Shown one piece after another: positions 1-51,805 of a DNA stretch of 51,805 nucleotides. Origin of the DNA: Longicatena caecimuris (GTDB lineage: Bacteria > Bacillota_I > Bacilli_A > Erysipelotrichales > Erysipelotrichaceae). Position 1 is the stretch's first letter, and every line of letters starts with the position of its first letter. Location: assembly GCF_004341945.1 (NCBI RefSeq), contig NZ_SMBP01000023.1, positions 1 to 51,805 on the forward strand, given 5' to 3'. Both the position numbers and the translations under genes were made by a program. A model generated the notes under the pieces. The model worked only from the letters and a program-made list of their open reading frames with translations. It was not told the DNA's origin and made no database searches.

Positions 1-37
1 TCCACAGCCCTAAGCTAATTATATAGCTTAATGAATT

Positions 38-78
38 CCCAAGAAAGGAAGATACTATTTAATTACCTGTTTCTTGGT
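38..78. promoter_or_regulatory. Inverted repeat upstream of VOC gene
   Basis: The arms CCAAGAAA (38-45) and TTTCTTGG (71-78) are perfect complements around an AT-rich loop. An AAGGAAG sequence lies in the left part, but it is about 50 nt from the ATG at 103, which has no close ribosome binding site. The structure could be an operator or a leader hairpin. No T-run follows it, so it is not an intrinsic terminator. Confidence 0.35.
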
Positions 79-102
79 TAATTAAATAATACAAGCTAGC
101 TT

Positions 103-468
103 ATGAATTTTAAATTAATCCATTGTAATATCAATATCACAAATATTGAAAAAAGTGTTGCTTTTTATGAAGAAGCCTTAGGACTGCATGTGGCAGCGAT
201 TAAAAAAGCAGATGATGATTCTTTTCAATTAACTTATCTGGAAGATGATACTCACCAATTCCAATTGGAATTAACATGGTTAAAAGAACATCCACAACCT
301 TATGATTTAGGAGAAAATGAAAGTCACATTGCTTTTTCTTGTGATCACTTCCAACAGGCATATGCAAAACATGCCGATATGGGATGTATATGTTATGAAA
401 ATAAAGCGATGGGCATTTATTTTATCGAAGATCCGGATGGCTATTGGTTGGAAATTGTTCCAGCCTAA
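103..468 (+). CDS. VOC/glyoxalase I family protein
   Basis: A 121-residue, one-unit glyoxalase/VOC protein. The four metal ligands expected for a GloA-type lactoylglutathione lyase are visible in order: His7, Glu56, His75 and Glu117, spaced almost exactly as in E. coli GloA. The C-terminal motif DPDGYWLEIV is typical of the family. It probably isomerises a glutathione- or thiol-hemithioacetal such as that of methylglyoxal, although many low-GC Firmicutes lack glutathione, so the thiol is uncertain. An in-frame TAG at 97-99 fixes the start at 103 or later. The ATG has no obvious Shine-Dalgarno sequence, which is unusual in this genome. The gene is transcribed alone and ends in a good terminator. 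Confidence 0.8.
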   Translation: MNFKLIHCNINITNIEKSVAFYEEALGLHVAAIKKADDDSFQLTYLEDDTHQFQLELTWLKEHPQPYDLGENESHIAFSCDHFQQAYAKHADMGCICYENKAMGIYFIEDPDGYWLEIVPA

Positions 469-476
469 AACTATTT

Positions 477-500
477 AAAAACCACTAGGGTGGTTTTTTT
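477..500 (+). terminator. Intrinsic terminator after VOC gene
   Basis: AAACCAC and a GTGGTTT arm around a short loop, followed by seven T residues, 9 nt after the stop codon of the VOC gene. Confidence 0.85.
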
Positions 501-605
501 GCTTACTTTTATATCTTTCTTAAAAGATAAGCTTAGCCCTTCTTTTAGGTATATGTAAAGAATGTTATAATAAAGATATAGCAATTATGAACAGGAGGTG
601 TTAGG

Positions 606-1499
606 ATGCTTGATTTTCGTATGCAGACATTTCTTACCGTATGTGAAGAAATGAATTATACAAAGGCCGCAGAGCGTTTGCACATTACGCAGCCGGCTGT
701 GTCGCAGCATATTCATTATTTGGAACAACATTATGGATGTGCCTTATTTACGTTTACAGGAAAGAAATTAAATTTAACAAATGCCGGAAAATTACTTTTA
801 AATGCCATGCAAACACAACAGCATGACGAAACACGATTAATGATAAAAATGAAACAACCTACAGAGGCTCCTTTAGCCATTGGAGCTACCTTAAGTGTTG
901 CCGAAGGGTTATTGCAAGATGCCTTTGCCAGTTATTTAAAACAACATCCAAACCGCAGCATTACCTTAACGATTGATAACACCAAAACTTTATTAAAAAG
1001 TATTGATCAAGGAAAACTGGATGTCGCTTTTGTGGAAGGATATTATGCAAAAGATGCTTATGATGCTATCTGTTATCGCAAAGAGCCGTTTCTTGCGGTC
1101 TGTGCCCCATCCTTTCCCCATTGGCAAAGCCTTACGACACTGGAAGATCTTCTAACTTGTCCATTATTATTACGTGAGGAAGGCAGCGGCTCCAGAGCAA
1201 TCCTAGAACGCTATTTAGCAGAACAGAATATTGCTATACATGATTTCACTGCCTATACGGAAATTGGCAGTGTTCATCTGATTAAAGAACTTGCTGTGAA
1301 AGGCTGTGGTATTACGTTTCTTTATGAAAACACCGCTAAAAGAGAGATTGCCGAAGGCAGTCTGGTCATCCTTCCTTTAAAAGGCATGCCTTTGCATCAT
1401 GACATTACATTTTTATGGCGTAAACATAGTCAGTTTGCGGATGATTATCGTCGTTTATTGGAAGAATTCCAAAAAGGTGAATGCTTATACACAAAGTAG
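606..1499 (+). CDS. LysR family transcriptional regulator
   Basis: A 297-residue LysR-type regulator of normal length. Residues 1-60 form the winged helix-turn-helix, with the typical run YTKAAERLHITQPAVSQHI. Residues 85-290 form the periplasmic-binding-protein-like effector domain. The start is well supported by AGGAGG at 593-598, and a TATAAT box lies at 566-571. LysR proteins usually regulate a neighbouring or divergent gene; here both flanking genes read in the same direction, so the target is not evident. The effector cannot be read from the sequence. A CysB/CysL-like or metabolic role is possible but unproven. Confidence 0.9.
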   Translation: MLDFRMQTFLTVCEEMNYTKAAERLHITQPAVSQHIHYLEQHYGCALFTFTGKKLNLTNAGKLLLNAMQTQQHDETRLMIKMKQPTEAPLAIGATLSVAEGLLQDAFASYLKQHPNRSITLTIDNTKTLLKSIDQGKLDVAFVEGYYAKDAYDAICYRKEPFLAVCAPSFPHWQSLTTLEDLLTCPLLLREEGSGSRAILERYLAEQNIAIHDFTAYTEIGSVHLIKELAVKGCGITFLYENTAKREIAEGSLVILPLKGMPLHHDITFLWRKHSQFADDYRRLLEEFQKGECLYTK

Positions 1500-1524
1500 C
1501 AAGTCGCTGCTATAAGCAAATTTC

Positions 1525-1552
1525 TTGTTTTTTATGATAACCGCGCTATAAT
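1525..1552 (+). promoter_or_regulatory. Promoter for the DUF2156-GNAT gene
   Basis: TTGTTT (1525-1530), a 16-bp spacer and a perfect TATAAT (1547-1552), about 28 nt before the ATG at 1581. Confidence 0.6.
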
Positions 1553-1580
1553 ATACCATAGTAATAATAAGAGAGGTTTT

Positions 1581-3329
1581 ATGAAAAAACTAACGATTGA
1601 AAATTGGAAAGAATTACAACCCTATATCGCGCTAGCTGATTACCATGAATATAACTCAAACGCTATGACATTGCTGATGTGGTCTAATCGCTATGAGGCC
1701 TATTTTGAAACATATGAACACTTTGCTTTGGTATATACGAAAATGCCGCATCATGAGCCTGTATGGCTTATGCCATATTGTGCCTTGCCTTACCGTAAAG
1801 AAGCCTTAGAAATGCTTGCAAAGCGCAGTGAGCAATTGCATATCGCCTTTGAGGTGCATTCTATGACTAAAGAGTTTAAAGATTGGCTCATAAAGGAATA
1901 TCCCCAAGCGTTTTTAATTTGGGACTGTTATAATGCACGCGATTATGTATATGATCGCATGCAGCAACAAACTTTATCCGGTAAGAAAATGCAGAAACGC
2001 CGTAATCACTTTCATGCTTTTGAAAAGCTTTATGAAGGAAGGTATTATTATAAACCTTTAACACGCGAAGATATTCCTCATGTTATGGCTTTTTTAAAGC
2101 GTTGGAAAGAAACCAAAAAGGAAGAAGAGTATGAAACAATCGACGCTGAAATCATCGGTATTGAGCTCTTGTTTCAATATTGGGAACAATTACCTGTAGA
2201 AGGTGGATGTATTTACATAGATAATCAATTAGAAGCCTTTTCGATAACCTCAAGATTGGCTGAAGATATGGTACAAATTCATGTGGAAAAAGCAAATCGC
2301 GCATATCGTGGTTTATATATTGCTATTTTGAAATGCTATTTAGAAACCCTTCCGGATACCATCCGTTACCTAAACAGAGAAGATGATATGGGACTTCCGG
2401 AGCTGCGTAAAGCCAAGAGTGACATGCAGCCCATATATAAGATTCAAAAGTTTGGCAGTTGTCATCAAGCCTTAAAGATTCATCAAGCAGATGCCCATTG
2501 GAAAGATGCCGTTATGCAGTTATGGGAAACAAGCTTTGCGGATGAAACAAAAGCATCTAGCCAATATTATTTTACGCATTTTTATCATGAAGAAGATACT
2601 TGGCTGTTAACAAGTCAACAGGAACTGATCTCTATGTTGCAGTTACGTCCGATGGATATTTCCTTATACGGAAAAAAAGAACGTGTCTATTTCGTTGTCG
2701 GTGTCGCTACGCAAAAAGCATATGAAGGCTGTGGCTATATGAAACAATTGCTGCATAGTGTCTTACAAAAAGAGCCCTATGCATCGGCAAACTTCATTTT
2801 GTTACAGGCATATGAATGGGAAATTTACAAATCAAGCGGCTTTGTGGAAACTTATATGTGTAAACGTTGGAAATTGGATAAGCAAGCATATTTACAAGAT
2901 GAAGAAAAAGGTAAACTGACTACACAGTTTACAATATCGGCGCTTGTGGACATCTATCAGACATACACAAAAGACAAAGAGGGCTATCGCATTCGTGATA
3001 AGGATTACTTTATTCAACAATTTCTTCCTTATGCTGACTTGTGGCAACAGACATTGTATGTCTATGAAGAAGATCAACAACCATGCGGTTATCTGTTAAT
3101 CGAAGAGCATGAGCAGGATGTCGAAGTTATAGAATGTGCATATACAACACCGAAAGTGTTTACCAATATACTATCTCATTTAGCCCAGACAACAAAAAAA
3201 GTTTATCTGCGTACCTCTGTTGAAGAAGATGTGATTGGCAAAGGAAAATTAATGACTGTCATGATGGTAAAGCAGTTGCACAAGCCATCCTTACCGCTAG
3301 AGCATCTATATATAAATGAAACCATCTGA
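1581..3329 (+). CDS. DUF2156-GNAT fusion protein
   Basis: A 582-residue protein of at least two acyltransferase-fold parts. Residues 1-295 match the DUF2156 domain, related to the C-terminal domain of phosphatidylglycerol lysyltransferase. Recognisable parts are the N-terminal WKELQPYIAL segment and the region near 140-290 ending in LNREDDMGLPELRKAK. Residues 300-435 look like a GNAT N-acetyltransferase, with the acetyl-CoA loop region VGVATQKAYEGCGYMKQLL. Residues 440-582 may be a further degenerate GNAT-like domain. The substrate is unknown; aminoacyl transfer to a lipid or amine is an inference from the fold only. There is no membrane segment, unlike full MprF. It is transcribed from its own promoter and ends at a strong terminator. 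Confidence 0.75.
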   Translation: MKKLTIENWKELQPYIALADYHEYNSNAMTLLMWSNRYEAYFETYEHFALVYTKMPHHEPVWLMPYCALPYRKEALEMLAKRSEQLHIAFEVHSMTKEFKDWLIKEYPQAFLIWDCYNARDYVYDRMQQQTLSGKKMQKRRNHFHAFEKLYEGRYYYKPLTREDIPHVMAFLKRWKETKKEEEYETIDAEIIGIELLFQYWEQLPVEGGCIYIDNQLEAFSITSRLAEDMVQIHVEKANRAYRGLYIAILKCYLETLPDTIRYLNREDDMGLPELRKAKSDMQPIYKIQKFGSCHQALKIHQADAHWKDAVMQLWETSFADETKASSQYYFTHFYHEEDTWLLTSQQELISMLQLRPMDISLYGKKERVYFVVGVATQKAYEGCGYMKQLLHSVLQKEPYASANFILLQAYEWEIYKSSGFVETYMCKRWKLDKQAYLQDEEKGKLTTQFTISALVDIYQTYTKDKEGYRIRDKDYFIQQFLPYADLWQQTLYVYEEDQQPCGYLLIEEHEQDVEVIECAYTTPKVFTNILSHLAQTTKKVYLRTSVEEDVIGKGKLMTVMMVKQLHKPSLPLEHLYINETI

Positions 3330-3416
3330 TAATATCCTATGCGATACGATCAAACCTTAGCAAATGTATAGATGTCGCATTCTCAATAAGCATCAGATTT
3401 TCCATATAAATAACTA

Positions 3417-3443
3417 GGCCCGCTGTAAACAGCGGGCCTTTTT
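3417..3443 (+). terminator. Intrinsic terminator
   Basis: A perfect 9-bp stem GGCCCGCTG/CAGCGGGCC with a TAAA loop, followed by five T residues. It ends the DUF2156-GNAT transcript between convergent genes. Confidence 0.9.
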
Positions 3444-3450
3444 AGGATAT

Positions 3451-3918
3451 TTACCTTTTTAATAGGTTGTTGATATAGTCGATAGAAAATTGATATTTTT
3501 CATGTGTTTCTTCTACACTGTGTCCTTGCTTGATATAGTTTAAAATCAGATAATCCATCGATTCTCCTACTTCAATCATATGATCATCATAATCAAAAAA
3601 ACGAATCATTCGCTGACCCCAACTACTTACTTGTATTGGCTGATAAATCTTTACATCATATGCTTTCATCTTTTCTATAAAACCATTTAAATCCTCAGTT
3701 TCAAAGTATAACTCATGATCATAACGACCCGCTTTGATATCAACAGGTGCAACATCTAAAAACGATGCCCAGCATGTCTTCTCTTGTAATGCAAAGCCTA
3801 GATATACAATATTTTCACCAAAGTCCTCCAGCATTGTCTGCCCCAATAATTCCTCATACAATCTGCGTGATCGCTGAATATCTTTCACACAGATTAGTCC
3901 TCCTTCAAATTTTACCAT
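3451..3918 (-). CDS. VOC family protein
   Basis: A 155-residue glyoxalase/bleomycin-resistance/dioxygenase-fold protein. Residues 1-120 form the VOC unit (GGLICVKDIQRSRRLYEELLG at the start; a FDYDDHMIEVGE segment near the end). The last 35 residues are a helical tail with SVEETHEKYQFSIDYINNLL, which resembles tails seen in uncharacterised Firmicute VOC proteins. The ATG at 3918 is preferred over the upstream GTG at 3927 because AGGAG lies 8 nt before it. No metal-ligand set as clear as in the first VOC gene is visible, so the reaction is unknown. Confidence 0.8.
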   Translation of the reverse strand: MVKFEGGLICVKDIQRSRRLYEELLGQTMLEDFGENIVYLGFALQEKTCWASFLDVAPVDIKAGRYDHELYFETEDLNGFIEKMKAYDVKIYQPIQVSSWGQRMIRFFDYDDHMIEVGESMDYLILNYIKQGHSVEETHEKYQFSIDYINNLLKR

Positions 3919-4027
3919 TTGTAACACTCCTCTCTCTTGTAATCAGTATAAACGATTCACAAGACATAGAATTGTAAAAAAAGGACAGCTTGTGCCCTTT
4001 CATCTGCCCCCTGTCAAGGCGACAGGT

Positions 4028-4828
4028 TTAAAATTTATAAGGTTCTTGATAATAACTTGTCATCTTCTCCACATAAGCTTTCGGTGTACAGCCACACACT
4101 CGAATAAAATCATGAATAAAATGCGACTGGTCATAATATCCACACAGCTGTGCCACCTGAATCAGCGAATGCGCATTTTGTAAGAGATGGATTGCCAGAT
4201 TCATGCGCTGTACTCTTTGATAGTGTTTCATGCTGCAGCCAATCTGTTCCAGAAAAATACGCTGTACATGCCGTTCACTGTACCCAATCGCATTTCCAAC
4301 TTCCTTTAAAGACACTTGTGGGTGCATCTGTTTTCGCAACATCGTCACTATATGTCTGTCCTTACGTTCACCACTTAACAATATGCTATCAATCTTAACT
4401 AAAAACATTTCCAAGGTCGTACTTTGCATATAAGCCTCAATCATCTGCTCTTGCAACTCTGGCAAAATCTTTGACAATGGAATCTTCTCATCTAGCAGTT
4501 CCTGTAACCCTCGCTGAAATAGCTGATAAGCACCACCTTGATGAAATTCAATAAAAAAACTGAAATATGCATCGTCTGGCTCTGCCTGTACCTCGACTAG
4601 TTTTGTTGTAGGACCCCAATACTGAGCATCTATCGTATTCTTTTTCACCTTGAATACGATGCATCCGCTGATATCCGGAACTAAGAGCAAGGTTTCTTGG
4701 CCGGTATAAGCACTTTCCTGCAAAATAGTGTAATGTGCCACTGCTTTTTTAAGGAAAGGATGTGGTTGCACATAGAGATGAGAAGACGTCTTATGCAGAA
4801 AACGCTTTGGTTCAATGATCATCTGCAT
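4028..4828 (-). CDS. AraC family transcriptional regulator
   Basis: A 266-residue regulator. The C-terminal 100 residues hold the double helix-turn-helix of AraC/XylS proteins (GNAIGYSERHVQRIFLEQIG, then SLIQVAQLCGYYDQSHFIHDF), ending in the usual C-GCTPKAYV element. The N-terminal 150 residues are a cupin-like sensor similar to DUF6597. A GGAAGGAAT ribosome site precedes the ATG. It is flanked by an upstream stretch that looks like a gene remnant. The target and inducer are not evident. Confidence 0.85.
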   Translation of the reverse strand: MQMIIEPKRFLHKTSSHLYVQPHPFLKKAVAHYTILQESAYTGQETLLLVPDISGCIVFKVKKNTIDAQYWGPTTKLVEVQAEPDDAYFSFFIEFHQGGAYQLFQRGLQELLDEKIPLSKILPELQEQMIEAYMQSTTLEMFLVKIDSILLSGERKDRHIVTMLRKQMHPQVSLKEVGNAIGYSERHVQRIFLEQIGCSMKHYQRVQRMNLAIHLLQNAHSLIQVAQLCGYYDQSHFIHDFIRVCGCTPKAYVEKMTSYYQEPYKF

Positions 4829-5037
4829 AGGGCATTCCTTCCTTCCATATCTTTTCTAAAGCCATATCGTTTCTTTTTCACATCAAGCATGATGAATGAA
4901 AAACGTTTCTTAAGGGTTCTAATAATCGGTTTACTTGATAACATCTTAAGAACCTCTTCACCTAACGGATAATCGTTTCTCTCTAGATCATGAAGGAAAG
5001 CTTCATCTAGTGGATGACAGCTTTCCTTGAAAATAGT
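4819..5037 (-). pseudogene. Possible gene remnant upstream of AraC gene
   Basis: An open frame of 72 codons with no good start lies between stops at 5038-5040 and 4819-4821. It overlaps the AraC start by 10 nt. It reads as plausible protein (FLHDLERNDYPLGEEVLKML followed by a Lys/Arg-rich stretch), but no ribosome site or family is recognised. It may be the 3' end of a decayed gene, or chance coding. An imperfect inverted repeat at 4997-5025 (GGAAAGC...GCTTTCC-type arms) lies in the same stretch. Confidence 0.2.
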
Positions 5038-5081
5038 TTAAGGTAAATTTCACAACTGGATAACCCTTTTGAAACGATATC

Positions 5082-5927
5082 TTATTTTTTAATATATTGA
5101 ATAGCGATACAGTCTAAGCCGGTATGGGCACTGATCACAGCACAAATCGTATTGACATGTACCTTTACCAAAGGACATTCCTTTTGGAATATATCAGCTA
5201 TTTCAGTAGCTTTATCCAAACAGTCTGAATGGATGACATAAATATCCCCTTCGCTGTTCTTCATGATATCACAAATCGCCTGCACAGCTACATGTTGTGC
5301 TTTTTTCTCGGTTCTTACTTTCTCATAAACATCAATCTTGCCCTTTGTCTTAGGTCCAATTGTTAAGATCGGTTTGATTTTCAACAAACTGGCTGCAGCT
5401 GCCGCAAGTGGTGTTAAACGTCCCCCACGTTTTAAATGTTGAATATCGTTGGGTAAGATCAAAGTGCCACTTTCTTTTACCTTATCTTCCACATATGCCT
5501 TGATAGCTTCTGGCTCCATATGCTGCTTGCTGCATGCTAATGCTAATAAAGCATCATGACACTGTAAATCACAAGTTGTGTAGTTTTCAATAATAGTCAT
5601 AGGTATGGCAAGATCTTCTGCACACATACGCATCGTATTATACGTACCGCTTAACCCTGAGGATAAAGGGACTGCGATAATATGGGTATAGCCATTTCGC
5701 TTAATTTCCTGTAGTACATCTTCAATTTCAGAAGTTAATGGCATGCTTGTTTTAGGTGTATGCTGCAACCTTAAGCGCTCATAGAGTTCCTGTGTTGTCA
5801 TATCCACACCATCCCGGAAAGAATCCGTGCCGTCTATGACCTCTAAAGGCACTACATATAACCCTAACGCTTTTCCACTTTCCTTTGTTAAAGCACTGCC
5901 ACTGTCGGTTAATACTGCAATCTTCAT
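5082..5927 (-). CDS. DegV family fatty-acid-binding protein
   Basis: A 281-residue DegV/FakB protein. The start at 5927 gives the canonical opening MKIAVLTDSGSALT and has AAGGTGG 5-6 nt upstream; the open frame extends 24 codons further but has no ribosome site there. Diagnostic motifs are TSMPLTSE, SSGLSGTYNT and LKRGGRL. FakB proteins hold a fatty acid while the FakA kinase phosphorylates it to an acyl phosphate for phospholipid synthesis. No FakA/Dak2 gene is in this window. A second DegV paralogue lies at 12382-13242, as is common in Firmicutes, where FakB copies differ in chain preference. Confidence 0.9.
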   Translation of the reverse strand: MKIAVLTDSGSALTKESGKALGLYVVPLEVIDGTDSFRDGVDMTTQELYERLRLQHTPKTSMPLTSEIEDVLQEIKRNGYTHIIAVPLSSGLSGTYNTMRMCAEDLAIPMTIIENYTTCDLQCHDALLALACSKQHMEPEAIKAYVEDKVKESGTLILPNDIQHLKRGGRLTPLAAAAASLLKIKPILTIGPKTKGKIDVYEKVRTEKKAQHVAVQAICDIMKNSEGDIYVIHSDCLDKATEIADIFQKECPLVKVHVNTICAVISAHTGLDCIAIQYIKK

Positions 5928-6008
5928 CGCGTCCACCTTCTTTTCTAACAGCTTAGCTGTTTTGTTTTTTATTTTGATCTTTCTTACCTCTATGCGCAAG
6001 AAAGATTC

Positions 6009-6320
6009 TTATTTTTCATAGCCATAGGCAAAACGGTCTTTTACCGGTTCTTGCTGAGCCTGTTCTTTTTGGATTGCATAAGTATCAAATACACGTTGTG
6101 ATGATTCATAAATACCACTGCGTTTATAGATACCACAAGGACTTCCATTCTCCAACAGCCAATATTCCTCTTCATCTTCCATGGTGACAAGCCATAAAGA
6201 AAGTTCTTCCCCTTCTTCTTCCACCGTTTCCATAAGCGTGATATCTTTCGCTGTTGCAGGAAGTAAGACATCTTCTGCATAGTCCATCAATCGTTCACGA
6301 TTTACTGCGTTATTTAACAT
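6009..6320 (-). CDS. Hypothetical acidic protein
   Basis: A 103-residue acidic protein without signal peptide or membrane segment. The middle is rich in Glu (ETVEEEGEELSLWLVTMEDE) and the fold looks beta-rich, with several aromatic residues. An AAGAAGG ribosome site precedes the ATG. It lies 81 nt upstream of the degV start in the same direction and may share a transcript with it. No family is recognised. Confidence 0.65.
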   Translation of the reverse strand: MLNNAVNRERLMDYAEDVLLPATAKDITLMETVEEEGEELSLWLVTMEDEEEYWLLENGSPCGIYKRSGIYESSQRVFDTYAIQKEQAQQEPVKDRFAYGYEK

Positions 6321-6478
6321 CGAAACCCCTTCTTTCTTCTTGTCTATTATACTCCTTTCCTATGATAATGAAAAGTGACAGCATCATTGCAGATAACCAC
6401 AATCTAGCAATATGTCTTTGCTGATGGTTTATGATGAATAAAATGCTTGTTCTATTATTTTCTTATCGACATTTTTTA

Positions 6479-6502
6479 AATATGACAGGCATCTGTCATA
6501 TT
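6479..6502. promoter_or_regulatory. Perfect palindromic operator in front of WYL operon
   Basis: AATATGACAG (6479-6488), a GCAT loop, and CTGTCATATT (6493-6502) form a perfect 10-bp inverted repeat. It lies 35 nt before the ATG of the WYL regulator and just upstream of a TACAAT -10-like box. This position suggests autoregulation by the encoded helix-turn-helix protein. Confidence 0.6.
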
Positions 6503-6536
6503 CATCTGTTACAATAGAATAGAACGGAGGGATCCT

Positions 6537-7520
6537 ATGCACTTACAACGCCTCTTTGAAATCGTATATCTCTTATTATACCGTAAGAAAGTGACAGCCA
6601 AAGAGTTGGCAGAACGTTTTGAAGTATCGACACGCACCATTTATCGTGATATTGATACCTTAAGCGCTGCCGGTATTCCCATTTATACCAATAAAGGAAA
6701 AGATGGCGGTATCTTTTTAATGGAACACTTCATCTTAAATCGTGCTTTATTAAGCGAAGAAGAACAACAGCTCATCCTATCTGCCCTCAAAGGTGTCCAA
6801 ACCATTACCGATGATACGAATGATACCTTAGAACGCATGCGTACCTTATTCCATCAACAGGAAACAGATTGGATTGCCATGGATTTATCCGATTGGTCCA
6901 ATCGCTCTCGCAAGCTCTTTGAAACCATACGAGATGCTATTCAGATACGCCATGCCATTTCCTTCACCTATTGTGGCAGTAACGGTATCCAAACCAAACG
7001 TCATGCCTATCCTCTCCAACTTTGGTTTAAAGAACATACCTGGTATTTAAAAGCCTATTGTACCACACGAGCGGATTATCGCTTATTCAAGCTCTCGCGT
7101 ATGCAAGAGGTGTTCATGGAAAAAGAAACTTTCTTACCCATGCAGTATCCAAATGAAGAAGATAAGACACTTCCAATAGCTACAACAGATATCACCTTGT
7201 GGGTGGATAGCTGCATGGCTTATCGCCTGTATGATGAATACGCTTATGAGCAGATAGAGAAACTGGAAGATGGGAATTTCCTTGTACATATCAGCTTCCC
7301 TGAGGATGAATGGGTTTATGGCATGTTGCTGTCGTATGGGCCTTATGCCAAGGTACTTTCTCCTTCAACAGTAAAAGAGAAAGTTAAACAACGGTTACAA
7401 GCCATGCAGAAACGATATGAAGAAGATGTAGAAACAATCGCTCTGCATACACAAGAAACAAAAGAAAAGTCCTCTGTTGATGCAGATGGCATTGCTTTTA
7501 AAAAGGGAAAGGAAAGATAA
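6537..7520 (+). CDS. HTH-WYL (YafY-type) transcriptional regulator
   Basis: A 327-residue regulator. Residues 1-60 carry an HTH_11 winged helix (LAERFEVSTRTIYRDIDTL). Residues 140-310 form the WYL domain (KRHAYPLQLWFKEHTWYLKAYC) with its C-terminal extension. WYL domains bind small ligands, often nucleic acid or nucleotide-like, and control DNA damage or defence genes. It has a clear GGAGG ribosome site 6 nt before the ATG. It heads a four-gene operon, 1 nt from the next gene, and a perfect palindrome lies in its promoter. It most likely represses its own operon. Confidence 0.88.
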   Translation: MHLQRLFEIVYLLLYRKKVTAKELAERFEVSTRTIYRDIDTLSAAGIPIYTNKGKDGGIFLMEHFILNRALLSEEEQQLILSALKGVQTITDDTNDTLERMRTLFHQQETDWIAMDLSDWSNRSRKLFETIRDAIQIRHAISFTYCGSNGIQTKRHAYPLQLWFKEHTWYLKAYCTTRADYRLFKLSRMQEVFMEKETFLPMQYPNEEDKTLPIATTDITLWVDSCMAYRLYDEYAYEQIEKLEDGNFLVHISFPEDEWVYGMLLSYGPYAKVLSPSTVKEKVKQRLQAMQKRYEEDVETIALHTQETKEKSSVDADGIAFKKGKER

Positions 7521-7521
7521 T

Positions 7522-8175
7522 ATGAACGCCTATGATGTAAAGAAAGAAATGAAAGATGCCTATGGTGTAAAAACCAAGCCAATGCGCATCACACTTCCTA
7601 AAGCAAGCTATCTCAAAATAGCAGGGACAGGAAATCCAAATGAAAAGGATGGTGCTTATGCAAAAGCGGTGCGTCTATTATATGGATTGCAATATACAAT
7701 TAAGATGAGCATGAAAAAGCAATGGGAGATTCCCGGTTATTCTCCCTTTGTGGTAGCTCCCTTAGAAGGCTTATGGTGGTTGGAAAATGAGCAAACCTTG
7801 GAAACTGCTCACAAAGATCAGCTGCATTGGTATTCCATCATGCGATTACCTGCTTTTGTGACAGCGGAAGTCTTAAAAGAAGCTTGCTTACGCTATGAAC
7901 AAAAACATCCCGATGCAGATACTTCAGAAGTAAGTCTATGGGAATGGGAAGAAGGCGATTGTGTGCAAATACTACACATCGGATCCTATGATGATGAGCC
8001 ACAATCCATCGCCAAATTGCATGCCTATGCGCAAGCAGAAGGATATCAAGTGGCAGTGAATGAGTCATACATGCGGTTTCATCATGAAATTTATCTCAGC
8101 AATCCTCATCGGACAAAGGAAGAAAAACGTAAAACAATATTGCGTTTGCCAATTAGCAAAAAGGAGGAAGAATGA
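7522..8175 (+). CDS. GyrI-like small-molecule-binding protein
   Basis: A 217-residue protein of the GyrI-like (effector-binding, SOUL/Rob-type) superfamily. The start at 7522 is chosen because AAGGAAAG lies just upstream and the WYL stop is at 7518-7520. The GyrI-like fold spans about residues 20-205, with conserved parts KASYLKIAGTGNPN near the start and YSIMRLPAFVTAEVLKEA and VQILHIGSYDDEP in the second half. Family members bind or hydrolyse small cyclic, cationic or electrophilic compounds. It overlaps the next gene by 4 nt (ATGA), so the two are translationally coupled. Confidence 0.85.
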   Translation: MNAYDVKKEMKDAYGVKTKPMRITLPKASYLKIAGTGNPNEKDGAYAKAVRLLYGLQYTIKMSMKKQWEIPGYSPFVVAPLEGLWWLENEQTLETAHKDQLHWYSIMRLPAFVTAEVLKEACLRYEQKHPDADTSEVSLWEWEEGDCVQILHIGSYDDEPQSIAKLHAYAQAEGYQVAVNESYMRFHHEIYLSNPHRTKEEKRKTILRLPISKKEEE

Positions 8176-8951
8176 TGGAGTACATACAGCTTACGATGGA
8201 TAATTTAGCTACTGAACATATTTGTTGTGCCATTGCCGAGAAAAAAGGAGAACATCGTGCAGCCGATAAGAAAGCATGGCTCAAAGAACGTCTAAAAGAA
8301 GGATTGGTCTTTTTAAAAGCAAATGTTCGAGGTAAGGTCTTTATTGAATATATCGATGCAGAAAAGGCTTGGGTGCCAATACAAGCACACAACTGTTTGT
8401 TTATCAATTGCTTATGGGTCGCAGGACAATATAAAGGAAAAGGCTATGCACATGAATTGCTTACCTATTGTATTGAAGACGCAAAAGTTCGTGGTAAACA
8501 AGGCATATGTGTAATCTCTGCAAAAAAGAAACAGTCCTATTTAGCAGATCGTCATTATCTTGAGCATTATGGATTTCAGCTCGTTGATGAAATCTTCCCA
8601 TATCAGCTTTACTATCTTCCCATTCCCATTAAAGATACCCCACAAGAAAGTGATGCGATCATACCAAAGTTTCTGGAGCATGCCAAAACATTACAATGTG
8701 AAGAAAATGGCTTTGTCTTATATTATAGCTGTCAATGTCCACATGCTGCATGCTATGGGGAAAAAGCAGTGCAGCTTGCTCAAGAAGCTAATTGGGAGGT
8801 ACATGTGCATCACCTCAAGACAACAGAAGAAGCTCAACAGCTTCCTTGTCCTACAACAACTTATGCTCTATTTTTGAATCATCGCTTTATTACGCATGAA
8901 ATCCAATCAGAAAAGAAATTAAAGGAGCTGCTTTCCCAATATGAAAAGTGA
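8172..8951 (+). CDS. GNAT acetyltransferase with YoaP-like C-terminus
   Basis: A 259-residue two-part protein. Residues 1-150 form a GNAT domain; the acetyl-CoA loop is LWVAGQYKGKGYAHELL. Residues 160-259 resemble the YoaP-like domain often attached to such GNATs, with the Cys-containing run YYSCQCPHAACYGEKAV that could bind metal or be redox-active. AAGGAGG at 8160 serves the first ATG at 8172; the ATG at 8175 is an alternative. The acceptor is unknown. It overlaps the radical SAM gene by 11 nt in another frame, so all four genes are probably made together. Confidence 0.82.
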   Translation: MMEYIQLTMDNLATEHICCAIAEKKGEHRAADKKAWLKERLKEGLVFLKANVRGKVFIEYIDAEKAWVPIQAHNCLFINCLWVAGQYKGKGYAHELLTYCIEDAKVRGKQGICVISAKKKQSYLADRHYLEHYGFQLVDEIFPYQLYYLPIPIKDTPQESDAIIPKFLEHAKTLQCEENGFVLYYSCQCPHAACYGEKAVQLAQEANWEVHVHHLKTTEEAQQLPCPTTTYALFLNHRFITHEIQSEKKLKELLSQYEK

Positions 8952-10320
8952 ATATGTACATCAGGATGATATCTTTCTGGTTGGAAAACGTATCCTTCTC
9001 ACTACTTCTCTTCAAGAGAATCATTTGCTCATCAAAAATTTCTGGAAACAATTCAATGCAAAATTAAAAAGTGTGCATATGCCCTTAACACAACCTTGGA
9101 TAAAATACGGTATTATGCTTCGTGAAGACACTAAATTATATTATTTCTGCGGTGTTCCCTCACTCAACTGTTATCCTCTGGATTTTGAGCTGTTCCACAT
9201 TCCCAGAGGTGCTTTCTTACATTTTACGCATCATGGAGGTATGGATCAATTGCCGGAAACCATTACGACGATATGGAAGCAGGAACTGCCGGCATCCCCT
9301 TATCAAGCTCTATCTTCAACTATCTGTTATTATGAAGTATATGAGGAAGGTTTTATGTTTCAATCTTCCACATCCACCATTCAGCTGTATATCCCCATAC
9401 AGGAAGAAGTAACCCCCTTTGCCTATCTTCCTGCTAAGACACTTTTAGCATCACAACCCAGAAATAGCAATGCCAACACATGGTTTGGTATGGACTTTAA
9501 TATGAACTTATATAAGGGTTGCTGTCATGGCTGTGTATATTGTGATTCACGCAGTAAATGCTATCAGGTTGCTGATTTTGATATTGTCAAAGGCAAACAA
9601 AATGCTTTGGCAATTTTGGAAATGGAACTGCGAAAAAAGCGAAAGAAAGGAACGATTGGCATTGGCGCTATGTCGGATACCTACAATCCTTTTGAAAAAA
9701 CACAATGTCTTACGAAAGGAGCCTTAGCATTAATCGAACGTTATGGCTATGGGGTCGGTATTGATACGAAAAGCACCTTGATTCTACGTGACATTGACAT
9801 ATTAAAACGTATCGCTAAACAATATCCAAGCATTTTTAAAATCACGATTACCTGTGCGCAAGATTCCTTATCGAAACAAATAGAACCCTTTGCCCCGGTA
9901 TCTTCTAAACGCTTTGAAACCGTAAAAGCATTACGCGAAGCCGGCTTATTTACCGGTATCCTCTTAATGCCTATCCTGCCTTTTATTAATGATACCGAAG
10001 AAAATATTCTCACCATTGTTCAAAAATCACATGAAGCTCATGCCAATTTTATATTTGTATATGGCGGCTTCGGTTTATCTTTACGTGACAATCAACGGGA
10101 TTATTATTATCACTGGCTAGATCAGCATTATCCCGGATTACGTTTTACGTATGAAGAACATTATCATAAATGCTATTCCTGTAATTCTCCACACTCTCGA
10201 CATTTGTATAAACTATTTGTAAAAGAGTGTCGCAAATATGGCATCTTATATCGTATGAGTGATATTATACGTGCTTATAAATCAGCGATTCCAAATGAAC
10301 AACTACAACTAACATTATAA
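8941..10320 (+). CDS. GyrI-like/radical SAM (spore-photolyase-like) fusion protein
   Basis: A 459-residue fusion. Residues 1-155 look like a second GyrI-like effector-binding domain (KRILLTTSLQENHLL at the start, FHIPRGAFLHFTHHGG in the middle). Residues 160-459 form a radical SAM core of the spore photoproduct lyase-like (SplB-like) type. The cluster cysteines are Cys194, Cys198 and Cys201 (CX3CX2C in KGCCHGCVYC). They are followed by an IGIGAMSDTYNPFE glycine-rich SAM-binding segment. A C-terminal CYSCNS motif could bind a second cofactor or zinc. SplB-like proteins outside spore formers are mostly uncharacterised. The fused ligand-binding domain and the WYL/GyrI/GNAT neighbours suggest modification or detoxification of a small molecule, which is an inference. 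Confidence 0.8.
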   Translation: MKSEYVHQDDIFLVGKRILLTTSLQENHLLIKNFWKQFNAKLKSVHMPLTQPWIKYGIMLREDTKLYYFCGVPSLNCYPLDFELFHIPRGAFLHFTHHGGMDQLPETITTIWKQELPASPYQALSSTICYYEVYEEGFMFQSSTSTIQLYIPIQEEVTPFAYLPAKTLLASQPRNSNANTWFGMDFNMNLYKGCCHGCVYCDSRSKCYQVADFDIVKGKQNALAILEMELRKKRKKGTIGIGAMSDTYNPFEKTQCLTKGALALIERYGYGVGIDTKSTLILRDIDILKRIAKQYPSIFKITITCAQDSLSKQIEPFAPVSSKRFETVKALREAGLFTGILLMPILPFINDTEENILTIVQKSHEAHANFIFVYGGFGLSLRDNQRDYYYHWLDQHYPGLRFTYEEHYHKCYSCNSPHSRHLYKLFVKECRKYGILYRMSDIIRAYKSAIPNEQLQLTL

Positions 10321-10368
10321 AGGAATGTCATATACCTATTTTTGAGGTAAAAGACATTCCTTTCTTTT
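10321..10368 (+). terminator. Intrinsic terminator of WYL operon
   Basis: AGGAATGTC and GACATTCCT arms with a nested ACCT/AGGT pair, followed by TTCTTTT, directly after the radical SAM stop codon. Confidence 0.85.
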
Positions 10369-10475
10369 ACTTAGATACATAAAAAATAACTATGTACCTC
10401 CTAATGTACTACTAAAGCACTCCTAACTTCTTTGAATTCATGTACTTTTAAATGCAAAAAATGATTACTTTGCAT

Positions 10476-12059
10476 TCATTTTTTCTGATAGATACATTTG
10501 CCATCTTTCCATGTTTCTAACACTTGTATCGTATCTAGCTTCGTCTGATCTACCAGATAAGGATTTTTATCCAGAAGAATAAAATCTGCTTGTTTTCCTT
10601 CTTTAAAGCTTCCCTTTTTATCTTCTTCAAAATATTGATGTGCCACATGAATCGTCAAGCCACGCAAGGCATCTTCCACAGATAAAGCTTCTGTATTTCC
10701 TATCTGTTGTCCACTCTTTGTTTTTCTATTCACTGCACACCATAATGTTTTAAACATATTTGGTGGAATGACCGGACTGTCATTATGAAAGGTATAGGGC
10801 AAATGCAATTCCTTGGCTGTATGTGCCGGTGAAATCTTATCCGCTCTTTGTTTCCCAAAATTTTCAATATGAATATCGCCCCAATACCAGGTGTGCGCAA
10901 CAAAGAAAGATGGAATCATATCTAATGCCGGCATTCTTTCCAGTTCTTCCTTACGGACCAGTTGGGCATGAATCATGACCGGACGATGCGTCGTTGCCTC
11001 AGGATGTTGTTTCATGACCTTTTCAAATTGTGTAACGTATTGTCTTGCGGCAGCATCGCCATTGCAATGTATGAGCAATTGACGTTTCTTTATAATACTT
11101 TTTTCAATACGCTGATACATCTGCGCATCTGTCATCGCCGGATACCCACGATCCTCACTTCCACGATATGGTTCCAGCATCCATGCCGTCTTACCTTGTG
11201 GTGAGCCATCAGCAAACGTCTTGTAACCACCTAATCTCAAATGATTCTGGTACCGCTCATACGTCGGGTATTGGGTAAACAAATCCTTTTCTTCACTTAC
11301 ATCTGCATAAGCAACCACATCGAGATATAGGGTATTTGACTTAGCGGAAGCCAATAATAACTGAAATAAAGATGATTGCGTAAATCCTTCTTGCACTGTG
11401 GTAATCCCATTGCTGGCATAAATTGCCTGTGCTTCTTTCATCAGCTCTAACATTGTTTCCATGGATGGCATAGGTACTTGATTTTGAAAAGATACAAAAG
11501 CCCTTTCTTCCATATAACCATTCATACTACCATCAGCATCTCTGCCATATCTTCCTCCCTCTGGATCTTTCATTGCATTGTGTAAACCACATGCCTGCAA
11601 GGCAGCGCTATTGGCAACTCCCATATGTGAAGATGCATGAGAAATGTAAATTGGTTGCTCCATACTGATTTCATCAAGCACATGTCGGTCAGGATGTCTT
11701 TTTTCTTTCATGAAATTATGATCATAATTCGCACCAATCAGCCAGTCCTGCTTTCCCAATTTTCTATCTTTCGCAAACTCCTTCATTTTTATAATGATGT
11801 CATCAAATGATGTTGCATCACTTAAATCACAAAGGCGAAGTGCATTGGCTACTCCTGTAAAATGAGAATGTGCATCAAGAAAGGCCGGCAGCATTGTTTT
11901 CCCACACAAATCATGAATTTCTGCCTCTGGAAAACGTTTTATTAAATCAGAGCGATTTCCTAATCCCACAATATACTCATCTTCAAAGCAAATTGCTTCT
12001 ACTTGTTTTTGCATATCTTCCATTGTCAAGATAGTTCCATTTACATAGATATGTTTCAT
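10476..12059 (-). CDS. Amidohydrolase family protein (YtcJ-like)
   Basis: A 527-residue metal-dependent hydrolase of the amidohydrolase family 3/YtcJ group, full length. The HxH metal site is in AFLDAHSHFTG (near residue 62). Other family marks are SHMGVANSAAL, LLIHCNGDAA and the C-terminal GKQADFILLDKNPY. These enzymes hydrolyse N-acyl or N-formyl amide bonds; the natural substrate is not known. There is no signal peptide, so it acts in the cytosol. It is a single-gene unit transcribed leftward. Confidence 0.88.
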   Translation of the reverse strand: MKHIYVNGTILTMEDMQKQVEAICFEDEYIVGLGNRSDLIKRFPEAEIHDLCGKTMLPAFLDAHSHFTGVANALRLCDLSDATSFDDIIIKMKEFAKDRKLGKQDWLIGANYDHNFMKEKRHPDRHVLDEISMEQPIYISHASSHMGVANSAALQACGLHNAMKDPEGGRYGRDADGSMNGYMEERAFVSFQNQVPMPSMETMLELMKEAQAIYASNGITTVQEGFTQSSLFQLLLASAKSNTLYLDVVAYADVSEEKDLFTQYPTYERYQNHLRLGGYKTFADGSPQGKTAWMLEPYRGSEDRGYPAMTDAQMYQRIEKSIIKKRQLLIHCNGDAAARQYVTQFEKVMKQHPEATTHRPVMIHAQLVRKEELERMPALDMIPSFFVAHTWYWGDIHIENFGKQRADKISPAHTAKELHLPYTFHNDSPVIPPNMFKTLWCAVNRKTKSGQQIGNTEALSVEDALRGLTIHVAHQYFEEDKKGSFKEGKQADFILLDKNPYLVDQTKLDTIQVLETWKDGKCIYQKK

Positions 12060-12344
12060 CTTATCCCTACTTTCTACCTTTATTATAGCTTACGATCATG
12101 TGAAAAATACGGTTTATCAATGTTGGAGTAATTTAAAATATTTGATTGCTTTATGTATGCGAATCGTTTATGATGCTGTTTTATGCCATAGTAAAATACC
12201 AATATGCTTTTTCCCCGGCTTTGCAAATCCGATATTCTATTTTCATAAATCGTTTTGAATAGTCCTTTATTTCATGAAATTTGTATTTACTTCTTTACAT
12301 CGTTTTTTACGTTCTACTTTACTGCATACAAACTCATAGACAGT

Positions 12345-12374
12345 AAAAAAACAGGCATTTTTATAAACACCTGT
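12345..12374 (-). terminator. Intrinsic terminator after second degV
   Basis: On the minus strand ACAGG and CCTGT arms are followed by seven T residues, just past the stop of the DegV gene at 12382. The remaining 12060-12344 stretch shows AT-rich promoter-like sequence for the amidohydrolase gene and no convincing gene. Confidence 0.7.
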
Positions 12375-12381
12375 CAACATT

Positions 12382-13242
12382 TTAATCCTCTAATACCTGA
12401 ATACATATTCCTATCGTTCCCGGACCCGTGTGCACACCAAGGGCCGGAGATACTTGATCACTGACAAATACATCCATATGAGGTAGCTTCGGAAGCAAAT
12501 CTTGCTTAATTTCCTCACATAATGCAGCAGCATCACCATGCATAATGGAGACATTATATTTCTTATGATTACCGGCAAATTGCAAAGCCAATTCTTTGGT
12601 CTTGGATATGGATTGCTTTCTTCCTCTTACCTTTGCTACCGTATAATACACACCATCTTCATTACATGATATAATTGGCTTTAAATGTAAGGCATTCCCG
12701 AATAATGAGGCAACCAGGCCGATTCTACCACCTTTTTGCAGATATTCTAAAGTTTCCACAACAAAGAACACCTTACAATTCATTACTTCTTTTTCTAATT
12801 TCTCACAAATTGCTTGATAACTCATGCCGGCTTCTAAATAACGAGCCGCTTGAATGGCATGAAATCCTGATCCGATGGAAATATTTTTTGTATCCAACAC
12901 AAAGAACTCCAATCCTTCATAATTTTTTGCCAATAAATTGATCATATTATTCGTGCCACTTAAGCCACTGGATATCGTAACAGCAATGACCTTTTCATAA
13001 CCATCTGCTTTTATACGATCAAGTATCTTCTGAATATGTTCTCCAGAAGGTAATGATGTCTTAGGGATTTCCTTTTCTAAACCACGGTATACTTCTTCAG
13101 CGGTAATATCTACACCATCCATATATTCACGATCTTTATATAATACCTTTAAAGGAATAACATACATTCCATATTTATCTACGAATTCCTGCGGTACATT
13201 ACAACAGCTATCCACCAGAATAGCAATCTTTTCTTTATTCAT
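12382..13242 (-). CDS. DegV family fatty-acid-binding protein
   Basis: A 286-residue DegV/FakB protein. Motifs are AILVDSCCNVP, KTSLPSGE, ISSGLSGTNNM and LQKGGRIG. It binds fatty acid for phosphorylation by FakA. GGAGG precedes the ATG. It is only moderately similar to the DegV protein at 5082-5927, so the two probably have different acyl preferences. The gene has its own promoter, with a perfect palindrome between the promoter and the ribosome site. Confidence 0.9.
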   Translation of the reverse strand: MNKEKIAILVDSCCNVPQEFVDKYGMYVIPLKVLYKDREYMDGVDITAEEVYRGLEKEIPKTSLPSGEHIQKILDRIKADGYEKVIAVTISSGLSGTNNMINLLAKNYEGLEFFVLDTKNISIGSGFHAIQAARYLEAGMSYQAICEKLEKEVMNCKVFFVVETLEYLQKGGRIGLVASLFGNALHLKPIISCNEDGVYYTVAKVRGRKQSISKTKELALQFAGNHKKYNVSIMHGDAAALCEEIKQDLLPKLPHMDVFVSDQVSPALGVHTGPGTIGICIQVLED

Positions 13243-13262
13243 GAACTTTGAACCTCCATTTA

Positions 13263-13279
13263 TATTTCAAATTGAAATA
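13263..13279. promoter_or_regulatory. Palindromic operator upstream of degV
   Basis: TATTTCAA-A-TTGAAATA is a perfect inverted repeat with 8-bp arms. It lies between the -10 box and the ribosome site of the DegV gene. TTGAAA-type palindromes are typical of lipid-metabolism regulators of the FabT/MarR kind, which would suit a fatty-acid-binding protein; this link is inferred. Confidence 0.5.
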
Positions 13280-13295
13280 CGATTGTTACATACAT

Positions 13296-13324
13296 AGTAT
13301 AGTATAATTCTTATAATTAGTCAA
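13296..13324 (-). promoter_or_regulatory. Promoter for degV
   Basis: On the minus strand TTGACT (13319-13324), a 17-bp spacer and TATACT (13296-13301). The -10 box is about 54 nt upstream of the ATG at 13242. Confidence 0.7.
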
Positions 13325-13423
13325 TCTAGTTTCTATAACTAAATGAATTGTCCACATGATGTAAACGTACCTTTCTTTTTTCTTGTTTCTTCTTCATGAT
13401 CCATAACTGCTATCATCCGCACA

Positions 13424-13455
13424 CAAAAAAAGCTGTCATCTTTAAGACAACAGCT
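13424..13455 (-). terminator. Intrinsic terminator of NifU-like/GGGtGRT operon
   Basis: On the minus strand AGCTGTTGTC and GATGACAGCT arms around TTAAA, followed by seven T residues, 15 nt after the GGGtGRT stop. Confidence 0.9.
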
Positions 13456-13470
13456 CATTTCTTATCAAAA

Positions 13471-14472
13471 TTATTTGTTCAATGCTTCTGATACAGCTAC
13501 AGCTACAGCTACGGAAGCACCAACCATAGGGTTGTTACCCATACCGATCAGACCCATCATTTCTACGTGAGCAGGAACACTTGAAGAACCAGCAAACTGA
13601 GCATCAGAATGCATACGTCCCATTGTATCTGTCATACCGTAAGAAGCAGGACCTGCAGCCATGTTATCTGGGTGCAATGTACGACCTGTACCACCACCAG
13701 ATGCTACAGAGAAGTATTTTTTACCCTGTTCGATACATTCTTTCTTATATGTACCTGCAACTGGATGCTGGAAACGTGTTGGGTTAGTAGAGTTACCAGT
13801 GATAGAAACGTCTACACCTTCGTGATGCATGACAGCAACACCTTCACGTACATCATCTACACCATAGCAGTTAACAGCAGCTCTTTCTCCATTAGAGTAA
13901 GCTTTTCTGTAAACTTCTTTTAATTCACCTGTGAAGTAGTCAAATTCAGTTTCAACGTGTGTAAATCCATTGATACGAGAAATGATCTTCGCAGCATCTT
14001 TTCCTAAACCATTCAGGATAACGCGCAGTGGTTCTTTACGAGCCTTGTTAGCGTTACGAGCGATACCGATTGCACCTTCAGCAGCAGCGAAACTTTCGTG
14101 TCCTGCCAAGAATGCGAAACATTTTGTGTTGTCATCCAACAACATAGCAGCCAAGTTACCATGTCCCAGACCAACCTTACGATCGTCTGCAACAGATCCA
14201 GGAATACAGAATGCCTGTAACCCTTCACCTAATGATTTCGCTACTTCATAAGCTGTTTTATCACCTTTTTTGATAGCGATTGCTGCACCGGCAATATATG
14301 CCCAGCATGCATTTTCAAAACAAATTGGCTGAATGCCTTTTACGATGTTGTATACATCAACACCTAAATCATCACACAGTGTTTTTGCTTCTTCGATGGA
14401 AGAAATACCATATGAGTTTAATACTTCATTGATTTTATCAATACGTCTTTCGTATCCTTCAAATAATGCCAT
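13471..14472 (-). CDS. GGGtGRT family protein
   Basis: A 333-residue protein carrying the motif that names its family, SGGGTGRTLHPDN (near residue 265). Other conserved stretches are GQPICFENACWAYIAGAA-like sequence near residue 50, GHGNLAAMLLDD and SSVPAHVEMMGLIGMGNNP. No transmembrane segment is seen. The family has no assigned reaction known to me. It is regularly found beside a NifU-like scaffold, as here, where the two genes are 11 nt apart, so a role in iron-sulfur or metallocofactor handling is likely but inferred. AGGAGG precedes the ATG. Confidence 0.85.
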   Translation of the reverse strand: MALFEGYERRIDKINEVLNSYGISSIEEAKTLCDDLGVDVYNIVKGIQPICFENACWAYIAGAAIAIKKGDKTAYEVAKSLGEGLQAFCIPGSVADDRKVGLGHGNLAAMLLDDNTKCFAFLAGHESFAAAEGAIGIARNANKARKEPLRVILNGLGKDAAKIISRINGFTHVETEFDYFTGELKEVYRKAYSNGERAAVNCYGVDDVREGVAVMHHEGVDVSITGNSTNPTRFQHPVAGTYKKECIEQGKKYFSVASGGGTGRTLHPDNMAAGPASYGMTDTMGRMHSDAQFAGSSSVPAHVEMMGLIGMGNNPMVGASVAVAVAVSEALNK

Positions 14473-14483
14473 GATTTTTCCTC

Positions 14484-15176
14484 CTATTCGTGTCTTGGGT
14501 CGATGTACTTAACAGCATCTGCATAACGACCATAAGTTTTCTTTGCATTGTTCAGAGCTTCTTCAGGGTTAGTGCCCTTTTTAACAGCGTCCATGAATAC
14601 ACCCATGTTTACGTATTCATAACCGATGATTTCATCATTTTCATCAAGACCCATCTTTAAGATATAGCCTTCAGCTAAGTCCAAGTAACGAGGTCCTTTT
14701 AATTTTGTTGAGTAAACTGTACCAACCTGAGAACGTGTACCTTTACCTAAGTCTTCCAAACCAGCTCCAACTGGAAGTCCGTTTTCAGAGAATGCAGACT
14801 GTGTACGTCCATAAACGATCTGCAGGAACAGTTCACGCATAGCTGTGTTGATAGCATCACAAACTAAGTCTGTATTTAATGCTTCAAGCAGTGTTTTACC
14901 AACGATAGCCTCACTAGCCATAGCTGCGGAGTGAGTCATACCGGAACATCCTAATGTTTCAATCAGTGCCTCTTCGATGATACCTTCTTTAACGTTCAGT
15001 GTCAGTTTGCAGGCACCCTGCTGTGGAGCACACCATCCAATACCATGTGTCAAACCTGAAATATCTTTGATTTCTCTGGAGTTTACCCATTTTCCTTCTT
15101 CAGGAATAGGTGCACAACCATGGCTTGCACCACACTTAACAGTGCACATGTTTTCAACTTCTTTTGAATAAATCAT
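14484..15176 (-). CDS. NifU/IscU-like iron-sulfur cluster scaffold protein
   Basis: A 230-residue relative of the NifU/IscU scaffold. Conserved cysteines occur in CTVKCGASHGC (N-terminus), in GWCAPQQGAC and in ETLGCSGMTHSAAMASEAIVG; the last contains the scaffold-type Cys-Ser/Gly motif. The start at 15176 has AAGGAG 7 nt upstream, so the 14 upstream codons are discarded. It is longer than classical IscU (about 130 residues), with an added C-terminal part ending in KTYGRYADAVKYIDP. It is first in a two-gene operon with the GGGtGRT protein and has an unusually long leader. Confidence 0.85.
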   Translation of the reverse strand: MIYSKEVENMCTVKCGASHGCAPIPEEGKWVNSREIKDISGLTHGIGWCAPQQGACKLTLNVKEGIIEEALIETLGCSGMTHSAAMASEAIVGKTLLEALNTDLVCDAINTAMRELFLQIVYGRTQSAFSENGLPVGAGLEDLGKGTRSQVGTVYSTKLKGPRYLDLAEGYILKMGLDENDEIIGYEYVNMGVFMDAVKKGTNPEEALNNAKKTYGRYADAVKYIDPRHE

Positions 15177-15353
15177 GTCATTTCTCCTTTCTCGCATAAT
15201 CCATGAAAGATTTACCATAGTGCTACTTTAACGCTTGTGTAGCTGTCTTGACAATGTCATTTTCCTCTATTTAAAATAACATCATCGAGGACGTTTTCCC
15301 TACGAAATTTCTATTTGACAATATCTTCACAAGAAATGTCGTCCTACTTCATT

Positions 15354-15382
15354 ATTTTAATTCTTTTCCTATTTTATGTCAA
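15354..15382 (-). promoter_or_regulatory. Promoter for NifU-like/GGGtGRT operon
   Basis: On the minus strand a perfect TTGACA (15377-15382), a 17-bp spacer and TAAAAT (15354-15359). The predicted start leaves a leader of about 170 nt before the ATG at 15176. That leader contains AGGACG and CGTCCT segments that can pair about 50 nt apart. Confidence 0.65.
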
Positions 15383-15420
15383 CATAATTAGGCCTTTTTA
15401 TCCTTACCAGAAAGGGTGTA

Positions 15421-15445
15421 AAAAAGCGTCCCAAAAGGAACGCTT
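15421..15445 (-). terminator. Intrinsic terminator before epimerase 3' end
   Basis: On the minus strand AAGCGTTCC-TTTT-GGGACGCTT followed by T residues. It ends transcripts of the epimerase gene that stops at 15453. Confidence 0.85.
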
Positions 15446-15452
15446 CTCTAAA

Positions 15453-16451
15453 TTATAGCTCATGAACCTGCCTGCTTTGATACCATGCAATCGTTGCCCT
15501 TAGCGTGTCCTTCATACTTCTTGATTGATAATCCAACTGTGTGGTAGCATGTTCATGTGAAAAGCGCACATTTGATGCTAAAGTATAAAGAGAATATGGA
15601 GTATATAATGGGCGCTGATGGCGCAATTTTGCATATCCTGAAATTATAGGGGCAAAGGCTTTTGCCACCCACATAGGTAACATAAACAGTGTATCTTTTC
15701 CACATAAAGAGGCGGTTATATCTAGAATATCGGATATCTTATAATATTGATTGGATAAAATATAACAATCTCCTTTTTCTCCATGTTCTAAAGCCGCAAT
15801 ACATCCTTTCGCGACATCTCTGACATCAACAAAGTCGTAACCACCAGAAACACCAGCCAGCAATTTTCCTTCCAGATAATCGCTTATCATCTGCACTAAA
15901 TAATTGTTCTTGGTTCCATATGGCCCTAAGATACCGGAAGGATGAACAATAACGGCATCCAAACCATTGGCAACCTCATCCATGACCAGTTGAGATGCAA
16001 GTGCTTTTGTTTTGGCATATCCACCTTTTACAAGGGACGCATCAAAGTGATGCACCTCAGTAATTATTTGCGGATACGTTTTTTCGGGTATAGCATGTAC
16101 AGAGCTGGTGTATAAGAAACGCTTTATATGATATTGCTTTGCGAATTGCAGCATCGTTTTTGTGCCTAAGACATTCACATCATAAAGTTTAGTGGATACT
16201 TTTCTTTGAATATCAACAATCCCTGCGGCATGCAATAGATACACTTCTTTATCTTGTAAGTTCGCAAAAAAGGGAAGCAAACTATCCGGTTCTAAGACAT
16301 CTCCTTTATAATAATGTACATAACTATCATCAGTTGCATGATCCTGCGGCATGATAAGCGCACGTATTTCATAAGATGTTTCATGAAGTTCCTGCAGGAT
16401 GGCTTTTCCCAAATGTCCGTTTGCTCCTGTTAGTAAGATTGTTTTTTTCAT
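15453..16451 (-). CDS. NAD-dependent epimerase/dehydratase (extended SDR)
   Basis: A 332-residue extended short-chain dehydrogenase/reductase. The Rossmann motif is LTGANGHLGKAILQEL at residues 6-21. The catalytic Tyr-Lys pair is in GGYAKTKALASQL, which keeps YxxxK. A typical substrate-domain segment VIVHPSGILGPYG follows. It resembles dihydroflavonol-4-reductase-like and 3-beta-HSD-like enzymes; the substrate cannot be read. It is a single gene transcribed leftward. Confidence 0.87.
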   Translation of the reverse strand: MKKTILLTGANGHLGKAILQELHETSYEIRALIMPQDHATDDSYVHYYKGDVLEPDSLLPFFANLQDKEVYLLHAAGIVDIQRKVSTKLYDVNVLGTKTMLQFAKQYHIKRFLYTSSVHAIPEKTYPQIITEVHHFDASLVKGGYAKTKALASQLVMDEVANGLDAVIVHPSGILGPYGTKNNYLVQMISDYLEGKLLAGVSGGYDFVDVRDVAKGCIAALEHGEKGDCYILSNQYYKISDILDITASLCGKDTLFMLPMWVAKAFAPIISGYAKLRHQRPLYTPYSLYTLASNVRFSHEHATTQLDYQSRSMKDTLRATIAWYQSRQVHEL

Positions 16452-16630
16452 AAACTCACACTTCTTTCCATCATTTTCTGCGCCAACCTTTACGGTATGT
16501 GAAAAACGAAATGAAGTTGTGAATATGCTAATCTCTCTCTTATATTATAACGCTATGAAAAGCACTGTACTACTCTTTTACAATGCTTTTACAAATCCTA
16601 CATTTTCTCATGCGATATTGCATCAGAAAA

Positions 16631-17047
16631 TCATATTTCAAATGTTTCAGATGAAAAATTACTATAAAATCGACCACTTTCTGCCGTAAAACGAAGCACA
16701 CAATAATCAGGATCATTTACACCTTGCGGATAATACATCGTATCGTTTTCTTGCCAGATCATTTCTTTCGAAACGGCATCTTCCAACACTTCCATTTTTC
16801 CTATCAGCATGACACCGCGAAAAAACCGTTTATCACAAAAATAAATACACGCTTTATCATTCTTTCGATACTGCTCTACCCGCATCGAAGATGTATTGGT
16901 TGTAAAATAGAACACTTTGATACCTTCTCTTTTACGTGGTGGCAACATCGCCTTCGTATTAGGAAATCCTTTCTCATCAACTGAACTGATGAAAGATACA
17001 CTTTGTTTATCAATTAGGTTCCCGATCGTTTTTACTTTATCGCGCAT
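16631..17047 (-). CDS. Pyridoxamine 5'-phosphate oxidase family protein
   Basis: A 138-residue flavin-binding split-barrel protein of the PNPOx-like group. Typical segments are SVSFISSVDEKGFPNTKAM at the N-terminus, FYFTTNTSSMRVEQYRKNDKAC in the middle and GVMLIGKMEVLEDAVSK. It is too short to be a true PdxH and lacks that C-terminus. It is probably a general FMN- or heme-binding stress protein. AGGAGG lies 8 nt before the ATG. Confidence 0.85.
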   Translation of the reverse strand: MRDKVKTIGNLIDKQSVSFISSVDEKGFPNTKAMLPPRKREGIKVFYFTTNTSSMRVEQYRKNDKACIYFCDKRFFRGVMLIGKMEVLEDAVSKEMIWQENDTMYYPQGVNDPDYCVLRFTAESGRFYSNFSSETFEI

Positions 17048-17158
17048 ACATAACGCCTCCTCATATATCTACACTTTACCTGAAAGTCATTTGTTAAGCA
17101 ATCGTTTTATTGCTTTTCATAAAATCAATCTGCTTTCATGAGGAAGATTCGCATAAAT

Positions 17159-17716
17159 CTATTTTACATCAAAAGAGGAAGATGCAGTTCTTCGTTCATA
17201 TACCAGATCAACGATACCGTTATAGCTTTGTATATGCAACAAAGTTAATTTTCTTTCAATATCCGTGTTATGAAACAATCGTATGCCTGTACCTAGAAGA
17301 GTAGGAATAACATTGATATGATATCGATCAATGCTGTCGGCTTGCATGATTTGATTCACAATGGATGCACCACCACAAATCCAGATATCTTTTCCCGGTT
17401 GTGTTTTTAAATGTCTTATCAATGCCACAGGATCTTCCATAGTGAACCTTATCTTTTCAGTAGATGCCTCAGTTTGATGTGTAATGATATAACTGGTAAG
17501 AGTAGGATATATCCATTGTTTTGGTGATATTTCAGTACGTAGCTGATGATACGTATTTGCCCCCATAATGACAGTATCTACACCTTGGATAAAGGTTTCA
17601 TATGTAATCATATCATTTTGATTGGCATCCTCCCCTGCTAACCAAAAAACTTTGCCATTTTTATCAGCGATGAATCCATCTAAACTCATAGCGATAAAAA
17701 GAATTGTTTTACGCAT
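17159..17716 (-). CDS. Dihydrofolate reductase/RibD C-terminal-like protein
   Basis: A 185-residue member of the DHFR-fold RibD_C family. The N-terminus has the family signature MRKTILFIAMSLDGFIAD, and IWICGGASIVNQIM is the NADPH-binding region. LYERR-like sequence (VYERR) lies near the end. The start at 17716 has AAAGGCGG 8 nt upstream, so six upstream codons are dropped. It is a reductase of unknown substrate, not a proven folate enzyme. It was the gene next to ssrA before the mobile element inserted. Confidence 0.87.
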   Translation of the reverse strand: MRKTILFIAMSLDGFIADKNGKVFWLAGEDANQNDMITYETFIQGVDTVIMGANTYHQLRTEISPKQWIYPTLTSYIITHQTEASTEKIRFTMEDPVALIRHLKTQPGKDIWICGGASIVNQIMQADSIDRYHINVIPTLLGTGIRLFHNTDIERKLTLLHIQSYNGIVDLVYERRTASSSFDVK

Positions 17717-17903
17717 AACATAACCGCCTTTCATTGTCTTTTCTAGTATGGCAAATTATAGGCTGTTTATAAGGTGATGGATGGTAATGTAAACTACATA
17801 TTAAGGCAGCTGTTTCTCTTTTGAATTTCCATAAGCAAACATTAAATGCTTATAAGTCACATTATTTTAAGCTTTTTCATCAAAGCTAGTTCCCTTACAA
17901 TAA

Positions 17904-17951
17904 CAAAAAAAACGATATCTTGCATATCCATTACGAAATCAACATATCGTT
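17904..17951 (-). terminator. Original tmRNA terminator, now separated from ssrA
   Basis: On the minus strand AACGATAT and ATATCGTT arms are followed by eight T residues. Joining the two element ends would place this hairpin about 12 nt after the tmRNA CCA end. It is therefore the ancestral ssrA terminator. It now lies 10.7 kb from ssrA and just past and over the end of the serine recombinase gene. Confidence 0.8.
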
Positions 17952-19526
17952 AACCTTATATATGGTGGAGCCTAAGGGGAAGCAGTCGAACTCGGCGGCT
18001 TCCCCTTTAACAAAAGGGTCGCCGTCCGCTCCTTTCAGCATATCCCACGTGATTTCGGTCTTATCCTCCGAATACCACGAGGTCACGACCAGCTTCTCGT
18101 CGTAGAGATAAATCTTATCGACGAAATATTCCAATATCTTATCGCGCGTCTCCGGGTTGTCGAAGTCCGCGTGAAGGAACTTCTCGAAGTACGCCTTGAT
18201 GCTGTGCTCGTCCTCGCACAGCGAGACCTTGACGTTCTCGGCCTGTATCGCGTCGTTCAGGGATGCCTTCTGCGCCTCAAGCTGGTTCAGGCGCTCTATG
18301 AGGGTGTCGCTGAGCGCACCGCCCTCGATTGCCTTCATCAGGTTCGCGATACCCTTCTCGACCTCCTTGCGCTTCGCCTCCAGACCTTCGAGGTACCCCG
18401 TCTCCTTGTAATGCTCCTTGTAGTACACGGCGGCGTCCACCGCAAGGGACATCAGGTTCTCCGAGTCGTCGATGATGTACCTCAGGACGTCGGTCACGAG
18501 GTCCTCAATCCAGTCCTTCTTGACCTTCTTCTTCGTGCACAGCTTCTTCCGCTGGGCGGAGCAATAGTAGTAGTAATACGTGCGCCCCGTCTTGCTCGTG
18601 CCCGAGACACCTTGCATCGTCTCCCCACACTCGCCGCAGTACAGCTTCCCGGTCAGCCAGTAGCGAGGAGCGCCATCCTCATCCATTCCTCGCGCCCTCT
18701 GGGAACCCTTGCGCTTGTTCTCGGCGAGGCGCTTCTGCGCCCTGTCGAACGTCTCCCCGTCGACCAGAGCGGGCATCCCGCCGGGAACGACGAACTCGCC
18801 GTGCCTGTACTCGCCGATGTACGCGCGGTTCTTGAGCATCCTGTGCATCGTCTTCACACCGAAGGGGTTACCCCTCGACGTACGCAGACCGGCCTCGTTG
18901 AACTCGTCGCAGATGGACTGCATGGGTTCTCCTTCGGCGTACTTCGCGAACATCAACTGCACGAACGGCGCGGTATCGGGGTCTATGACGTACTTGCGCT
19001 TCTTGTCCACCTTCTCCGTCTTGAAGCCGAACACCTTATGGCCGTTGAAGTTCGCGTGCTCGGCGTTGAAGTCCATCCCGCGCTGGATGTGCACGGACAG
19101 GTTCCGACTGTAATACTCCGCCAGAGCCTCCATCAGCCCCTCGATGAGGATTCCCTCGGCGGTGTCCGTCGGGATGTTCTCCGCCAGCAGGTGTATCTCG
19201 CACCCCGCGTCGCGAATCGTCTTCTTCGCCATCGCCAGCACGTACTTATCGCGACCCAGACGGTCGGTCTTCCACGCAATGAGGGTGTTCGGACGGATTT
19301 TTGCGACCTCCGACAGCATAAGCTGGAATCCCGGACGGTCTTCCTTCGTGCCGGATATGGCCGCGTCCTCGTACTCTCGGACGATTTTCAGCCCGTGTGC
19401 GTCCGCCCATTCGTGGGCAAGCTCGCGCTGCTGTTCGATGCTCGCCTCGTTCTGCGAGTGGGAGGAGTAGCGATAGTACGCGATGGCGAGGTTATTGTCG
19501 TTGAGCTTCGTCTTCCTTCTCGCCAA
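17931..19526 (-). CDS. Large serine recombinase (integrase)
   Basis: A 531-residue large serine recombinase that should catalyse integration and excision. Residues 13-160 are the resolvase catalytic domain, with the nucleophile Ser21 in YYRYSSHSQ and the DRLGRD motif. Residues 180-285 are the recombinase domain. A zinc ribbon follows (CGECGETM ... CSAQRKKLC), then a coiled coil around 365-440. TTG at 19526 is the likely start because GGAGG lies 8 nt before it. The final 11 or so codons lie outside attL in host DNA, so the C-terminus is host-encoded in the integrated state. Serine recombinases rarely use ssrA, a target better known for tyrosine integrases. Confidence 0.93.
   Translation of the reverse strand: MARRKTKLNDNNLAIAYYRYSSHSQNEASIEQQRELAHEWADAHGLKIVREYEDAAISGTKEDRPGFQLMLSEVAKIRPNTLIAWKTDRLGRDKYVLAMAKKTIRDAGCEIHLLAENIPTDTAEGILIEGLMEALAEYYSRNLSVHIQRGMDFNAEHANFNGHKVFGFKTEKVDKKRKYVIDPDTAPFVQLMFAKYAEGEPMQSICDEFNEAGLRTSRGNPFGVKTMHRMLKNRAYIGEYRHGEFVVPGGMPALVDGETFDRAQKRLAENKRKGSQRARGMDEDGAPRYWLTGKLYCGECGETMQGVSGTSKTGRTYYYYYCSAQRKKLCTKKKVKKDWIEDLVTDVLRYIIDDSENLMSLAVDAAVYYKEHYKETGYLEGLEAKRKEVEKGIANLMKAIEGGALSDTLIERLNQLEAQKASLNDAIQAENVKVSLCEDEHSIKAYFEKFLHADFDNPETRDKILEYFVDKIYLYDEKLVVTSWYSEDKTEITWDMLKGADGDPFVKGEAAEFDCFPLGSTIYKVNDMLIS
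17963..17970. repeat. attL core repeat
   Basis: TGGTGGAG, identical to the tmRNA end at 28691-28698. The flanking bases on both sides differ between the copies, so the shared core is exactly 8 bp. It lies inside the 3' end of the recombinase gene. Confidence 0.75.
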
Positions 19527-19550
19527 ACAAATCACCTCCAAACTAATTAT

Positions 19551-20303
19551 TTAATCAATTATACAATTAGCTAATTCAAAAGAATGCCCGCCGCCCATAG
19601 GAGCGACGGGCTTTATACGCCAATACATGAGCAACTGGAGGGTGTATTTGTTTTGAAGTTTTTGCTTCGAAACCTTGAAATCCCACAACGTATCATCTGT
19701 TAGAAAGTCACCGTCTCCAGTAGCAACATAACCGGTATAGCCGCCTTCAAATGTCAGACCGTCCAACACCTTTGGTCCATACTGCTCGAAGAACCTTAAT
19801 GAACGCTCGACCATCACACGTATGTTCTCAATCGTATAACCATCAGGCGTAATATCCTCTACAGGGCGGTATGCCATAACTCCTGCTCTATATGCAGAAT
19901 CAAACCCAGATAGTTTTACAGCCGCGTCTATTGAGTTGTCATCCAGCCCGCGCACATTAGATATCAGTCTCTCAAAAAGCTCAAGCTGTTGAACAGTAGC
20001 AGCACCCATCTGGGAAATCTTAAACGCCTCTTCGGCCGAAGTCCCAGACATGAAACGCGTGAGATAGTCCACGGTGATGCCAACCAAACCCGGAGATACG
20101 TTTTCCTCTGGATGCAGTTCATCAATGCCGCCCCCGTCGAGCATCGTTTGCTCAAACTCCTTCGGTTTGATATAGCCGCCTCTCGGCTGCTTTATCTTGC
20201 TGATACGCTGCGTCACAGAACACATCCATCCGTTCGCAGCAATATCCTGTGGCGTCAGTTCGCCGCTCCTGAGCTTCTTCATTACGTCTTCTCTTGTCAA
20301 CAT
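19551..20303 (-). CDS. PD-(D/E)XK nuclease-like protein (putative cargo)
   Basis: A 250-residue protein. Its last 60 residues read as a RecB/Cas4-like PD-(D/E)XK core: ATGDGDFLTDDTLWDFKVSK gives the Asp and the D-x-K pair, and TLQLLMYW matches the following QxxxY-type helix. The N-terminal 170 residues are not recognised. The start at 20303 is fixed by GGAAGGAG upstream. Base composition is clearly more AT-rich than the mobilization genes beside it, suggesting a separate origin. It sits between the partition-type genes and the recombinase, a typical cargo position. A defence or DNA-processing role is possible but unproven. Confidence 0.65.
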   Translation of the reverse strand: MLTREDVMKKLRSGELTPQDIAANGWMCSVTQRISKIKQPRGGYIKPKEFEQTMLDGGGIDELHPEENVSPGLVGITVDYLTRFMSGTSAEEAFKISQMGAATVQQLELFERLISNVRGLDDNSIDAAVKLSGFDSAYRAGVMAYRPVEDITPDGYTIENIRVMVERSLRFFEQYGPKVLDGLTFEGGYTGYVATGDGDFLTDDTLWDFKVSKQKLQNKYTLQLLMYWRIKPVAPMGGGHSFELANCIID

Positions 20304-20322
20304 AGATTCCACTCCTTCCAAA

Positions 20323-20547
20323 TCAGTTTTCCGAATGTTCCTGAATCCACTCGTGGATAATCGCAGCAATCGTCGTTTCCTTCTCAGCCGCCATCATCTT
20401 GAGCGCCTTCTTGTCGCTCACCGTCAGGGACAGCGAGAGGGTCGTGCGCTTCTCGTCGGCGGCGGGAGCGTCGGCGGAAACCGTCTTCTCTATCTTCTTC
20501 TGCTCGGCCTCGCGGTCGGCAGCGTATTTCTCGAACATGTTCGCCAT
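20323..20547 (-). CDS. Small ribbon-helix-helix-type DNA-binding protein, ParA partner
   Basis: A 74-residue protein. The first 35 residues are charged and disordered. The last 40 (TLSLSLTVSDKKALKMMAAE and on to IIHEWIQEH) have the strand-helix-helix pattern of Arc/CopG proteins. It follows parA by 90 nt, so it is a likely centromere-binding ParB-type partner and repressor. AAAGGAGG precedes the ATG. A TCGACA-17-TATAAT promoter and two tandem TTTAATCA octamers lie directly upstream. Confidence 0.75.
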   Translation of the reverse strand: MANMFEKYAADREAEQKKIEKTVSADAPAADEKRTTLSLSLTVSDKKALKMMAAEKETTIAAIIHEWIQEHSEN

Positions 20548-20559
20548 GGCTTAGCCTCC

Positions 20560-20575
20560 TTTAATCATTTAATCA
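20560..20575. promoter_or_regulatory. Tandem TTTAATCA octamers
   Basis: Two adjacent exact copies of TTTAATCA (20560-20567 and 20568-20575). Single copies also occur at 19550-19557 and 21215-21222, in each case just upstream of a leftward gene (recombinase, ribbon-helix-helix gene, parA). The first copy partly coincides with the ribosome site of the 20547 gene. They are candidate operator or partition repeats. Confidence 0.45.
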
Positions 20576-20637
20576 TTTGTACAATTATACATCACTTTGT
20601 CTCATTTGTCGAGACCTAACGAACCTTTGACCTGCGG

Positions 20638-21195
20638 TTATTCAGCCGGGAACCCCGCAATCTCCCGCACCGTGTTCACCATCGACAGGGTCGCCTTCGC
20701 GGCCTTGCCCCTGCGGTCGTACTCGACGACGGACTGTTCACCGGCCCCCGCCTGAACGAACGCCTCGGACTGGGGAAGCGTGACCACCGTCTGGTCGCCA
20801 GCGAGACCCCCGAACCACTCCATGAAGTCACGGGACGCCTTGAAGCGGTTCCAGCCGTTCATGACATACACGATTTTCGCGCGGCTGTGCTTGAACACCG
20901 CCTTGCGCATGCGCATCAGCGGCTCGATGTCGCGGGATGTGGTGCGGGTGGGGATGACCACGACGTCGGCCTCCTTGAGCCAGTCGGCAAGCGCCTCCTG
21001 CAACGCCCCCGGCGTGTCCACCACGGCGACCTCAGCACCGTCGACCTCGCGGGTCTTGTGCAGGGTCCCGCCCTGCGCGTCCAAGTCGTAGAAGCTCATC
21101 GGGATTCCCGAGCGCTCGAACGAGAACGCAATCTCGTCGGCGACGAGGGACTTCCCGACGCCGCCCTTCTGATTGCAAACCAAAATCGTCTTCAT
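20638..21195 (-). CDS. parA: ParA family ATPase
   Basis: A 185-residue MinD/ParA ATPase. The deviant Walker A KGGVGKS lies at residues 10-16, and VAVVDTPG provides the Walker B region. It is short and lacks an N-terminal DNA-binding extension, as in type Ib ParA proteins. ATG at 21195 has GAGGTGA just upstream. With the small DNA-binding protein downstream it forms a plasmid-style partition pair. That is useful if the element replicates as a circle after excision. Confidence 0.9.
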   Translation of the reverse strand: MKTILVCNQKGGVGKSLVADEIAFSFERSGIPMSFYDLDAQGGTLHKTREVDGAEVAVVDTPGALQEALADWLKEADVVVIPTRTTSRDIEPLMRMRKAVFKHSRAKIVYVMNGWNRFKASRDFMEWFGGLAGDQTVVTLPQSEAFVQAGAGEQSVVEYDRRGKAAKATLSMVNTVREIAGFPAE

Positions 21196-21258
21196 ATCTC
21201 TCACCTCATATGTATTTAATCAATTACTCATTTACGTATTTAGTTACAGTCTTATGGT

Positions 21259-21292
21259 CCCTCGAAGGGTTCCATGCAAGACCCTTCGAGGG
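21259..21292. repeat. Perfect 12-bp-arm inverted repeat upstream of parA
   Basis: CCCTCGAAGGGT (21259-21270) and ACCCTTCGAGGG (21281-21292) around a 10-nt loop. Several other hairpins follow within 200 bp, including ACGATT/AATCGT and GTCGA/TCGAC. The 21196-21528 interval separates the divergent parA and 92-residue genes. It may hold both promoters and a centromere. Confidence 0.6.
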
Positions 21293-21528
21293 GCTTTCCG
21301 AAGCCCACCGTTCCATCGTCTCCTGAACCTCTTCGGAACGATTTTCGGGAATCGTCCCGTAAACGAGCCGAAGTCGATTTTTCGACGTTTCCGCCTCTTT
21401 CGGAGAGAGACCCTTGAAAGGTCTTTCCCAAGCCCATCTCAAGCCCACCCGCGCTCTCGACCGCCGATATGCCTTCGGCATCGGGTCGGCGCGTGAAGGA
21501 GAAGGCCCGAAAGAAAGGGAGACGAGAG

Positions 21529-21807
21529 ATGAACGGCTACGGCATCGAGACCTATGCGGATTTGGCCAAGACGGTCGGCGGGATGGTCCTCGCCAACGAG
21601 ATGGCGCATCGTCCGCTGGAACTCGTGAGCGGGGATTTCACACCATGGGACGAGATATTCCAGTGGTACATCATCAGCTACCCCGACTTCCTGATGGAGC
21701 ACACGGACGAGCCGGTGTTCCATGACGAGGAACTCGACCTGTACGTCTGGGGAATCACCCATTTCGGTACAGGCTGGGACTGCGTGCCCGCCCCCGAGAT
21801 TCACTGA
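21529..21807 (+). CDS. Hypothetical protein, only rightward gene of the element
   Basis: A 92-residue acidic protein with many aromatic residues (WDEIFQWYIISYPDFLMEHT, ELDLYVWGITHFGTGWD). The start at 21529 has AGGGAG upstream; the longer frame begins without a ribosome site. There is no signal peptide or membrane segment. It reads against all other genes of the element and ends in its own terminator. The compact, highly conserved-looking sequence suggests a real gene, but I do not recognise the family. Confidence 0.7.
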   Translation: MNGYGIETYADLAKTVGGMVLANEMAHRPLELVSGDFTPWDEIFQWYIISYPDFLMEHTDEPVFHDEELDLYVWGITHFGTGWDCVPAPEIH

Positions 21808-21808
21808 G

Positions 21809-21843
21809 AATGACGGTTCCCGCAAGGGAGCCGTCATTTTTTT
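21809..21843 (+). terminator. Intrinsic terminator
   Basis: AATGACGGTTCCC-GCAA-GGGAGCCGTCATT followed by a run of T residues. It stops the 92-residue gene before the convergent relaxase gene. Confidence 0.9.
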
Positions 21844-23356
21844 ACTCCCCGAGGTGCTTGTCCTCGTCGCGCACGCGCTCCGTCGCCTCGGCCGTCTGCT
21901 GCATCTTCGGCGTGACGCCGCGATGCTTGACGGTGCGGGCGGCCTCGTTGTCCAGAGCCTCCTCGGCGGCCTTCAGGCGCTTCTCGGCGTCCCACATGTT
22001 GCCGCGTGATTCGTAGAGACGACGCTCGGCGTCCTCCTGCATCCTGTGGCGCTGGTCCTCCATGAACTGGAGCATCATCATGCGGAACATCCGGGCCATC
22101 ATGTCCGACATCATGCGGGAGACGGGGTCGGTCCCGGTCCTGCTCGCCAGCGTGTACAGCCCGAATCCCATCGCGAGGCTTGGGCAGGCTCCCTTCAGGG
22201 CGTCCCGTGCCTCCTTGGAATCGTGGAACTCCCTGCGGGCGCGTTCCACATCGGCGCGGAGCTGGGCGAGGGCGTCTTCCGGGTCGTTCTCTGCATTCGC
22301 GAGCGCATCGTACTGCTCCCCGGCGATAGGCATGCCCTCGCTCTTCCTGCGACGGGCGTACACGCTCTTCAAATCGGAGGCCATGTCCCTCACGTCGGAC
22401 TCGCTCGGTTCGTACATGTCGGAATCATGCTGGGCAGGGGAATCCTGCTGCGTATCCTCCATGCCGACCATCTGGGAATCCTGATTCGGGGCCGGCGCTG
22501 TCTTCAGTTCCTCGCGGGTCTGCTGTTCCTGCTTCTCCTCGAAGAACCGCTCGACGCCCTCCTTCGTCAGGTCGTCTGCGAGGTTCGAGGCGCGGCGCTT
22601 TCGGGTCCTACGCTTCGGGCCCCATTCGTCCCGCATCTTGTAAGACCATCCGACGGACTTCTCGCCCGTCTTCTTGTCGACTTTCGATGTCTCATTGAGG
22701 GTCACTCCGGCGAACGCAAGACGCTGCTTGAAATCATCAATATCGCTGGCGTCGTCCCTTGCTTTTGCCACCGCATCGCCGAGATGGCGGTCGAAGGAAT
22801 CGTGCTCGAACGAGTCCCGTTTCTCCGCCCATGTCGACTTGTCCTTGTCCGCTCCTATCACGGACAGACCCCACTCGCGGCTCAGCTCGTCGTTCACCGC
22901 CTGCACGCGCGGGGCGAACAGGCTCGTGTCGTCCTTGTTGATGACCTGCCCGGTGCGGCAATCGTGGTTCGCGATTGTCGCGTGGGCGTGGACGCATCCG
23001 CCCTCGCCGTCCACGTGCATGGTCACCCAACATGGGGAGTCGGGGGCGAGTTCATGGCAGAGCAGGTAGGCGTGCTCCATGCCCCTCTGCACATCATCGG
23101 GATTGCCCGGATTCAACTCGTCGAGCGCCCATGAGACGCGAAGCTCGTAACCCTCGTTGACCATGTTCGGATGGACGGCATGAAGCCCGTTGCAGTACGC
23201 GATGAACTCACCTCGGGAGGGCATGTCGCCCATCTGGGCGGCGATGCGGTCCGTCCCGTTTTGCAGGTGGTCGCGTCTGCGCTTTCCCTCTCCGAACTCG
23301 GTGTAGGACATGCGGCCCCGGACGTCGGGCAATGCCTGCACATACGTCGTCGACAT
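21842..23356 (-). CDS. Relaxase/mobilization nuclease
   Basis: A 504-residue MOB relaxase that should nick oriT and pilot the strand in conjugation. The N-terminal nuclease domain (1-170) has candidate nucleophile tyrosines Tyr5 and Tyr18 and the metal site His114, His123, His125 in VHAHATIANHD. The remainder is charged, helical and partly coiled-coil, with a Met-rich stretch near 415-440. Its start overlaps the mobC stop by one base (TGATG), so the two are coupled. The arrangement matches MOBP-type relaxases, though the clade needs a profile comparison. Confidence 0.88.
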   Translation of the reverse strand: MSTTYVQALPDVRGRMSYTEFGEGKRRRDHLQNGTDRIAAQMGDMPSRGEFIAYCNGLHAVHPNMVNEGYELRVSWALDELNPGNPDDVQRGMEHAYLLCHELAPDSPCWVTMHVDGEGGCVHAHATIANHDCRTGQVINKDDTSLFAPRVQAVNDELSREWGLSVIGADKDKSTWAEKRDSFEHDSFDRHLGDAVAKARDDASDIDDFKQRLAFAGVTLNETSKVDKKTGEKSVGWSYKMRDEWGPKRRTRKRRASNLADDLTKEGVERFFEEKQEQQTREELKTAPAPNQDSQMVGMEDTQQDSPAQHDSDMYEPSESDVRDMASDLKSVYARRRKSEGMPIAGEQYDALANAENDPEDALAQLRADVERARREFHDSKEARDALKGACPSLAMGFGLYTLASRTGTDPVSRMMSDMMARMFRMMMLQFMEDQRHRMQEDAERRLYESRGNMWDAEKRLKAAEEALDNEAARTVKHRGVTPKMQQTAEATERVRDEDKHLGE

Positions 23357-23799
23357 CAGACATCACCTCCCGTGATTCCGCCATGCAAATCGGCTCGAAG
23401 CTCCTTGACCTCGTCCGACAATCCTTCGATGGATTCCCTCAGGCTTTCGAACGCCTTCTTGTCCGGTTCCATCTTGATTTCCTCAAGCATGCCCATCCCT
23501 TTCACGCGGGCGTTGAAGGCCCGTGCAATCTGGTTGATGTTCACGCCGATTCGGTTCAATTCCATCAGCATCCGGTCGAGCTGCGGAGTGTCCGCAACGA
23601 CCTCGTGCTTCGTGTGGGAACCGGCGGAGCCGTACAGCGCGCCACGCAGATAATTCGAGCGCGTGCGTCCGCCTCTCTTCCCATCCAAAAGGGCAAGCTC
23701 CTCGGCGTTCATGCGCACCTGAATAACAGTCTCGCGACGGTCCTTCTTGTAGTGCTGGCGGGTCGCCTTGCCGCTTCTTTTCTCAACTTCTTTTGCCAT
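23356..23799 (-). CDS. mobC: MobC family mobilization protein
   Basis: A 147-residue MobC/relaxosome accessory protein. The N-terminus is basic. VIQVRMNAEELALLDGKRGG is the ribbon-helix-helix part, and LMELNRIGVNINQIARAFN is the strongly conserved MobC signature. AAGGAGG precedes the ATG at 23799; the longer open frame lacks a ribosome site. It binds oriT and helps the relaxase nick. An inverted-repeat-rich region lies directly upstream. Confidence 0.92.
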   Translation of the reverse strand: MAKEVEKRSGKATRQHYKKDRRETVIQVRMNAEELALLDGKRGGRTRSNYLRGALYGSAGSHTKHEVVADTPQLDRMLMELNRIGVNINQIARAFNARVKGMGMLEEIKMEPDKKAFESLRESIEGLSDEVKELRADLHGGITGGDV

Positions 23800-23882
23800 G
23801 CAAAACACCTCCTTATTCGCAATCCAAATGCGATGCTCATTTCTCGTCGCACTTTGCTGCAATCTGCGAAACGGGGAAGGGA

Positions 23883-24066
23883 GCAAGCATTGACCATGTA
23901 CGTACAAAATGCGAATATCGCATTTTTCCCGCCATGGTCAGCTTGCGAGGGGACGGCGAAGCCGCCCCCTTCGAACCCCCGAATCTGTCCCTTCTGATTC
24001 AACATGTTCTGTCCGACAGAACCACGCGACCGAATGTCGGACACGGGGACGACTCCCCATGTCCGA
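23883..24066. other. Candidate origin of transfer (oriT)
   Basis: A cluster of hairpins upstream of mobC. Outer arms GCAAGC-AT-TGACCATG (23883-23898) and CATGGTCAGCTTGC (23933-23946) enclose a perfect AAAATGCGA/TCGCATTTT stem (23906-23926). Next come GGGGACGGC-GAA-GCCGCCCCC (23949-23969), TTCTGTC/GACAGAA (24007-24021), and a two-tier stem TCGGACA+GGGGA / TCCCC+TGTCCGA (24037-24066). There is no gene between 23800 and 24080. Position beside mobC and relaxase, and nested repeats, are typical of oriT; the nick site is not identified. Confidence 0.55.
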
Positions 24067-24080
24067 ACCTCCGGCGTGTT

Positions 24081-24422
24081 TTAATCGAAGGGACGGCGCT
24101 CGGGATTGAACCCCTCGACGCCGAGAGAACCGCCGTCGCCGTCCGAAGAATCGGCGTCGCCCGCAGGTTCGCGCACGACTGCGTTCGGGTCACCATCGGA
24201 AGGATTTCCGCCGTTTCCATGTCCGGCGTCCTTGTGCAGTGTCTTGACGAACGCGAGCACCTCCTCGGCGGAACCCATTTCCTTCACTTCGGGGAAGACC
24301 GTCACGAGGGCGTCGGCGTACGCCTTGGTCTTCGCAGCCTGCTTCTCGCGGCGCAACTTCTTCGCCTGAGCCTCAAGCTCACGCGCCTTCTTGTCTATGT
24401 CATCGAATCTCTTGATAGCCAT
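24081..24422 (-). CDS. Hypothetical mobilization-region protein
   Basis: A 113-residue protein. The first 45 residues are strongly charged and helical (DKKARELEAQAKKLRREKQA), likely a coiled coil. The next 25 contain a short ordered part, VVFPEVKEMGSAEEVLAFV-like. The last 45 are acidic, Gly/Asp-rich and disordered. Small proteins of this pattern often precede mobC genes on mobilizable plasmids. The ATG at 24422 has AAGGAG upstream. The function is unknown. Confidence 0.65.
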   Translation of the reverse strand: MAIKRFDDIDKKARELEAQAKKLRREKQAAKTKAYADALVTVFPEVKEMGSAEEVLAFVKTLHKDAGHGNGGNPSDGDPNAVVREPAGDADSSDGDGGSLGVEGFNPERRPFD

Positions 24423-24478
24423 AATCAATCACTCCTTATCAATCTGAATCTGTCTCCTCGCTCCTGCCGTCTTTCGCG

Positions 24479-24778
24479 CTACATCCAAAGCTGAATCGCG
24501 CCGATGACGAAGGGCAAGGCGAGCATCACCAAAGCGACGGTAATCAGCGCCTTCGCGACCCTGAGTCCGAGGACATCGACCTTCGACTTGCCGGGCATCG
24601 AGCGCTCGGGAATCAGCTTCTCCATCGCCTTGAGGTGCCGCTCGTAAAGCTCCCGTTCCTCCGCCGTGAGCGTCCCCTCGTCCGCCTTCGTGCGGAGACA
24701 GGAAAGCTCACCGTCACTTAGAACGTCGACGTTCGCATTGTCGACAACCTTCTTCTTTGCCTTGTAAATCTGACTCAT
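24479..24778 (-). CDS. Small single-pass membrane protein
   Basis: A 99-residue protein with a cytosolic-looking N-terminal part and one C-terminal membrane helix (about 74-98: ALITVALVMLALPFVIGAI). Residues 29-49 carry the pattern R-x-KA-x2-G-x-L-x3-ER-x-LYE-x2-L. The same pattern occurs in the next protein upstream (24793-25503), so the two are related there. AAAGGAGGTG precedes ATG 24778. The family is not recognised; coupling to a helper transfer system or entry exclusion are possible roles. Confidence 0.65.
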   Translation of the reverse strand: MSQIYKAKKKVVDNANVDVLSDGELSCLRTKADEGTLTAEERELYERHLKAMEKLIPERSMPGKSKVDVLGLRVAKALITVALVMLALPFVIGAIQLWM

Positions 24779-24792
24779 CTCTCGCACCTCCT

Positions 24793-25503
24793 TTAATCTT
24801 CAGCGAGGTCTTTCACTGCGTTTCCGCCATATCCGCCTCCGAGGTCTTCGATTATCTGACGACCGTCATATCCGTTCCCGTCATACGTACCGGGGTCATA
24901 CGACGAATCTTCCTTCTGTTTCAAATAGACCTCGAAGTTCCACAGCGCCTCATCGCTCCAGATATGACGGTGCACCTCGGTCATGTCGGACGTGCCCCGA
25001 AGGCGACTCACCACCTCGTCAAAGAAACACTCGTCCGGCGGAACCTGCCCGGAAGCGAGCCTCGCGACTGAAGCGCGCCCGCTTTGGATAAAACTCCCCA
25101 AGTCCCAAGAACCGCCTCCAGACAGCAGCCTCATCGTGTTCGCGATGCTGGACAACACCTTGTTCGTGTCGGGCAGCTCGCCCGTCAGCTTGTAGCCAAT
25201 TTCATACGTCGTGTACGGGACCAGCAGAATCGATTCCGACAGCTTGCATCCCGTCATGGCGTACATCCCAATCAGGGCCACGAGCGCCAGCGATATGACG
25301 CCGCGCCGAATCGCGCCCTTCTTCAACCGCCTCTCCGACAACCTCCCCATGGACCTCGCCTTGGAGGCGTTGACGTCCGCCTCGGCGAGGGCGCACGACT
25401 GAAGATAGTCCTCGTAAAGCAGCCGTTCGTTCTCATCGAGACCCCCGTGGCGTGCTTTAAGGCGCCACTGGGCAATCTTCTCGCTTTCCCATCTGTAACT
25501 CAT
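24793..25503 (-). CDS. Membrane protein of unknown function
   Basis: A 236-residue protein. Residues 14-34 hold the R-x-KA-x2-G-x-L-x3-ER-x-LYE-x2-L pattern shared with the smaller neighbour. A basic stretch then leads to one membrane helix at about 64-84 (GVISLALVALIGMYAMTGC). The C-terminal 150 residues would be outside and end in a Gly/Tyr/Asp-rich tail. The TGC after the helix resembles a lipobox but is too far from the N-terminus to be a normal signal. AAGGAGG precedes the ATG. It is 13 nt after the primase gene, in the same operon. Confidence 0.65.
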   Translation of the reverse strand: MSYRWESEKIAQWRLKARHGGLDENERLLYEDYLQSCALAEADVNASKARSMGRLSERRLKKGAIRRGVISLALVALIGMYAMTGCKLSESILLVPYTTYEIGYKLTGELPDTNKVLSSIANTMRLLSGGGSWDLGSFIQSGRASVARLASGQVPPDECFFDEVVSRLRGTSDMTEVHRHIWSDEALWNFEVYLKQKEDSSYDPGTYDGNGYDGRQIIEDLGGGYGGNAVKDLAED

Positions 25504-25516
25504 ATCCTTTACCTCC

Positions 25517-27328
25517 TTATTCGCTTTCCATTTCATTGGCGGTCGTTTCTCCGGACACCATGTATGCCGGAACCGCCGCCGTCTTATCGCGAAGCAATCC
25601 GCGATAGCGCTCCTTCACCTCGGGCTGACATACACGCATCGGGTCGCTTCCCCGGTAGTCGTGATTCATCCAGTTGCGAAGCTCGTATTTGAGAATCAGC
25701 GGCTCCGCGCAATCCATGTGCCCCTGCGAACGCACCGCGTTCTCCGTGCACGACCATTCGGGCCAGAGCGAGAGCAGGGCGGCCAAATCCTTCTTGAACC
25801 CGTACTTGCCGATAGGGCGGCCCGAAGGCTGATTCTTCTGCATCCATGCGCAGTACAGGTCGTATGCGAAATCCCACGGGAGCAAATCCCATGAAACATC
25901 GGAAAGGACCTCCTCGCAGAACTGGCGAATCGGGTCGTTGTACGTCTTGAAATCCGCCAGCATGTCCTTGCAGCTCTGCGGGATGCTCAACTCGTAATAG
26001 TCCGTCTCGTAGAGCAGGCGGTAGAGCACGTACTCAAGAACCTCCCTGCGATGCAGGTAGTCGTTCTTGATGTACTTGCGCTCGTGCCCTTCGAATCGCT
26101 TCTCGAACGGAATCACGAGCAATCGCCTGTACATGGACTCTGACTTGTCCTTGAGCTTCGGGAACTCGTTCACACACTGAATCATGAACCCACGGAACAT
26201 GAGCGTCCTCGGGTCTTTGAACTTGCGGTTTATCTGGAACGGGTCATGCGTGATTACCGACTTGAGCGCCGCCGCATCGTCAACGAAGGTGCCCGTGTCG
26301 TTCTCGTCGGTGATAATCGCGGAAACACGGCAGAGGGGTTCCAGCATGAACTGCTGGGAGAACGCCTTCAGGGGCACCGAGGCCCAAGTCCCTCGACCGC
26401 AGAGATTGCGAATTAGGGTACACAGCGTTCCCTTGCCGTTGTTGCCCGACATGGAGTAGAACCATGCGGTCTTGTTCCAGCTCACTGCGGGGCGAATCGT
26501 CGCGCCCATGACCTCCCAGAGCAGGTCGACGACTTCAGGGTCGTCCGAAAGCTCGTTCATCCACGAGACCACATCCCAATCCGTACCGTCGTCATCGTTG
26601 CGGATGACCGGATTCTGGGCATTCGGGACGAAATCGACCTTCGACTTGCTCGTGAACACGTACTCCGGGTCGAAACCGAGGAGCACCTTGCTCCCATAGT
26701 CGAAGATTCCGTTGTTGACCGGAATCAAATCACGGTCGGAACAGCGCTCGACCCGCTTGCAGATGGAACGCAGGATTGCGACCGTCTCGTCCACGCCTCG
26801 CAAGGACATCGTTTTGTCGTACGAGCGAATCAGGCGCTCCAGAGTCTCATCTCGGGTGTCGTAGCATCCCTCGTTCTCGCCGTCGGTCTGGTAGATTCCG
26901 ATATCGAAGTTCCCCTCGTTCTCGGCCTTGTTCCAAAGAATGCCCACGCCGTGGTGCAACTCCCTAATCAGAATCGCAATCTGCAAAGGGTGGAGCGCCG
27001 TCAGGCGGCGATAGCGCGCCTCCGGTTTCTTCGCATCGGGATAACGCTCGCTCTTCTTAGCGGTCGGGGGCACGTTCTCATCCGGACGCCCCAAGTTGTA
27101 CTTCTCGATGCAATCATTTGTAATTTCAAGCAACTCGACCTTGACGGTCGAGAAATCAGGCGACAAATCTGTGTCGATATCCGACAGATACGCCAGCGTC
27201 ACGGCCTCAAGCAGGTCGTCGTACGCTATGGATTGACTTTCGCACATATCTGTGATATCATTTATACAGTTGTTAGGTACCGTCCCGTAAGCGTCGCCAG
27301 CGCCGGGGCGGTTTTCTTTTTGCCTCAT
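25517..27328 (-). CDS. P4/D5-type primase-helicase (SF3), putative Rep
   Basis: A 603-residue replication protein. NNGIFD near residue 206 and the region before it match the D5_N domain. The superfamily 3 helicase follows, with Walker A SGNNGKGT (294-301), AIITDENDTGTF as Walker B region and a QCVNEFPKLKDKSESMYRRL sensor segment with arginine finger. An N-terminal prim-pol domain is not evident; residues 1-100 look unrelated. Such proteins start replication of phage-plasmids and satellites at repeat-rich origins. A candidate origin with many GGCACAAC repeats lies at 28072-28391. AAGGAGGTG precedes the ATG. Confidence 0.88.
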   Translation of the reverse strand: MRQKENRPGAGDAYGTVPNNCINDITDMCESQSIAYDDLLEAVTLAYLSDIDTDLSPDFSTVKVELLEITNDCIEKYNLGRPDENVPPTAKKSERYPDAKKPEARYRRLTALHPLQIAILIRELHHGVGILWNKAENEGNFDIGIYQTDGENEGCYDTRDETLERLIRSYDKTMSLRGVDETVAILRSICKRVERCSDRDLIPVNNGIFDYGSKVLLGFDPEYVFTSKSKVDFVPNAQNPVIRNDDDGTDWDVVSWMNELSDDPEVVDLLWEVMGATIRPAVSWNKTAWFYSMSGNNGKGTLCTLIRNLCGRGTWASVPLKAFSQQFMLEPLCRVSAIITDENDTGTFVDDAAALKSVITHDPFQINRKFKDPRTLMFRGFMIQCVNEFPKLKDKSESMYRRLLVIPFEKRFEGHERKYIKNDYLHRREVLEYVLYRLLYETDYYELSIPQSCKDMLADFKTYNDPIRQFCEEVLSDVSWDLLPWDFAYDLYCAWMQKNQPSGRPIGKYGFKKDLAALLSLWPEWSCTENAVRSQGHMDCAEPLILKYELRNWMNHDYRGSDPMRVCQPEVKERYRGLLRDKTAAVPAYMVSGETTANEMESE

Positions 27329-27340
27329 AACCTCACCTCC

Positions 27341-27619
27341 TTAATGAATCCCGTGAGACACCAGATATTTCTCGAACGTCTCGCGGTGAATACGGCGACT
27401 TCGAATCGTGTCAGTCATCACTACGAAGTCCGCGTCATCGGCCTTCATCAGCGAACGCACGCGCCCGATTCCTATTTCGAACAGGGTCGACGCCTCGGCA
27501 CTCGTCAGGAACGGCTTCGCCTTCAGAGCCGTGATGTAGGCCGCGTATTCCTCCATCGTCAGCTCGCTCCCGCCGAGAATCTTCTTCGTGAACCCCTTCT
27601 TCTGTTTTGCATTTGCCAT
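27341..27619 (-). CDS. xis: Excisionase-like winged-helix protein
   Basis: A 92-residue protein. SAEASTLFEIGIGRVRSLMK, followed by a VMTDTIRSRRIHRETFEKYL wing, closely follows the layout of Tn916 Xis. It would bind near the element ends and direct the recombinase toward excision, or act as operon regulator. ATG 27619 has AAGGAGG 9 nt upstream; 20 more codons upstream have no ribosome site. It is the first gene after the structured leader RNA and lies 12 nt before the primase gene. Confidence 0.8.
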   Translation of the reverse strand: MANAKQKKGFTKKILGGSELTMEEYAAYITALKAKPFLTSAEASTLFEIGIGRVRSLMKADDADFVVMTDTIRSRRIHRETFEKYLVSHGIH

Positions 27620-27651
27620 AAAGCAACCTCCTTTTTTCTGCCTATAAACGC

Positions 27652-27704
27652 AAAAAAGCGGCGAACCAGAATCCAGCAATCAAGCTGAAATCTGATTCGC
27701 CGCT
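27652..27704 (-). terminator. Very strong terminator between leader RNA and xis
   Basis: On the minus strand AGCGGCGAA (27704-27696) pairs with TTCGCCGCT (27665-27657). The stem continues with UCAGA/UCUGG and CAGC/GCUG pairs and is followed by six T residues. It lies before the xis ribosome site, so genes of the operon can only be made by read-through or another promoter. Confidence 0.88.
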
Positions 27705-27895
27705 CGTCACGTTCGTGCGATTGCCGTCCTATTTGGACGGGTAGACGCTGTTGCCTCCCGCATCGGCTCGTCAGACCGACGCAGTTTCGAGGGCGGACCC
27801 TCATCGGCTTCCTCCCGAGCCTAAGGCTCGGTCTCAGATAGGCTCACGTCGGTATTTCCCGGCCGCTATCCATCGGCAATCATGTCGCGAATATA
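27652..27895 (-). ncRNA. Structured leader RNA or sRNA of unknown class
   Basis: The predicted transcript from the promoter at 27901-27929 to the terminator is about 240 nt and packed with helices. A closing stem joins GATTGCCG (27881-27874) to CGGCAATC (27726-27719). Inside are a GATAG/CTATC arm (27870-27837) with inner GGC/GCC and CGG/CCG pairs, a perfect CCGAGCC-UUA-GGCUCGG hairpin (27831-27815), and GAGGG/CCCTC (27802-27789) inside a CCGAU/GUCGG pair. A further hairpin at 27740-27724 shares CCG with the closing stem, so alternative folds are possible. It resembles a riboswitch or attenuator ahead of xis-primase. I do not recognise the class, and no ORF explains it. Confidence 0.6.
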
Positions 27896-27900
27896 TGAAT

Positions 27901-27929
27901 ATTATACAACATGAAATGACGGAAAGCAA
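27901..27929 (-). promoter_or_regulatory. Main leftward promoter of the element
   Basis: On the minus strand TTGCTT (27924-27929), a 17-bp spacer and a perfect TATAAT (27901-27906). It drives the leader RNA and, beyond its terminator, xis and the primase operon. Confidence 0.7.
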
Positions 27930-27961
27930 TAGTAAACGTCATATAATTGCAGGTCAGGGGC

Positions 27962-28007
27962 TTGTCCGACGCTGTTTCCCGCCATAAATGAGCGGAAACA
28001 CCGACAA
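27962..28007. repeat. Two-tier hairpin upstream of main promoter
   Basis: TTGTC (27962-27966) pairs with GACAA (28003-28007), and TGTTTCC (27973-27979) pairs with GGAAACA (27994-28000). It lies between the promoter and the repeat array, in a stretch without genes, and could be part of the origin or a regulator site. Confidence 0.45.
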
Positions 28008-28071
28008 AAATTGCTCGTCTCAAAAATCGTCGTACAGAAGAAAAGGGCGGATTGTCGAAGCTCGAAACTTT

Positions 28072-28391
28072 GGCACAACTTTGTTGTGCCGGCTTTTTTT
28101 CGACAACCATCGGTGCTCCAGCTCGATTGCACAAACCGTGGCACAAACTGCAAAACCATGTTGTGCCGGGGTTTTCCCGCATATTCTCGATGCTGCGCGG
28201 CGGTTGGCACAACTTGCACAACATTTTTCAAGTCTTATTTATATGACCTATATGCACATGAAAGGCTATATATTTATTTTTTCTCGCGTACGTAAGGGTT
28301 AAAAAAAGTTGTGTTGTTGTGCCAATCAAGTTGGAACCCCGAGAAATTGCGGGAAATGTCTGGCACAACAAAGTTGTGCCAAAAAGTTGTG
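28072..28391. other. Candidate replication origin with symmetric GGCACAAC repeats
   Basis: Seven exact GGCACAAC/GTTGTGCC copies (28072, 28083, 28160, 28206, 28316, 28362, 28373) and about five near copies surround an AT-rich core (28223-28307). The layout is mirror-symmetric. Outer 19-bp palindromes GGCACAAC-TTT-GTTGTGCC (28072-28090) and its exact reverse complement (28362-28380) flank two 30-bp inverted arms (28160-28189 and 28340-28369, 24 of 30 bases matching). Inner repeat pairs flank the core. The element encodes an SF3 helicase, so this is the likely oriV. No gene is seen between 27930 and 28690. Confidence 0.65.
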
Positions 28392-28524
28392 ACATGCAAA
28401 AAACCACCGAAACGCATGCCCTCCCCACCGTGTACTCGGAATCTAATTCCGCATCGAGCGAAGCGAGATTGCTGGTTGTGCTCCCACATCCTCTTCAGAA
28501 TGCCCTAAAAGCCGTTTTAAGCCA

Positions 28525-28564
28525 CAAAAAAGCCCGAAGGGTAGACGAGTACCTCTTCGGGCTT
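28525..28564 (-). terminator. Second terminator downstream of ssrA
   Basis: On the minus strand AAGCCCGAAG and CTTCGGGCTT, a perfect 10-bp stem, followed by six T residues. It backs up the terminator at 28604-28631 and shields the origin region from tmRNA transcription. Confidence 0.85.
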
Positions 28565-28603
28565 AAAACGTCTTAAAACGCAAAATACGACGTCAGGAAA
28601 ACG

Positions 28604-28631
28604 AAAAGGGGACGCCCTAAAGGGCATCCCC
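28604..28631 (-). terminator. Element-derived terminator now used by ssrA
   Basis: On the minus strand GGGGATGCCC-TTTA-GGGCGTCCCC followed by TTTT, 60 nt past the tmRNA CCA end. In the excised circle it would lie exactly at the stop codon of the recombinase gene, so it is probably that gene's native terminator. Confidence 0.82.
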
Positions 28632-28690
28632 AAATCTATACACAAGCGCGAACTCATTCTTGATGAAGAAGAGTTCGACGCTTCCTCTTT

Positions 28691-28698
28691 TGGTGGAG
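28691..28698. repeat. attR core repeat (tmRNA 3' end)
   Basis: TGGTGGAG; on the minus strand CTCCACCA, the last eight nucleotides of tmRNA including CCA. Matches attL at 17963-17970. Confidence 0.75.
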
Positions 28699-29071
28699 GT
28701 GGCGAGAGTTGAACTCGCGTCCAGAAACAGCCCCACGTACAGACATCTACAGTTTAGTCCATTACCAATATTCAACAGGTAACAATGGACAGCTCCTATT
28801 GAAGGTGTTCAATTTATTTTCGTGATCAATCCCTTGAACTAGAATTGAACCTTATCCTTCGTAAATGAGATGCTCATCTAGTATGCCAAAAGACAACATA
28901 CTAGCGGCAGCTGCGAACCTATGTCGGTTATTAAGCAGCAAAAGCCATTCTCTGGTTTGCACCAAAGATGTTAGCTAATTTAGTTTTTCCGTTTAAATTT
29001 AATTGGTTATTACGTAACCACTCGACTGCCGTCTGTACCAAGCGTATCCCTGTCGAAACCAGTACACCCCC
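28691..29071 (-). ncRNA. ssrA: tmRNA
   Basis: A complete one-piece tmRNA of 381 nt that rescues stalled ribosomes with SmpB. The 5' end GGGGGTG (29071-29065) pairs with CACCTCC before the ACCA end, forming the acceptor stem. GGTTTCGAC follows at the 5' side, and the T-arm GAGTTCAACTC lies near the 3' end. The tag frame runs from 28990 to 28934 and encodes GKTKLANIFGANQRMAFAA followed by tandem TAA stops (28928-28933); the AFAA end differs slightly from the usual ALAA. Its 3' end is the integration target of the mobile element and is fully restored. Confidence 0.96.
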
Positions 29072-29121
29072 GGTTTTAGGTAGTTGTAGTTTACCACAAA
29101 ATACCGCAAACTACAACTGTC

Positions 29122-29580
29122 CTAATATTGGTTTTTTAAAGCTTTTTCAATTTCACGTTTCGCATCTTTTTCTTTCTGAACATTTCGCTTATCATGCAAA
29201 TCTTTACCTTTTGCTAAGGCAATTTCCATTTTAGCTTTTCCCTTTTCCAAATATAATGAAATAGGAATCACCGTATAGCCCTTTAACTTCACCTTTTGTT
29301 GCAGCTTTATAATTTCACTCTTATGCAGCAACAGCTTACGGATACGCGTTTCATCGTGATTAAAACGATTGCCGAATTCATATTCCGGGATATGCATTTC
29401 TTTGATAAAAGCCTCATTGTTCGTAAAACTGATATATGCATCTTTGATCTGGGCATGCCCCTTACGAATCGCTTTAATTTCCGTACCCTGTAACACCAAA
29501 CCGGCCTCAAAACGATCTTCCAGAAAATATTCGTGGGATGCTTTCCGATTAAATACGATTACTTTTCTACCAGCTGTCAT
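29122..29580 (-). CDS. smpB: SsrA-binding protein
   Basis: A 152-residue SmpB of normal length. Conserved segments are NRKASHEYFLEDRFEAGLVLQGTEIKA-like sequence at residues 10-36, KGHAQIKDAY and the C-terminal DKRNVQKEKDAKREIEKAL tail that enters the ribosomal A site. It binds tmRNA, encoded 50 nt downstream on the same strand. AGAGGTGA precedes the ATG. It lies in the usual rnr-smpB-ssrA order. Confidence 0.96.
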   Translation of the reverse strand: MTAGRKVIVFNRKASHEYFLEDRFEAGLVLQGTEIKAIRKGHAQIKDAYISFTNNEAFIKEMHIPEYEFGNRFNHDETRIRKLLLHKSEIIKLQQKVKLKGYTVIPISLYLEKGKAKMEIALAKGKDLHDKRNVQKEKDAKREIEKALKNQY

Positions 29581-29624
29581 AGCTTCACCTCTTTAGTTTA
29601 TGTCAAGGAACAAAAGATATGCCT

Positions 29625-31742
29625 TTAACGGCCCCTTTTCCCCCTCTTTTTTGTTAACAATGCAAAATCAACCTCACGTTTAAACCGATTTGCATCAATA
29701 CATCTAACCTGGACTTTTTGTCCCATGCGATACACATTTGCCGTATGCTCACCAATTAGACTGTGACTCACTTCATCATAATGATAATAATCATCTTCCA
29801 TGGATGAGATATGCACCAAGCCTTCTACCGTATTATCCAGCTCAACAAACATTCCAAACTTAGTAATACCACTGATGACTCCTGCAAAACGCTGTCCGAT
29901 ATAGTTTTCCATATACTCAGCCTTTTTCATATCATCTACGGCTCGTTCGGCATCCACAGCATTACGCTCACGCTCACTTGCCTGGATAGCTGCCTGTTCA
30001 CACCATTGTTCATCCTGCTTCATTTTATCTACATCTTCTGATGATGTAAAGATATATTTTCGCAGCATGCGATGTACAATCAAATCCGGATAGCGGCGAA
30101 TCGGTGATGTAAAATGCAAATACTCCTTTAAGCCCAGTCCGAAATGTCCCAAACAACGATTATCATAGCGCGCTTTCTGCATGCTTCTTAACATGAAACT
30201 GGATAACACGAAATAATTATCCTGTCCTCTGGCTTCGTCTAATAAAGCCTGTAGCTGTTTTGGATGTACGTCTTGGATACCTCCCTTAAACGTATATCCC
30301 AATGTTTTCGCAATACGTGCAAACTCCCGCATTTTCTTAGGTTCAGGAGCTTCGTGAATACGATACATCGATGGCGTTTCCAGCCATTTCATATGCGTGG
30401 CTACAGTTTCATTCGCCGCTATCATAAAATCTTCAATGATGCGCTCTGCTTCTCCACGCTCACGTAAGACGATATCTTTTGGTTTCCCTTTTTCATCAAC
30501 CAGAATTTTAGCCTCTCTGCTATCAAAATCAATGGCGCCAAGTCCTTCTCTGCGTCTGCGAATGATTCCAGCCAAAACCTTCATATCTAAGCACATCTTT
30601 AACAAATGAGGATAAGCTTTTTGTGTTTTAGCATCACCGGATAATATCTTATTCACATTCGTATAGGTCATTCGCTCATTGCTATTGATCACACTAGGAA
30701 AGATACGATAATTCATTACATTGCCTGTACGATCTATTTCCATCATACAAGTTATGGTTAAGCGATCCACATGGGGATTTAAGGAACAAATGCCATTGCA
30801 TAACGCGTGAGGCAACATCGGTACGACGCGATCTACCACATATACTGAAGTACCCCGATGATAAGCCTCTTTATCAAGCGCCGTTTTTTCTTGTACATAA
30901 TGGGAAACATCCGCAATATGCACATAAAGACGATAGCCTTTTTCTATCTTCTCAATACTGATGGCGTCATCTAAATCTCTGGCATCTTCCCCATCAATAG
31001 TAATTGTCAACAGCTTACGCAAATCCTCACGATTCTTCAATTCGTTTACGTCCACTTCTTCTTTTATGCCAGCTACTTCTGCTTTCACTTTTTCATTGAA
31101 TTCAGGAACGATATCTTTTTCAAGTAAGATACTTAAAATATCAATCCCCGGATCATATTTATAACCGATTTCCTTTTCAATATGACATTTTAAAACCGTT
31201 CCATAACTATCAATATGAAGCAGGACTTTAGAATCATTCACCAATTTAAAATCATCATAATTCGTAATTTTGATTTTACGATTGTTTAAATAAGAATCAG
31301 GTAAGAAATACTTTGATCCTTCTTTGATTTTTACTACCCCCACGATATGCGTGACACTATGTGAAATGACTTCGACCACTTCACCCTCTACACTTTTATC
31401 ATTATTGGTCCATGTTCTGGCATAGACAACATCTCGATCCATACCGAAACCTAATCGTTCTCTGGCTATATAGTAACTGTCATCCGCTGTTTCCACAAAG
31501 CCAAAGCCTTTCGGATTTATACGCAGCGTACCACTCACATACCCTAGTTTTTCACTAAGGAAATAGCGATGTCGCTCATCTCTGGCAATAATACGTGCAG
31601 CTTCCAAATCGTTTAATAATTTCATCAATTCTGTGAAGGCAACACTATCTTCCATTTGGATCATCCTGGATAATTGTTTCACATCCATACCACGATAATC
31701 GTTTTGTTTGATCAGGGCGAGTAGTTCTTCTTTTTTGCTCAT
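29625..31742 (-). CDS. rnr: Ribonuclease R
   Basis: A 705-residue 3'-5' exoribonuclease. Its order of domains is an N-terminal helix-turn-helix-like part, cold-shock domains (about 65-210), the RNB catalytic domain (about 245-570) with the acidic DARDLDDAIS signature, and a C-terminal S1 domain (about 620-700) ending in basic KKRGKRGR. RNase R degrades structured RNA and defective messages released by trans-translation, which fits its place before smpB and ssrA. Confidence 0.96.
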   Translation of the reverse strand: MSKKEELLALIKQNDYRGMDVKQLSRMIQMEDSVAFTELMKLLNDLEAARIIARDERHRYFLSEKLGYVSGTLRINPKGFGFVETADDSYYIARERLGFGMDRDVVYARTWTNNDKSVEGEVVEVISHSVTHIVGVVKIKEGSKYFLPDSYLNNRKIKITNYDDFKLVNDSKVLLHIDSYGTVLKCHIEKEIGYKYDPGIDILSILLEKDIVPEFNEKVKAEVAGIKEEVDVNELKNREDLRKLLTITIDGEDARDLDDAISIEKIEKGYRLYVHIADVSHYVQEKTALDKEAYHRGTSVYVVDRVVPMLPHALCNGICSLNPHVDRLTITCMMEIDRTGNVMNYRIFPSVINSNERMTYTNVNKILSGDAKTQKAYPHLLKMCLDMKVLAGIIRRRREGLGAIDFDSREAKILVDEKGKPKDIVLRERGEAERIIEDFMIAANETVATHMKWLETPSMYRIHEAPEPKKMREFARIAKTLGYTFKGGIQDVHPKQLQALLDEARGQDNYFVLSSFMLRSMQKARYDNRCLGHFGLGLKEYLHFTSPIRRYPDLIVHRMLRKYIFTSSEDVDKMKQDEQWCEQAAIQASERERNAVDAERAVDDMKKAEYMENYIGQRFAGVISGITKFGMFVELDNTVEGLVHISSMEDDYYHYDEVSHSLIGEHTANVYRMGQKVQVRCIDANRFKREVDFALLTKKRGKRGR

Positions 31743-31917
31743 TATTTGCCCTCCTTTTCATTATGAACTTATAGTTATAGTATACCATTCCACGCTTATT
31801 TCATAAATATGATAGCGCATTTTATCTAGATCTTAACAATTTGCGGATGCAGATGGCGCTTTCATCATTCAGGAAACAACTAAGTTTATATGGATGGTAT
31901 AGGTATCGTTACTTCAT

Positions 31918-31940
31918 AAAAAAAGACCTTGCACGGTCTT
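31918..31940 (-). terminator. Intrinsic terminator at secG end
   Basis: On the minus strand AAGACC and GGTCTT arms followed by seven T residues. It begins at the secG stop codon, so secG and rnr are partly insulated. Confidence 0.85.
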
Positions 31941-32169
31941 AGTCTAAAATACGGATAATTATAACAAGAGCGAAAAAGATAATTCCTGTTACCATAGTAA
32001 CATTAGATATGATTTTTTCAGATCCTCTTTCTTTGACATTGGCAAACAGATTCAATCCATCACTTCCACCAAATGCACTTCCAAGACCATCTGACTTTCC
32101 GCTTTGTAATAAGGAGAGTATTATCAAAATGACCGATGCAATCATTAATAGTATTTCTAAAATGCCCAT
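31939..32169 (-). CDS. secG: Preprotein translocase subunit SecG
   Basis: A 76-residue protein with two membrane helices, at about 3-22 and 53-73, joined by the conserved loop LLQSGKSDGLGSAFGGSDGL. It is part of the SecYEG channel in the plasma membrane. The ATG at 32169 has AGGAGG upstream and gives the normal length; the longer frame is not needed. It sits between eno and rnr, a common Firmicute order. Confidence 0.94.
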   Translation of the reverse strand: MGILEILLMIASVILIILSLLQSGKSDGLGSAFGGSDGLNLFANVKERGSEKIISNVTMVTGIIFFALVIIIRILD

Positions 32170-32377
32170 GATAGTCCTCCTTCCTATTTCTCGATACCTT
32201 ACTAGTATAGCAAACAATGATAATAATTACAATATTGTTTCGAAAATATTTAAGATACATGCCAAGCAAGGGCAGATTGTTTCATGAGAAATGCTCACAT
32301 ACGTGATATCACACATTTCTTGTTTGAACGTAATGAACTACCAGATACTACAATAAGATACCATCTAAGAACGCTTT

Positions 32378-32428
32378 AAAGGAAAGGAACACTGTTTAAG
32401 AATTCATGATATCCTTTCGCAGTGTTCC
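32378..32428 (-). terminator. Intrinsic terminator after eno
   Basis: On the minus strand GGAACACTG and CAGTGTTCC, a perfect 9-bp stem with a long loop, followed by TTTCCTTT. Confidence 0.75.
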
Positions 32429-32441
32429 ATTAAGTACTTAT

Positions 32442-33761
<1,320 letters not shown>

Positions 33762-33833
33762 CTATTCTCAGTATAACACCAGGAACTGTATAAAGAAAGA
33801 AGTTTGCTCAATCTAACTAAATTTCACATATTT

Positions 33834-34592
33834 CTATAACAATTCCTGTAAATCATCTACGATATGCGTAGGATGAATGCCTAATCGATCAATATCCTCT
33901 CTTTGATGAACGCCGGTTGTCACAAAAATGGTTTCAACCTGATTGCGTACACCTAACAGAATATCTGTTTCCAGATTATCACCGATGAGTATCACATCCT
34001 CTTTCTTTTTATGTAAAAAGTCTAAAGCTTCTTCCAAAATCGTATCATGAGGCTTACCAATTTTGGGACTTTTTTGTTGTGTTGCATATTCAAACATAGC
34101 CACAACAGAACCATTTCCAATGGAAAAACCATCCGGCTGTGCCAGTATGCGATCATCATTTGTCCCAATCAGCTTGGCGCCATTTAAAAGCAGCTTTAAA
34201 GCTTTGGAATATTTTTCATAAGTTCCGGAAGTATCTAAGCCGACAAAAACAAAATCAGCGTTTGTATCATCTATGGTAAACCCTTCATCCTCCAGAGCTT
34301 CTCGTAAACCATCCTGTCCGATATAATATGCTTTTCTGCCTTCATAATGCTTACGGGCATAGATAGCTGCAGCCATAGCACTAGTGAAAAAATGTTCTTC
34401 CTTGATACCGCAATATCCCATGCGTTCCATATGTTCTACATTTTGGCGTTTTGTGCGTTTGGCATTATTCGTTAAAAAGTAAAATTCTTCCTTGCGTTTG
34501 ATTAATTCATGAACGAAGTGCATAGCACCTTCGATCAATAAAGTTCCCCGATACATTGTTCCATCGAGATCAATTAAATACGTTTTCTTCAT
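33834..34592 (-). CDS. HAD-IIA family phosphatase (NagD-like)
   Basis: A 252-residue HAD hydrolase. Motif I is LIDLDGTMYRG (Asp7/Asp9), motif II is FLTNNAKRT, and motif IV is VILIGDNLETDILLG. A C2 cap lies between about 75 and 180. It resembles NagD and 4-nitrophenylphosphatase-like proteins that hydrolyse sugar or nucleotide phosphates; the true substrate is unknown. Confidence 0.9.
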   Translation of the reverse strand: MKKTYLIDLDGTMYRGTLLIEGAMHFVHELIKRKEEFYFLTNNAKRTKRQNVEHMERMGYCGIKEEHFFTSAMAAAIYARKHYEGRKAYYIGQDGLREALEDEGFTIDDTNADFVFVGLDTSGTYEKYSKALKLLLNGAKLIGTNDDRILAQPDGFSIGNGSVVAMFEYATQQKSPKIGKPHDTILEEALDFLHKKKEDVILIGDNLETDILLGVRNQVETIFVTTGVHQREDIDRLGIHPTHIVDDLQELL

Positions 34593-34649
34593 CTTATCCC
34601 TGCTTTCTTACCCATAATAGTAAAGCATATCCTACTGGGAAAGCAAGCG

Positions 34650-34841
34650 TTATCTGTTTCTGCTGCGTGTTTTTCGTTTTCCTGGATTGATTAGAATCAT
34701 ACCTGCAAGAATCAGTCCTACCGGCCAGTAGTGTTCTGCTATGTAAGAAAGGTAACCATATAATTGCTGTTGATTGATGCTTGGCTCAATCAGCAGAAGG
34801 ATGCCACTGATACCCAGAATGATTCCAATGCGTTCCCTCAT
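34650..34841 (-). CDS. Small membrane protein
   Basis: A 63-residue protein with two predicted membrane helices (about 4-20 and 35-52) and a basic end KRKTRSRNR. AGGAAGTG precedes the ATG, which supports a real gene. It lies upstream of the HAD gene in the same direction, 57 nt away. No family is recognised. The interval 34842-35072 holds no gene that I can support; it contains a perfect GCTTTGTT/AACAAAGC hairpin at 35039-35058. Confidence 0.6.
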   Translation of the reverse strand: MRERIGIILGISGILLLIEPSINQQQLYGYLSYIAEHYWPVGLILAGMILINPGKRKTRSRNR

Positions 34842-35072
34842 ATTATCACTTCCTGCTTACAGTATAGAAAGACATTCCTGCTAATTTTGTCAGATTGCGG
34901 AAGAAAACCATTTTTTTATGTTTTTATCAAATTTATCAACAGGTTACCATCTTTAAACCGTATCATATACTACCCATATATTGTGATTCACTTATTATAA
35001 ACGGCTGACATCTTATGTTTTGCTTTGCATGTTTATCCGCTTTGTTATACAACAAAGCCATTTTCATCCAAA

Positions 35073-35106
35073 TAAAAAAAGCCTCAAAACCAGATTGGTT
35101 TCAAGA
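35073..35106 (-). terminator. Intrinsic terminator after nusG
   Basis: On the minus strand CTTGAAACCA and TGGTTTTGAG arms (with G-U pairs) followed by a run of T residues. Confidence 0.8.
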
Positions 35107-35121
35107 CTATTTACATCTGTT

Positions 35122-35673
35122 TTACAGCTCTACTTTTTCTAAGTCACCATAACTGATTTCAGTTGGCGTTTCACGTCCAAATAAAATCAATAAGACGATA
35201 GCTGTTTGGGAATCCTCGTGTAACTCTTCCACCGTTCCTTCGGAATTCGCAAAAGCACCACTTAAGATACGAACACGATCTCCTACAGCAAAGTCGATCT
35301 GTACTTTACGCTCACTCATGCCAAGACGACGCAGAATTGCTTCCATTTCATCTTCGGCAACTGGGAAAGGCTTAGCTCCACCACCACTGGATCCGATAAA
35401 TCCGGTAACTCCCGGTGTGTTACGCACAATATACCATGCCTCATCTGTCATGATCATTTCTACGAATAAATAGCCGCTGAAAGGATTTTTGGTCTTTTCA
35501 ACTTCTTTGCCATTTTTATATTCGATCTCTTTTTCCTCTGCTACAACGATGCGAAACAGAAAATCCTGCAAGCCCATGGTTTCAACACGACGCTCCAGAT
35601 TTTCCTTAACACGGTTTTCATGTCCGGCATATGTATTTACCACATACCATTGTTTTTTCTGTTCTTCTGCCAT
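35122..35673 (-). CDS. nusG: Transcription termination/antitermination protein NusG
   Basis: A 183-residue NusG. The NGN domain begins WYVVNTYAGHENRVKENLE and holds FPGYL-like FSGYLFVEM and RNTPGVTGFIGS. The C-terminal KOW domain is GDRVRILSGAFANSEGTVEEL. It binds RNA polymerase and, through KOW, S10 or Rho. The start at 35673 is fixed by AGGAGG upstream. It overlaps no gene and follows secE by 10 nt. Confidence 0.95.
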   Translation of the reverse strand: MAEEQKKQWYVVNTYAGHENRVKENLERRVETMGLQDFLFRIVVAEEKEIEYKNGKEVEKTKNPFSGYLFVEMIMTDEAWYIVRNTPGVTGFIGSSGGGAKPFPVAEDEMEAILRRLGMSERKVQIDFAVGDRVRILSGAFANSEGTVEELHEDSQTAIVLLILFGRETPTEISYGDLEKVEL

Positions 35674-35683
35674 GTCTTGCCTC

Positions 35684-35860
35684 CTACATTCCAATTAATT
35701 TCAAAAAGCCGGATGATGCAACCTGACATAGGAAGAAAAACAATCCTAAAACAGCTGTAAATGCGATGACCGTCGCACTGTCTTTTGCCAAATCTTTGCC
35801 CTTCGGCCAGCGAATTCGTTTCATTTCGGTTAAAATACCATTAATACTGAACCACTTCAT
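35684..35860 (-). CDS. secE: Preprotein translocase subunit SecE
   Basis: A short gene of 58 codons between rpmG and nusG. It begins MKWFSINGILTEMKRIRWPK, the typical SecE amphipathic helix with the conserved W-P-K. One membrane helix follows (about 31-50). AGGAGGTTTCTT precedes the ATG. Size, sequence and location all fit the essential SecYEG subunit. Confidence 0.93.
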   Translation of the reverse strand: MKWFSINGILTEMKRIRWPKGKDLAKDSATVIAFTAVLGLFFFLCQVASSGFLKLIGM

Positions 35861-35871
35861 AAGAAACCTCC

Positions 35872-36021
35872 TTATTTTGTTTCTTTATGTATCGTATGCT
35901 TGCCACACTTCTTACAAAACTTTTTCAATTCAATACGCTCATTATGCGTTTTCTTGTTTTTTGTAGTTGTATAGTTTCGAGAAAGACATTCGGTGCAGGT
36001 GAGAATTACTTTATCGCTCAT
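35872..36021 (-). CDS. rpmG: 50S ribosomal protein L33
   Basis: A 49-residue L33 of the zinc-binding type, with Cys pairs CTEC and [23 protein letters not shown] is typical. The start at 36021 has AGAGGTG upstream. It lies upstream of secE, as in other Firmicutes. Confidence 0.95.
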
Positions 36022-36071
36022 GAAAAAAACACCTCTTTCTTTGCTTATTAACTTTATCATAAAGTCTTGTC

Positions 36072-36668
36072 TTAGTCAATTCCATCTTTTTGCTTACGCA
36101 GTTTTCGCACCATATAATCTATAGTATTACGCGATAAATGCATCTTTTCCGCAATTTCTTTATAAGTATATCCCTGCATACGCATAGCAAGGATTTGATA
36201 TTCCCTCTCTTTAAGAATAACTTTTGATTCGCTTAACAGCTGTCGCAATTGTTCATTCTGCAGTTCTTTTTTAGCATGTGGAAATGCTTCAGTACCTTCC
36301 CTGAGATAATGACCACTTTCATCACAGACTTCAAATCCATATAACATAGTAAATTCATCTATATGACTCTGATAGCGCGCTTGCTTTTTCACATAATCAA
36401 GAATTACATGCTTCACAATTTTCATGTAATAAGTAGCAAAGGAGCTTTGTTTATCCATCTGATAGGAGTCAATTGCTTCTGCAAGTTTAATCATGCACAA
36501 TTGATATAACTCTTCACGATTTCGCTGATTCATCCCAGTGCTATGCTGATGAATCATTCGCCAAACTTTTACGCTATAGTTCTGTATGAAAAGATGCAAT
36601 GCGACATCTTCCATTTGCCGATACATATAAAGAAGCTCATAATCATTTTTACGATTGGTGTTTTCCAT
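36072..36668 (-). CDS. Sigma-70 family factor (SigH-like position)
   Basis: A 198-residue sigma-like protein. Residues 35-100 resemble region 2 ([18 protein letters not shown], then [19 protein letters not shown]). Residues 145-195 are region 4 with the helix-turn-helix [20 protein letters not shown]. Gene order (rlmB, sigma, rpmG, secE, nusG) is that of sigH in Bacillus, but similarity is modest and its regulon is unknown. The end of the gene lies 50 nt before rpmG. Confidence 0.8.
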
Positions 36669-36767
36669 AATACCCTCCTCGTGAGAGCATGGAAAAGGAT
36701 TACGTTATTTATCATATACGATATACAATAGGACATACTTCTTCCTGCATGCTATTGAAGTAAGTAT

Positions 36768-37490
36768 TTATAAAGGATGTCTTTGGTTGTAGATTTCATA
36801 CAACAAAATGCCGCAGGCAACGCTGGCATTCAAACTGGTTACAACCCCTTCCATAGGAAGTCGTACACAATAATCACAGTTTTTCTTTACCAAAGAACTG
36901 ATGCCAAAGCCTTCACTACCCACAACTATTACGAGTGGTACATCGTATTGCCCTTCGCGATAATCGCGAGAATTTTCGAAATCAGTACCAACAATCCAAA
37001 ACCCCTGTTTCTTTAAATATTTAATGGATTGTGCCAGGTTTGTCACCATGGCGACCTTTACCGTATCAATGGCTCCGGTACTGACTTTTGCCACCGTCGG
37101 GGTTAAGCCAACATTGCGATGTTTACCAATAATGACACCATCCACCCCAACACAATCACAGGTACGCAAGATTGCTCCCAAATTATGGGGATCTTCCAAA
37201 CCATCCAACATCACAAACAAAGGCATTTTACCTTTGGGTATGCTTTCTAACAATTCCAATAATTCATATGTCTTATAGTCATCAATTTTTGCAGCGATTC
37301 CCTGATGATTTCCCTGTAACATACCATCCATTTTTTTACGCGGTAAAATCTTACATGTGATCTTATGCTCCTTGATAAGCTTTTCTAAAGCTGTGTCTCG
37401 CATACCTTCTGCCATCAGGATCTCATAGATTTTTTTATCCTCCTGCAGCAACTGTTTTACTACATTTTTACCATATACATATTGTGTCAT
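36768..37490 (-). CDS. rlmB: 23S rRNA 2'-O-methyltransferase RlmB (TrmH family)
   Basis: A 240-residue SPOUT methyltransferase. The N-terminal substrate-binding part begins YVYGKNVVKQLL. The SPOUT core has LDGLEDPHNLGAILRTCDCVG, VIVVGSEGFGIS and VRLPMEGVVTSLNASVACGI, the three classic motifs. It methylates a guanosine of 23S rRNA. The ATG at 37490 overlaps the mrnC stop (ATGA), showing coupling. Confidence 0.94.
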   Translation of the reverse strand: MTQYVYGKNVVKQLLQEDKKIYEILMAEGMRDTALEKLIKEHKITCKILPRKKMDGMLQGNHQGIAAKIDDYKTYELLELLESIPKGKMPLFVMLDGLEDPHNLGAILRTCDCVGVDGVIIGKHRNVGLTPTVAKVSTGAIDTVKVAMVTNLAQSIKYLKKQGFWIVGTDFENSRDYREGQYDVPLVIVVGSEGFGISSLVKKNCDYCVRLPMEGVVTSLNASVACGILLYEIYNQRHPL

Positions 37491-37873
37491 TTTACATCTC
37501 CTAATGCAACAATGCGTTGCCATAGCTGTAAAAGCCGTTCTTCTTTTTTCATCAGATACAGCCAGCCAAAAACAGCTTCTAAGCCGGTAGCTTTGCGATA
37601 AGTGATAACATCCGCATTTTTTGCCTTACTTTTAGGATTGGTATTTCTGCCACGTAAGACAATAGCCCATTCTTCTTCTGTAAAAAAGCCCTCGGTTTCT
37701 AATTGATTCAAAAATCCTGCCTGTGCTTTGGCACTGACCCATGCCTCACTGAATTTTTGTAAGTCTTTGGATTTCTGATAACCTTTCGATAATAGCAGCT
37801 CTCTTACATACAGTGACATCACAGCATCTCCCATGTAAGCCAAGGAAGTGCCATTATACTCCTGTATTTCCAT
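37487..37873 (-). CDS. mrnC: Mini-ribonuclease III
   Basis: A 128-residue Mini-III: an RNase III catalytic domain without the dsRNA-binding domain. The signature GTSLAYMGDAVMSLYVRE carries the catalytic Asp, and RGRNTNPKSKAKNADVITYRKATG is the conserved second half. It matures 23S rRNA ends. Its ATG overlaps the cysS stop (TAATG). Confidence 0.94.
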   Translation of the reverse strand: MEIQEYNGTSLAYMGDAVMSLYVRELLLSKGYQKSKDLQKFSEAWVSAKAQAGFLNQLETEGFFTEEEWAIVLRGRNTNPKSKAKNADVITYRKATGLEAVFGWLYLMKKEERLLQLWQRIVALGDVK

Positions 37874-39210
37874 TACAGAATACCCTTTTCGATAAGGCGC
37901 GCACGATAGTCATCGGCCATAGCAAAATCTTTTTCCTTCACTGCAGCTTTCCACTTGTGATGCAATTCTTTATCCTCATCGGATAAGATCAAGCGGTTAT
38001 TTTCAATTCCTAACACATCCAACATCGTTTCCACTGTTTTGACAATTCTTTGCAAGAAAGTCAAATCAACTTCCCGCTGGCGAATCGTCTGATTTAAGAC
38101 TTTCACTGTCTCAAACAAAGCTGCAAAGGCATTTGGCGTATTCATATCATCCTGCATTGCATCCATGAATGGGGTAAGCAAAGTATCTTCTGCTTCATCT
38201 GTAATCTCCACATCCGCAAGAGCTAGCTTTACATACGCCTGTTTTAAAGAAGTCTGTACCTTTTGCAATTCCTTCTTCGCTGTCTCAATGGCCTCTTCGT
38301 TAATATTCAGAGGGCTGCGATAGTGTGCCGATAAGAATACCCAGCGTAATACATTGCCGCCAATCTTTTCAATCATGTCTTTAGCCCAAATGACATTTCC
38401 TAGTGACTTACTCATTTTTTCACCGTCGATATTCACCATTCCATTGTGAATCCAATAGTTCGCAATCGGTGTTTCATAAGCCGCTCTTGATTGTGCAATC
38501 TCATTTTCATGATGCGGGAATTTCAGATCCATACCACCGCCGTGAATATCAATCGTATGCTCTCCATGAAATTCCTTATTGATCATGACAACACACTCTG
38601 TATGCCAGCCAGGTCTTCCAACGGACCATGGGGAATTCCATTGAATGCCCTCATCCGTACGTTTCCACAAGGTGAAATCCAAAGGATTTTCTTTCTTGCT
38701 GTTTTCATCGATACGCGCTCCCACCATCAAATCATCGATTTGTTGATTTGACAGCTTCCCATAGCTTTCCACACTGTTGACACGAAAATACACATCTCCA
38801 TCAATTTCATAGGCATGACCTTTTTTCACTAACAGTTCAATAAAGGCAATAATGGCATCCATCGTTTCTGTAACCCTTGGCGCTGCATCTGGCATCATGG
38901 CATGCAATGCCAGACGATCATCGTTATAGGCTTTGATAAATTTTTCCGTAATCTCTTTTTCACTAACTCCACATTCTTTTGCGACTTTGATGATTTTATC
39001 ATCTACGTCGGTATAATTTGACACCATTTTCACCTTATATCCTAATGCCTGAAACGTTCTTTTCAGTGTGTCAAAAACAACGATGGGGCGGGCATTTCCT
39101 ATATGAGGATAATTATATACGGTAGGGCCACATACGTACATATTGACCTCATGTTCATGGATTGGTTTAAACTCTTCGATCGTCTGATTCATACTATTGA
39201 ATAGCTTCAT
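37873..39210 (-). CDS. cysS: Cysteine--tRNA ligase
   Basis: A 445-residue class I synthetase charging tRNA-Cys. The HIGH motif appears as PHIGNARP (preceded by the zinc ligand Cys in MYVCGPTVYN), KMSKS as GEKMSKSLGN, and zinc-site residues occur in PGWHTECVVM. Slightly shorter than average at the C-terminus. It follows a T-box leader, so its expression should respond to uncharged tRNA-Cys. Confidence 0.96.
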   Translation of the reverse strand: MKLFNSMNQTIEEFKPIHEHEVNMYVCGPTVYNYPHIGNARPIVVFDTLKRTFQALGYKVKMVSNYTDVDDKIIKVAKECGVSEKEITEKFIKAYNDDRLALHAMMPDAAPRVTETMDAIIAFIELLVKKGHAYEIDGDVYFRVNSVESYGKLSNQQIDDLMVGARIDENSKKENPLDFTLWKRTDEGIQWNSPWSVGRPGWHTECVVMINKEFHGEHTIDIHGGGMDLKFPHHENEIAQSRAAYETPIANYWIHNGMVNIDGEKMSKSLGNVIWAKDMIEKIGGNVLRWVFLSAHYRSPLNINEEAIETAKKELQKVQTSLKQAYVKLALADVEITDEAEDTLLTPFMDAMQDDMNTPNAFAALFETVKVLNQTIRQREVDLTFLQRIVKTVETMLDVLGIENNRLILSDEDKELHHKWKAAVKEKDFAMADDYRARLIEKGIL

Positions 39211-39225
39211 AACTTACCTCCTAGC

Positions 39226-39450
39226 AATAAAAAAAGCACTTCGACTGCAAAGACGCCTATCTTAGACGCGGTTCCACTTTGCTTGAAATATGCTTTTCCA
39301 CTCTTCACGTATAACGCCGTGGCACGTATTTTTCTACTTATCGAAAAATCCCTCAAAGGGGCATTCCCTGTTACCTTATGCTTTCTGCTTCCACCATCCA
39401 GAAATCGCTATGCCACAATGGTATCAAGTACTCATCCTTTGTCATCAGTT
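39226..39450 (-). promoter_or_regulatory. T-box leader of cysS
   Basis: On the minus strand the leader contains the T-box sequence AAAGTGGAACCGCGTC, then a terminator whose arms include GCAAAG and CTTTGC and which ends in seven T residues just before the cysS ribosome site. An AGTA/GGTGGAAGCA-type stem I lies upstream. Uncharged tRNA pairing stabilises the antiterminator and lets cysS be transcribed. The specifier codon could not be placed with certainty, but a UGC lies in a suitable region. Confidence 0.92.
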
Positions 39451-39456
39451 TTTTAT

Positions 39457-39485
39457 AGTATAACAAGCTTAAGGCCAGAGTTCAA
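39457..39485 (-). promoter_or_regulatory. Promoter of cysS T-box transcript
   Basis: On the minus strand TTGAAC (39480-39485), a 17-bp spacer and TATACT (39457-39462). Confidence 0.75.
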
Positions 39486-39487
39486 TA

Positions 39488-39667
39488 CTAACTCTTCCCT
39501 TTTTGTTCATCTAAAAGCTTCGTAATATCTTTGAACTGTTCCAATAGATCTTCTTGGATGCTGCTTTCTTTTAGTTTATTCACATAGACAGCATCAAGTT
39601 CATCCAAATCATCAAGTTCGTTTGTTTCTCCTTCATCATTGGTATTTAATTTCGTGCGTAATGCCAT
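39488..39667 (-). CDS. Small acidic protein
   Basis: A 59-residue hydrophilic, acidic protein (NELDDLDELDAVYVNKLKES), probably helical. The ATG at 39667 has GGAGGTG upstream. It ends just inside the cysS promoter region. No family is recognised. Confidence 0.6.
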   Translation of the reverse strand: MALRTKLNTNDEGETNELDDLDELDAVYVNKLKESSIQEDLLEQFKDITKLLDEQKGKS

Positions 39668-39824
39668 CCATCTCACCTCCGAATGCTTATAGTTTACACC
39701 TTTTCACAATATTTAAAAAGTGCTTTCCTCAACATTTATAATATTTATCATGGTTTTCATAGAGCTCTAAGACGAAATCACCAGTAGACAAGCTAGGCTC
39801 ATATGTGTAAAAAAAGGAAGACAG

Positions 39825-39857
39825 CAAAAAAGGACTGCAGCATTAAGCCACAATCCT
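39825..39857 (-). terminator. Intrinsic terminator after gap
   Basis: On the minus strand AGGATTGTGG and CTGCAGTCCT arms (imperfect) around CTTAATG, followed by six T residues. Confidence 0.75.
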
Positions 39858-39881
39858 ATTTAAGTTCTTACAATACTTGAA

Positions 39882-40895
39882 TTAAGCTAATTCAGAGAAG
39901 TATTTGATTGTTCTAACCATCTGGCTAGTGTAAGAGTTTTCGTTATCATACCAAGATACAACCTGTACCTGAGTATTTCCATCTTCCATTTCGATAGCCA
40001 TTGTCTGAGTAGCATCGAACAGAGATCCAAAACGCATACCGATGATATCGCTAGATACGATTGGGTCAGTGTTGTAACCGAAAGATTCGTTAGCAGCAGC
40101 TTTCATAGCAGCGTTGATTTCATCAACCGTAACTTTACCCTTAACAACAGCAACTAAGATAGTAGTTGATCCTGTAGGAGTTGGAACACGCTGAGCAGAA
40201 CCGATTAATTTACCGTTCAGTTCAGGGATTACCAAACCGATAGCTTTTGCAGCACCTGTAGAGTTAGGTACGATGTTTACTGCAGCTGCACGAGAACGAC
40301 GTTTGTCACCTTTTCTCTGAGGTCCGTCTAATGTCATCTGATCACCAGTGTAAGCGTGAATGGTTGACATGATACCGCTCTGGATAGGAGCTAAGTCATT
40401 TAATGCTTTTGCCATAGGAGCTAAGCAGTTTGTTGTACAAGAAGCAGCAGAGATAACTGTATCTTCTGGTTTCAATACATCGTGGTTTGTGTTGTAAACA
40501 ACTGTAGGTAAGTCATTTCCTGCAGGAGCAGAGATAACAACTTTACGAGCACCAGCTTCGATGTGAGCCATTGCTTTCGCTTTTGATGTATAGAATCCTG
40601 TACATTCTAATACTACGTCAACACCTAATTCTCCCCAAGGCAGGTTTTTAGCATCAGCTTCAGCATAGATAGTGATTTCTTTTCCATCAACTGTGATTGA
40701 TTTTTCACCAGCTACTACTGTATCAGCTTTTTCATAACGTCCCTGTGTTGAGTCGTATTTTAATAAGTGAGCCAGCATATCAGGAGAAGTTAAGTCGTTG
40801 ATTGCAACTACTTCATATCCTTCAGCTCCAAACATTTGTCTGAATGCCAGACGTCCGATACGTCCGAATCCATTAATAGCAACTTTTACTGTCAT
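39882..40895 (-). CDS. gap: Glyceraldehyde-3-phosphate dehydrogenase
   Basis: A 337-residue type I GAPDH. The NAD-binding start is [18 protein letters not shown], the catalytic cysteine is in [13 protein letters not shown], and conserved late segments are [14 protein letters not shown] and [19 protein letters not shown] precedes ATG 40895; the 24 upstream codons lack a ribosome site. It is transcribed alone from a consensus promoter overlapped by a perfect palindrome. Confidence 0.97.
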
Positions 40896-40922
40896 CTTCA
40901 AAGTCCTCCTTTTAACACCCTT

Positions 40923-40958
40923 ATTATACGTATTATCCTTTCTCTTGTCAATTGACAA
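40923..40958 (-). promoter_or_regulatory. Consensus gap promoter with overlapping palindrome
   Basis: On the minus strand a perfect TTGACA (40946-40951), a 17-bp spacer and a perfect TATAAT (40923-40928). The palindrome TTGTCAATTGACAA (40945-40958) covers the -35 box and is a likely operator. Confidence 0.8.
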
Positions 40959-41151
40959 TTCTTTCACTTATACACTTTTTTACAGCCCTTCCCAAGCTTT
41001 TTCTGCTTGTTACAAAATTCCCATTTCTGCAAGCCTTTACATTCTTCGCTAACCTTGAAAACATGGAAATGGACAAGTGGATATGCACATAAAAGCTTGT
41101 GTTTTTTCATTTCCATACATCGTTAAATACAACTATTCGTAAATATATCGT

Positions 41152-42765
41152 CTACGTCAAAGAAAGTTCTACATCCTTATCCATCTGCAAAATGATGGTC
41201 AATGTATCTTTCTCAATCAATTCACTGCGCCCATCCGCATAACGTCCGATATAATAATCATCCTGTTCCCCAATCGCAGCATAACGTGGTGTGATTTCAT
41301 GCTTGCCATCCATGCTCAGCAATCCCATCTTTCCTGTTTTGCCATAGCCCTGGCGTGTAAAGAAAGCAAAATGATTTTTATATAAGACTCCATACATAGA
41401 TCCACTGCTAATGCCCGCAAACTGTGTTCGCTTCTTGCCTTGCAAATCGTATACGGTTGATGTTGTATGAATTCCTTCCGTCAAAGGCGATTCCTTCACC
41501 AGTACCCCTTCCGGTTCACCATCCAAATACACAAAGCTTTCATCCACATCTCCTTGCAGCACCTTTTCTCCCTTCATATCGTACAGCGTACATACCGCAT
41601 GTGTACAATGCTGAAACAGCCTGCCAACGCGTGACATTTCATCATGCGCCTTCCCCTGCTTTAGCGTTTCCCCTTTTTCATTGATCACCCGGCTAAGCCC
41701 TGCCTCACGCACAATGGCATACCCATTTTGAAAACCATCTCCATGACCTTTCACTTCCAAATATGCTTTGCCTTCCTTAGTAAAATACGCTGTCGTATCT
41801 TCTTTATCCACCCAAAAGTCTTTTTCATCGGTTCCGATAACCTTCATAGAAGCATCCTTTTGCACACGTGCAACACAAGGAATTAAGGTCTTTCCTTGTA
41901 ATGTTAGGATGCCATAATGACCATCCTTCACCACTTGAAAGCCGACACCCTCTATATAATCGAAAGCATGAAAGAGATTTCCATCCGCATCCTTATCACA
42001 GGCATCATATAGAAACTGCACAACGACATCTCCACGTGTATTGATGATGCCACTTTTCCCATCACGCACTGCCTGATAATACCCACTAAATTTATCATTG
42101 AAAGAACCGTAATTCAAAGGACGCAGCTGCTCATACACAAATGCACTGCATGGTTTTCCTTCTTCATTCAAGATAGCGGCCAATCCATTCTTATACCCTA
42201 TCGTATACGCATGTTTCTCATAGGTTTGAATATCCGGAAAACGCTTTATCTTATCATACAGGAACTTTGTTTTTTGATTACCCTTCGTATCAAAGATGGC
42301 ACTTTTATTCCCCTGCTTCATCCATACAATCGGATCGTGGAATGATTGTTTCACCAAACGTGCATCTATCGTTTTATGTTTCTGGCCATCCTTATCAAAC
42401 ACCATCGTCTTTTCCTGTTTCCGAGCAAAGAAATATCCACTATCATAAGCATAAAGAATACGTTCATATTTTAAAGGCAACAAGATTTGATTCTGTTTAT
42501 CAATCACGCCATACTTGCCATCTTTTTGCGCAATATACACGTCTTTTTCCTGTGTTATCAAATCATATTCACAAGGAATCATCACTTGTTTTTGCTTATT
42601 CATAAAGCCATATTTCCCCTTTTGCTTCACTTTCATATATCCATCACTGTTCACATATCCCAAAACGATGGTATCCTTTTGCTTTACCTGCTTTTGTTTT
42701 GTACTATGCTGTTGACAGCCACACAACAATAACAAACTTAAAAAACACATCCCTATTTTCTTCAT
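41152..42765 (-). CDS. WG-repeat lipoprotein
   Basis: A 537-residue exported protein. The N-terminus is a lipoprotein signal, MKKIGMCFLSLLLLCGC, with lipobox LLCGC. The rest consists of many WG/KWGxxx-like beta repeats, for example GKYGFMNKQKQVMIPCEYD and GKYGVIDKQNQILLPLKYE, spaced about 45 residues apart. WG-repeat proteins are mostly of unknown function; surface binding is likely. AAGGAG lies 10 nt before ATG 42765; an ATG eight codons upstream is less likely. Confidence 0.85.
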   Translation of the reverse strand: MKKIGMCFLSLLLLCGCQQHSTKQKQVKQKDTIVLGYVNSDGYMKVKQKGKYGFMNKQKQVMIPCEYDLITQEKDVYIAQKDGKYGVIDKQNQILLPLKYERILYAYDSGYFFARKQEKTMVFDKDGQKHKTIDARLVKQSFHDPIVWMKQGNKSAIFDTKGNQKTKFLYDKIKRFPDIQTYEKHAYTIGYKNGLAAILNEEGKPCSAFVYEQLRPLNYGSFNDKFSGYYQAVRDGKSGIINTRGDVVVQFLYDACDKDADGNLFHAFDYIEGVGFQVVKDGHYGILTLQGKTLIPCVARVQKDASMKVIGTDEKDFWVDKEDTTAYFTKEGKAYLEVKGHGDGFQNGYAIVREAGLSRVINEKGETLKQGKAHDEMSRVGRLFQHCTHAVCTLYDMKGEKVLQGDVDESFVYLDGEPEGVLVKESPLTEGIHTTSTVYDLQGKKRTQFAGISSGSMYGVLYKNHFAFFTRQGYGKTGKMGLLSMDGKHEITPRYAAIGEQDDYYIGRYADGRSELIEKDTLTIILQMDKDVELSLT

Positions 42766-42909
42766 ACCCGCTTTTCTCCTTTTGTTCATTGTAGCACATT
42801 TCCTTCTGCGACGTTTTACATTTCCATATGGATTTAAGAAAGTATAAGGAAAAAGTATTAAACCTTTTGCTTCGCGCATACTTATATACAGACAGATTGG
42901 AGTGATGTT

Positions 42910-43494
42910 ATGGTGATCGTTCCTACCATCATTGAACGCAATGCCGCAAGTGAACGTGTATATGACTTATATTCTTGCTTATTAAAAGAGCGTATTATCA
43001 TATTAACAGGGGAAATTGATGATGCCATGAGCAGCAGTATTTGTGCGCAGCTGTTATATTTGGCAAGTATCAGTAAAGATCCGATTCAAATGTATATCAA
43101 TTCACCTGGAGGAAGTGTCAGTGCCGGTTTAGCCATTTATGATGTGATGAAGTACATTTCCTGTGAAATTGCCACAATTGGCATGGGTATGTGTGCCAGT
43201 ATGGCAGCAGTTTTACTATGTGCAGGTGAAAAAGGAAAACGCAGTGCCTTACAAAATGCTGAAATTATGATTCATCAGCCGCTTGGCGGTATGCAAGGGC
43301 AGGCAAAGGATATGGAAATCGCCGCGCAACATATCAATCAATTGAAACAACGCTTATATCATATTTTAAGCAGTCAGTGTGGACAACCTATTGCCACCAT
43401 TAAGATAGATTGTGACCGTGATTATTATATGGATGCGATAAGCGCAAAGGCTTATGGCTTAATTGATACCGTCATAGAAAACGGCTCTCATTAA
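42910..43494 (+). CDS. ClpP-like serine protease
   Basis: A 194-residue ClpP-family protease. The catalytic triad is visible: Ser97 in GMCASMAA, His122 in MIHQPLGG, and an Asp near 171 in CDRDYYMDA. NSPGGSVSAGLAIYD forms the oxyanion region. It assembles with a Clp ATPase to degrade proteins. The N-terminus and several core positions are less canonical than usual ClpP1, so it may be a second, specialised ClpP. Single gene with its own terminator. Confidence 0.9.
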   Translation: MVIVPTIIERNAASERVYDLYSCLLKERIIILTGEIDDAMSSSICAQLLYLASISKDPIQMYINSPGGSVSAGLAIYDVMKYISCEIATIGMGMCASMAAVLLCAGEKGKRSALQNAEIMIHQPLGGMQGQAKDMEIAAQHINQLKQRLYHILSSQCGQPIATIKIDCDRDYYMDAISAKAYGLIDTVIENGSH

Positions 43495-43508
43495 AGAGAG
43501 TCGTTTTT
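43477..43508 (+). terminator. Intrinsic terminator after clpP-like gene
   Basis: AAAACGGCTCTC and GAGAGTCGTTTT arms followed by T residues; the stem overlaps the last codons and stop. Confidence 0.85.
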
Positions 43509-43517
43509 GTTGGATAG

Positions 43518-43534
43518 CTAACATGTAGCTAACA
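43518..43534. repeat. Direct repeat left of integrase
   Basis: CTAACATGTAGCTAACA, 16 of 17 bases identical to 44691-44707. Each copy holds two CTAACA units. It ends one base before the integrase stop codon. Confidence 0.7.
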
Positions 43535-44605
43535 TTATTTTAAGGAGAAAATAGCCCTTCGCAATTGACCAATATCCTTATGCGTATAGATTTTTTCTGT
43601 TGTCGCATAGGAGGTATGACCAATCAAGCGCTTGATACTTGTCGCATTCGCACCAAAGTTTGACAGCCTTGTCGCAAAGGTATGGCGACAATCATGAGGC
43701 AAATGATTCATATCCAGCATATTCATGATCTTATCGAAGTAATTGTTACGATAGGCATGGTAATTGATCTTCGCCCCTGTTTCTAAATCACAAATTAGAT
43801 ATTCATTTCCCATATTGTAATAGTTTAATACATAATCCTGGATCCGCTCATGAATTGGTACGACACGATTTTTACCGGCTTCCGTTTTATTCCCACCGCG
43901 GATTGTCAAATTCTGTAAATCAACATCTTTGGTCTTGATCTGAAACAATTCGCTGACCCGAAATCCCGTGTAGATCATAATCAGAATCGTATCCACAAAC
44001 GGTATATTATCATGTGCAAACAATACCTCAATCTCTTTTTCACTAAACGGCTTATGAATTTCCGGTGGTCGTTCTTTCTTATTGATCGTGACATATTTTG
44101 CATAATTCTTGTTTATGATATCGTTTTGTACGGCATATTCGCATACTAAAACCATCAGTGATTTTAATTTCAGATCACTAGCCACAGATAATTCACTTTC
44201 ATCCATGATTCGCTGAAAGTGAATGGTCTTTAACTCTGATAACTTGCAATGCCAGATGGGTTCACATTTGGCATACGCTGCCTTATAGCCATTGATGGCA
44301 TTTTGTGAGATACAGCGAAACTTCATACTTGACCATTCCTGATAAATCGTTTCAAACGTAATTGTCCCAAGCTTTTGAATTTCCTCAAATAATACCGGAT
44401 TCTTGTTATAGTTCCAAAGTGAAAATTCCGCCATCTCCTGTGTTTCGTAATACCCAATGATCTTGCGCTTTTGTTTATAACCAGCATCATTGCTGTGACG
44501 CAATGAAATGGTTACACAAGCGACCCATGGTTTTCGTCGGTTTCCTTGCAGGCGATAGACACTCCCCATGCCATTCGCCTTTTTGATGCCATAGTTACCG
44601 CTCAT
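43535..44605 (-). CDS. Tyrosine recombinase/integrase, stand-alone
   Basis: A 356-residue phage-type integrase. It has an N-terminal arm-binding part (1-65), a SAM-like core-binding domain (80-165) and a catalytic domain (190-350). Catalytic residues are visible: Arg in YTGFRVSEL, HDCRHTFATR (His-x2-Arg), His in IGHTSYATT and nucleophile Tyr in EKIYTH. ATG 44605 has GAAGGTG upstream. No excisionase, replication or cargo genes accompany it. It is bracketed by 17-bp direct repeats, suggesting either a minimal or decayed element, or recombinase binding sites. Confidence 0.92.
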   Translation of the reverse strand: MSGNYGIKKANGMGSVYRLQGNRRKPWVACVTISLRHSNDAGYKQKRKIIGYYETQEMAEFSLWNYNKNPVLFEEIQKLGTITFETIYQEWSSMKFRCISQNAINGYKAAYAKCEPIWHCKLSELKTIHFQRIMDESELSVASDLKLKSLMVLVCEYAVQNDIINKNYAKYVTINKKERPPEIHKPFSEKEIEVLFAHDNIPFVDTILIMIYTGFRVSELFQIKTKDVDLQNLTIRGGNKTEAGKNRVVPIHERIQDYVLNYYNMGNEYLICDLETGAKINYHAYRNNYFDKIMNMLDMNHLPHDCRHTFATRLSNFGANATSIKRLIGHTSYATTEKIYTHKDIGQLRRAIFSLK

Positions 44606-44670
44606 CTTCAACACCTTCTTATACTTATTCCCTTTACATATTAACCTTACTATGTTATGCACATGAAAGC

Positions 44671-44690
44671 AACGCTTTCTTATAGCGTTA
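44671..44690. repeat. Inverted repeat beside integrase
   Basis: AACGCT and AGCGTT arms around TTCTTAT-type sequence directly before the right-hand direct repeat at 44691. It may be a core-type recombination site or a hairpin in the integrase leader. Confidence 0.4.
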
Positions 44691-44707
44691 CTAACACGTA
44701 GCTAACA
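44691..44707. repeat. Direct repeat right of integrase
   Basis: CTAACACGTAGCTAACA, in the same orientation as 43518-43534 with one mismatch. Confidence 0.7.
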
Positions 44708-44823
44708 CTTTCACAAGTCTATAAAAATCATAATATCCCTTAATTTCAAGCCATTTTTTACTTTTTATACCTCATTCATAAATTACTTAAATAATAATTT
44801 AACAAGAATTTATTACAAAAGTG

Positions 44824-44846
44824 TTATTTAATGAAAAATTAAATAA
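44824..44846. promoter_or_regulatory. Inverted repeat before PTS IIC
   Basis: TTATTTAAT-GAAAA-ATTAAATAA, perfect 9-bp arms, ending a few bases before the AAGGAG ribosome site of the IIC gene. It could be an operator or a leader hairpin affecting translation. Confidence 0.45.
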
Positions 44847-44861
44847 TGGAAGGAGAAACTT

Positions 44862-45668
44862 ATGGACTTCAATATTATTGAATGTGTACTGCTGGCCATT
44901 GTAACGTTCATCTTTGCAATTGACCAGTTCTCATTAACAGAAATCGTATACCGTCCAATTATCGCTTGTCCTATCATCGGTCTGATCCTTGGAGATGTAA
45001 ACATGGGTCTTATTATCGGTGGTACTTACGAGTTGATGATGATCGGTAACATGCCAGTTGGTGGAGCTCAGCCACCTAACGCCGTATTAGGTAGCGTTGT
45101 TGCTATGATCTTCGCGGTTAAGGCACACATGGATACAAACGCTGCATTAGGTGCTTGTATGATCTTCGCTACTTTCGGACAGTATGTAGTAACTGTAATG
45201 TTCACTATCATGTCTGGATTAATGGCTAAAGCTGACAAAGCTGCTGCTGAAGCTAATCCTAAAGGAATTACTGCTGTATTGAACATCTCTATGGCTGGTT
45301 TAGGCGGATTGTTTGCATTAATCGCAATCGTTGCTTATAGTGCTGGAGTTGGTATGTCAGATACATTGACTGAAATCTCTAAGAACGCTAGCTGGTTCAT
45401 GGGTGGTTTAGGTGCTGCCGGTGGTATGATGCGTTTCGTTGGTTTCGCAATCCTGCTGAAAATTATGCTTTCTAACGATTTGTGGGGCTACCTGCTTGCA
45501 GGTTTCGCATTCGCATTGATCCTTGGAAACATTCCTGCAACTTCATCAGCTGCTCTGATCTTAGTTGCATTCATCGGTATCGCTATTGCATTGAATGACT
45601 TCTTAACAACATCAAAAATTAAAGAAAACGCTGGAAGCGGAATGGGAGGTATGAGTGATGGAATCTAA
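44862..45668 (+). CDS. PTS mannose/sorbose-family IIC component
   Basis: A 268-residue membrane protein of the mannose-family EIIC group with about seven to eight hydrophobic segments. Conserved parts are FAIDQFSLTE at the start, GGTYELMMIGNMPVGGAQPPN and the C-terminal NDLWGYLLAGF. With IID it forms the sugar channel. No IIA or IIB gene lies beside it. It is followed by IID with an 11-nt overlap and is highly similar to the IIC at 48749-49597. AAGGAG precedes the ATG. Confidence 0.93.
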   Translation: MDFNIIECVLLAIVTFIFAIDQFSLTEIVYRPIIACPIIGLILGDVNMGLIIGGTYELMMIGNMPVGGAQPPNAVLGSVVAMIFAVKAHMDTNAALGACMIFATFGQYVVTVMFTIMSGLMAKADKAAAEANPKGITAVLNISMAGLGGLFALIAIVAYSAGVGMSDTLTEISKNASWFMGGLGAAGGMMRFVGFAILLKIMLSNDLWGYLLAGFAFALILGNIPATSSAALILVAFIGIAIALNDFLTTSKIKENAGSGMGGMSDGI

Positions 45669-46566
45669 TGCTATGACAACTTATAAAGACACTACCCCTG
45701 CTGCCAGAGTCGATAACAAAACATTAAATAAAATGGTATGGCGCTCTATGCAGCTGCAGGCAGCTTTCAACTATGAAAGAATGCAATCAGCTGGATGGCT
45801 GTGGGCTATGTTACCAGGTTTGCAGAAAATTCATACAAACAAAGATGATTTAGCTGCATCCATGACACACAACATGGACTTCTTGAACACTCACCCATTC
45901 GCAGTAACATTCGTTATGGGTATGGTTCTTTCTATGGAACAGCAGAAAATGGATATTCAGACAATCCGTTCTGTACGTATCTCTACTGCAGCTCCATTAG
46001 GTGGTATCGGTGACGCATTGTTCTGGTATACACTGATTCCTATCACTGCTGGTATGACTGCTAACATGGCAATCGACGGCAACATGATGGGACCAATCCT
46101 GTACTTCATCATCGCATTTGGTGCTGAAATGGCATTGCGTTATGGTTTAATGTACTGGTCTTATAACTTAGGTACAAAAGCTGTATCTATGATGACTGCT
46201 CATGCAAAAGAATTCACTCATGCAGCTTCTCTGCTTGGTGTATTCGTTGTAGGTGCTTTGATTTCTAACTATGGTGGCGGAACTCACTTAGGTATCTCTA
46301 TCCCTAACGGACAGACTGTTGCTGAAGACGGAAAAACTATGGTTGACGTATTCATTAACATTCAGGAATACTTAGATAAGATCCTGCCTTGCTTAATTCC
46401 ATTACTGTTCACTTTGATGTGCTACTTCTTGATCAAGAAGAAAAACTGGACTCCTACAAAATGTATCGGTTTATTCTTGGTTATCGGTATCGTTGGAGCT
46501 ATCTTCGGTATCTGGGGTGGCGATTACACACCATTAGTACCAGTACCTTGGAATGTAGTTGCTTAA
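45658..46566 (+). CDS. PTS mannose/sorbose-family IID component
   Basis: A 302-residue EIID protein. Family hallmarks are KMVWRSMQLQAAFNYERMQS, GWLWAMLPGLQKI, and APLGGIGDALFWYTLIPI. It has a few membrane helices at the C-terminal half. It pairs with the IIC gene just upstream. GGGAGGT lies 7 nt before ATG 45658. It is a close paralogue of the IID at 47890-48759, with the differences concentrated between residues 220 and 250. Confidence 0.93.
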   Translation: MESNAMTTYKDTTPAARVDNKTLNKMVWRSMQLQAAFNYERMQSAGWLWAMLPGLQKIHTNKDDLAASMTHNMDFLNTHPFAVTFVMGMVLSMEQQKMDIQTIRSVRISTAAPLGGIGDALFWYTLIPITAGMTANMAIDGNMMGPILYFIIAFGAEMALRYGLMYWSYNLGTKAVSMMTAHAKEFTHAASLLGVFVVGALISNYGGGTHLGISIPNGQTVAEDGKTMVDVFINIQEYLDKILPCLIPLLFTLMCYFLIKKKNWTPTKCIGLFLVIGIVGAIFGIWGGDYTPLVPVPWNVVA

Positions 46567-46627
46567 TCTAAATTAAAATAGTAGATGGTGCTCTCTCAAA
46601 CTAATAACTCTATCTACATTTGAGTTT

Positions 46628-46656
46628 AAAGGTCATTCGCAAGAATGGCCTTTTCT
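46628..46656 (+). terminator. Intrinsic terminator after IIC-IID
   Basis: AAAGGTCATTC-GCAA-GAATGGCCTTTT, a good stem and T-run, 60 nt past the IID stop. Confidence 0.8.
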
Positions 46657-46791
46657 CATGCCAAGAACGGGCTTTATTCTTTCTTACGATGTTGCATAGT
46701 GAACTCAATACGTTGAAACAAAAAGAAAAAACGCACCTTAGTAAGATACGTCAATTCTATGTCTTTTCCATTGATGTAGGTGGTAAGAGAA

Positions 46792-47541
46792 CTATTTAGC
46801 ATCTTTTTTAGGAACCATACGATATCTTTCTACCATATCAATATCGGTATGAAGTGCTACATCAGCTTTTCCATAATGCAAATAGGAGGAATTTCCATAA
46901 GTATCAATATACTGTTTGGCATCATCATAAAATAGATAAGATTCAGCCGTTTCAAAATTAAATAATGCATTATCGAAAGCATGCAATGCTTCTTCGATGG
47001 CATTTTCATGAAAGCATAATTTACCTTTTAAATAATATAATAAACCGGCATGGAAATCAGCACTTCGTATCTTGCAGATGTATTCATCAAGGGCAGTAAT
47101 ATCATGCAGACTGTTCTCTAATAATATTTGATAGGCGAGATCTGCTATTTGCAAGGTTTGTTCATCAGCACACGCATGCAATGCTTGTTGGTAGGCATTC
47201 GCAAACTCCGTATGCTTGCATCGTAAACTGTGGTAATACCAAGGTTCTAATACACTTGCTGGATCTCCTTTTTTATATTGTGTGTGGGCAATCTTTGCAA
47301 TCTGTTCTAAAAATTCGTTCTTTTTGCCTGCCATAAAATAAGCTTTCATCAGTAAACGATCTTTTTCCAAGGGGGATAATAATTTCTCAGCACCAGCGCC
47401 ATTTAAGAGTTCTAAGGCATGCTGGTAATCTGCTCTTTGAAATGCTCCCTGTATGGCGATGATAGGAAACTGTTTGATGCGCCGATAGGTAAACCAGGCA
47501 ACACCGCCACAGATTATGATAATGATACTTGCGGCACTCAT
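46792..47541 (-). CDS. TPR-like membrane-anchored protein
   Basis: A 249-residue protein with an N-terminal membrane helix (about 3-22: ASIIIIICGGVAWFTYRR) and then a helical body. Repeats such as FQRADYQHALELLNGAG and HENAIEEALHAFDNALFNFE look like tetratricopeptide repeats. The bulk is probably cytosolic. Its role is unknown. It lies between the two convergent PTS cassettes. A TTGACT-17-TACTAT promoter sits at 47639-47667. Confidence 0.75.
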   Translation of the reverse strand: MSAASIIIIICGGVAWFTYRRIKQFPIIAIQGAFQRADYQHALELLNGAGAEKLLSPLEKDRLLMKAYFMAGKKNEFLEQIAKIAHTQYKKGDPASVLEPWYYHSLRCKHTEFANAYQQALHACADEQTLQIADLAYQILLENSLHDITALDEYICKIRSADFHAGLLYYLKGKLCFHENAIEEALHAFDNALFNFETAESYLFYDDAKQYIDTYGNSSYLHYGKADVALHTDIDMVERYRMVPKKDAK

Positions 47542-47637
47542 AATAACACCTCTACTTTATTGTTTTCATTATAGCATGAATCACAAATATTTCGACTTTT
47601 TTCGAATCGTATATTTACAATTTCACAACTATAAGTG

Positions 47638-47716
47638 TATAGTAACTGTGTGTGATAATGTAGTCAATTCATTTTGACACCTCCTTTTGATTCAAAAGAA
47701 ATCAAAAGGTTTTTTT
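47638..47716 (+). ncRNA. Candidate small RNA with anti-Shine-Dalgarno sequence
   Basis: A rightward TTACAA-17-TATAGT promoter (47615-47643) precedes a stretch of about 65 nt ending in a strong terminator: CCTTTTGATT/AATCAAAAGG (47683-47709) with seven T residues. No ORF fits, and the gene to the left is on the other strand. The RNA would include CACCTCCTTTT, complementary to ribosome binding sites. The -10 box overlaps that of the leftward TPR-gene promoter. The remaining part of 47542-47889 shows nothing else but a terminator. Confidence 0.4.
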
Positions 47717-47803
47717 ATTACCTTTAATGAAACAGAACCATCTTCATAACTTACGATAACCTAATACATATAGGAACATCTTCCCTCTACATTAACATCG
47801 GAA

Positions 47804-47835
47804 TGAAAAAACAGGTCACCCAAGTGGATGACCTG
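47804..47835 (-). terminator. Intrinsic terminator after IIB-IIC-IID operon
   Basis: On the minus strand CAGGTCA and TGACCTG arms followed by six or seven T residues, 55 nt past the IID stop. Confidence 0.85.
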
Positions 47836-47889
47836 CATACAGATATCAATTGTACCTGTTTTAAGGTTTGAGAGAGCAATATTACTATT

Positions 47890-48759
47890 TTATGCGTGCC
47901 AAGGAACTGGAATTAATGCCGTATAAGCACCACCAGTTGCCCATACACCAAACATACATCCTACGATACCGATTACTAACAGCAGAACGATACATTTGAT
48001 TGGTGTCCATTTTTTCTTCAACAGAGCATAGCACATTAAAGTTAATGCCAAAGGAATTACTTTAGGCAGGATAGAGTCTAGCTGACCCTGTACATTTGTA
48101 GTTAATCCGCCTGAAGAGAAGACGATTTCTAAAGAAGTAGAACCCATGTTAGAAATCAAAGCACCAACGATGAAGATACCCATAACAGATGCAGCATGTG
48201 TAAATTCTTTCGCATGTTTTGTTAAAGAAGCTACAGCTGACATACCTAAGTTATAAGACCAGTACATCAAAGCGAAACGTAAAGCCATCTGTGCACCGAA
48301 TACGATAACGAAGAACAGAATTGGTCCTAAGATATTTCCATTCTGTGCCTGGATAGCTGTAACACCGGCAACGATAGGTACAAATGTATACCAGAACAAT
48401 GCGTCACCGATACCACCTAATGGAGCTGCAGTAGAGATACGTACAGAACGAATTGTCTGAATATCCATCTTCTGCTGTTCCATTGATAATACAATACCCA
48501 TTACGAAGGTTACCAAGTAAGGGTGTGTATTAATGAAGTCCATATTGTGTGTCATAGATGCAGCTAAGTCATCTTTGTTTGTATGAATTTTCTGCAAACC
48601 AGGTAACATAGCCCACAGCCATCCACTGGACTGCATTCTTTCATAGTTGAAACTTGCCTGCAGCATGGTAGACATCCAAACCATTTTATTTAATGTTTTT
48701 TTGTCAACTTTAGGAGCAGGTGTAAGATCTTTATATGTTGTCATTGTATTAGATTCCAT
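47890..48759 (-). CDS. PTS mannose/sorbose-family IID component (second copy)
   Basis: A 289-residue EIID protein with the same landmarks as the first copy (KMVWMSTMLQASFNYERMQS, APLGGIGDALFWYT). It is 13 residues shorter, mostly because the variable loop near residue 220 is shorter. The start follows the same pattern, ATG within the last codons of IIC. It forms the membrane channel with IIC for sugar phosphorylated by IIB. Confidence 0.93.
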   Translation of the reverse strand: MESNTMTTYKDLTPAPKVDKKTLNKMVWMSTMLQASFNYERMQSSGWLWAMLPGLQKIHTNKDDLAASMTHNMDFINTHPYLVTFVMGIVLSMEQQKMDIQTIRSVRISTAAPLGGIGDALFWYTFVPIVAGVTAIQAQNGNILGPILFFVIVFGAQMALRFALMYWSYNLGMSAVASLTKHAKEFTHAASVMGIFIVGALISNMGSTSLEIVFSSGGLTTNVQGQLDSILPKVIPLALTLMCYALLKKKWTPIKCIVLLLVIGIVGCMFGVWATGGAYTALIPVPWHA

Positions 48760-49597
48760 CACTCATACCTCCTGCATTGCTACCAGCATTTTCTTTAATC
48801 TTAATATTGATCATGAAGTCGTAAATTGCGATACAGATACCAATGAATGCCAGCAATAATAATGCAACACCACTCATTGTTCCACTAGCAGCTACACTAC
48901 CAGCTTCTGCATTAAATGCAAAGCCTGTAGGGATGTAGCTTAAGATGATTGCAGAAGCGAAACCTGCAAGCAGGAAGCCCCACAGATCGCTTGCCATCAT
49001 GATCTTCATCAGGATAGCGAAACCGACAAACTTCATCATACCACCAGCAGCTGTTAAACCTGCTGTAAACCAAGAGTAATCTGTAGCAATCTGCTGCAGA
49101 GTGTCAGCCATAGCTGTTCCACCAACATAGCACAGGATAGAAATAACAGCGAACAGTGTTCCCAGGATTACCATTGAAATGTAGTTAACCTGTGCAATTC
49201 CCTTAGGATTTGCTTCTGCAGCTGCTTTATCAGCTTTTGACATAAGACCAGCCATGAATGTAAATACTAAAGTAACAACATACTGACCGAAGATTGAGAA
49301 GATAACAGCTGTACCTAAAGCAGCATTAACTTCCATGTTAGCTTTGATAGCTAAGATACATCCGGCAACACCAGCGATGATTACGTTAGGTGGCTGAGCT
49401 CCACCAACTGGCATGTTACCGATAACCATGATTTCATACGTTCCACCAACTAAAAGACCGATTTCCATATTACCTAAGATTGCACCGATAATAGTACAAG
49501 AGATAATTGGACGATACAGTGTTTCAGTCAGAGAGAATTGGTCAATCGCAAAGATAAAGGTTACGACTGCCAACAAGATAATTTGAATAATATCCAT
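48749..49597 (-). CDS. PTS mannose/sorbose-family IIC component (second copy)
   Basis: A 282-residue EIIC, closely related to the one at 44862-45668 over most of its length. It has about 15 extra residues near position 230-250 (a Ser/Gly/Ala-rich loop before the last helix). GGTYEIMVIGNMPVGGAQPP is conserved. It lies 30 nt after IIB and overlaps IID by 11 nt. Confidence 0.93.
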   Translation of the reverse strand: MDIIQIILLAVVTFIFAIDQFSLTETLYRPIISCTIIGAILGNMEIGLLVGGTYEIMVIGNMPVGGAQPPNVIIAGVAGCILAIKANMEVNAALGTAVIFSIFGQYVVTLVFTFMAGLMSKADKAAAEANPKGIAQVNYISMVILGTLFAVISILCYVGGTAMADTLQQIATDYSWFTAGLTAAGGMMKFVGFAILMKIMMASDLWGFLLAGFASAIILSYIPTGFAFNAEAGSVAASGTMSGVALLLLAFIGICIAIYDFMINIKIKENAGSNAGGMSDGI

Positions 49598-49627
49598 GAT
49601 AAATCTCCCTTCTGTTTAAGCGAATTC

Positions 49628-50104
49628 TTATTTAAATAATTTATCAATTGGTTCTGCAGCAATATCTGGAACTCGTTTGATTTCCAGTTCAACACCCAAG
49701 TCCTGCAGTTTTTTGAAAGTTGCAACATCGTCATCATTGACAGCAACAGAAGTAGCAACCTGACGTTTACCTTCTGCCATGTGCATGTTTCCAATGTTTA
49801 CTTTCTTAATAGGAACTCCACCCTCTACTAATCTTAGTACATCCTGTGGAGTTTCACAGATGATAGCGATGTGCTGCTGTGGGCTAGCTTTACCGATGAT
49901 GTTGATTGTCTTTTCGATACTGAAGTATCTTGTCTGTGCATAAGCTGGTGCAGCCATATTCATCAGACCCTGACGGAATTCATCACCTGCTACGGCATCG
50001 TTTGCCACTAATAATAAGTTAGCTCCAACGACTCCACACCACTGTGTTGCAACCTGTCCGTGAATCAGACGGTTGTCGATTCGTGTTAAAACGATATCTG
50101 GCAT
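49628..50104 (-). CDS. PTS mannose/sorbose-family IIB component
   Basis: A 158-residue cytosolic EIIB. The phosphorylated His15 is in TRIDNRLIHGQVATQW, the family signature. It accepts phosphate from IIA and passes it to sugar in the IIC-IID channel. No IIA gene is seen here, so the phosphate must come from a IIA encoded elsewhere. It is first in the IIB-IIC-IID operon. Sequence resembles the N-acetylgalactosamine/sorbose subgroup, but the substrate is uncertain. AAGGAGAG precedes the ATG. Confidence 0.93.
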   Translation of the reverse strand: MPDIVLTRIDNRLIHGQVATQWCGVVGANLLLVANDAVAGDEFRQGLMNMAAPAYAQTRYFSIEKTINIIGKASPQQHIAIICETPQDVLRLVEGGVPIKKVNIGNMHMAEGKRQVATSVAVNDDDVATFKKLQDLGVELEIKRVPDIAAEPIDKLFK

Positions 50105-50218
50105 GTTTGCTCTCTCCTTTCTATCTGTTTAAACATGAACTAGCGGCAGCGCTTCATGATGAGGTGAATGCGCTACGTAAACCCTTTCAGTTCACTTAGA
50201 TTTTATGCCAAAATGGAT

Positions 50219-50259
50219 GTGATTTCTTTACACTTTTTATTAGTGATTTTGCACTTTTT
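50219..50259. promoter_or_regulatory. Direct repeats upstream of PTS operon
   Basis: GTGATTTCTTTACACTTTTT (50219-50238) and GTGATTTTGCACTTTTT (50243-50259) are direct repeats about 24 bp apart, near two helix turns. This is the usual geometry of AraC-family sites, and an AraC gene is next door. Confidence 0.5.
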
Positions 50260-50409
50260 AGCAATTACGCCCATTTTCATCTACTAATTAATGCAAATAA
50301 TCAGAAATATCCATACATTTCGCAAAAATTTACATACGTACTTACTTTTGGGAAAAAATGTGATAAAAGTAATTGACATATGACATTTTATTCATCGATT
50401 ATCACATAA

Positions 50410-50423
50410 TGTAAACACTTACA
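50410..50423. promoter_or_regulatory. Candidate catabolite-responsive element (cre)
   Basis: TGTAAACACTTACA matches the CcpA consensus TGWAANCGNTNWCA except at one central base. It lies between the divergent PTS and AraC genes. Catabolite control of a sugar PTS would be expected. Confidence 0.45.
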
Positions 50424-50531
50424 TAAAACAGGCGAGTTTCTCTCACATTTTTATCCATATTCTTTTCTCATTAATTTCTTTTCTGGATGCGCAAAATTTG
50501 CTATACTATTCATAAAAGAGGTGAACTTCTC

Positions 50532-51704
50532 ATGTTTAACAAAACAACTAGTTTTATTTTTAACAAATATGGGGAAATCGTAAATGATTTGACTCGCCGT
50601 CAAAGCATCAAAATGACACACTCTGTATTAAAATTGAAGGATAAAGAATTCACATCTTATTATACATATAATAGTGATGTGTATGTGAAGGTATTATCGG
50701 GTATCGTCATGCTCGTAGTCAGCAAAGATGAAAAAGCAGAAGAATTTGAACGTTTTGTCATCCACCGCTTTATTAAAATAAAAAAAGGTGTGAAGTTTAA
50801 TTTCATCACGATCACCCAGACTTCCAAGGTTGAATTAGAAACTGATTTTAAAGCGAAAAAGACCTATGTAAAAACATATGATGGAAATCCTATCAGTTAT
50901 GAACCTATCATTCCAACCTTTTCAGTAAAAGAAATTCTTGGTTATTACTATCAGGTCCGCAATGCCAGCTACACCTTTCCCGGTGAACAACATAATTATT
51001 GGGAACTCACTTTTATTGATAATGGAGAACTAGCAACAACTGTTGATGATGAAGAATATCGTTTAGACGAAATGGATCTGATTTTATATGCGCCGGGACA
51101 GTTTCACACACAAAAAACAGGAGATGCCCAGTCATGCAGTTACTTAACGATCCTCTTTGATATGGACATTCCGGATTCTTATTTAATTACAAATCGTGTT
51201 TATCACGCTCATCGTGATATTCACAATGCCCTGAATAATTTCATCAAGGTTTCTAATAATGAAATGCTTTATGACAGTGAATTGATGATTTGTTATATAA
51301 AAGAATTATTGATTAAAATCCTCCAATATGATTTCTTATCCAGTTCTCCGGTAGCATCTACCCCTATGCAGCAGCGCTTTGAAAATGAATTACTGAATGA
51401 AATTGTCATTTATATCAACGATACGATTTATGAACAATTAACCATTGAAGAAATTTGTAATCGTTTCTCCATATCACGTTCCAGTCTGCAAACGTTATTT
51501 AAAAACAACTTAGGAACGGCACCTAAACAATATATCAGTGATTTAAAATTAAAGAAAAGCAAACTATTGATCAAAGAGAGTGTATATACGATCAGTGAGA
51601 TATCCAGTATGTTGGGATTTACCTCAATTCATTATTTTTCTCGCAAATTCAAACAACAATTTGGTATTACACCAACGGATTATGCAAAAACCATTTACAA
51701 TTAA
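50532..51704 (+). CDS. AraC family regulator of the PTS operon
   Basis: A 390-residue AraC/XylS regulator, longer than usual. Residues 1-125 are an extra N-terminal beta-rich part without recognised family. Residues 130-230 look like a cupin sensor (FPGEQHNYWELTFIDNGEL). Residues 285-385 hold the two helix-turn-helix units (LTIEEICNRFSISRSSLQTL and YTISEISSMLGFTSIHYFSR). ATG 50532 has AGAGGTGA 7 nt upstream. It is divergent from PTS IIB, so it probably controls that operon through the direct repeats between them. It lies in a single-gene unit. Confidence 0.88.
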   Translation: MFNKTTSFIFNKYGEIVNDLTRRQSIKMTHSVLKLKDKEFTSYYTYNSDVYVKVLSGIVMLVVSKDEKAEEFERFVIHRFIKIKKGVKFNFITITQTSKVELETDFKAKKTYVKTYDGNPISYEPIIPTFSVKEILGYYYQVRNASYTFPGEQHNYWELTFIDNGELATTVDDEEYRLDEMDLILYAPGQFHTQKTGDAQSCSYLTILFDMDIPDSYLITNRVYHAHRDIHNALNNFIKVSNNEMLYDSELMICYIKELLIKILQYDFLSSSPVASTPMQQRFENELLNEIVIYINDTIYEQLTIEEICNRFSISRSSLQTLFKNNLGTAPKQYISDLKLKKSKLLIKESVYTISEISSMLGFTSIHYFSRKFKQQFGITPTDYAKTIYN

Positions 51705-51711
51705 AGCATGA

Positions 51712-51772
51712 AAAAGAGGCTGTAACGAAATAGACTGAATTGACAAGTCTATGAGGTTACACCTCTTTTTTC
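51712..51772 (+). terminator. Intrinsic terminator after AraC gene
   Basis: AAAAGAGG+TGTAAC and GTTACA+CCTCTTTT arms with an inner ATAGACT/AGTCTAT stem, then T residues. The remaining 33 bases show no feature. Confidence 0.88.
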
Positions 51773-51805
51773 TATGCTTTGTTCTGAAAAAACATCTCTT
51801 ATTTT

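Follow-up and report, generated by a model that had tools for sequence, protein, structure and literature searches.

The window, a 51,805-nt stretch of contig NZ_SMBP01000023.1 from Longicatena caecimuris, contains a whole integrative mobilizable element (IME) of ~10.7 kb (17931-28690, no strand assigned) that adjoins the ssrA gene (28691-29071). The GC content of the element is 58% (stretch 50-60%), compared to ~38% in the surrounding chromosome and genome. Its genes encode a serine recombinase (integrase; 17931-19541), a ParA-like ATPase, a MobA/VirD2-like relaxase whose Pfam score falls below the cut-off, MobC, a P4-type primase and a Tn916-Xis-type protein, and no mating-pore genes were seen. 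With an integrase, a relaxase, no conjugation pore and a defined integration site, it is, on sequence grounds, a serine-recombinase IME at ssrA. Because the primase occurs in just 1 of 196 genomes of the host's order, namely the source genome itself, and because relatives are found in Coriobacteriia and one Agathobaculum, the element apparently originated in Coriobacteriia. Viral contigs scanned for the primase, relaxase and integrase gave no match. The element also carries a 112-aa ORF on the strand opposite the mob genes (21469-21807, plus strand), 60-78% identical in other elements and without a Pfam or NCBIfam match, and a T-box leader (Rfam RF00230) lies in the flanking chromosome (39246-39454, minus strand).

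The main operon of the element is read from the minus strand. Its promoter (27901-27929) scores 11.7 bits as a sigma-70 site, more than any other in the region, and consists of a -35 hexamer TTGCTT (27924-27929), a 17-bp spacer and a -10 hexamer TATAAT (27901-27906); a preliminary description had called it a consensus promoter, which holds for the perfect -10 but not for the weak -35. Similar hexamers at 17-18 bp spacing are present in sister elements (L002, L013, L003, L038, L041, L020 and L021). The predicted transcript begins with a structured leader of 243 nt (27894-27652, minus strand), close to the earlier estimate of about 240 nt, and the long terminator previously noted before xis was recovered at its end as an intrinsic terminator (27652-27704, minus strand) with arms at 27691-27704 and 27657-27670, followed by U6 (T6 in the DNA), at about -37 kcal/mol. 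The gene that follows (27341-27619, minus strand) had been named as xis, and a Pfam match to the Tn916-Xis family bore this out (PF09035, E 2.2e-6); it starts 33 nt past the terminator, with an AGGAGG ribosome-binding site directly upstream, and is followed by a P4-type primase/D5-like replication protein gene (25517-27328, minus strand; TIGR01613, E 2e-52). No promoter was found between leader and xis, as sense scores at the operon start reach at most 5.3 in the window versus 11.7 for the leader promoter. An intrinsic terminator stands between the promoter and the first gene with no other promoter, as expected of an attenuator. Within the operon, sense-strand terminators are few.

On the transcribed strand, the leader folds better than 200 of 200 shuffles (z -6.6); the corresponding values are z -3.3 for its body without the terminator and z -4.3 for the opposite strand. 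The multi-branched body (27719-27881, minus strand) is closed by an 8-bp stem, GAUUGCCG/CGGCAAUC, which had been noticed earlier and was placed by script at 27874-27881 with 27719-27726. It encloses at least five hairpins, at 27866-27870/27837-27841, 27825-27831/27815-27821, 27798-27802/27789-27793, 27776-27783/27759-27766 and 27735-27740/27724-27729 (all minus strand), in line with the at least four described, with two G-U pairs included in the fourth. A proposed competition between the last of these (27724-27740) and the closing stem survived only in part: hairpin and stem do have CGG (27724-27726, minus strand) in common, yet the competition is minor, because the best fold cuts the hairpin to 4 bp, stacked on the closing stem.

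The preliminary description could place the leader in no known RNA class, and the Rfam search that it proposed returned no family: at the gathering threshold or at E up to 10, we obtained only chance-level microRNA and sRNA hairpins far below threshold, and the apparent microRNA matches reflect merely long hairpins. Plasmid and phage records likewise held no match to the leader DNA. A single homologue (n = 1), ~98% identical with five or so differences, was found in genome G352 (L014/L025), and a covariance model of the window leader detected nothing further in 398 Coriobacteriia genomes and 41 genomes of G352's genus. Matches of this model at L050-L052 lie in coding sequence and are attributable to chance, L053-L056 matched more weakly still, and a match to motif GATGCGGGAGGCAACAGCG in viral contig L022 is within a protein gene. 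The leader is a real, unclassified feature at an interesting control point; its kind, a structured leader with a terminator, is already known.

Sister elements revealed a separate leader family at the same place, which we term type A and which comprises six sequences (L002, L012/L013, L003, L038, L040 and L041). Its helices are paired in 97% of cells, with compensatory changes on both sides at four pairs, and its 26 G-U versus 2 A-C cells therefore place the structure on the operon strand. The 5' domain is strongly conserved (40 of 53 positions invariant across the six sequences), and conservation of the loops is also high. Between L002 and L003, the leader is 80% identical in nucleotides, compared to 63% for xis (42% in amino acids) and 60% for the region upstream of the promoter; as in this pair, conservation of type A leaders exceeds that of xis and of the upstream DNA. 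Two further kinds of leader, of 160 and 310 nt, occur in L020 and L021, and the type A and L021 leaders had no match at threshold in Rfam. The window leader shows no sequence similarity to type A, and the covariance models do not cross-match; with shared 7-mers barely above shuffles and 8-mers not significant, we rejected a common origin of the two. All 9 of 9 loci in which xis heads the operon carry a structured leader with a terminator, and loci lacking xis before the primase have no leader, with the exception of L021.

Several further candidates were discarded. Type A model matches at L035, L042 and L043 lie in coding sequence and arose by chance, a type A pseudoknot (AGCA/UGCU) is disrupted in the alignment in L040 and L041, and leader peptides were dismissed, as the short ORFs of some leaders have no Shine-Dalgarno sequence and are lost in L003. 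The L021 leader, which precedes the primase, contains two short overlapping ORFs, MNEGHLGTGKPVRYFDK and MNKHNKIREHKFLSRQRQ, that have no clear ribosome-binding site and could be candidate leader peptides. L040 is a decayed element in which a type A leader is joined to relaxase sequence, without xis and primase.

Comparison of the window with L025 revealed what the leader travels with. Identity is 96% over leader and xis (27197-28000) and 96-99% over the mobilization genes and integrase, versus 72% in nucleotides for the primase, and the repeat region at 28000-28450 is unmatched. The primase and its origin-like repeats have thus been swapped, and the leader has kept to the xis, mob and integrase backbone. 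It follows that replicon specificity is not set by the leader, which suits a role in deciding expression of the xis-led operon. The repeats upstream of the leader promoter (28065-28391) form an array of TTGTGCC/GGCACAA in direct and inverted orientation, resembling origin iterons, and the arrays of sister elements use other cores (TTGTTCCA, TGGGCA and TGTGTCA). Beside the operon start, at about 27973-28000, lies a near-palindrome, TTTCCGCTCATTTATGGCGGGAAA, that is retained with variation in nearly all sister elements, leaderless ones included.

A scan of both strands for promoters uncovered a putative second RNA gene (27269-27321, plus strand), predicted to yield an antisense sRNA of ~53 nt whose complement in the primase mRNA lies near the start, at about codons 3-20. 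Its promoter (27233-27261, plus strand; TTGACT, 17 bp, TATCAT) scores 13.9 bits, a value reached by none of 400 shuffles, and a promoter at the conserved position exceeds 399 of 400 shuffles in L002 and 400 of 400 in L014, L003, L012, L013 and L038. L020 and L041 have a weak version of this promoter, and leaderless loci have none. The terminator hairpin, ACCGUCCCG/CGGGGCGGU followed by UUUUCUUUUU in the window, begins about 12 nt past the predicted start and is succeeded by UUUUCUUUU. Across seven elements, its nine pairs are intact in 62 of 63 cells, with both-side changes at several positions.

Collectively, we favor, with a little more belief than doubt, a reading in which the leader is a default-off transcription attenuator gating the xis-rep-mob genes. 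It builds on the observed promoter, fold and terminator, on xis as first gene with no intervening promoter, and on the same layout in sister elements. RNA polymerase would start at 27894, the nascent RNA would fold into the closed multi-hairpin body, and most transcripts would stop at the strong intrinsic terminator (27652), leaving xis, primase and mob genes silent while the element is integrated. Some transcripts may read through, or a signal may shift the fold such that the 5' arm of the terminator is held by upstream sequence; read-through would then switch on excision, replication and mobilization. We infer that termination takes place in cells and is conditional, and the leader RNA is probably a brake on element mobility. 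The preliminary description had seen in this layout a riboswitch, an attenuator or a regulatory sRNA, and the position ahead of xis, primase and mob genes fits a cis-acting attenuator; a ligand-sensing riboswitch is the more tentative reading.

A shift of fold would involve an antiterminator strand, for which the window offers a weak candidate: AUUCGC in the 5' segment (27887-27892, minus strand), complementary to GCGAAU in the terminator arm (27695-27700), with p about 0.05 when the first 40 nt are considered alone and no significance over the whole leader. Upstream segments complementary to the terminator arm are also present in L020 (GUUCAC/GUGAAC; p again about 0.05 for the first 40 nt, without significance across the full leader) and L021 (GAUUCG/CGAAUC). 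The base of the L021 terminator, GCGGCGAAUC/GGUUCGCCGC, is identical in sequence to that of the window, and the remaining leader differs. In type A, one site changes in step at three places, namely upstream CACRGG, the terminator 5' arm CCYGUG and the 3' arm, a single event that appears compatible with a choice between antiterminator and terminator. None of the antiterminators found comes close to the leader terminator in stability.

The same features could instead describe a stable trans-acting sRNA of 243 nt that acts on element or host mRNAs or on a protein, with the terminator simply marking its end and xis living on constant low read-through. A strong promoter, a strong terminator, a compact fold and the highly conserved type A loops would suit such an RNA, but xis has no independent promoter, the leader always lies directly ahead of the operon, and no target was found, pairing with the antisense sRNA not exceeding shuffles; we therefore regard this explanation as unlikely. 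Rather doubtful, too, is a cis-acting processive antiterminator of the Tn916 canT or phage HK022 put kind, in which the leader RNA would modify RNA polymerase to pass its own and later terminators. The kind of element and the place are alike, and in Tn916 a complex RNA likewise sits beside a terminator (PMC11658703); against this, the leader's own very long-stemmed terminator follows at once, Rfam reveals no similarity to known antiterminator families, and, as a weak counterpoint, the operon offers few sense-strand terminators to pass.

Termination forced by an antisense RNA against the leader, as in plasmids pT181 and pIP501, agrees with the general leader-attenuator layout and with the putative antisense sRNA gene that overlaps the beginning of the primase gene, 330 nt further downstream. 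However, neither the window leader nor type A leaders contain an antisense promoter (best score 5.1 bits versus 9-12 in the sense direction), the sRNA ends before xis, and its complementarity to the leader does not rise above that to shuffled leaders, on which basis direct pairing of the two was rejected; the explanation is improbable. A role of the fold as single-stranded DNA, as a single-strand origin or oriT, has very little to recommend it: elements that move as single strands have structured non-coding DNA and the complementary strand also folds, but the promoter, U-tract terminator and G-U polarity indicate an RNA of the operon strand.

The silencing and release of integrated mobilizable elements are poorly known, and one review of IMEs mentions neither attenuation nor antisense control. 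The attenuator reading would supply two concrete control points, a leader gating xis, replication and mobilization and an antisense RNA directed at the gene for replication, in an element family common to gut Actinomycetota and Bacillota. Speculatively, and with small probability, the exchangeable, unrelated and equally structured leaders of gut Coriobacteriia sister IMEs (at least the window, type A, L020 and L021 kinds) might constitute a new class of RNA switch timing excision, with the conserved antisense sRNA setting replication and the type A core serving as a new aptamer for a helper-element or host signal.

Known systems offer partial parallels. Like terminator-type riboswitches in Rfam, the leader places a promoter, a structured domain and a terminator ahead of the first gene, and the 5' domain of type A is strongly conserved; unlike them, the window leader has neither an Rfam match nor a metabolic gene, and its sole homologue is near-identical. 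In the rep leaders of pT181 and pIP501, attenuation is set by an antisense RNA made within the leader. The window leader resembles these attenuators (pIP501 is covered in a review, PMC4981023) in its length and structure and in the intrinsic terminator that it places ahead of replication genes, and differs in having no antisense promoter in it or just past it. The antisense sRNA recalls RNAII of pMV158, an antisense RNA directed against the region where a replication gene starts (PMC4485353): each is about 50 nt long, with a brief 5' tail, a single hairpin of 8-9 bp and a U-rich end. Unlike RNAII, the putative sRNA of the window would cover a coding segment of a P4-type primase, about codons 3-20, in an integrated element. 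In Tn916, the operon is held off by the intrinsic terminator T1, with the complex cis RNA canT adjoining; canT lies at the opposite end of Tn916, becomes active after circularisation and is processive (PMC11658703). The window leader differs from canT in directly heading xis and in having its own terminator, and the two have no sequence match, yet like canT/T1 it joins a mobile-element operon, an intrinsic terminator and an adjoining complex cis RNA, with an Xis from the same Pfam family.

Follow-up and report, generated by a model that had tools for sequence, protein, structure and literature searches.

Excerpts of PMC6092414 describe PICI origins, which are among the closest known systems, as an AT-rich region flanked by two iteron sets, and report that PICI pri-rep-ori segments replicate autonomously. 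The SaPI Rep reads the origin iterons through its C-terminal domain, according to part of PMC7581432. Here, we analysed an iteron array in Longicatena caecimuris, in a DNA stretch of 51,805 nucleotides (the window). Based on sequence comparison, the array is very probably a vegetative origin of replication (oriV) of the kind found in SaPI/PICI satellites, and the element that carries it is integrative and probably mobilizable. An oriV in an integrative element had been proposed in an earlier note on this DNA, and the proposal is supported by the array position and geometry kept in relatives and by the defined ends, 8-bp core, integrase, Xis and MobC of the element.

The GC content goes from 38% to 57% between about 17.9 and 28.7 kb, and the integrative element there is 10.7 kb long (~17971-28690; 57% GC), in a host of 38% GC. 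Its right boundary is the ssrA 3' end (28691), its left boundary is inside the 3' end of the serine recombinase gene, and the 8-bp core TGGTGGAG is present at both ends (Table 1). The locus has the integrase and the att sites at a specific target that define an integrative element. The ssrA 3' end is also the target in four related loci (L006, L028, L030 and L037), and these elements have the ssrA-adjacent sequence (GCGAAGCGTCGAACT / AGGAAGCGTCGAACT ...) in common with the window. The integrase reading frame crosses attR (17931-17970); hence, its last codons are chromosomal and different in each integrated copy.

Table 1. Coordinates of the array and of the element that contains it.
Feature	Position	Strand	Remarks
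attR core TGGTGGAG	17963..17970		
Large serine recombinase (integrase)	17931..19541	-	last codons beyond attR, in chromosome
ParA-family ATPase	20638..21204	-	optional cargo among related elements
Relaxase-like protein	21842..23356	-	Pfam Relaxase E 8e-4, under curated cut-off
MobC	23356..23907	-	above cut-off
Rep, P4-family / D5-type SF3 helicase	25517..27328	-	proposed array-binding initiator
Rep residues 481-540, winged-helix region	25709..25888	-	
xis, Tn916-Xis-like excisionase	27341..27619	-	probable ATG start 27619
Structured leader, terminator-like hairpin	27638..27885	-	ahead of xis-rep
Iteron array, proposed oriV	28071..28394		iteron GTTGTGCCA / TGGCACAAC
Outermost opposed pair, rep side	28071..28091		
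Outer iterons, rep side	28127..28168		28127 -, 28139 -, 28160 +
Inner iteron pair, rep side of core	28205..28222	-	copies 28205/28214, 9 bp apart
AT-rich core, proposed melting site	28223..28307		about 72% A+T (28222-28306)
Inner iteron pair, ssrA side of core	28308..28324	+	copies 28308/28316; 28308 degenerate, 3 mismatches
Opposed iteron pair, ssrA side	28361..28381		-/+, 12 bp apart
attL core TGGTGGAG, ssrA 3' end	28691..28698		
ssrA (tmRNA), integration target	28691..29071	-	

The remaining genes of the element are small ORFs. One of these (21469-21807, plus strand, in the opposite orientation) has 62-78% matches in L006, L028, L029, L031-L036 and L038 and a 98% match in L030, including loci with no relaxase and integrase match; a PHROGs search gave no match for it. 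The leader ahead of xis-rep is highly structured (z -7.2), with a long hairpin and T run at its end. It is without an Rfam match, the tmRNA being the sole match in an Rfam scan of the window, and could possibly be an attenuator or a P4-immunity-like RNA. L005, L006, L028 and L029 have a different conserved leader with three pairs changed on both sides. A hairpin between attL and the array (GCATCGAGCGAAGCGAGATTGC, 28451-28472) is kept with small changes in L005, L006, L028, L029 and L030.

In the array, we found seven exact copies of GGCACAAC in 28072-28380, counting both strands. Each outer 19-mer (28072-28090 and 28362-28380) is the perfect reverse complement of the other, and the inner 30-bp arms, in their best pairing (28160-28189 with 28340-28369), agree at 24 of 30 positions. 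All of this is in agreement with the earlier note. Its description of the repeats as symmetric about the AT-rich core is correct for the inner arms, which share an axis at ~28264.5 with the core, but not for the two outer palindromes, whose centre is 28226. Hence, the outer palindromes do not mirror each other about the true axis. The repeat is naturally described as the 9-mer GTTGTGCCA, which has the opposite reading direction to GGCACAAC, and the array is intergenic, chance ORFs aside.

Across the whole window, GGCACAAC occurs eight times relative to 1.24 expected, and 0 of 100 shuffles reached eight. With one mismatch allowed, there are 30 copies vs 30.3 by chance, so there is no excess and the clustering alone is unusual. 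In a 420-bp segment picked as the best, one 8-mer (at most one mismatch) is present 12 times relative to at most 6 times in 60 dinucleotide shuffles made of that segment only.

The proposed initiator, Rep, matches TIGR01613 (P4-family primase C-terminal/helicase domain) with an E-value of 1.8e-52, and among solved structures it is closest to the SaPI5 primase-helicase (profile E 1.4e-90; Foldseek E 8e-31). Like the cognate Rep of SaPI/PICI-type origins, it is a D5/P4-type SF3 helicase related to the SaPI Rep. The earlier note named an SF3 primase-helicase; no primase domain was recognised in Rep. The SaPI5 alignment begins only at chain residue 327 of 797; hence, priming would be carried out by the host or by another protein. 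In the AlphaFold model of Rep (mean pLDDT 84), residues 481-540 form a strand, two helices (485-499 and 508-521) and a second strand (525-533), which is the predicted fold expected of a winged helix, a name that is our reading of the model.

Relatives of Rep were found in six genome contigs and, at any similarity level, in 21 plasmid records. Of 396 genomes sampled from the class to which an Atopobiaceae MAG belongs, 10 had a Rep relative, as did 1/391 and 1/394 genomes of two other classes, these two being the seeding genomes themselves. Among 145 genomes (its own and 144 host relatives), the Rep search matched its own genome alone (0/144 relatives). A single-protein scan of viral contigs gave no match. 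With the array DNA as query against 41 genomes (its own and 40 host relatives), we obtained the self matches and one short, chance-like hit elsewhere in its own genome. Since the iteron letters are not conserved, a DNA search with the array misses relatives. Rep was the sole window protein matched by tblastn in 19/19 loci, a count that is partly by construction, as these loci were found through Rep.

The enriched words upstream of rep vary from element to element. Aligned by orientation, the iterons of the relatives are 9-mers, nearly all with a CA end: GTTGTGCCA in the window, AGTGTGTCA in L028, AATGGAACA in L030, ATTGGAACA in L005, AA[AG]TGGGCA in L006, TTTTCCACA in L037, AGCGAGACA in L007, TGTGGTACA in L008, ATTGGTACA in L010, CGTGGTACA in L040 (a Streptomyces plasmid) and GGGCTGCCA in L031 and L036. 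The CTACC[AG] type of L032-L035 is the weakest of all, and the automatic consensus is poor for L033. Outside this map are near-copies (L009 of L008, L029 of L028), loci in which no array was found (L038 and L041, for the latter upstream of rep) and L039 at a contig edge; L042-L046 were examined for enriched words only.

Array words exceeded all 60 shuffles in 11 of 18 loci, the top word of L037 being an A/T run, and the shuffle test gave no array in the other seven (L031-L036 and L038). Inner pairs spaced by 9 bp are nevertheless present in L032, L034, L035 and L036; none were found in L038. The genome G146 has two Rep relatives (L006 and L036) with different iterons, an arrangement compatible with, though not proof of, different iterons letting related elements coexist. 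G283 also has a pair of Rep relatives, but no array could be identified for the second of them (L038). In the Streptomyces megaplasmid (L040, about 4950-5400), nine CGTGGTAC are found within 450 bp upstream of the Rep relative, with the same geometry.

Conservation of the array in related elements had been set beforehand as a test, and we found that position and geometry are kept and the repeat letters are not. One geometry is built from different words: inverted pairs spaced by 9 bp lie on either side of the AT-rich core and are followed, after 45 bp, by an opposed pair whose members are 21 bp apart. Measured from the innermost pairs as anchor, the inner pair is 8-9 bp apart, the opposed site is at 52-55, and the forward site is at 73-76 or 85-86. 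For 11 elements (22 half-arrays), there are 164 half-array matches across iteron groups vs a null mean of 31.4 (sd 5.3, maximum 50 in 2000), and the left and right halves are mirrored within elements in 13 cases vs 1.8 (maximum 6 in 2000). This set leaves out L010, L031 and L033, for which inner pairs were not available at both flanks of the core, as well as the near-copies of L032 (L034 and L035); for L030, the first of two candidate inner pairs was taken. Since the elements share ancestry, these matches show a conserved homologous layout rather than independent origins.

Both the window and its relatives have the array upstream of rep. Satellite-like relatives of Rep (27-34% identity) were found in viral contigs at 55 distinct loci; 50 of these have the array 3' of rep, and none has it upstream. 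The same offsets are seen in the 15 of these 50 loci that have recognisable inner pairs (381 matches vs a null of 74.7, maximum 147 in 1000), the 35 loci without inner pairs on both sides having been dropped from this test. In EcCICFT073, a functionally tested E. coli PICI origin, the spacings 9/45/23/11 agree, but they run outside-in, in reversed order relative to the centre.

L030 is a near-identical element in the Coriobacteriia-class genome G304, with flanks of 58-59% GC. The window and L030 differ in three segments: the array, the Rep body with the following ORFs, and the ParA module. Identity is 97-99% for the leader and xis, which are between the array and Rep, 38-52% for the array region, 91% for the Rep start, 49-84% for the Rep body, and mostly 97-100% for the mob and int genes. 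Near-identical elements (mostly 97-100% in the shared DNA) thus reside in a host of 38% GC and in a Coriobacteriia-class genome of 58% GC, and the GC content of the element matches the latter. Judged by identity and composition, this likeness shows a recent transfer over a wide taxonomic distance.

The L030 iteron is the L005 iteron except for one base. Residues 481-540 of the L030 Rep are 67% identical to L005 and 38% identical to the window, compared to 72% and 70% for residues 201-480. Among 13 elements, Rep pairs with the same iteron have excess identity at 481-540 (0.174, 0/2000 label shuffles) and at 497-533 (0/2000 label shuffles), a slight excess at 301-400 (0.051, about 1%) and none in the other segments; this test was run after a continuous one, with post hoc groups defined once the iterons had been seen, and has only five same-iteron pairs, three of them among related actinobacterial records. 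The continuous test (partial Mantel, iteron vs Rep-segment distance) was not significant, with 112/500 permutations. Judged from these alignments, the repeat letters and the DNA-reading part of Rep apparently change together. Since L030 differs also in a third segment, the ParA module, it could be by chance that array and Rep have both changed.

The same comparison bears on other functions for the array. It might be an operator through which a repressor, or Rep or Xis, controls the promoter of the xis-rep leader, with no replication start. The array is indeed upstream of the leader-xis-rep transcription unit, and origin iterons often autoregulate too; however, the array is ~320 bp long with an AT-rich core and has a two-sided geometry in common with satellite origins 3' of rep, and Xis is 100% identical in the window and L030 despite their different iterons (GTTGTGCCA vs AATGGAACA). 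Hence, it is not Xis that reads the array, and we consider an operator improbable.

Equally, a parS-like centromere for ParA and an adjacent partner protein might be expected from the ParA gene of the element, which is 89-90% identical in L028 and L029, and from the ParA module being one of the three segments in which the window and L030 differ. However, iteron identity follows a Rep region, no ParB/RHH-type partner was recognised beside ParA, and L030, L006 and L037 have arrays but no ParA by tblastn. Hence, nothing ties ParA to the array, and ParA was rejected as its partner; the ParA pair, which had been brought forward as array-linked evidence, does not serve as such. A centromere is thus highly improbable. 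That the array is an oriT or a recombination-arm region of the relaxase, Xis or integrase is hardly credible: it is within about 600 bp of the attL end and oriT regions contain inverted repeats, but integrase, relaxase and Xis are 98-100% identical in the window and L030 while the array sequence is unrelated, and L031-L036 have no tblastn match to relaxase or integrase, with L032 and L036 still keeping the inner-pair geometry beside rep.

With the array as oriV, the serine recombinase and Xis would excise the element. By analogy with the SaPI and SCC work, Rep would then bind the GTTGTGCCA iterons via its C-terminal winged-helix region and form a pair of helicase rings facing each other on the inverted arms, the AT-rich core would melt and be unwound in both directions, and host factors would carry out priming and extension. 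A further possibility, which we put forward tentatively, is that the array and the winged-helix region of Rep form an exchangeable origin-specificity cassette on a constant backbone, an old module of satellites, mobilizable elements and plasmids that lets related elements co-replicate. If so, elements would exchange or re-evolve array and winged-helix region jointly, and related elements could replicate side by side in one cell with no competition for the same initiator. Such arrays occur here both in elements that carry mobilization genes and next to rep on an actinobacterial megaplasmid.

The oriV reading connects one class of mobile elements in gut-type bacteria with a replicon that phage satellites are known to use, and predicts which protein segment reads which 9-bp word. 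The natural same-word and different-word pairs are material for studying initiator specificity and incompatibility. The near-identical elements in the 38% GC host and the 58% GC Coriobacteriia genome also show that such an element crosses wide taxonomic distances.

Among known systems, phage P4 (alpha, ori and crr) has in common with the window the P4-family primase C-terminal/helicase domain (TIGR01613) of Rep. P4 has short iterons; its alpha protein has a fused primase, and its ori and crr are separate sites. The oriV of SGI1 is similar in that a mobilizable island has its own iteron oriV and rep and replicates after excision, according to part of PMC7433901. It is unlike the window array in that it lies 3' of the initiator gene and consists of four direct iterons of 17 bp with a DnaA box. 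The SGI1 initiator is of a different kind from the window Rep. SCCmec (Cch2) also combines a serine recombinase with a self-loading SF3 helicase whose C-terminal domain binds the iterons, as described in excerpts of PMC7581432. However, the Cch2 origin is 3' of its gene and has three direct iterons, whereas the window array is two-sided and upstream, and the window integrase is far under the cut-offs of Ccr models.

SaPI/PICI origins have several features in common with the array: an SF3 Rep, short iterons that often have a CA end and form two inverted sets on either side of an AT-rich region, and the 9/45/21 geometry of the window array and the satellite-like loci. By its gene content, the element is not a PICI: a whole PICI carries an integrase and a repressor/AlpA of PICI type and genes for phage interference or packaging, and the genes recognised here are those of a serine recombinase, MobC and, by a weak match, a relaxase. 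A primase domain, too, was not recognised. No satellite packaging, interference or repressor gene was recognised among the proteins scanned; a 115-aa, coiled-coil-like ORF gave one weak match to a head protein (E 0.0024), which was taken as chance. PICI-type origins are immediately 3' of rep, which is not the case in the window or its relatives; the window array is separated from rep by the leader and xis, at a distance of about 0.7-1.1 kb on the upstream side. Hence, we class the array as a variant that would work like a satellite origin and not as a PICI origin. A literature text search found no description of this family. What appears to be new here is a satellite-type replicon with its origin upstream of rep, inside an element with mobilization genes.
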